From positions 1 through 25,497 of IMG/VR virus record IMGVR_UViG_3300006914_000022: a stretch of DNA of 25,497 nucleotides; one strand, written 5' to 3'. A model generated the notes under the pieces. The model saw nothing but the letters and a program-made list of their open reading frames with translations, made no database searches and was not told the DNA's origin. Position numbers and translations under genes: made by a program. This document shows positions 1 through 25,497 of this stretch, one piece after another. How positions within the stretch are numbered: position 1 is the first letter of the stretch; the number at the start of each line of letters is the position of its first letter. This DNA is from a virus.

Positions 1-19
1 TTGCCGCCGTGAAAGGCGG

Positions 20-211
20 TTAATGCTTCACGTGAACGGAATATTTCAGCGCGGCCCGTTCCCCCATGCGCCGGAAGCTGTCCTTTGTCCATACAAATAC
101 CGTCCCCCAGTTGCGCATAGGCCGGACGTTGCAAACCCGAATGGGCTTATCGGCGCCGGGGACGGGCCAGGGTTTAATGTGCGGGTTGAGGTTGTCGTAG
201 CGGAATTCCAA
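20..211 (-). CDS. Possible overlapping or frameshifted reading frame, 63 aa
   Basis: This frame opens at a TTG inside the 94-aa gene, in the -1 frame relative to it, and has no visible Shine-Dalgarno. Its composition (charged residues, two Trp-containing segments, a basic end) looks more protein-like than the overlapped C-terminal half of the 94-aa frame. Just past its stop is a small hairpin, CCGCC/GGCGG at 4-8 and 15-19. Two readings are possible: the true C-terminus of the upstream gene after a -1 frameshift or indel, or a separate gene. No slippery heptamer is obvious at the junction, so I favour an indel. Confidence 0.3.
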   Translation of the reverse strand: MEFRYDNLNPHIKPWPVPGADKPIRVCNVRPMRNWGTVFVWTKDSFRRMGERAALKYSVHVKH

Positions 212-330
212 ATGGTCCAGCGCGGTTGAGTGCCGAAACCATCGTCAGGGGTTCCAATCTCAATCGTGTTATCCCATTCAGAAACCCGCCACGGCGTCGG
301 CGTATGCTTAGCGTCGGTGGGCTTAACCAT
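46..330 (-). CDS. HTPTPW-motif small phage protein, 94 aa
   Basis: The start is supported by a strong Shine-Dalgarno (AGAGGAGG, six bases upstream) and by overlap with the end of the 52-aa gene before it. Residues 9-16 read HTPTPWRV, an N-terminal motif common in small phage early proteins of unknown function. The first ~45 residues look like real protein. The rest (Ser/Thr/Pro/Gly-rich) looks less natural, and a different frame (20..211) reads better there, so the gene may be frameshifted, by biology or by error. It is the third gene of a leftward operon. No function can be assigned. Confidence 0.55.
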   Translation of the reverse strand: MVKPTDAKHTPTPWRVSEWDNTIEIGTPDDGFGTQPRWTIWNSATTTSTRTLNPGPSPAPISPFGFATSGLCATGGRYLYGQRTASGAWGNGPR

Positions 331-481
331 TGGCGGCCTCCTCTAGGGCAGCAACCGCACTCAAGACCTCATCCTCCCCGAACCGCGACGCCTCCGCCCC
401 ACAATCCGCGCAGCGCAGCCACACGCGCCGCCCCAAAACGCCCATCAGAAACAACGGGCCTCCGCAAGAAGGGCAATCCAT
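323..481 (-). CDS. Small zinc-ribbon protein, 52 aa
   Basis: This frame is short but convincing. Four cysteines form two CxxC knuckles (C3/C6 as CPSC, C24/C27 as CADC) separated by 17 residues, the layout of a treble-clef or zinc-ribbon fold, followed by an acidic, helix-forming tail. The ATG lies one base after the stop of the 42-aa lipoprotein gene, with GGGGA just upstream, and the stop overlaps the start of the 94-aa gene, so all three are probably translationally coupled. Binding of Zn is inferred from the cysteines. Proteins like this often bind nucleic acid or other proteins, but the partner cannot be read from the sequence. Confidence 0.7.
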   Translation of the reverse strand: MDCPSCGGPLFLMGVLGRRVWLRCADCGAEASRFGEDEVLSAVAALEEAANG

Positions 482-482
482 C

Positions 483-611
483 TTAATTCCCCATCCCGCG
501 CATCACCTTCTCCACGTCCCGCCGCGTATGCTCAACGGCCTTGACCTCCACAAAACACCCCGCGACATACGACGACAACAACAACCCCACAATCAACAGG
601 ATTTCTTTCAT
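483..611 (-). CDS. Tiny lipoprotein or membrane-anchored peptide, 42 aa
   Basis: First gene of the leftward operon. AAGGGAG lies seven bases before the ATG. Residues 4-18 are hydrophobic and end in a textbook lipobox, V16-A17-G18-C19, so Cys19 would be lipidated after signal peptidase II cleavage, leaving a 24-residue charged mature peptide. A simple N-terminal membrane anchor is the alternative. Size and lipobox resemble outer-membrane spanins, but those usually sit beside an inner-membrane spanin in the lysis cassette. This gene is in a leftward, probably early, operon, so superinfection exclusion or envelope modification is equally possible. Function unassigned. Confidence 0.6.
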   Translation of the reverse strand: MKEILLIVGLLLSSYVAGCFVEVKAVEHTRRDVEKVMRGMGN

Positions 612-648
612 GGTCAGACTCCCTTTTTGCGCGCTTTGCTTCTGCTCC

Positions 649-702
649 AAAAAAATCCCCCGACGGCGCGAGAAAGGCGCGGGGCCTTCTTTCCGTCGGG
701 GG
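649..702 (-). terminator. Intrinsic terminator in the leader of the leftward operon
   Basis: A perfect 10-bp stem, CCCCCGACGG (657-666) with CCGTCGGGGG (693-702), is followed on the minus strand, after GA, by seven T residues (655-649). This is a canonical Rho-independent terminator for leftward transcription. It lies downstream of the leftward promoter and upstream of the first gene, the position of an attenuator. Its 26-base loop contains one arm of a competing hairpin (see 668-734). Confidence 0.75.
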
Positions 703-734
703 GAATAACTCGGGCCCCGCCATTCCTTTCTCGC
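668..734 (-). promoter_or_regulatory. Competing antiterminator hairpin (attenuator leader)
   Basis: Two arms pair over 18 bp. Arm 725-734 (CCTTTCTCGC on plus) pairs with 668-677, and arm 713-720 (GGCCCCGC) pairs with 679-686; only four bases (721-724) versus one (678) are unpaired in the middle. The pairing traps one terminator arm in the loop and uses the bases between the two terminator arms. Only one base (667) joins the hairpin to the second terminator arm, so a pseudoknot is sterically impossible and the two structures must exclude each other. The unpaired AATG contains the ATG (723) of a possible 63-codon leader frame (532-723). Confidence 0.6.
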
Positions 735-740
735 ATCCCT

Positions 741-769
741 AGTTTATGTCAAATCAACTCGGGCGTCAA
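741..769 (-). promoter_or_regulatory. Leftward sigma70-type promoter
   Basis: On the minus strand TTGACG (769-764) is followed after exactly 17 bases by TAAACT (746-741). This predicts a transcription start near 733-735, which coincides with the first base of the antiterminator arm at 734. That coincidence supports both calls. An overlapping TTGACA (752-747) lacks a good -10 partner. The promoter would drive the lipoprotein, zinc-ribbon and HTPTPW genes. Confidence 0.5.
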
Positions 770-826
770 GGGTTTTATTCTTGTAGGGAAAGGCCCGCCA
801 GAAAAGAATTACCAGACGGTTACATA

Positions 827-843
827 ATGAGACTCAGTCTCAT
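827..843. promoter_or_regulatory. Palindromic operator, upstream copy
   Basis: A 17-base perfect palindrome with 8-base arms (ATGAGACT / AGTCTCAT) around one central base. Its right arm contains AGTCTCA, also found in the tandem operators at 967 and 988. The centre is 138 and 159 bp from those sites, both close to whole numbers of helical turns, which would suit looping by a dimeric repressor. No good promoter overlaps it. Confidence 0.5.
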
Positions 844-926
844 TTGTAATCCTACGACGGATAAATCAACATTCCTGGAAAGTCAATGGTTTCGTGAAGG
901 CCCCAAAAGCAGCCCATTCGCCCCCC

Positions 927-955
927 TTGACATTTTCTCTCCCGTGCTCTATGAT
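927..955 (+). promoter_or_regulatory. Strong rightward sigma70 promoter
   Basis: TTGACA (927-932), a 17-base spacer and TATGAT (950-955) give an almost ideal housekeeping promoter on the plus strand, with transcription expected to start near 962. Two tandem operators begin immediately downstream (966), so a bound repressor would block initiation or clearance. The first plausible product is the 57-aa frame at 1042; read-through could feed the late genes. Confidence 0.7.
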
Positions 956-965
956 TTTACTTGCC

Positions 966-1001
966 GAGTCTCAAAGACTCTTAATCAAGTCTCAGAGACT
1001 C
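966..1001. repeat. Tandem 15-bp palindromic operators, 21-bp period
   Basis: GAGTCTCAAAGACTC (966-980) and AAGTCTCAGAGACTC (987-1001) match at 13 of 15 positions, and each is a dyad AGTCT-N3-AGACT. The 21-bp repeat distance is two helical turns, so two dimers would sit on the same face. They lie just past the predicted start of the 927-955 promoter. This is the arrangement expected for a phage repressor or Cro-like regulator; no such gene is in the window. Confidence 0.6.
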
Positions 1002-1041
1002 CCGGGAATGACCCAATCGGTCCGCCTAACCCGGTTAATAA

Positions 1042-1215
1042 ATGACGGAAGCGTGGGGCCACGTCAAAACGCTTGCAACGTCGGAGACCCCTGTTCCAGA
1101 GCCGCCGAGGCTCTTCTCACAAGTCCGGGAAGGTTGGGACCTCTCCTATAACGGCGATAGCTTAGGACGCCTGATGAAGGATTCCCCCGAGTCATTCCTC
1201 ACCGGCCACTGGTAA
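1042..1215 (+). CDS. Putative small early protein, 57 aa
   Basis: First open frame after the strong promoter and operators. It starts at ATG and ends in SFLTGHW. The ribosome site is poor (only a purine-poor AT stretch precedes it), which lowers confidence. The composition is ordinary, with a Pro-rich segment at residues 18-22 and no recognised motif. A 7-bp hairpin follows the stop at 1222-1243. Its last codons contain CACTGGTAAG, which recurs inverted in the operator at 1294-1311, so this DNA may be regulatory rather than coding. Confidence 0.35.
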   Translation: MTEAWGHVKTLATSETPVPEPPRLFSQVREGWDLSYNGDSLGRLMKDSPESFLTGHW

Positions 1216-1221
1216 GACGTC

Positions 1222-1243
1222 GGAAGGCAAACGAAAGCCTTCC
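1222..1243 (+). other. Stem-loop after the 57-aa frame
   Basis: GGAAGGC and GCCTTCC form a perfect 7-bp stem around AAACGAAA. No T tract follows directly. About 30 bases on, a weaker A/T-rich hairpin (1254-1264 with 1274-1284) ends in a run of eight T. Together they may attenuate transcription between the two rightward promoters. Confidence 0.4.
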
Positions 1244-1289
1244 CATTTCGGCAGAGAAAAGAAAGAGAGGGAGACTCTTTTTTTTCCTT

Positions 1290-1330
1290 TTGACACTGGC
1301 ACTTACCAGTGATCAAAATGACTCATTATA
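1290..1330 (+). promoter_or_regulatory. Second rightward promoter with palindromic operator
   Basis: A consensus TTGACA (1290-1295) is followed after 18 bases by CAAAAT (1314-1319), with CATTAT further on (1324-1329). A separate dyad, CACTGG-N6-CCAGTG (1294-1311), fills the spacer, so a bound protein would block polymerase. Its right half with the spacer, read on the minus strand, repeats CACTGGTAAG from 1207-1216. The -10 is weak, perhaps needing an activator. It is placed to drive the packaging and virion operon. Confidence 0.4.
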
Positions 1331-1334
1331 CCCA

Positions 1335-1362
1335 GCGCCCGACGAAAGGGGAATCCGGGCGC
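1335..1362 (+). other. 5'-UTR stem-loop before terS
   Basis: GCGCCCG (1335-1341) and CGGGCGC (1356-1362) pair perfectly around a 14-base loop, just upstream of the ribosome site of the small terminase gene. It may stabilise the late mRNA or modulate translation; there is no T tract, so it is not a terminator. Confidence 0.4.
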
Positions 1363-1377
1363 GGAAGGTGGGGATAG

Positions 1378-1923
1378 ATGGAAGGGGTAGGCGCCGGCCC
1401 GACACACACGACACGGCCTGTTAGGCGTGATCCGAGGTTCATCCCTAATCATACGATAGACCCGGCAACGGGGTTTATGGAGAATCGAGGATATTTAGAC
1501 GCATTTGACGCAACAAAGAAGCAGGTTTTCATTGAGGCTTTGCGGGCAAATGACTTTCGTTTGCTTCCTACCTGTCAAACTCTTGGGATTTCTCCCCATA
1601 CTGTCCATCATCACCGGCGAACTGACAAGGCCTTTGACGCGGCGGTCCGTCAGGCCGTAGAGGACTATGCGGAAAACCTGGAATGGATGAGCCGGGCGCA
1701 AGCGATGGAACCCAGGGCGACTCTAGAGCGAATCTTCCAGTTACGGGCCCTTCGCCCGGAGCGATATGCGCGAGAATTAAAGCAAAATGACAATAATATT
1801 ACGATAAAGCTTGACTTTCAATCTATTCCAAATGTGGTCAATCGGGATGCGGTTATTGATGTGGCGATGGAATCTGGTGAGGTTGAGAGTGCCAATATGC
1901 AGCTAGAGGGCCCCGGGCAGTGA
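1378..1923 (+). CDS. Terminase small subunit (DNA-recognition HTH), 181 aa
   Basis: Likely the DNA-recognition subunit of the packaging motor. Residues ~47-85 form a helix-turn-helix with the pattern of a short helix, LGISPHTV turn and recognition helix. They are followed by a long charged helix with the RALRPERYAREL element (123-134) seen in many small terminases and related phage HTH proteins. Length fits the family. It sits first in the packaging operon, before the large subunit. GGTGGGG precedes the ATG. The C-terminal ~45 residues are polar and would contact the large subunit or portal. A phage transcription factor is the main alternative. Confidence 0.65.
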   Translation: MEGVGAGPTHTTRPVRRDPRFIPNHTIDPATGFMENRGYLDAFDATKKQVFIEALRANDFRLLPTCQTLGISPHTVHHHRRTDKAFDAAVRQAVEDYAENLEWMSRAQAMEPRATLERIFQLRALRPERYARELKQNDNNITIKLDFQSIPNVVNRDAVIDVAMESGEVESANMQLEGPGQ

Positions 1924-1951
1924 TTTCCCCCGCATATCCTCCATTCCTCGA

Positions 1952-2001
1952 CGGAGCGGCGTTCTTCTTAGGAAGAATGCTCCGCGTCCTGGACGTTTTT
2001 T
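1952..2001 (+). terminator. Putative terminator or processing hairpins after terS
   Basis: CGGAGC pairs with GCTCCG, and GTTCTTC with GAAGAAT (one G-U), giving a 13-bp stem with a three-base bulge and a TTAG loop. A small CGTC/GACG hairpin follows and then six T (1996-2001). The T tract is adjacent only to the small hairpin, so termination would be partial. The stretch 1924-2116 contains no convincing gene. Confidence 0.4.
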
Positions 2002-2116
2002 CTCCGGGCCGGACAAAAGAATTACTTCGGAATCCTGGCCAAAAACCCCAGGGCCGGGGGGGAGTCTATGGTATTCCCCTTCACCCGACTACGTCCCACA
2101 AAAAGGCCCCCCTTCC

Positions 2117-2428
2117 ATGACCTCTCCCCAACGCCTCTCCAAGAAAAAGCCCATTTCTCTAGAGGTCCTACGCCATTGCATCGAGGCCCAAGCCAACGAG
2201 CTATTGGTTTTAGGGGCTCGGATCAAGGTTTTGGAGGCCAAGCTTCAGACGATTGAGGCCTATCTCACCTGGTCTATTGCTCCTCTTGGGAAGAATGTTC
2301 CGTTGCCCTTCGGCCACTGGACCTACACCACATCGAGTTCTTCTGACTGTGCCACGACAGGATCAACGGGAAGGGCCCCAGAATGCCCGGCAAGGCCCCT
2401 TAAGTCCCGGCGACGGGGGAAGAGATGA
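2117..2428 (+). CDS. Small coiled-coil protein, 103 aa
   Basis: Residues ~14-52 form an amphipathic, Leu/Glu/Lys-rich helix likely to be a coiled coil. The second half is Ser/Thr-rich and ends in a very basic tail. The stop overlaps the next ATG (ATGA), supporting the frame. The ribosome site is weak, and the frame stays open well upstream with no earlier usual start. The alternative frame at 2068 has a better ribosome site but unnatural composition. It lies between small and large terminase, where accessory DNA-binding or packaging factors are common, but no family is recognised. Confidence 0.5.
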   Translation: MTSPQRLSKKKPISLEVLRHCIEAQANELLVLGARIKVLEAKLQTIEAYLTWSIAPLGKNVPLPFGHWTYTTSSSSDCATTGSTGRAPECPARPLKSRRRGKR

Positions 2429-2703
2429 GGTTCATCCTCAGCATGTTCATGCTGTTGATATTTCTGCTTTTGGCTGGGGCCTGTGCGAGGGCGAAGGCTG
2501 TGCCTATTGATGCTTGTCGGGGGGAGAAGGAATCTTTGGGTTTGCAGGTTTATCTGCTTCAGGATCAGGTGAAGAGTTTAGAGGACCAGCTGGTGGTGGC
2601 GCGGGCTGGGGCGAGGGTGGAGAAGAAGGAGCGCAAGAGGGTGCGGCGGCCGGCGGGGCGGCCTTTGGCGAAGGCCATGAATACGGGGAGTCCCTGCGAA
2701 TGA
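2425..2703 (+). CDS. Membrane-anchored coiled-coil protein, 92 aa
   Basis: The N-terminus (residues 2-18) is strongly hydrophobic and ends near AGAC, so it is a signal anchor or, less surely, a lipoprotein signal (the -3 residue is not ideal). Residues ~34-60 form a heptad-rich helix, followed by a Lys/Arg-rich tail. This topology (one N-terminal membrane segment, then a coiled coil) resembles an inner-membrane spanin, but the location between the terminases and the lack of an embedded partner argue against it. ATGA overlaps at both ends show coupling to the neighbours. Function unknown. Confidence 0.6.
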   Translation: MRFILSMFMLLIFLLLAGACARAKAVPIDACRGEKESLGLQVYLLQDQVKSLEDQLVVARAGARVEKKERKRVRRPAGRPLAKAMNTGSPCE

Positions 2704-4241
2704 TCAGCGATCGTGTCAGCAAGCCAGCGGACCGGGACCCTCGGCTGCTTCAGGTGGCCGAGCTGGCGAAGAAGAGCCTTCATTATTTGTGCACGGGGTT
2801 TTTGGGATATAAGGACTGGGACTATCGGATGAGCGCGGACCAGAAGAGCCTGCATGGCCTGCACGACCATCTGGAGATTTTCCTTCGTCGGCCCAGCAAG
2901 AAGAAGGCCATTCTCCTGCCCCGTGGTCATTTGAAGTCGACGTTCGTGACCATTGGGTTCACGATCCAAAAGATTCTTCAGAATCCGAACATCAGGGTGC
3001 TCATCGCCAATCAGATATGGGACATGTCGAGGAGATTCTTAAGCGAGATCAAAGGACAGTTGGAGGGGTCCCAGTTGAAGTATTTATTTGGCGAGTTCGT
3101 AAGTCCTCGGTGGAACCAGGACGACATCATTGTCCGCCAGAGGACCCGGCCTCAGAAGGAACCGACGGTGATGACGACGGGCGTGGAAGCGGAGCAGACG
3201 GGCGGCCACTTTGATCTCATCATCCTTGACGACCTGACGGGCCTTCAGAATTCACAGACGCCAGAGCAGCGGGAAAAGACCAAGCGTTTCCGTCGATCGA
3301 TGATCAATCTATTGGAGCCCGGCGGGACATTAATTGAGATTGGGACGCGCTGGCATTTGGACGATACCTTCTCCGTCATTTTCGAGAAGGAGCGAAAATA
3401 TTTCGACATTATGATTCGCCAGGTAGTGGAAAAGGGAAGGATTATTTTTCCCCAGCATTTCTCCAAGCGTTTCGACGAGAAGAAGAAGGACTGGATCCCG
3501 GCCCCCGAAGAGAACTGCATGGACTACATCGACCATCTAAAGGCCAGCATGCCCTTAGATGAGTTTCAGGCCCAGTATATGAACATGCCCATCTCGTCGG
3601 AAAACGCGGTCTTCAAGAAGGAGATGTTCAAGTATTGGGGCCAGCGGCCGGAGGGATTGTATGTGGCGATGGCCGTGGACCTGGCGATTTCGCAGAGGAC
3701 CGAGGCCGACTATACGGCCTGTGTGGTCCTGGGGATGGACAAGAACTATTCGATTTACGTCCTGGATTATACGCGCGGTCACTGGACCCCCACCGACATC
3801 GTCAACAACATTTTCGACATGCAAGCGAAGTGGAAGCCGTTCCAGGTGGGGATGGAGGTGAACGGGTTTCAGCGGACGCTCAAGCTTTCCGTCGAAGAAG
3901 AGATGCGCCGCCGCAAGCAATATTTCCCCGTCGAAGAGATCCGCACCGGCCCCGACAAGAGTAAAGAAAACCGGATCAAGAGTCTTGAGCCATTTTACCG
4001 CCGCATGGAGATGTATCACGCGAAATGGATGGAGGGGAAGGACCTGGAGATCGAGCTTCTGACGTTTCCCAAGGGCCGGCACGACGATATCGTGGACGCG
4101 ATGGCGATGTGTCTGCCGCTTTTGAGCCCTGGCGTGGGGATGCCGCAGAAGGGCATGGAGCCGGGGACCTGGGAATTTGTGGAGCGTCAGGCCCATCGGT
4201 TTAACCGTCCGTTCCGGGAGTTCTTCAATTATGGGCAGTGA
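2700..4241 (+). CDS. terL: Terminase large subunit (TerL), ATPase plus nuclease, 513 aa
   Basis: Packaging motor that cuts the concatemer and pumps DNA into the prohead. ATPase half: Walker A-like LPRGHLKST at residues 73-81, Walker B FDLIILDD at 171-178, coupling motif GTRWHLDD at 215-222. RNase H-like nuclease half: AVDLA with Asp327, GMEVNG with Glu386, and HDDIVDA with Asp462/463/466 as metal ligands. All expected catalytic positions are present. The ATG at 2700 overlaps the previous stop (ATGA) and follows GGGGAG; the open frame reaches back to 2514, but that part is a shadow of the preceding gene. The length is normal for the family. Confidence 0.95.
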   Translation: MISDRVSKPADRDPRLLQVAELAKKSLHYLCTGFLGYKDWDYRMSADQKSLHGLHDHLEIFLRRPSKKKAILLPRGHLKSTFVTIGFTIQKILQNPNIRVLIANQIWDMSRRFLSEIKGQLEGSQLKYLFGEFVSPRWNQDDIIVRQRTRPQKEPTVMTTGVEAEQTGGHFDLIILDDLTGLQNSQTPEQREKTKRFRRSMINLLEPGGTLIEIGTRWHLDDTFSVIFEKERKYFDIMIRQVVEKGRIIFPQHFSKRFDEKKKDWIPAPEENCMDYIDHLKASMPLDEFQAQYMNMPISSENAVFKKEMFKYWGQRPEGLYVAMAVDLAISQRTEADYTACVVLGMDKNYSIYVLDYTRGHWTPTDIVNNIFDMQAKWKPFQVGMEVNGFQRTLKLSVEEEMRRRKQYFPVEEIRTGPDKSKENRIKSLEPFYRRMEMYHAKWMEGKDLEIELLTFPKGRHDDIVDAMAMCLPLLSPGVGMPQKGMEPGTWEFVERQAHRFNRPFREFFNYGQ

Positions 4242-4347
4242 GACGATCAACCATTTTCTTTTCTCTTTCGGCGCCGGATTTATCTCGGGGTCTTTCGGCG
4301 TGATTCTTTTTCTGTTGCTGTGGAATTTGTTCGACAGGAACTGCTGA
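4231..4347 (+). CDS. Single-pass membrane peptide, 38 aa
   Basis: A very short gene overlapping the end of terL by 11 bases. GGGAG lies 10 bases before its ATG, and its stop overlaps the next start (TGATG). After a short polar N-terminus, residues ~9-33 are hydrophobic with small-residue patches (Gly, Ser, Ala), a clear transmembrane helix, followed by a polar, positively charged C-terminus. A pinholin-like or membrane-signalling role is possible but unsupported; the lysis genes are 20 kb away. Confidence 0.6.
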   Translation: MGSETINHFLFSFGAGFISGSFGVILFLLLWNLFDRNC

Positions 4348-4529
4348 TGCCTTCGATCCAGTATGAGTTCCCGACGAAGTATTTCCCCTGCGGGATCTGT
4401 GGCCGTGGGCTCCTGATGAAGATTGGGGACGATCAGCAGTATGACTTTGCGAGCGCGGAGGATCGCGGCGCTTGGCCGCGATATTCCGAACCGATTTGTA
4501 GGGACTGTCTGGGGAAGAAGAATGTCTGA
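4347..4529 (+). CDS. Zinc-ribbon protein, 60 aa
   Basis: Four cysteines in two CxxC pairs (C15/C18, CGIC; C51/C54, CRDC) 32 residues apart indicate one bound zinc. AGGAA lies seven bases before the ATG at 4347, which overlaps the previous stop; the frame is open further upstream to 4320, but that part reads through the membrane peptide gene. The stop overlaps the portal start. Small zinc proteins near portal genes are common in phages, usually without known function. Confidence 0.65.
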   Translation: MPSIQYEFPTKYFPCGICGRGLLMKIGDDQQYDFASAEDRGAWPRYSEPICRDCLGKKNV

Positions 4530-6357
4530 CGCGACTTATACCGCCGAACAGACTACCGCCCCATCAACGGACGCCGGCAAAGAGGTGAGCCGTTGGATGG
4601 ACCGGATCACCATCGCCAAAAAGTCGCATGAGCAATGGGAGAGCGAGTCCGGCGCAAAACGGTTCATCGACGAATATAACGGGAAGTTCGATCTTTTCTT
4701 CAATGGTCTCAAGGGCAAAATCCCCGTTCCTCCCATCAACGAAGTGTTCGCCTATGTTCAGGCCGACATAGCTGTCATGAACAACCGTGACCCCTATCTT
4801 TCCGTCAATCCAAGGACGGGGACGGTAGAAGGGGCGAAGCTTTGGGAGGTGGCTATCAACCAGGAATGGCGCCATCTCCGGACAAAAGAAGAGACGGATC
4901 TGGAGATCATCGACAAGGACTTGGTGGGTTTTGGGTGGCACAAGGTGGGCATGAACATAGAGTCTGAGGGGGACGGCGACGATCTTCATATCACCAGCCA
5001 GGAGCTTTACTCGATGCGGGTGGACTGGCGCGACGTTCTTTGGAACATCGGGGCCAAGCGGCCTCCCAAGGATTGTGTTTGGATGGCCCAGCGCATTGTC
5101 AAGCCGTTGGAATGGGTCAAGAAGAAATATCCCAACGCCGCCACGATCGAAGGCGTGAACCATCCAGAAGTGGACGAGGTTTCTCTTCGGAACGCTCTTT
5201 ACAAAGACGACATCAAAGTGGTGGTGATGTGGGAGGTGTGGGATTCCGAATCCAAGCAGATCTATCTTTTGGCGGAGGGATTGAAGGAAAAATATCTTCA
5301 AGATCCCAAGCCTTGGCCGCCCTACCTCGACGAGTTTCCTTTCCTGATGTATTGGGATTATCTTTCTGCTGGCAAGAGCCGGCCCATGTCGGCGATTGCG
5401 CCTTGGGAAAGCCAGATCTTGGAAAAGATGGTGATCTTGGCGAGCGCGGTTAATCATGTCAAGCGATGGAATCGGCAGATGATTGTCAAGCAGGGCACTA
5501 TTTCCGACGAGAGCCTGGATCAGTTCGAGCGCGGCGACGATGGCGCCATTATCAACAACACCGGCAGCGGCGATCTCGCGGCAAATGTCAAGTTATTGGA
5601 CTTCGGGCAACTTCCCACCGACTTCTATCTCATCTTGGACCGGCTGTCCCAGATCGAAAATAACGTGAACGGTCAGCCTGAAATTGATCGTGGCGGCGTC
5701 ACCAAGACGAACACGCGGACGATCGGCGAATTGGAATTGATCAAGCAGGGCGCGAAGGGCAGGACCGATCGGAAGATCGATCGCTTTGAAACCCACCAAG
5801 AGAACATCGCCCGTCACATGATGGCCCATATGAAGGCCAACTATGACCTGCCCACGCTGATGACGGTCACCGGCGATACGCCCGAAGAAGTGATCCAAGC
5901 CTTGGGCCATAACTACGACCCCATAACCCGCAGCGTGACTTTTACACCCGCAGAGATTGAGGGTGAATACGACGTGGAAGTGAAGGCTGGGTCCACGCTT
6001 CCTCTCAACCGCGAAACCAAGCTTCAAATCCTAGAGAACGTCCTTCAGACTCTCGGCAATATTTCGCCCAATGGGCCCTCTCCCCTTCTGACGGCCGTGA
6101 TCACCGAGATGTTGGAAGCCTTCGACATGAAGCGTCTGACTGATGCCTATAAAGAAGAGCAGCAGGCCATGCAGCAACAGCAGCAGGCCGAGGCCCAGAC
6201 GGCGCAGGCCGGGCAGATCAAGGATCGGGCGCAGGCCGCCAAGAATGTGGCGCAAACGGACAAACTCACGGCGGAAGCGGACATCATGCGGGAGCAGCAC
6301 GTGATGAATCAGCTTATACCGCCCCAGCCGGCGGAGCCCGTCGGAGCGCGACCGTGA
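4522..6357 (+). CDS. Portal protein, 611 aa
   Basis: Dodecameric channel at the capsid vertex through which DNA enters and leaves and onto which the tail is built. Position directly after TerL, before scaffold and capsid, and a size of ~600 residues fit podovirus-type portals. The body is alpha/beta with many Trp/Tyr. The last ~70 residues (542-611) are a Gln/Ala-rich helical barrel-like extension with QQQQQ, as in P22-type portals. I chose ATG 4522 because GGGGAAGAAGA precedes it; the longer frame from 4423 overlaps the zinc-ribbon gene. No invariant motif defines portals, so the call rests on position, size and overall pattern. Confidence 0.85.
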   Translation: MSDATYTAEQTTAPSTDAGKEVSRWMDRITIAKKSHEQWESESGAKRFIDEYNGKFDLFFNGLKGKIPVPPINEVFAYVQADIAVMNNRDPYLSVNPRTGTVEGAKLWEVAINQEWRHLRTKEETDLEIIDKDLVGFGWHKVGMNIESEGDGDDLHITSQELYSMRVDWRDVLWNIGAKRPPKDCVWMAQRIVKPLEWVKKKYPNAATIEGVNHPEVDEVSLRNALYKDDIKVVVMWEVWDSESKQIYLLAEGLKEKYLQDPKPWPPYLDEFPFLMYWDYLSAGKSRPMSAIAPWESQILEKMVILASAVNHVKRWNRQMIVKQGTISDESLDQFERGDDGAIINNTGSGDLAANVKLLDFGQLPTDFYLILDRLSQIENNVNGQPEIDRGGVTKTNTRTIGELELIKQGAKGRTDRKIDRFETHQENIARHMMAHMKANYDLPTLMTVTGDTPEEVIQALGHNYDPITRSVTFTPAEIEGEYDVEVKAGSTLPLNRETKLQILENVLQTLGNISPNGPSPLLTAVITEMLEAFDMKRLTDAYKEEQQAMQQQQQAEAQTAQAGQIKDRAQAAKNVAQTDKLTAEADIMREQHVMNQLIPPQPAEPVGARP

Positions 6358-6767
6358 TTTGCGAGGGATGCGGCCAGAGGGCTTATGCGACATTTACGAG
6401 ATGGCCCAAAAATGAAAAAGGCGAAACGGAAAAGGTCCAGACGTGCAACATCTGCGGAGGGTCCTCGATTGGGGGATCTCCTGACATCTATTGGGATGGG
6501 AAGCCGGAAGAGGGGTTGGCTGACGATGCTCATACTGGCAAGCCGCGCGTCTTCGGATCCCGAGGAGAAAAAGCCCGCTATCTCAAAGAACGCGGACTTA
6601 TCGAGGCGGGAGATAGACAGCGCGGGGCCCCGGCAAGCATCCTCAGCAATCGAGTGGAAAACCGAGGATTATCCGCGCAACAGGCCTTGCAGCGAGTGCG
6701 GCAGATGGGCGCCGACGTTCGACGGCAAGAATTTCTGAGGATCATAAAGGAGGGCCACCGTGGGTAA
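6354..6767 (+). CDS. Zinc-ribbon protein after portal, 137 aa
   Basis: Starts at GTG overlapping the portal stop (GTGA), with GGAG seven bases upstream; the start must be this early because the first CxxC is at residues 3-6. The second is at 31-34, giving an FmdB-like zinc ribbon. The C-terminal half carries a basic helical segment (FGSRGEKARYLKERGLIEAG, about residues 67-86) like those in phage proteins found next to portals. Possibly structural or a DNA-binding accessory; function unproven. Confidence 0.7.
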   Translation: MICEGCGQRAYATFTRWPKNEKGETEKVQTCNICGGSSIGGSPDIYWDGKPEEGLADDAHTGKPRVFGSRGEKARYLKERGLIEAGDRQRGAPASILSNRVENRGLSAQQALQRVRQMGADVRRQEFLRIIKEGHRG

Positions 6768-6798
6768 ACGAGTGAAACCGAAACGGCCGCGATCATAG
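6760..6798 (+). CDS. Possible 12-aa basic micropeptide
   Basis: A near-perfect Shine-Dalgarno, AAAGGAGGG (6746-6754), lies five bases from a GTG that opens a 12-codon frame, MGKRVKPKRPRS, with seven Lys/Arg. The frame overlaps the previous stop by eight bases. No other start uses this ribosome site. It may be a real micropeptide, the remnant of a longer gene, or a site that only supports coupling. Confidence 0.35.
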   Translation: MGKRVKPKRPRS

Positions 6799-6811
6799 AA
6801 ATAGCTTTAAA

Positions 6812-6827
6812 TGTTTCATGTGAAACA
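6812..6827. promoter_or_regulatory. parS-like ParB-binding palindrome
   Basis: TGTTTCATGTGAAACA differs at one central base from the chromosomal parS consensus TGTTTCACGTGAAACA. The dyad extends to nine bases per side (6810-6829). It occupies the only real intergenic gap between portal and scaffold. No parA or parB is present in the window, so the ligand would be the host ParB/Spo0J or a gene elsewhere in the phage. As RNA it could form an 8-bp hairpin, but no T tract follows. Confidence 0.55.
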
Positions 6828-6854
6828 TTGTATGTCAATTAATTTGGAGGACTC

Positions 6855-7073
6855 ATGGACATGAAGCGTATGGGCATTGCGGCATCGATGGCGGGGCAAC
6901 CCGCGCAGCCCAGGCAGCCCAGCGTCGGGGACAGGCCGCAAGGCGGCGGCGTGGACGCCAAAATCGAGCAGATCCATCAGGCCGTGATGAAGCTCTCGGC
7001 GCAGATGGATGCTCTTTTGGGCGAAGAGCAGTCCATGCAAGAGCCTCAAGGGGTCCCCGGTGCCGGCCAGTAG
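6855..7073 (+). CDS. Small coiled-coil phage protein, 72 aa
   Basis: GGAGG lies five bases before the ATG. Residues 1-33 are Pro/Gln/Gly-rich and flexible; residues 34-60 form a single amphipathic helix suited to oligomerisation. It sits between portal and scaffold with DUF3008-like and scaffold genes following, so it may be a minor head or assembly protein. No family is recognised. Confidence 0.6.
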   Translation: MDMKRMGIAASMAGQPAQPRQPSVGDRPQGGGVDAKIEQIHQAVMKLSAQMDALLGEEQSMQEPQGVPGAGQ

Positions 7074-7248
7074 TGAAGCCCAGCGCCGGCTCTTCGGCAT
7101 GGTGCTGGCGTATAAACGCGGCAAGCTCAAGACCGCCTCGCCCGTGGTGAAGAAGGTCTCAGCAGGCGTCAGCGAGTCCTCCGCGTCGGATTTCGCATCA
7201 GAGGTCAAAAAAAAGAGAGAGCGGTTGGCCAGAAGCATGGCCACCTGA
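7060..7248 (+). CDS. DUF3008-like small virion-operon protein, 62 aa
   Basis: The start is GTG at 7060 with AAGGGG six bases upstream, overlapping the previous gene by 14 bases. The frame opens earlier, but only this start gives the family-like N-terminus PASSEAQRRLFG, followed by LAYKRGKLKTASPVVKK. That pattern (SEAQ, KRG, ASPxxKK) is characteristic of short proteins in phage head operons usually annotated as DUF3008. Very basic and helical. Possibly a minor internal or DNA-binding component; function is not established for the family. Confidence 0.65.
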   Translation: MPASSEAQRRLFGMVLAYKRGKLKTASPVVKKVSAGVSESSASDFASEVKKKRERLARSMAT

Positions 7249-7257
7249 GGAGAAAAA

Positions 7258-8115
7258 ATGGACCCCACAATTTCGAGCCCGACCCCAGTAAGCGCTTCGG
7301 CGGCGACCCCGGCAACGGAACCCGCCGGCGTGAATGGGACGGCTCAACTCAACGGTGAAGCGAATGGGCAGAGCGCATCCGTTGAAGAGATGTTCGGGAA
7401 TGTCGACCCGAAAACTTTGCCTCCGCAGCTCAAGAGCGTGTACGACAACATGCTCCGTGGCTTCAAAGAGAAGACCACGAAAGTTGAAGAAACGGTGAAA
7501 TCCCGTCTGGCCAAAGAGTTAGAGCCATATAGGACCAAGGCGCAAACCTACGACCAGATCGTCCAGCAAGAGGAGTTCGTGAAGCGCTGGAACGAATATG
7601 TCGAGGAGCAAAATGCGAGGGCCCGGCAGCAGAACGTGGATCCGAACGATCCGAACGCCAAGCTCCTTCAGGAAGTCGAAAAACTGAAAAGAGAGCATGC
7701 AATGACGGCGGCGGAGATTCGGACGACGAAGGCGTTGGATTCCATTAACGCTTTCGCCGAGGCTGTGGATGAGAAGGGTGAAAAGTTACATCCCGAGTTT
7801 GACAAGCTCTCCAATTTGTCGCTCGGCACCCACGCCCAAGCCGGCACCTACGATCTGCTGCGGACCGCTGTCGAGCTTGCCCCGGGCAACTCGCCCGAGG
7901 AAAAGCTTGAGAACGGTTATAAGGCCGCCAAGGCCGTGTATGACGGCATCTATGAAGAAGGCGTGAAAGCGGGCAAGGGGCAGTTGATGCAAAAGGTGAG
8001 GAATAGCACCACGCCTCCCTCCAACATCGCCGCCACCAGGTTCAGCAATGAGCGCCCCAAAGATGCGCTGGAAGCTCTGCAAATGGCCAAGAAGGGGATC
8101 GCCGTCCAACGATAA
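7258..8115 (+). CDS. Capsid scaffolding protein, 285 aa
   Basis: Scaffolds direct prohead assembly and then leave. This gene lies directly before the major capsid gene, where scaffolds are found. The protein has a disordered Ala/Pro/Thr-rich N-terminus (1-45), long charged coiled-coil stretches (about 65-160), no cysteine, and a basic C-terminal segment of the kind that binds coat protein. GAGG lies before the ATG. The call rests on position and composition, as scaffold sequences are poorly conserved. Confidence 0.8.
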   Translation: MDPTISSPTPVSASAATPATEPAGVNGTAQLNGEANGQSASVEEMFGNVDPKTLPPQLKSVYDNMLRGFKEKTTKVEETVKSRLAKELEPYRTKAQTYDQIVQQEEFVKRWNEYVEEQNARARQQNVDPNDPNAKLLQEVEKLKREHAMTAAEIRTTKALDSINAFAEAVDEKGEKLHPEFDKLSNLSLGTHAQAGTYDLLRTAVELAPGNSPEEKLENGYKAAKAVYDGIYEEGVKAGKGQLMQKVRNSTTPPSNIAATRFSNERPKDALEALQMAKKGIAVQR

Positions 8116-8129
8116 ATAGGAGGCATTAA

Positions 8130-9095
8130 ATGGCGGCACCCACGCTACTGACTTACGGTCCGGGCAACGTTGACGAAACCCTGACGCTTGCCTGGAGCAA
8201 CATGATTCCCGAGATCAAGGACAACGTGTTCAGCGAGAACACCGCCCTTGGTTGGCTTTACTCCACCGGCAAGAAGTCGTTGAAGGGCGGAGCGTCGATC
8301 TCGCACGGCCTGATGTATGGGGGCAATGCTGGCGCTGGTTCTTATGCGCGCTATGAGATCCTGAACGTTGCGCCGGTTGACGGGCTGACCCGCGATCAAT
8401 GGGTCTGGAAACAGTATGAATGCCCGGTGACCATCGACGGGTTTACCGAGCGGGATGCGACTCAGGGAGATTACGCCCTGGCTGATGCGCTGGAGACCAA
8501 GAAGAAACAGTCTGAGGGAGCCATTCGCAATCTCCTGGAGACTGACATCTTCAAGGCTTCTCCCGGCACCAATGATCTGCGTTCTCTGCCGAACATCGTC
8601 TTGGGTTCTGGCACTGAGGGACAGATCTCCGGGACCTCCAACAGTTGGTGGACTTCCACGGTGAACGCGGCGGGTTCTTGGGCGACAGGTATTGGCCGCA
8701 CGCAGTTGGTCAATACGATCAACACCCTCAACAAGAAAAACCCCGTCGGCATGCCGGACTTGCTGCTCTCCGACCAGACCTCCATCGAGGCTTATGAAGG
8801 GACGCTGGTTCCTCAGTATCGCTTCCAAAGCAATAAGGGCGATCTGGGGCTCAGCTCCAACCTGACCTTCAAGGAGATCCCCTGGATGTGGAGCGTGCAG
8901 GGTACCAGCGGCGTGATCTATGTCCTCAACTCCGACGCGCTCAAGTTCTATGTGAGCAAATCCACGGACTTCCTCTTCACGGGGTTCGTGCGGCCGGCCA
9001 ACCAGGATGCAAAGGTGGGGCATATCCTGCTCACCTGCGCGCTGGCGACCTGCTATCGCCGGAAGCTGGGCAAGACGACCAGCAACGCCGCCTAA
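8130..9095 (+). CDS. Major capsid protein, 321 aa
   Basis: Strong ribosome site (ATAGGAGG) 14 bases after the scaffold stop, as expected for the most abundant virion protein. The sequence is alpha/beta, rich in Gly/Thr/Asn, with a long internal helix-rich stretch around residues 110-145 and a beta-rich C-terminal half; this is consistent with an HK97-type fold. Length is typical for small phage coats. The subfamily was not recognised with certainty, so identification depends on position after portal and scaffold and on size. Confidence 0.85.
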   Translation: MAAPTLLTYGPGNVDETLTLAWSNMIPEIKDNVFSENTALGWLYSTGKKSLKGGASISHGLMYGGNAGAGSYARYEILNVAPVDGLTRDQWVWKQYECPVTIDGFTERDATQGDYALADALETKKKQSEGAIRNLLETDIFKASPGTNDLRSLPNIVLGSGTEGQISGTSNSWWTSTVNAAGSWATGIGRTQLVNTINTLNKKNPVGMPDLLLSDQTSIEAYEGTLVPQYRFQSNKGDLGLSSNLTFKEIPWMWSVQGTSGVIYVLNSDALKFYVSKSTDFLFTGFVRPANQDAKVGHILLTCALATCYRRKLGKTTSNAA

Positions 9096-9107
9096 GGAGG
9101 AACAAAC

Positions 9108-9368
9108 ATGGCCTTCGCCACCACGAACGTCGTCCGGGAAAATGCCGGGTCCGTTAATGTCGTGCGGGGGAATTGGAGCGCTTCTGTGGGAGATGCTGCG
9201 GGGACGATCACGGTGGGGAGCGTCGCTTTGGACGCTGAGTTCCACCAGAACTTGTCCTCGGGGCCCTATCAGAATCGCATCCCGACCTCCGGGCTTGGCA
9301 CCAACGTTGTCACGGTCTATCACTTGGGGGCCGTGACGAATGGAACCTTCACCATCAGGTTCAAGTAA
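9108..9368 (+). CDS. Probable head decoration or minor capsid protein, 86 aa
   Basis: TAAGGAGG precedes the ATG, 12 bases after the capsid gene. The product is a small, cysteine-free, beta-strand-rich protein with alternating Val/Thr/Gly and no helices, like small decoration or head-stabilising proteins encoded right after coat genes. No conserved motif proves this. It may instead be a short head fibre. Confidence 0.6.
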   Translation: MAFATTNVVRENAGSVNVVRGNWSASVGDAAGTITVGSVALDAEFHQNLSSGPYQNRIPTSGLGTNVVTVYHLGAVTNGTFTIRFK

Positions 9369-9376
9369 CCAAGTAG

Positions 9377-9408
9377 CCGTCCACCAGACGGTCGGCGGCG
9401 AAAGCCGC
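9377..9408 (+). other. Two tandem stem-loops between head genes
   Basis: CCGTC/GACGG (9377-9381 with 9387-9391) is followed by GCGGC-GAAA-GCCGC (9395-9408), a perfect stem closed by a GNRA tetraloop. Both precede the TAGGAGG ribosome site of the next gene. There is no T tract, so an mRNA-stabilising or processing role is more likely than termination. Confidence 0.4.
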
Positions 9409-9427
9409 TAAATATAGGAGGCAGCAT

Positions 9428-9868
9428 ATGGAATTCGCACAGCTGAATCGAAACGACGCCGAGAAGATTTTCATTTCGGGTCGCAATATCACGGGGGCGA
9501 CGGTTTCGGCCGGGATCCCCGTGGAATGGGACGTGGTGACGGCGACGGACGGTAACTCGTTCACCGCCGCCAAGTCGGGCAGTCTCTCGGGCCTTTTCGC
9601 CGGGATCACCGACGCCTCGCTGACGGACAGTTCTTACGGCCGCATCCAGGTCTATGGCTTCCGCACCAGCGCGTATATCTCGGGCGCTTCCGCCGGGAAC
9701 TATGTGGGCACGTTCCTCCAGCCGACGAACGGCATCTTGACGGACATGACGATGAGCGCGGCCACGACTTCCGGCCACACCAAAGTCGTGCTCTTTGAGA
9801 CCATCGGCGCCGCTGCGGGGAACTCGGCCACGCTCCAGTACAACGTCTTCATCCGCGCTCTCGGCTAA
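9428..9868 (+). CDS. Probable virion surface protein, 146 aa
   Basis: Excellent ribosome site (TAGGAGG) before the ATG. The protein is beta-rich with Gly/Ala/Ser/Thr and has repeated short strands without cysteine. Residues ~10-60 resemble the small beta-barrel of decoration or head-fibre proteins. It follows capsid and small decoration genes, so a second outer head protein is the best guess. It is the last virion gene before the glycosyltransferase cassette, and so a possible target of that cassette (inference). Confidence 0.55.
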   Translation: MEFAQLNRNDAEKIFISGRNITGATVSAGIPVEWDVVTATDGNSFTAAKSGSLSGLFAGITDASLTDSSYGRIQVYGFRTSAYISGASAGNYVGTFLQPTNGILTDMTMSAATTSGHTKVVLFETIGAAAGNSATLQYNVFIRALG

Positions 9869-9917
9869 TTCCGAGATCACACTGAAGCCGGGTTAGTGTC
9901 CAAAAGAGGGGGACATT

Positions 9918-10952
9918 TTGAAAGCTCTATTCATCGACGGGACGTCGGGCTTTACCCCCAATCGTCTCGCAACGAAGGCTTGCGGAGGCATCTCCACCTC
10001 CCTGACGCTGATTCCGCGTTACTTGGCAAAGAACGGCGTCAGGGCGGTGGTGGCCTCTGAGCATCCAACGCGGGAAGAGGTGGATGGAGTCCTCTATACG
10101 CCGACGATCGAAGATGTTGATCGGGACGCCGATTGGGTGGTCTTCAATCGAAACATTTTCAACCGCCAAATGGAGTCAATGTTCCCCAAATCCAAAAAGA
10201 TCTGGTGGCTGCATGACATCGTCGATCATCGCTACCTCGAGGATGACTCTTTCCATAAGATGGACCGGATCGTGGCCCTTTCGCGTTACAACGTCGAGTC
10301 TTATAGCGATTTCTTCGGGATCGACCGCAAGAAGTTCGTAATTATCCCGAACGGCGTGGACAAAGAGATGTTCTTTCCGGCGGAGGATCATGACCGGCAC
10401 CTTTTCGTGTGCGCCTCAGCTCCGATCAAGGGTCTTTATCCGCTGGCCTTCACCTGGTTCAACTTGCTGCGGTTGGATCCGAAAGCGGAACTACGGATTT
10501 ACTCCAACCAGGCATTGCACGATAAAGAGAACAACTCTCAGATGGAGGCGCAGTTGAAGCAGTTGGCCGATGGAGGCGCGAACATCTTGGCCCCCATCCC
10601 CCAATCGGATCTGGCGGCTGTGTTGAGGCAGGCGAGGGCGCTTTTGATGCCGAACCATTACCCGGAAATCTGCTCGAACCTGATCCTTCAGGCCCAGGCC
10701 AGCGGAACGCCGGTGGTGACGACGGCGATTGGGTCAGCGCCCGAGTTCATCGTCCAGCGTTGGTCCGGCATGATGACCCGCCTGGCACCGCACGACATGT
10801 TCTGGTGGTGGAAAGATTTTGCGGAAAGGACGATCGAGGTCCAAACAGAAGACGCCCTTTACGACACCATCCATCGTCGGGCGCCCGAGAACGTGAAATC
10901 CTGGGACCAGATTGGCGCCTTATGGTTGGACCTACTGAAAGGGAGAGTTTGA
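9918..10952 (+). CDS. GT4-type glycosyltransferase (GT-B fold), 344 aa
   Basis: Transfers a sugar from a nucleotide-sugar donor. Seen: an N-terminal Rossmann half with a glycine-rich acceptor loop (residues 22-26), the hinge element IIPNGVDKEMF (142-152), and the donor-binding segment near residue 250. The family's E-x7-E is E250-x7-Q258 here, so the second Glu is replaced by Gln, which may alter activity or donor choice. The start is TTG at 9918, with GAGGGGG upstream. The gene sits inside the virion operon, followed one base later by a methyltransferase. Likely targets are virion proteins or host surface glycans; neither is shown. Confidence 0.85.
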   Translation: MKALFIDGTSGFTPNRLATKACGGISTSLTLIPRYLAKNGVRAVVASEHPTREEVDGVLYTPTIEDVDRDADWVVFNRNIFNRQMESMFPKSKKIWWLHDIVDHRYLEDDSFHKMDRIVALSRYNVESYSDFFGIDRKKFVIIPNGVDKEMFFPAEDHDRHLFVCASAPIKGLYPLAFTWFNLLRLDPKAELRIYSNQALHDKENNSQMEAQLKQLADGGANILAPIPQSDLAAVLRQARALLMPNHYPEICSNLILQAQASGTPVVTTAIGSAPEFIVQRWSGMMTRLAPHDMFWWWKDFAERTIEVQTEDALYDTIHRRAPENVKSWDQIGALWLDLLKGRV

Positions 10953-10953
10953 T

Positions 10954-11574
10954 ATGGGTACCGCGATCTTTGACAAATTCCCGATCAGTGGAGATTTTGG
11001 CGGGAAAAAAGTTTTGAATCTGGGCTGCGGCTTCGCCAAATACCCGGCGAAGAACGTGACCAATTTGGACGCTTACGCGGTCTGCCAGCCGGATGTGGTG
11101 TGCAATCTGGAAAAGGGGAGGCTGCCCTTCGAGGATGAATCCTTTGACCTGATCATCGCCAACCACGTTTTGGAGCATGTCAAGAACTGGTGGGCAGTCT
11201 TTGAGGAATGCGCAAGGATCGTGCGGCCCGGGGGGGCGATCATCATCTATGTGCCCGGCCCGGGCAATGATTCGACGGTGGGGTATCGGGATCATGTATC
11301 GCAGATCAACCATTACTCCTTTTACGGGACTATGGACACGATGCCCGGGACGAACGCATGGGCGGAGGCCAATAAAAAGTCAAAAGTTGGGCAGCTCTTC
11401 ATGGAACAGGCCGAGCGTCGATATTATCGGGCGTTATGGATGAGATTCCTGCCGAAGAAGCTTTTATTCTGGGCCGGTCAACATTTGAGAAACATGATCA
11501 GTGAAGAGGGCTACGTTTTCAGGAAGATTGCGAAAAGGGAGAAACCGCGTGGGAACGATCGTCAAGCTCTATAG
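10954..11574 (+). CDS. SAM-dependent methyltransferase (type 11), 206 aa
   Basis: Class I methyltransferase. Motif I VLNLGCG is at residues 20-26, the acidic end of strand 2 at TNLDAY (36-41), then PFEDESFDLIIANHVLEHV, typical of Methyltransf_11, and RIVRPGGAIIIYVPG after it. The catalytic core is complete; the C-terminal ~80 residues are basic and specific. Starts one base after the glycosyltransferase stop with GGGAGA upstream. Gene pairing suggests it methylates a sugar or another product of the same cassette; DNA or protein substrates cannot be excluded. Confidence 0.85.
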   Translation: MGTAIFDKFPISGDFGGKKVLNLGCGFAKYPAKNVTNLDAYAVCQPDVVCNLEKGRLPFEDESFDLIIANHVLEHVKNWWAVFEECARIVRPGGAIIIYVPGPGNDSTVGYRDHVSQINHYSFYGTMDTMPGTNAWAEANKKSKVGQLFMEQAERRYYRALWMRFLPKKLLFWAGQHLRNMISEEGYVFRKIAKREKPRGNDRQAL

Positions 11575-11761
11575 CTGTTGTAAGTGCGGGTGGATCATGG
11601 ACGAAATGGATACGACGATGGCATGTCCATGTAGAAAGTGTGGCTCTCGAATGATGAGGCTGGCGGCGCCGACGCGGTGGAACATTTTCAGATATTTCAT
11701 GAGCCATAAGAAGCAGATTCTGCTCTGGGTGAAAGAGAATGTCCTTAAAAGAAATCGTTAA
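11549..11761 (+). CDS. Zinc-ribbon protein with basic tail, 70 aa
   Basis: GTG start at 11549 with GGGAG eight bases upstream, overlapping the methyltransferase end by 26 bases. Knuckles are C10/C13 (CCKC, with an extra C11) and C28/C31 (CRKC, with C26 just before). The C-terminal half has an aromatic amphipathic helix and many Lys/Arg, suggesting membrane-surface or nucleic-acid contact. Its place between two sugar-modification genes hints at a role with them. No family is recognised. Confidence 0.6.
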   Translation: MGTIVKLYSCCKCGWIMDEMDTTMACPCRKCGSRMMRLAAPTRWNIFRYFMSHKKQILLWVKENVLKRNR

Positions 11762-12446
11762 GGATTCGGTCGCTATCCTTTCGCCTTGCGCCAATAGTGT
11801 TGAGCCGAGGGCCTATCAGTTCGCAATGGTGATCGCCTCGGCGGCATCGGCCTCGGGATTCCCGGTGCGGCAGGTGGGCGTGACGGAGCGGACCCTGATT
11901 CATACGGCGCGGAACGTGTTGGCCAACGAATTTCTGGCAACGGATTGCGAATGGGCCTTTTGGCTGGACTCGGACATGGTGCTGCCGGCCAATACGATCC
12001 CGGTGATGATCCGGTGGGCGAAGAAGTTGAATGCCCAGTTCTTGACGGGAGTTTATTACCAGCGCGTTGGAGACCATAAGCCGCTGGTGTTGCTGCGGAA
12101 TGAAGACAGGGTCAACTACAAGGAAGATTACGAGCACAGCATGGTGATCGTGCCCGAGGGCAACAAGACGCCCTTTAAAGTCCACTGCTGCGGCTTCGGG
12201 TGCGTTCTGATGCATCGGGACGTGCTCATGAAGATGGATCAGCCTTTCTTCAAGTATGAGTATCCGCCGGGCAAGCGGGAGCTGTCCGAGGATTTCTACT
12301 TCTGCATCAACGCGCGGAAAAAGGGCATCGACTTGTGGGCGATTCCGGAGCTGACGTGCGGTCACATCGGCCAGGCGCCCATCATCACCAAGAAGGATTT
12401 CAAATTCGAGGGCAAGACGGTGCCGGTAAAGTTGGAGACGCAATGA
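11739..12446 (+). CDS. GT-A fold glycosyltransferase (GT2-like), 235 aa
   Basis: A single-domain nucleotide-sugar transferase. The metal-binding D-x-D appears as LDSDMV (Asp77-Ser78-Asp79) at the end of a predicted strand, in a context (WAFWLDSDMVLP) typical of GT2/GT-A enzymes of phages and bacteria. An acceptor-side region with CCGFG around residues 149-153 and an SEDFYFC segment near 190 follow; the ED pair fits the GT2 catalytic-base motif. Overlaps the zinc-ribbon gene by 23 bases. With the GT4 enzyme it may build a two-sugar decoration. Confidence 0.8.
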   Translation: MSLKEIVKDSVAILSPCANSVEPRAYQFAMVIASAASASGFPVRQVGVTERTLIHTARNVLANEFLATDCEWAFWLDSDMVLPANTIPVMIRWAKKLNAQFLTGVYYQRVGDHKPLVLLRNEDRVNYKEDYEHSMVIVPEGNKTPFKVHCCGFGCVLMHRDVLMKMDQPFFKYEYPPGKRELSEDFYFCINARKKGIDLWAIPELTCGHIGQAPIITKKDFKFEGKTVPVKLETQ

Positions 12447-12449
12447 TTT

Positions 12450-12492
12450 CACGGGGGTGGAGTTCTCTCCCTCTCTCCATCCCCGTGTCTTT
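12450..12492 (+). terminator. Intrinsic terminator after the glycosyltransferase cassette
   Basis: A 13-bp stem (12450-12462 with 12475-12487, one G-U pair) closes a 12-base pyrimidine loop and is followed by TCTTT. It starts three bases after the GT-A stop. The tail is short, so some read-through into the next gene is likely. The following 57 bases are A/G-rich and contain only a ribosome site. Confidence 0.6.
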
Positions 12493-12549
12493 AAAAGGGA
12501 GATGTGAAAAGAGGGCGGTATTTAAAAACAATAAGAGGGAGGAGAAAAC

Positions 12550-13227
12550 ATGCAACTTTTTAGGCTGATGGGAACACCGGACAGGATGATCGCCTTCGAT
12601 GAATTGCCGCAGGATCTAATTGAAGGATTGGACATGCATGACGAATCCAGGATGCCCCGTCATTGGAAAGAGTTCATTGGTATTCGGGAAAAGAAAATCA
12701 ACATTCCGCCGGACCGGGATCCCCTCACGGGAACAATCAGGACTTTCCCCGCGCTCATTCAGAAGGCCCCCTATACCTTCATCATCGATAAAGAGATGAA
12801 CCGGGACAATGAGCGTTGGGAACAGATTGAAAGCTATGTGAAGCGGACCGCGCCCAAGGATTTCCGATTGATGGATAGATTGGTGGATATGGCCAAGCCC
12901 TTATCCCCAGATGTTCATACAGACCCGACGTTGGAGCCGGAAGAGGTGGTGGTGATTCCCCTGAATCATGTCGTGCAGTCGGAGCCGACGGAGGCCACGG
13001 TTCAGATTGTTCCTCCTGCGCTGGTGCCTGATCCCGTGAAAGCGGTCCCGCCGGCCATTCCGGCAAAGGTATCTGACGAGGGGCCGCTTAAAATCAGTTT
13101 TCGTCCGGCGAAAGATCCCATGCGGACCTGTGATCTGTGTGAGCAGGAGAAAGGCGGTCGTGAATTTTCCACGCGGCAATCTTTCAAAAATCATTACAAA
13201 ACGATGCATGAAAAGGAAAAGGTCTAA
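12550..13227 (+). CDS. Protein with C-terminal C2H2 zinc finger, 225 aa
   Basis: Residues 1-120 are mixed, ordinary globular sequence with no recognised domain; 125-180 are a Pro/Val-rich linker. The end is a classical C2H2 finger: C194-x2-C197-x8-F206-x5-F212-x2-H215-x4-H220. Both hydrophobic core positions and the His spacing match eukaryotic-type fingers; only the knuckle-to-Phe gap is longer than the common three. GGGAGGAG precedes the ATG. Likely nucleic-acid binding or protein-protein contact; the target is unknown. Confidence 0.7.
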   Translation: MQLFRLMGTPDRMIAFDELPQDLIEGLDMHDESRMPRHWKEFIGIREKKINIPPDRDPLTGTIRTFPALIQKAPYTFIIDKEMNRDNERWEQIESYVKRTAPKDFRLMDRLVDMAKPLSPDVHTDPTLEPEEVVVIPLNHVVQSEPTEATVQIVPPALVPDPVKAVPPAIPAKVSDEGPLKISFRPAKDPMRTCDLCEQEKGGREFSTRQSFKNHYKTMHEKEKV

Positions 13228-13236
13228 GGAGGAGTC

Positions 13237-13620
13237 ATGAAACGGATTGTTCTTTTTCTGACGGCGGTCGGGATGGGCGCTCTTTGCCATGCAGCTCCTC
13301 CTGTATCAGAAGCGCCCATCAGCGCAGTCGGAACGCCGACGACGATATCCATTGATAATAGCACGCTGACCAAGGTCCCTAGTTCACAAACCAGTGGGAG
13401 AATTGGTGTCTTCGTTGATAATCCGGCGACCAATAGCGGGAAGATGGTGGGCTTCTTCGGCAACTGTACCAGCACCGCTCTTGCCAATACCATCCGCCCC
13501 ATTGAAATTGCTCCGGGCACGAATTCAACTTATTTCCCAATTCGAGAAGATGTGTGTTTATGGCTGATCACCACGAATGGGAGCGCTGAGAATCTGCATT
13601 ACCAGGAGGTCAAGCAGTGA
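13237..13620 (+). CDS. Secreted, appendage-like protein 1, 127 aa
   Basis: AAGGAGG lies before the ATG. Residues 1-19 are a textbook Sec signal (MKR, hydrophobic core, CHA cleavage site before APP). The mature part is beta-rich, with two cysteines near residues 77 and 108 that could form a disulfide once exported, and an end resembling small phage head or tail accessory proteins (PIREDVCLWL). The first of four signal-bearing genes in a row; overlaps the next by four bases (GTGA). A periplasmic or surface location is inferred from the signal. Confidence 0.7.
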   Translation: MKRIVLFLTAVGMGALCHAAPPVSEAPISAVGTPTTISIDNSTLTKVPSSQTSGRIGVFVDNPATNSGKMVGFFGNCTSTALANTIRPIEIAPGTNSTYFPIREDVCLWLITTNGSAENLHYQEVKQ

Positions 13621-14537
13621 AAAAGCTCCTTTTACTCGGAGCGCTCTTCTTGGGAGGGAAGGCGTGGGCTTTGACATATGACAGCGGGGCTGCGGCCGGT
13701 ATGGGCGTCAGTGGGGGGATTACCGGCGGAACACAGGGGTCTGTTTTGTTTGTCAGTACGGGCGCGATTTTAGGTCAGAATAATAGCCAATTCTTTTGGA
13801 GCGAACCCAACGCCTATTTGGGAATCAGCACCGGCACTCCCCAAGCTACATTGGACGTGCAGGGAAGTCGCCGTTGGAAGGCCACTGTCTATACAACGAC
13901 CTCATCCGTGGCCGCAACCGATTCTGTGGTGCTGGCCTCTGCCTCCACAAATGGGATTCAGTTCACTCTGCCCGGCGCATCTACGGCGACCGTTGGGCGC
14001 GTGATCGACTTCTACCGCATCGATGCCAGCACCCAGCTTTGCACCATTATCCCGGCCGGCGGGGATACCATCAACAGCCTGACCTCTAAATCATTGAACG
14101 GCATGTGGCAGGCTGTCCGGATTACCGGAGTTTCGGCTTCCCAATGGCTGGCGGAAGATACGGAGCCCCGCCAGATCAGTTTTGAAATTGATGGGGGCGG
14201 ATCCACCATCACAACGGGGTTCAAGTCTATGGTCCGCGTCCCCTACGACATGATTGTGACTGGATGGGTGGTTCATAGTGAGGATACGGCGGGGGCCGGA
14301 ACGGGTTCCATCGTGGTGGACATCTGGTGCGACACCGAGGCGAACTTTCCCCCCACCGTGGCGGATACTATTGCGGGCTCGGAAAAGCCCACGGTCACAG
14401 CCTCTAACAAAGGCCAGGATGTGAGCCTAACGAGCTTCAATCGCTTCATTGCGGCCGGGGCTGTTTGCGGGGCCAATGTGGACTCCGTGACGACCTTTAC
14501 CAAGGTCAATGTGGCGATCTACGGGACAGCGCGATGA
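13617..14537 (+). CDS. Secreted tail-fibre-like protein 2, 306 aa
   Basis: GTG start overlapping the previous stop. Signal peptide 1-18 ends in AWA. After a Gly-rich stretch comes LGISTGTPQATLDVQGS (residues ~68-84), a tail-fibre and S74-chaperone-like pattern. The last ~115 residues form a beta-domain with GSIVVDIW and DSVTTFTKVNVAIYG, of the type seen at the ends of viral receptor-binding proteins. A tail-fibre architecture with a Sec signal is odd, since virion proteins are normally assembled in the cytoplasm. It may be displayed on the infected cell, or the signal may be a hydrophobic anchor. Confidence 0.65.
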   Translation: MKKLLLLGALFLGGKAWALTYDSGAAAGMGVSGGITGGTQGSVLFVSTGAILGQNNSQFFWSEPNAYLGISTGTPQATLDVQGSRRWKATVYTTTSSVAATDSVVLASASTNGIQFTLPGASTATVGRVIDFYRIDASTQLCTIIPAGGDTINSLTSKSLNGMWQAVRITGVSASQWLAEDTEPRQISFEIDGGGSTITTGFKSMVRVPYDMIVTGWVVHSEDTAGAGTGSIVVDIWCDTEANFPPTVADTIAGSEKPTVTASNKGQDVSLTSFNRFIAAGAVCGANVDSVTTFTKVNVAIYGTAR

Positions 14538-14956
14538 CCTGCAAAAAGCTCTTCTTCGCCACCGTCCTCGCGCTCTCTCTGACCCTCAACGTTAGGGCCA
14601 TCTTCACGTCTACCCTCACCACAGACCAATTGGGGTCTCATCTCATCCGTCTCTTGAACCGTGGCTTCTCCCAGGGGATTTTCACCACGGATGAGCAGAT
14701 GGCCTTCATGCGGCTGTTCTACAAGGCGGCCATCGACTACATCAATAACGGGGCGTTCGACACCCCGGCCAACCGCAAGATCGCCGTCAGGGATATGGTC
14801 CGCCTTTTGTGGCAACAGCAAACGGGTCAAGACCCCACACAGGGCACGGTAGCCATCTCGACTTCGCCTCATCATGCGTTCATCCGGCACTTCTTGCAAG
14901 GCGTGAACATCCAGGCGTCCACGACGACGATCTTCGGAGTTGAAGATGAGAATTAA
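14534..14956 (+). CDS. Secreted helical protein 3, 140 aa
   Basis: ATG 14534 overlaps the previous stop (ATGA); the frame is open further upstream, but that part is a shadow. Residues 1-22 are a Sec signal with VRA cleavage. The mature protein is mostly helical (LGSHLIRLLNRGFSQG, then TTDEQMAFMRLFYKAAID) with a polar C-terminus and no cysteine. Helical, unlike its beta-rich neighbours, so it may be a partner or chaperone for them. No family is recognised. Confidence 0.65.
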   Translation: MTCKKLFFATVLALSLTLNVRAIFTSTLTTDQLGSHLIRLLNRGFSQGIFTTDEQMAFMRLFYKAAIDYINNGAFDTPANRKIAVRDMVRLLWQQQTGQDPTQGTVAISTSPHHAFIRHFLQGVNIQASTTTIFGVEDEN

Positions 14957-16052
14957 ACAGGGGCTTCTCTCGCTTTCATTTCTCGGGCTGGCCATCCTTG
15001 CTCGGGCCGGAGTGGTGACGGATGGTCTTTGGTATCCAGAAACTTCCTGGCTGGCGAAGCCGTCCTTTGCTTCTTTGAATTTGATTGATGCTACGGGAGA
15101 GGAATCTGGTTGTGTTTTTAGAGTCCCGAAAACCGGGTCTATTCATAAAGTGGGGATTCGTTTTGGGACTGTGACAACTGCGGATCCGATGGGGATTGGA
15201 CTCGAAACTGTTTCCGCCGCCGGGTATCCCACAGGCACGGAATATGGTGGTTCAAGTTCCGGGACTATCACCATCGCAAACGTCACTTCAAATGCTTTCC
15301 GATTGACCACGCTGGGCGTGGATGCATCTGCCACAGCGGGAGACATCATCGCTTACACCGTTTCATTTACAAGCACCGTCGGAAGCGTCAATATCGCCGG
15401 GCCAGGAACGAATGTCCGTAATCCGGGCATATCGTATTATGTGGCTTTCAATGGAACCCCGGTTTGGAGCCGGTCCAGTGCCCAATGCATTCTTGCTCTT
15501 GAATATTCGGATGGAAGCTATGGTTATAGCGATGAACTCGCTTTCCCCTATGGGACAACTACGAATGTCGCCTTTTCTTCTACGACAAACCCAAATGAAC
15601 GCGGATTGAAATTTCAGATTCCATTCGCTGCCAGTGTCGCGGGCGTTTCTTTTTACACATCCGCAGCGATAGGTCCATCGACTGTTACTTTCTATGATTC
15701 AGACGGTACGACAATCCTCAGTCAAGTTAATGTTGACACGAATACCGTAATAACCGGGACCGGGAATCAGTTCTATATCGATTTTCCAACTGCCGTGGCG
15801 GTTTTGGCAAACACGAATTATAGGATTGGTTTGCGGGCGATCAATACCAATAACACATCTTTAAATGATTTGACAGTTCCAACTGTCAATGCTTTGGATC
15901 AGATGAGTGCTGGACAGAACTTCATGCTTACGACTCGTCAAAATGCGGGGGCATGGACGGATACTACAACGCAAAGGCCAGAGATGTTTTTGCGAATAAC
16001 AAACCTTTCGAGTGGCGGTGGCGGAGGAGCTTTTTCATATGGCTCGCCCTAG
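14946..16052 (+). CDS. Secreted beta-rich protein 4, 368 aa
   Basis: ATG 14946 with GGAG seven bases upstream overlaps the previous gene by 11 bases (an in-frame TTG six bases earlier is less likely). Residues 1-21 are a Sec signal ending in ARA. The mature part is Ser/Thr/Gly/Asn-rich, with two similar beta-sandwich-like halves (about 30-185 and 186-355), each with an FRVP/FQIP strand near its start followed by a long run of strands. It ends in SGGGGGAFSYG. Surface or virion adhesin is the best guess. Codon use is less GC-rich than in the neighbouring genes. Confidence 0.65.
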   Translation: MRIKQGLLSLSFLGLAILARAGVVTDGLWYPETSWLAKPSFASLNLIDATGEESGCVFRVPKTGSIHKVGIRFGTVTTADPMGIGLETVSAAGYPTGTEYGGSSSGTITIANVTSNAFRLTTLGVDASATAGDIIAYTVSFTSTVGSVNIAGPGTNVRNPGISYYVAFNGTPVWSRSSAQCILALEYSDGSYGYSDELAFPYGTTTNVAFSSTTNPNERGLKFQIPFAASVAGVSFYTSAAIGPSTVTFYDSDGTTILSQVNVDTNTVITGTGNQFYIDFPTAVAVLANTNYRIGLRAINTNNTSLNDLTVPTVNALDQMSAGQNFMLTTRQNAGAWTDTTTQRPEMFLRITNLSSGGGGGAFSYGSP

Positions 16053-16104
16053 ACTCTGCCCCATTTCTCTTTTTTCCCCTGCTTCTTGGGCGGGTGCTGC
16101 CAAT

Positions 16105-16110
16105 AGGAGG
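16105..16110 (+). promoter_or_regulatory. Ribosome site that points to an AUU start
   Basis: AGGAGG here is five bases from ATT 16116 but 20 bases from the first ATG (16131) and 14 from the only CTG (16125). The ATT, in frame, adds five residues (MNFLV) that give the usual N-terminus of this protein type. A rare AUU initiation codon is therefore the best reading. Confidence 0.55.
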
Positions 16111-16115
16111 CTTCC

Positions 16116-17018
16116 ATTAATTTTCTGGTAATGCAGCAGGAGCTTTCGGACCGCCTGGCGGCCTACGATCAAACTGTTTCCGCTGATGCAACCAAACTGA
16201 AGCGTTGGTTGAATATGGCGCAGCAGGACATCACCAGCAAAGCCAACTGGCCCTTCATGATCGCCAATGAGATCGTGCAGACAGTGGCGGATATCACGAC
16301 GGGAACGGTGACGATCAGCGATGCGAGCACGGCTCTGACCTTCAGCAGCGGGCCATCGGTTTCGGTGGCGAACTGGTTCATCAAATTTTCCACTTCCAAT
16401 AATTGGTACCAGATTTCTTCTCACACGGCCGCCTCGACCTCGGCCACGCTGACCACAGCCCTGGGTGAGGGAGGCAATATCAGCGCTGGAACCTATAAGC
16501 TCCGCAAACTTTTCTATAAGACCTCGACTCCTCTGGATGGGATCTTGGATATGAAGCAGTTCGTGACCCCGGTCCGGTTGGAGAGCGTTTCCCCCTTTGT
16601 CGGAGACATTTTCCTGCCGCTCTATTGGGACTCTGGGACGGTTTATAAATATATCAGCAGTCCTTACAGCTCCACAGACGGGCTTCAGTTCTCGTTTGTA
16701 TATTCCCCATCCAGCGTCCAGAACATCATGGTAAGGGGAATCAAAAAGCTTTCGGATCTTTCCAGCGATACCGACACCTCCATAATCCCCGCGCGCTGGC
16801 ATTCCGCGATTGTGGACCTTGCGAGTTTTTATGGGTTCTCTTCTCTGGACGATACCCGCGCCACCGAATTCTACGGCAAAGCGAACACCGGCATCGAAGA
16901 CATGCGTCGGACCTATACCCCGGATCTGGGACGGCACCGGATTATGAGGTCCGTTGATTCCGGGGTGCTCATGGATCCCGCCTACAATCTGCCGTCGAAT
17001 TATGGGAAGCCCATGTGA
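16116..17018 (+). CDS. Head-tail adaptor / short-tail connector protein, 300 aa
   Basis: Joins portal to tail hub. The N-terminal helical part (QQELSDRLAAYD, then KLKRWLNMAQQDITSKANWP) is the typical opening of adaptor or tail-tubular-A-like proteins in podoviruses. An inserted beta-domain (about 50-190) and a C-terminal helical segment follow. The start is taken as ATT 16116 on ribosome-site spacing; ATG 16131 would give 295 residues. The stop overlaps the next GTG. It lies directly before the stabilisation protein, as expected. The exact family was not confirmed. Confidence 0.65.
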   Translation: MNFLVMQQELSDRLAAYDQTVSADATKLKRWLNMAQQDITSKANWPFMIANEIVQTVADITTGTVTISDASTALTFSSGPSVSVANWFIKFSTSNNWYQISSHTAASTSATLTTALGEGGNISAGTYKLRKLFYKTSTPLDGILDMKQFVTPVRLESVSPFVGDIFLPLYWDSGTVYKYISSPYSSTDGLQFSFVYSPSSVQNIMVRGIKKLSDLSSDTDTSIIPARWHSAIVDLASFYGFSSLDDTRATEFYGKANTGIEDMRRTYTPDLGRHRIMRSVDSGVLMDPAYNLPSNYGKPM

Positions 17019-18535
17019 GGCGTAGTAAGGCGCTCCGCTTCTTTGATTTTTCTGGCGGCCTCAATACCAAGGCCTCGTCGACCTCTCTTGGGTATAACGA
17101 GGCCATTGATCTTCAGAACATCAACCTTTTGCCCTCCCATGATCAGAAGAAGTGTGGATTTCAAAAACGGCTTGGGAATACAGCGTTCAATTCTTCTGCG
17201 ATGGTTGGGACGACGACCGCGATAACAGGGCTTGGATATTTCAGAAAGTCTGGTGGAACGGACTTTCTCGTTGCTACGGCCGGGACAAAGGTGTTTGAGT
17301 CCTCGAACTTGGACGGAACGATGAACGACATCACCGGCGCCGTCACAGTCACTACTGGCCAGGACAAGATTTGGACGGCCTCCACGATGAATGATCTGAT
17401 GATCTTGGCGGGAGGCGCGCCTGACGCGCCGATCAAATATAGCGGATCCGGCAATGCCGCCGCTCTCGGCGGGTCCCCGGTCAGCGCAAATTTCGGCATT
17501 GCCGCGAACAACAGGTTCTTCATCGGGAACACGTCAGCCAATCCCTCCCGTATTTATTGGTCTATTTTGGGGAACCCGGAGGACTGGAGTTCCACCGGCT
17601 CCGGCTCACAGGATGTTCAGACGAACGATGGAGACGTTTTGATCGGAGCCGCAGTTTTGGGAACGGACAACATGCTTCTCTTCAAACAAAACTCAATCCA
17701 TAACCTTGTCATTCGCACGTCTCCATTCCCGCTGTTCCCTCTTTTCCGGAACGTCGGCGCGGTTTCCAAGCGCGGCATTGTGACTGTTGATGGGATTACC
17801 TATTTCATTACGCCTCAGCCGCGCATGAAGGCCACGGACGGGACAAAGATCATTGATTTTCCGGACACCATCGATAACGTTTGGGATGGACTCACGAAGA
17901 ACCGTCTTCAATATATCCACGGTGTTTACTATCCCAAATATCGCCAGATCATGTGGTTTTGCTCCAACTCTTCTTCAACGCACAATTACTGCATTATCTG
18001 GGACCTCAACCGGAAGTGTTGGTTGCGGCATACGACCGGATATTCCATGAACACCTCCATCATCGCCCAGGACTATCTTCTCTACGCGGGCGCCTACAAT
18101 GGGAAGGTCTATAAACAGGACGCGGCGAGCACTTACACAGATGCCTCGGAAACATCTCCGGGAGCCATCAACGCCTATTTTCGGTCCGGCTGGTACGATT
18201 TAGAAACCATGATCCAGGCCAAAAATGTCCCCTACATTGACGTGAACTTTACAGTTCAGTCGTCGGGAACTTTCGATTTTGGGATTGCCTATGATTTCGC
18301 CACGCTGACGGCTAACACCTCCATCCCGATGTTGGGCAGTGGAGACAAATGGGGAACGATGTTGTGGGGCGTTGGCCTATGGGGAAACCCCACCGACAAA
18401 AACAAACTTATTTTCACGAAGGGCAAGGGAAAGTTTGTTCAATTTTTCATGAGGAATAACAATGCGGGCGAGAGTTTCATTTTAAATGGGTTTGAAGTGC
18501 CGATTAAGCCCGATCAGCCGCTGGCCTTTCGTTAG
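17015..18535 (+). CDS. Tail hub / packaged-DNA stabilisation protein (P22 gp10-like), 506 aa
   Basis: Starts at GTG overlapping the previous stop (GTGA). The opening DFSGGLNTK...EAIDLQNI is the hallmark of a large podovirus family of tail-hub or DNA-stabilisation proteins. The body has repeated beta-rich blades with G-x-x-Y/F-W motifs, e.g. RIYWS, MWFCSN, IIWDLNRKCW, suggesting a propeller. Placed between adaptor and fibre genes. Plugs the portal and carries the fibres or spike. Length is normal. Confidence 0.8.
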   Translation: MRRSKALRFFDFSGGLNTKASSTSLGYNEAIDLQNINLLPSHDQKKCGFQKRLGNTAFNSSAMVGTTTAITGLGYFRKSGGTDFLVATAGTKVFESSNLDGTMNDITGAVTVTTGQDKIWTASTMNDLMILAGGAPDAPIKYSGSGNAAALGGSPVSANFGIAANNRFFIGNTSANPSRIYWSILGNPEDWSSTGSGSQDVQTNDGDVLIGAAVLGTDNMLLFKQNSIHNLVIRTSPFPLFPLFRNVGAVSKRGIVTVDGITYFITPQPRMKATDGTKIIDFPDTIDNVWDGLTKNRLQYIHGVYYPKYRQIMWFCSNSSSTHNYCIIWDLNRKCWLRHTTGYSMNTSIIAQDYLLYAGAYNGKVYKQDAASTYTDASETSPGAINAYFRSGWYDLETMIQAKNVPYIDVNFTVQSSGTFDFGIAYDFATLTANTSIPMLGSGDKWGTMLWGVGLWGNPTDKNKLIFTKGKGKFVQFFMRNNNAGESFILNGFEVPIKPDQPLAFR

Positions 18536-18543
18536 GAGGAATC

Positions 18544-19386
18544 ATGTCCACCCTTTCGGTTACGAACACGTTTTCAAGCGGAACCATCGCCGACGCCTCA
18601 CAGGTCAACACCAACTTTACGGACATCACCACCTACATCAACAATCGGAATGCCGGATCGGCCACATGGGACGCGCTCTCCGTCGCCTCCGCCAGCGTGG
18701 TGCCGTTGATCGTTAATAATTCCACGGGGTCTCAGAACATCGCCAACTTCCAGGCCAACGGAAGCAATGCGACGGTCATTGATTCGGTGGGGAAGCTCGG
18801 CGTGGGAACGGCTCCTTCCGCATGGCTGCATGTCAGCGCTTCAACGGGCGCCGGGGAAGCCGCTCGCCTTAATTCATCGTCCAGCAATGGGGCTTATATC
18901 AGTCTTTATTCGGCCGGCACGATTAAGTGGACGTTCGGACATGACTTGGGACAGTCCAGCGGAAATTTCGTTTTCAGGGATGAGGTCAACTCTCTTAATA
19001 AATTCATTGTGAGTGCCGCTACTGGGGGCGAGGCCGTTATATTGAATTCTGGTTCTGCCAACGGCGCCTATATTACGCTTCAGAGCGCGGGCGCTACGAA
19101 ATGGACCTTTGGCCATTCTTTGGGACAAGTCTCCGGGGCTTTCGTTTTACGGGATGAGGTCAATTCAAAAAATCGTGTGATTGTGACTACTGCGGGCAGC
19201 ATTCTTCTGACCGATGCCGCCGTGGCAACCACCGCGACGGATGGTTTTGTCTATGTCGGAACATGCGCGGGAGCGCCCAGCGGGGCGGCGACCGCGCAGA
19301 CCGGCCGGGTTGCGCTGGTCTATGACACCACGAACCAGAAGCTGATGGTTTATAACGGAGCATGGAGAGGGGTCACGGTTTCGTAG
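18544..19386 (+). CDS. Tail fibre with internal duplication, 280 aa
   Basis: TTAGGAGG precedes the ATG. The N-terminal ~50 residues (ADASQVNTNFTDITTYINN) are the short trimerising or attachment segment common in phage fibres. Residues 109-157 and 167-214 are two near copies (shared NGAYI, KWTFGH, LGQ, RDEVNS) 58 residues apart. The end, VALVYDTTNQKLMVYNGAWRG, is a widespread fibre C-terminal cap. No intramolecular chaperone was seen. Probably binds or precedes the tailspike. Confidence 0.8.
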   Translation: MSTLSVTNTFSSGTIADASQVNTNFTDITTYINNRNAGSATWDALSVASASVVPLIVNNSTGSQNIANFQANGSNATVIDSVGKLGVGTAPSAWLHVSASTGAGEAARLNSSSSNGAYISLYSAGTIKWTFGHDLGQSSGNFVFRDEVNSLNKFIVSAATGGEAVILNSGSANGAYITLQSAGATKWTFGHSLGQVSGAFVLRDEVNSKNRVIVTTAGSILLTDAAVATTATDGFVYVGTCAGAPSGAATAQTGRVALVYDTTNQKLMVYNGAWRGVTVS

Positions 19387-19389
19387 CCT

Positions 19390-20958
19390 ATGAGCCTCCT
19401 GAATAAAACATTTCAGTTCACGCCGAAAGAGGCTGAGTTGGCCTCAAAGGCCAACATTAATTTCGATGATGTTGTCTCGTTCGCCAACGGGCAATATGAG
19501 GGGGACCTGTTCTATAACGTCAAATCTTATGGGGCCGTGGGAGATGGTAGTACCAATGATACCGCCGCCATTAACTTGGCCATCACGGCCGCGAACGCCG
19601 GGACCAAGCCTCTCTTCTTTCCGCCCGGAACATACACGGTTACTCCTGGTGGATTATCCGAGATCAATGTTTCCATTTTTGCTTCAGAAGCCTTCTTTGA
19701 AGCGGCCGATGCGACGGACAGCCCGCTATTGACCATCCGGTATAACGTCTCGCGGGCCGCCACGAATTCCAGTCCGACGGCGTATATCTGCGATGTCGCC
19801 GGTGTGGTAGGTAATTCTTCCGGTGCTACCACCGGCACCGGGCTCTACGTCAAAGAATCCGCCCGGAATTATTTCAGGGTAAGGCAGGCCAATTGGTTGA
19901 AATACGGCGTTCATTTCGACACCTCCTGGAAGACCGGCGCGCCGATGCCCACCATCTTCGAGAATTATGGATGGTTCAAGCTGGACTCTTGCACGGTGGG
20001 GCTCCAGATTTCCACCCACAACGATAACGCCGGTGTGGCCATCGATTCCAACTATTTTTACATGGGTTCTTCCTTCAATCATTTTACGGCCTGTGTCCGC
20101 ATCAGCGCCGGGACGGACAACTTCAACCAGGTCTATGACAATGTCTTCGAACATGAAATGTTGGAGATTGGCCAGACAGATTCCAACGGGATCGTGTTGA
20201 CAGGAAAGGCCATCAACAACCAATTCATCATCCACAACCAGCGCGGCATCAATGGCGCGGGGAAATATGCCACGACCGACACCAACGCCACCAACAATTT
20301 CTTCAAGATATATACCTGGGTCCCGGGCAACTGGTCCTTCACGAATAATCAGCAGGTCCATACCATGAACGCGCTGGACGGCACCAACAACCAGCAAGGA
20401 CGATCTCGTTATTGGGCGCCGGATGTGGCGACGGCCGTTTCTACGACCATCCCTTCTATCGTCGGGGATACCATTTACCATTCGGATCCCGGCATTGGCG
20501 ATAACTTCGCGTGGGTTTGCACGACCGCTGGAACGCCCGGAACCTGGACCCCGCTCGGCATGAAATCCACAGTGATATGTGGTGGGACAGACACGGTCGG
20601 CCTGACCGCCGGCACTACGCAATATATTTCCGTCTCAGGCCGTCTCGACAACAATACGTCCGCGAACAACGCCAATGATGTGATGCCAGTAAACGGAACT
20701 CTCCGCAACTTTTATGTCCGGACGAACGCTGCGGCGGGAGCGGCAAAGACGGTGACTTTCACGTTGGTGAAGAACAATTCTCTTACGGCCATCGTTCTGA
20801 CTATTTCCGGCGCGTCCGCGACGACAGCCAACGATACCTCCTCCACCCTTTCCATCGCCAAAGGCGACACGCTTTGCTGGGAAATCAAGGACACCGTCGG
20901 CTCTACAGCCGGACTCATTTGCGCCGCGAGTTTTGAACTGTTGGTGGATCCATCTTAA
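19390..20958 (+). CDS. Tailspike with pectate-lyase-3 beta-helix, 522 aa
   Basis: Host-recognition depolymerase or adhesin. Residues 42-61 (YNVKSYGAVGDGSTNDTAAI) match the opening coil of the Pectate_lyase_3 beta-helix, followed by the FFPPGTYTV turn. A short head-binding N-terminus (1-41) comes first. Residues ~160-350 continue the helix (many N, D, T). From about 392 a separate beta-domain begins that resembles C-terminal receptor-binding caps. No ribosome site is obvious; the gene is three bases from the previous stop, so coupling is likely. The sugar it cuts cannot be read from the sequence. Confidence 0.85.
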   Translation: MSLLNKTFQFTPKEAELASKANINFDDVVSFANGQYEGDLFYNVKSYGAVGDGSTNDTAAINLAITAANAGTKPLFFPPGTYTVTPGGLSEINVSIFASEAFFEAADATDSPLLTIRYNVSRAATNSSPTAYICDVAGVVGNSSGATTGTGLYVKESARNYFRVRQANWLKYGVHFDTSWKTGAPMPTIFENYGWFKLDSCTVGLQISTHNDNAGVAIDSNYFYMGSSFNHFTACVRISAGTDNFNQVYDNVFEHEMLEIGQTDSNGIVLTGKAINNQFIIHNQRGINGAGKYATTDTNATNNFFKIYTWVPGNWSFTNNQQVHTMNALDGTNNQQGRSRYWAPDVATAVSTTIPSIVGDTIYHSDPGIGDNFAWVCTTAGTPGTWTPLGMKSTVICGGTDTVGLTAGTTQYISVSGRLDNNTSANNANDVMPVNGTLRNFYVRTNAAAGAAKTVTFTLVKNNSLTAIVLTISGASATTANDTSSTLSIAKGDTLCWEIKDTVGSTAGLICAASFELLVDPS

Positions 20959-20968
20959 AGGGGAGATC

Positions 20969-21166
20969 ATGAAACTGGACAGAAAGTTCTTTGAAGAAAC
21001 AATGGCGAGCAGCAGGCTTGAGCAGGAGAAGGCAAAGGAGGTGTTTCATCGCCATCAAGGGGTAATTAATTTCTGTGAGTACGTTTTGAAGAACTCCGAT
21101 TCTCTAGAGGGAGAAAAGGAGCCCGAAAATGGGTTGGTCCATCAAGAAGCCGCTGGGAAGCAATAA
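20969..21166 (+). CDS. Small helical protein, 65 aa
   Basis: GGGGAG lies before ATG 20969; the frame is open to 20933, but that part reads into the spike gene. The product is charged and almost wholly helical (residues 5-45), with one Cys, then an acidic end. It overlaps the ejection-protein gene by 38 bases. A chaperone for the ejection proteins or a minor virion component is possible; no family is known. Confidence 0.6.
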   Translation: MKLDRKFFEETMASSRLEQEKAKEVFHRHQGVINFCEYVLKNSDSLEGEKEPENGLVHQEAAGKQ

Positions 21167-21911
21167 TAGCTTTGTTCGGCAGACCGTTAGTCACCCGCTG
21201 CCGGCGATCATTGGAGCGGCTACGGGTGGTCTTGGTATGGGTCTTCTTTCTGGCGGACTGGCTGGGGTTGGTGTGCAAGATCTTATGCGGAACGCCAAGG
21301 TGCATAAAGAAGAATATAAGAACGCCATAAATGCGGCCAACGGAAATGGGCAAGACTCTTTGGAGCAATTAGCGGCCGACGAAGAAGCCAAGCGAAGGGC
21401 GCTGGGTCTTCAACAGCAGGGGCAGATCAACGCTTTCGCCGACCAACAGCAACAGGCGGCGGCGGATTACCATACGAAGCTGGCACAGTCTCTCGCTCAT
21501 CAGGGGCAGGATTTCTTTTCCCTTGAGAATCCCGGCATCCTTGAGGACTTGAATAGCCGGGGCCTCTTTACCTCCCAGACCGCGCGCGATCAGGCCCAGG
21601 CGAACGCCCTGAAGGAAATCGCGCTGAACAATAATCAGCAGCTCTCCAACTTCGATACGTCCTCCTTCAACAACATCAACGACATCCGGGGAACAGGGTT
21701 AAGCGCCATGCTGGGTGGAGATCAGTCGGCTCTGGACGCCGCGCTTGAGTTGCGGAAGGCTGGCATTCAACATCAATTCGATCAGCAGGCACAGCAGGCG
21801 CAGATGTCCTTTGCACAAATGATGGCGCAAAAACAGCAGCGGCAACAGCTTCTTTCTTCGATCATTGGCCTAGGGGGTTCCTTGGGCGGTGGTTTCTTGG
21901 GGAGGGCTTAA
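21129..21911 (+). CDS. Ejection / internal virion protein with Gly-rich membrane segments, 260 aa
   Basis: AAGGAG lies before the ATG. A Gly/Ala-rich hydrophobic segment (residues ~25-50) and another at the C-terminus (about 240-258) flank a long Gln/Ala-rich helical middle. This pattern matches proteins such as T7 gp14 or P22 gp7, which are ejected and form the channel through the envelope. It is the first of three large genes between spike and holin, where podovirus ejection proteins are found. Overlaps the next gene (TAATG). Confidence 0.65.
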   Translation: MGWSIKKPLGSNNSFVRQTVSHPLPAIIGAATGGLGMGLLSGGLAGVGVQDLMRNAKVHKEEYKNAINAANGNGQDSLEQLAADEEAKRRALGLQQQGQINAFADQQQQAAADYHTKLAQSLAHQGQDFFSLENPGILEDLNSRGLFTSQTARDQAQANALKEIALNNNQQLSNFDTSSFNNINDIRGTGLSAMLGGDQSALDAALELRKAGIQHQFDQQAQQAQMSFAQMMAQKQQRQQLLSSIIGLGGSLGGGFLGRA

Positions 21912-23065
21912 TGGCCATCAAACTTCCGCAAGCCCGATTCTCCGACGCCCCGCGCCGGCCTACCCCCAAGGACAATACTGATTTGATCCTGAGGGTCATG
22001 GGGAACAATCCCTATGCCCAAGCCATCGATCAGATCACGCCCGTTCTCTCAAAGGCGCTGGAGCAGCGAGCCCTGCGGCGCCGCCAGGCCAACACTGTGC
22101 AGCAGATGGCCTCTACCGCCGGCGAGGCGCCGCCAGACCAGAACAATGGTCTTGATCCGGAGACTTACGGGAAACTCCTGGCGATCAAGACCGGCCGGGC
22201 CAATGAGGCGCGGCAAGAGAAATTGAACGCGGCGGAGGAGGCGCGCAAGAACAACCTGGCCGTGCTCCAGGCGCTTCAGGCGCAGAGTGGTTATACGGGA
22301 ACCGATGCCAATGGGAAACCAGTAACTTACCCGGGGATCAGGGGGATCCAACCCTCAATCAATGACCAGGGGCTATTCCAGTTGGGGACCGAAGGATTTC
22401 AGCCGGGAATGAAACCTATCGTGGGCGCCGGGAAAGGTGCCGGTGGCGGAGGGTATAGCATTCCCCGTGGCGTAGATCCGGCAACCAATCGCGTGGTCTA
22501 TTCGGATTCGAAGCGGATGGGGCTCTTCTATGACGATGGGAAGCCTTACACCGGCGGGGCACCGGGCGCGCTTAATCTCAAGACGCTTCCGTCGGACCAA
22601 ATCCAGAAAGAGACGGACCTAGCCTCCTTGAAGTTCTCTCTCGACAAGGTGAAGGGCGCCTACAACGATGATCTGGTGGGGCCGCTTGGAGCGAGAGTTG
22701 GGCGCGGTAAGCAATACCTGGAAGGGACTTCCACGCCCGAGGCGGCCGACTTCTATAGCAACGTTGCGGACCTCAAGAATCAGATGCTCTATCTGCGATC
22801 CGGCAAGCAGATCAATGAAAGCGAGTATAACCGGCTCTTGCAGGCGCTCCCCAACGAATACATGTCCCCGACGGACTTCAAGAAGCGGCTCTCGAACTTC
22901 GAACAGCTCTACAATAACATCGTGACGACGCGGCAGAATGCGCTTCAGGGGTCAGGGTATCGGATGCCACAGCAGCCGACACTTCAAACTCTGAACGCGC
23001 CCACCCCCACAAAAGTGACCCATCGCTGGAATCCACAGACGAAGAAAGTTGAGGTTATTCCCTAA
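21911..23065 (+). CDS. Putative ejection protein, 384 aa
   Basis: ATG overlaps the previous stop (TAATG). N-terminal helices are rich in Arg/Gln/Ala (about 30-115), a Gly-rich middle follows (YTG/GGGGYS), then a C-terminal helical region (about 230-340). The protein is basic and cysteine-free and has no enzymatic motif. Position between the two other ejection-type genes is the main evidence. Could also be a tail accessory protein. Confidence 0.55.
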   Translation: MAIKLPQARFSDAPRRPTPKDNTDLILRVMGNNPYAQAIDQITPVLSKALEQRALRRRQANTVQQMASTAGEAPPDQNNGLDPETYGKLLAIKTGRANEARQEKLNAAEEARKNNLAVLQALQAQSGYTGTDANGKPVTYPGIRGIQPSINDQGLFQLGTEGFQPGMKPIVGAGKGAGGGGYSIPRGVDPATNRVVYSDSKRMGLFYDDGKPYTGGAPGALNLKTLPSDQIQKETDLASLKFSLDKVKGAYNDDLVGPLGARVGRGKQYLEGTSTPEAADFYSNVADLKNQMLYLRSGKQINESEYNRLLQALPNEYMSPTDFKKRLSNFEQLYNNIVTTRQNALQGSGYRMPQQPTLQTLNAPTPTKVTHRWNPQTKKVEVIP

Positions 23066-24156
23066 TGGCTCGCGTTGATATTAATGGAAACGTAGTTGAG
23101 TTTCCTGACTCCCTCTCGGAGGAGGAGCTGAACCAGGCCGTTTCTTCGGCGGCCACTCAGCTTGGAACTCAGGACAAGAGGAGTCTGCCGGTGAAGGCCT
23201 GGCAAGCGCTGAGGAAGCCTGAAGAGATGTCCCGCGCCGGACTTCAGATGCTGGCGAATTATGTCCCGAAGCCTGAGCCGACGGGGAATCTTCCATTGGA
23301 TTTGATCAAAGGAACGCCCCGTGTCGCGGCGGACACGATAGCCGAGGCGGCCCCGGGATTTATTTCTCGGGGAGCCCTTGTGACGGCGGGAGCGCTTAGG
23401 GGCGCGCAGAGCATCGCTCCGGAACTTGCGGCCATCGGGAAACCGATGTTGCGTGCGATAGGATCACAGGCAGAAGAAATGTCTGGCATTGCGCCCAGGG
23501 CGGCAGGATCTCTTGAGGCGGCCTATAAAGACCCGAGTCTGATCTTCTCCAAAGGGAAACAGGCGGCCGGACAATTCTATGAAGCGGCCAAGGATGAGTT
23601 GAATTCGGCCAGCCACGCTTTTCGCCCGACCTCCATTAATCCTGAAGGCGTCGTGAATATGGAGAAAACCGGCGACATCCTTTCTGGAATGTATAAGCCG
23701 ATGGAGATTCTTGATAAGGCCAATGAGTTCATTCGGGGCGGTGGAAAGTTGGAGCCGGCGGAGGCATTGAAGGTTCGGAAAGCGATCGATGTTCTTCTGA
23801 AATCAAAACAGTCGATGCCCGATGAGCTTTACAAGATGCGCGATGAGTTCGATGCCATGGCGAAGGCCAGCTCAAATATCGCCACCGGTGATGAAACCTA
23901 TGTGCGGGGAATGCGGGCCCAGGCCCTTCGCAATCTTTTCCCTCAGAATAAATATGGCGGCGCATCCGCCTTCAAAACCATGCTCCTAAAACTGACGGGC
24001 GGCATGGCCGCGCCATTGCTTTCTCCTGTGGTTCAGGGTGGTGCAGCGACGGCGGCTGGAGTTGTTTCGCGAGCAGCAGAGCCTTTAATGCAACCGCGAA
24101 TGGTCGCGCTCTTATCCGCCCTTGCCCGTCGTAAGGAGAAATCCAATGCCCAATAA
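23065..24156 (+). CDS. Putative ejection protein with hydrophobic segments, 363 aa
   Basis: Also starts by TAATG overlap. The opening MARVDINGNVVEFPDSLSEE is a common N-terminal domain of large phage internal or ejection proteins. Ala/Gly-rich amphipathic segments occur at about 85-120 and 300-345, and the protein ends in a basic tail. No transglycosylase motif was seen. Together with the previous two it completes a three-gene ejection set. Confidence 0.6.
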   Translation: MARVDINGNVVEFPDSLSEEELNQAVSSAATQLGTQDKRSLPVKAWQALRKPEEMSRAGLQMLANYVPKPEPTGNLPLDLIKGTPRVAADTIAEAAPGFISRGALVTAGALRGAQSIAPELAAIGKPMLRAIGSQAEEMSGIAPRAAGSLEAAYKDPSLIFSKGKQAAGQFYEAAKDELNSASHAFRPTSINPEGVVNMEKTGDILSGMYKPMEILDKANEFIRGGGKLEPAEALKVRKAIDVLLKSKQSMPDELYKMRDEFDAMAKASSNIATGDETYVRGMRAQALRNLFPQNKYGGASAFKTMLLKLTGGMAAPLLSPVVQGGAATAAGVVSRAAEPLMQPRMVALLSALARRKEKSNAQ

Positions 24157-24505
24157 GCCGCGTCAGCGTCTTGCACAATCATTGGCGCCGGCCGTCATGT
24201 TCCCGACTCCGAAGACGAACCAGGAACGCCTCGCCAATGAACTTTTCGCCAACACCGTGAAGATGCATAACTATGGGCCGGACGATCCGATCCCGTGGGA
24301 ATCTTTCGCCACTTCACCCGAAGAGAGTGGAGTAAATCCGGGGCCCCCCGCTGGTCTTGGGTGGGGCGTAGTGCCACAGGCCGCCGCTGCTCAGCCGGTC
24401 GGCCTCATGAAGCGGACGGGGAACGCCATCGATGATGCCATGCTCAAGCTCATGATGTTGGGGTTTGACCCTGCGGAGTTTTCGCCCCAACGGAAAAAGC
24501 GGTAG
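24146..24505 (+). CDS. Small basic protein before lysis genes, 119 aa
   Basis: AAGGAG lies before ATG 24146, overlapping the previous gene by 11 bases; the frame extends to 24122, but that part reads into it. Pro-rich, with a short helix near residues 85-105 and a basic end. Unrecognised. A 104-base gap follows (24506-24609). It has a GGCC-AGAA-GGCC hairpin at once after the stop, no gene with a usable start, and Arg-rich versus Leu-rich complementary frames that I do not trust. Confidence 0.55.
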   Translation: MPNKPRQRLAQSLAPAVMFPTPKTNQERLANELFANTVKMHNYGPDDPIPWESFATSPEESGVNPGPPAGLGWGVVPQAAAAQPVGLMKRTGNAIDDAMLKLMMLGFDPAEFSPQRKKR

Positions 24506-24609
24506 GGCCAGAAGGCCGAACAGGGCGAAACAGAGGGCAAAAAGGATTCTGGCGGCAAGACGCATATTCAAGTATGGCTTGGGGAGGAGCCGCTTTCAAG
24601 GGGTTCATT

Positions 24610-24813
24610 ATGCACAAAGACACCGGAGAGTCATCCATCGTCACCGATAAGGAGATACCTAAGCTCCTTCGATACACAATGCTCTTCATAGACCGCGTGG
24701 GATTCCCCATCGTGGCGTTTCTCATTATGGCCTATATGTGTTTTGTGACGATCCAGAAGAATACGGAGGCTTTGGGGAACCTGACCGAGGCCGTGAAGTC
24801 TTTGAGGAAATGA
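24610..24813 (+). CDS. Holin, single transmembrane helix, 67 aa
   Basis: ATG 24610 is preferred to the in-frame ATG at 24574 because AAGGGG lies seven bases before it. One clear transmembrane helix (about 29-48) separates a charged N-terminus from a polar amphipathic C-terminus (QKNTEALGNLTEAVKSLRK). Size and topology fit one-helix phage holins. It lies next to, and coupled with, the endolysin gene, so its job is to permeabilise the inner membrane and release or activate that enzyme. Confidence 0.75.
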   Translation: MHKDTGESSIVTDKEIPKLLRYTMLFIDRVGFPIVAFLIMAYMCFVTIQKNTEALGNLTEAVKSLRK

Positions 24814-24815
24814 CC

Positions 24816-25235
24816 ATGTCCGAATTCAGTGAGGCGAGCAAAAAAGCATTGTCGTCGGCGCATCCGAAGCTCCGGGAGCTTTTCAATGAAGTGGCGAAGA
24901 CGGTGGACTGCACGGTGATCTGCGGGACGCGGAGCCAGGAGGAGCAGGACAAGGCCTTCGCTATGGGAAAGAGCAAGGTGCAATATCCCAACTCCAAGCA
25001 TAACGCCTATCCGAGCCTGGCGGTGGACGTGGCGCCGTGGCCCATCGATTGGAATGATGAGAAGCGGTTTTATTACTTCGCAGGATATGTGCGGGCGACG
25101 GCGGAACGGCTGGGCATGAAAATTCGATATGGAGGGGATTGGAATGGGAATTTCGATCTCAAGGATCAAAACTTTTTTGACCTCGATCACTTTGAGTTGG
25201 TCCTGGACGCTGCCGACGTTCAGCCGGCGAATTAA
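24816..25235 (+). CDS. Endolysin, M15 peptidase (L-Ala-D-Glu type), 139 aa
   Basis: Cleaves peptidoglycan stem peptides. Zinc-binding and catalytic motifs: SKHN...SLAVDV with His62 and Asp71, and DLDHFE (122-127) with His125 as the third ligand, as in M15C endolysins of T5 and Listeria phages. ATG 24816 has GAGG eight bases upstream; the ATG at 24810, overlapping the holin stop, is only two bases from it. No signal peptide, so it needs the holin. Length fits a single-domain lysin. Confidence 0.9.
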   Translation: MSEFSEASKKALSSAHPKLRELFNEVAKTVDCTVICGTRSQEEQDKAFAMGKSKVQYPNSKHNAYPSLAVDVAPWPIDWNDEKRFYYFAGYVRATAERLGMKIRYGGDWNGNFDLKDQNFFDLDHFELVLDAADVQPAN

Positions 25236-25249
25236 AAAGGAGGGCGAAC

Positions 25250-25492
25250 ATGGAAACGCTCAAGATGTGGTTGGTGAAGATGATCGGAAAAAGGATCGAT
25301 GCGGATCTGACGAAATGGGGCATCTCTAAGACAAAGGTCATTGCCTGGATCGGGGTGTTGGTGGTAATTGTGCAGAAGGTGGGCCCGCTCTTGGGACATC
25401 CGGTGGTGATCCCGCCGGACGTATTTAAGTTGTTGGAGGCGCTGGGACTTTGGGCGCTACGGGACGGCATGGATCAGAATGTCGCAGCTTGA
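25250..25492 (+). CDS. Second small membrane protein, 80 aa
   Basis: AAAGGAGG lies before the ATG. One transmembrane helix (about 29-48), then an amphipathic segment with PDVFKLLEALGLWAL, which may dip into the membrane. Next to the lysin, it could be an antiholin, second holin or spanin-like protein; no lipobox or embedded second frame was found. The complete gene ends five bases before the window does. Confidence 0.6.
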   Translation: METLKMWLVKMIGKRIDADLTKWGISKTKVIAWIGVLVVIVQKVGPLLGHPVVIPPDVFKLLEALGLWALRDGMDQNVAA

Positions 25493-25497
25493 GGACG

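Follow-up and report, generated by a model that had tools for sequence, protein, structure and literature searches.

A candidate conditional terminator in the leader of a phage leftward operon

What decides whether a leftward transcript of an uncultured virus reaches its genes, when an intrinsic terminator and a second, interleaved hairpin both lie in its leader? We addressed this question in the window, the whole 25,497-nucleotide stretch of IMG/VR record IMGVR_UViG_3300006914_000022, for which the original prediction had placed a terminator/antiterminator pair in the leader of the leftward operon. The main rivals to a conditional, attenuator-type terminator are a small non-coding RNA gene and an unregulated partial terminator. 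Coordinates of the stems, U-tract and promoter were all verified on the sequence, and the features are as follows.

Layout of the leftward leader

741–769, minus strand: sigma70-like promoter TTGACG-17-TAAACT, 9/12 consensus matches, predicted start near 734
725–734, minus strand: competing (candidate antiterminator) hairpin, 5' arm of the lower helix, perfect complement of 668–677
713–720, minus strand: competing hairpin, 5' arm of the upper helix, GCGGGGCC, complement of 679–686
703–725, minus strand: third small hairpin (725–719/709–703), predicted alongside the terminator state in a constrained fold of 734–649
693–702, minus strand: terminator stem, 5' arm (T1), perfect complement of 657–666
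679–686, minus strand: competing hairpin, 3' arm of the upper helix, within the terminator loop
668–677, minus strand: competing hairpin, 3' arm of the lower helix, within the terminator loop
657–666, minus strand: terminator stem, 3' arm (T2), perfect complement of 693–702
649–656, minus strand: terminator U-tract, A656 then T655–649
486–611, minus strand: first leftward gene, 42 aa with a hydrophobic N-terminal segment, AGGGAG 7 nt before the ATG
323–481, minus strand: second leftward gene, a 52-aa zinc ribbon weakly like the restriction-alleviation protein Lar (PF14354, E 3.8e-5)

The promoter-like site is present as predicted. Sites with 9 of 12 matches are expected by chance about 1.1 times per 2.5 kb, so this one is moderate on its own; it is the sole qualifying minus-strand site in the interval 612–930. 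A relaxed minus-strand scan of 600–1380 yielded two further 9/12 sites, both far upstream (984–954 and 1353–1325), and no other promoter nearer than 984–954. Site 769–741 is the putative promoter of the leftward operon, with the proviso that it has only 9/12 matches to a consensus that may not be that of the host.

From the predicted start at 734 the leader runs about 123 nt to the first leftward gene, for which no family match was found; the PF14354 match of the second gene falls below the curated cut-off. Another contig, IMGVR_UViG_3300050506_000196, is 100% identical to window positions 1–9789 and extends 3,487 bases further to the left, where there are many more small leftward genes, including a metallophosphoesterase. 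Because the leftward genes continue beyond the window edge on this contig, the terminator has the nearest upstream promoter on one side and a leftward operon on the other. Terminase, portal and capsid genes lie on the rightward side, and the region is a divergent control region.

Other elements were noted in this control region. A palindrome with half-sites GAGTCTC/GAGACTC occurs in three copies (825–845, 966–980 and 987–1001), two of them closely following a strong promoter-like site for rightward transcription at 927–955 (TTGACA-17-TATGAT, 11/12), and these palindromes look like repressor operators. The rightward leader (962–1300, before the terminase genes) folds better than its shuffles (z = -2.69, equalled by 0/100), and at its end there is a hairpin with a run of eight T at about 1264–1283, so a structured leader may be present on the rightward transcript too.

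The leftward terminator has 10 perfect, G+C-rich pairs and a 26-nt loop followed by A and seven T, which makes it a canonical intrinsic terminator; a scan of the window returned no other that combines a T run with a stem of 8 or more perfect pairs. It occupies 702–649, between the promoter at 769–741 and the ATG at 611, as expected for an attenuator. Its loop is filled by the 3' arms (A') of the competing hairpin. Read 5' to 3' from 734 on the minus strand, the RNA is GCGAGAAAGG AAUG GCGGGGCC CGAGUUAUUC CCCCCGACGG AAAGAA, continuing with GGCCCCGC G CCUUUCUCGC G CCGUCGGGGG AUUUUUUU, and the elements follow in the order A (helices of 10 and 8 pairs), T1, A', T2 and U-tract. The competing stem had been described as an 18-bp stem; all of its pairs are present, as two helices of 10 and 8 pairs split by a 4x1 internal loop.

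Since the terminator and the competing stem interleave (A-T1-A'-T2) without common bases, the exclusion between them is topological. The competing arrangement proposed earlier holds, and the claim that both structures cannot form at once was overstated. By a geometric estimate, which was not computed, linkers of 6 + 1 nt are too short to bridge the 18-bp stem and close the full terminator; the outer six G-C terminator pairs could form with about 10 + 5 nt of bridging, giving a partial pseudoknot, so exclusion need not be complete. A similar order (P1-P2-P1'-P2') is that of an HDV-type ribozyme, a candidate that we dropped after a check by eye found no third hairpin that fits between T1 and A'; no Rfam ribozyme matched.

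Rarity of the interleaved arrangement

We used dinucleotide-preserving shuffles, of the whole window (both strands) and of the local sequence, as controls. Shuffling the whole window 150 times produced two terminators of this class, and shuffling the local sequence 3,000 times produced one. With the terminator taken as given, 48 of 20,000 shuffles had a perfect competing helix of 10 or more pairs in its loop, and none of 3,000 had a competitor of at least 18 pairs over two helices, which bears out the original view that chance is an unlikely explanation. A scan of about 1.09 Mb of DNA from this, related and more distant phages found 23 such terminators, of which only two have an interleaved competitor (at least 8 pairs in the loop), this leader and one from a distant relative, L026. 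Interleaving of this kind is unlikely by chance.

These figures bear on one of the main rivals, in which an unregulated partial terminator or insulator simply damps leftward transcription and the competing hairpin is incidental, or serves as a 5' stabiliser of the mRNA or an RNase III site. For a sequence of this base composition, the minimum free energy of the stretch as a whole is unexceptional (z = -0.64), which suits this explanation; the evidence comes from the length and exactness of the helices and not from total energy. An incidental hairpin is hard to reconcile with the absence of any 18-pair competitor from 3,000 shuffled terminator loops, and we consider the explanation unlikely.

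The element in L026 (923–1005, minus strand) has the same order, with A at 1005–997, T1 at 972–965, A' at 955–947 and T2 at 930–923, then ATACTTTTT. It is located inside the leftward operon, ahead of a gene that matches HNH and AP2 weakly, and there the terminator fold is the stabler (-27.2 vs -23.3). The estimated chance of one such case in the scanned DNA is roughly 5%.

Predicted folding and switching

Folding was computed with an equilibrium nearest-neighbour model that ignores pseudoknots and kinetics, taking 10 nt as hidden in the polymerase. The two competing states foreseen for this leader were both recovered: with the polymerase at the U-tract, the competing hairpin has a computed probability of about 0.98 and the terminator of 0.01, so that, by computation, an alternative fold preventing the terminator exists. 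For the 86-nt RNA, the computed energies are -38.4 kcal/mol in the competing state and -35.4 kcal/mol in the terminator state, a gap of only 3 kcal/mol. The terminator rises to about 0.95 in the same model if 4–8 nt at the 5' end are masked or if the start is moved from 734 to 730. Such nearly balanced states would be unexpected of the incidental hairpin that an unregulated terminator implies.

These values suggest an attenuator-like device whose default is read-through and in which occupying or removing the 5' end should cause termination. In an RNA starting near 734, the 5' arm (734–713) would pair with 686–668 before the second arm of the terminator is made, locking the first terminator arm in a loop, and the polymerase would continue into the operon. 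If a ribosome, an antisense RNA or a protein bound there kept the 5' arm unpaired, or if transcription began a few bases downstream, the terminator would form at the U-tract, releasing an RNA of about 85 nt. With read-through as the default, transcription should stop when the 5' arm is lost. Given the position of the terminator, the shuffle statistics and the folding, we rate a conditional terminator in the leader of the leftward operon at about an even chance.

The original prediction made translation of a leader frame (532–723, minus strand) the trigger. Its ribosome site and ATG are present; the SD-like AAAGGA directly abuts the ATG at 723 with zero spacing, which makes a ribosome a weak trigger, and with a start at 734 only 11 nt precede that ATG. 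The frame encodes 63 aa and runs 80 nt into the first real leftward gene in a different reading frame, and so does not amount to the short leader ORF, translatable from its own ribosome site, that ribosome-mediated attenuation calls for. For want of spacing between AAAGGA and ATG, we rejected a leader-peptide trigger as the main model; of the initial proposal, the terminator/antiterminator in the leader is supported, translation as its trigger is poorly supported, and strict exclusivity goes too far. A second frame (614–736, minus strand; 40 aa) has its ATG at the predicted transcript start and its TGA two bases before the ATG of the first gene. It matched no family and is usable only as a leaderless frame, so it may be a leaderless leader peptide or a product of chance.

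A narrower form of the conditional terminator would be a topological attenuator, with interleaved helices that have no bases in common and with the switch thrown by the first few 5' nucleotides, through start choice or a factor covering the 5' end, and not by a translated leader peptide; the element before the homing-endonuclease-like gene of L026 would then be an independent example. We regard this specific version as quite improbable.

Promoter, structured body and canonical terminator also make up a complete small RNA gene, which would yield a structured RNA of about 85 nt from promoter 769–741, ending at the terminator with some leak into the operon. There is a precedent in IsrK of the Salmonella prophage Gifsy-1, where a terminator near the transcript start yields a short RNA or, when the polymerase passes it, an mRNA (PMC4825925). 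Such a gene fits poorly with a predicted default fold that hides its terminator, and it would have no need of the strong complementarity between the 5' end and the terminator loop. An Rfam search of the leader gave no family at gathering score; the best sub-threshold matches, NsiR1 (E 0.1) and SIB_RNA, were treated as chance. On balance we think a small RNA gene improbable, to about the same degree as an unregulated terminator.

A processive antitermination RNA like put of phage HK022, placed directly after an early promoter and acting on the polymerase, would share with putL a site just downstream of a leftward phage promoter and a stable 5' structure. The putL RNA is about 70 nt long with two stem-loops, and these adjacent stem-loops bind the polymerase and act at a distance (PMC9378689). 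Here the default fold is instead one long hairpin, overlapped by a strong terminator and unmatched in Rfam at gathering score, and we judge this explanation very improbable.

Known systems and relatives

In the trp attenuator, the 1:2 hairpin accompanies the 3:4 terminator. The present leader resembles trp-type attenuators in that the RNA ahead of the first gene can take either of two folds, one of them an intrinsic terminator, and in the small 5' hairpin that goes with the terminator state as 1:2 does with 3:4. It differs in that its helices are interleaved, with exclusion by topology, and in having no convincing leader peptide with regulatory codons. IsrK is likewise a phage transcript with a terminator near its start, and there the short form affects, in trans, how the long form is translated (PMC4825925). 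In phage P4, as summarised in the same source, antisense CI RNA pairs with seqA/seqC and causes premature termination in the leader (PMC4825925). On that summary, premature termination in a phage leader under the control of RNA pairing is common to both, as a prediction here, and P4 differs in using an antisense RNA, no second complementary RNA having been identified here. HK022 putL, too, is a structured RNA with which a leftward phage transcript begins and which influences termination, again a prediction in our case.

Among the titles and abstracts listed by searches of open-licence literature, none matched a phage attenuator with interleaved hairpins. We view the leader as a variant of known attenuators and as a probable on/off checkpoint, seen in one uncultured virus. 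Should the prediction hold, it would place a checkpoint at the RNA level on phage leftward genes, possibly without a dedicated protein, and leaders of other phages could be searched for its compact interleaved layout; at present it is a single sequence from a single uncultured virus.

We searched IMG/VR with the small and large terminase, the capsid, the first two leftward genes, profiles and a DNA pattern, and found the leader only in the identical contig. A capsid search of prokaryote genomes returned nothing, and window positions 300–1400 had no match in a phage DNA collection. Capsid and terminase searches retrieved relatives with capsid identities from 83% down to 38%. The nearest (83%, L006) starts inside the terminase gene and thus comes without the leader region; L017 and L125 have another gene order. 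Four relatives keep the divergent order, L065, L019, L024 and L015 (G006; G005/L016 closely similar), each with a leftward promoter-like site (10–11/12) just before the first leftward gene. Their predicted leaders are 31, 46, 71 and 31 nt long, respectively, and hold no comparable terminator or interleaved element.

Within the DNA searchable, the leader element is thus lineage-specific. Its absence from these relatives counts against the attenuator reading, the one further copy of the leader, being 100% identical, has no differences from which covariation could be read, and the short leaders of the relatives favour an unregulated terminator in so far as they imply that regulation here is dispensable.

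Upstream of the small terminase gene in L065, L019 and L015, the leftward promoters overlap or adjoin lineage-specific palindromes identified by eye, e.g. ATACTAAGCGCTTGGTAT in L065. This pattern suggests that each virus has its own repressor/operator pair.
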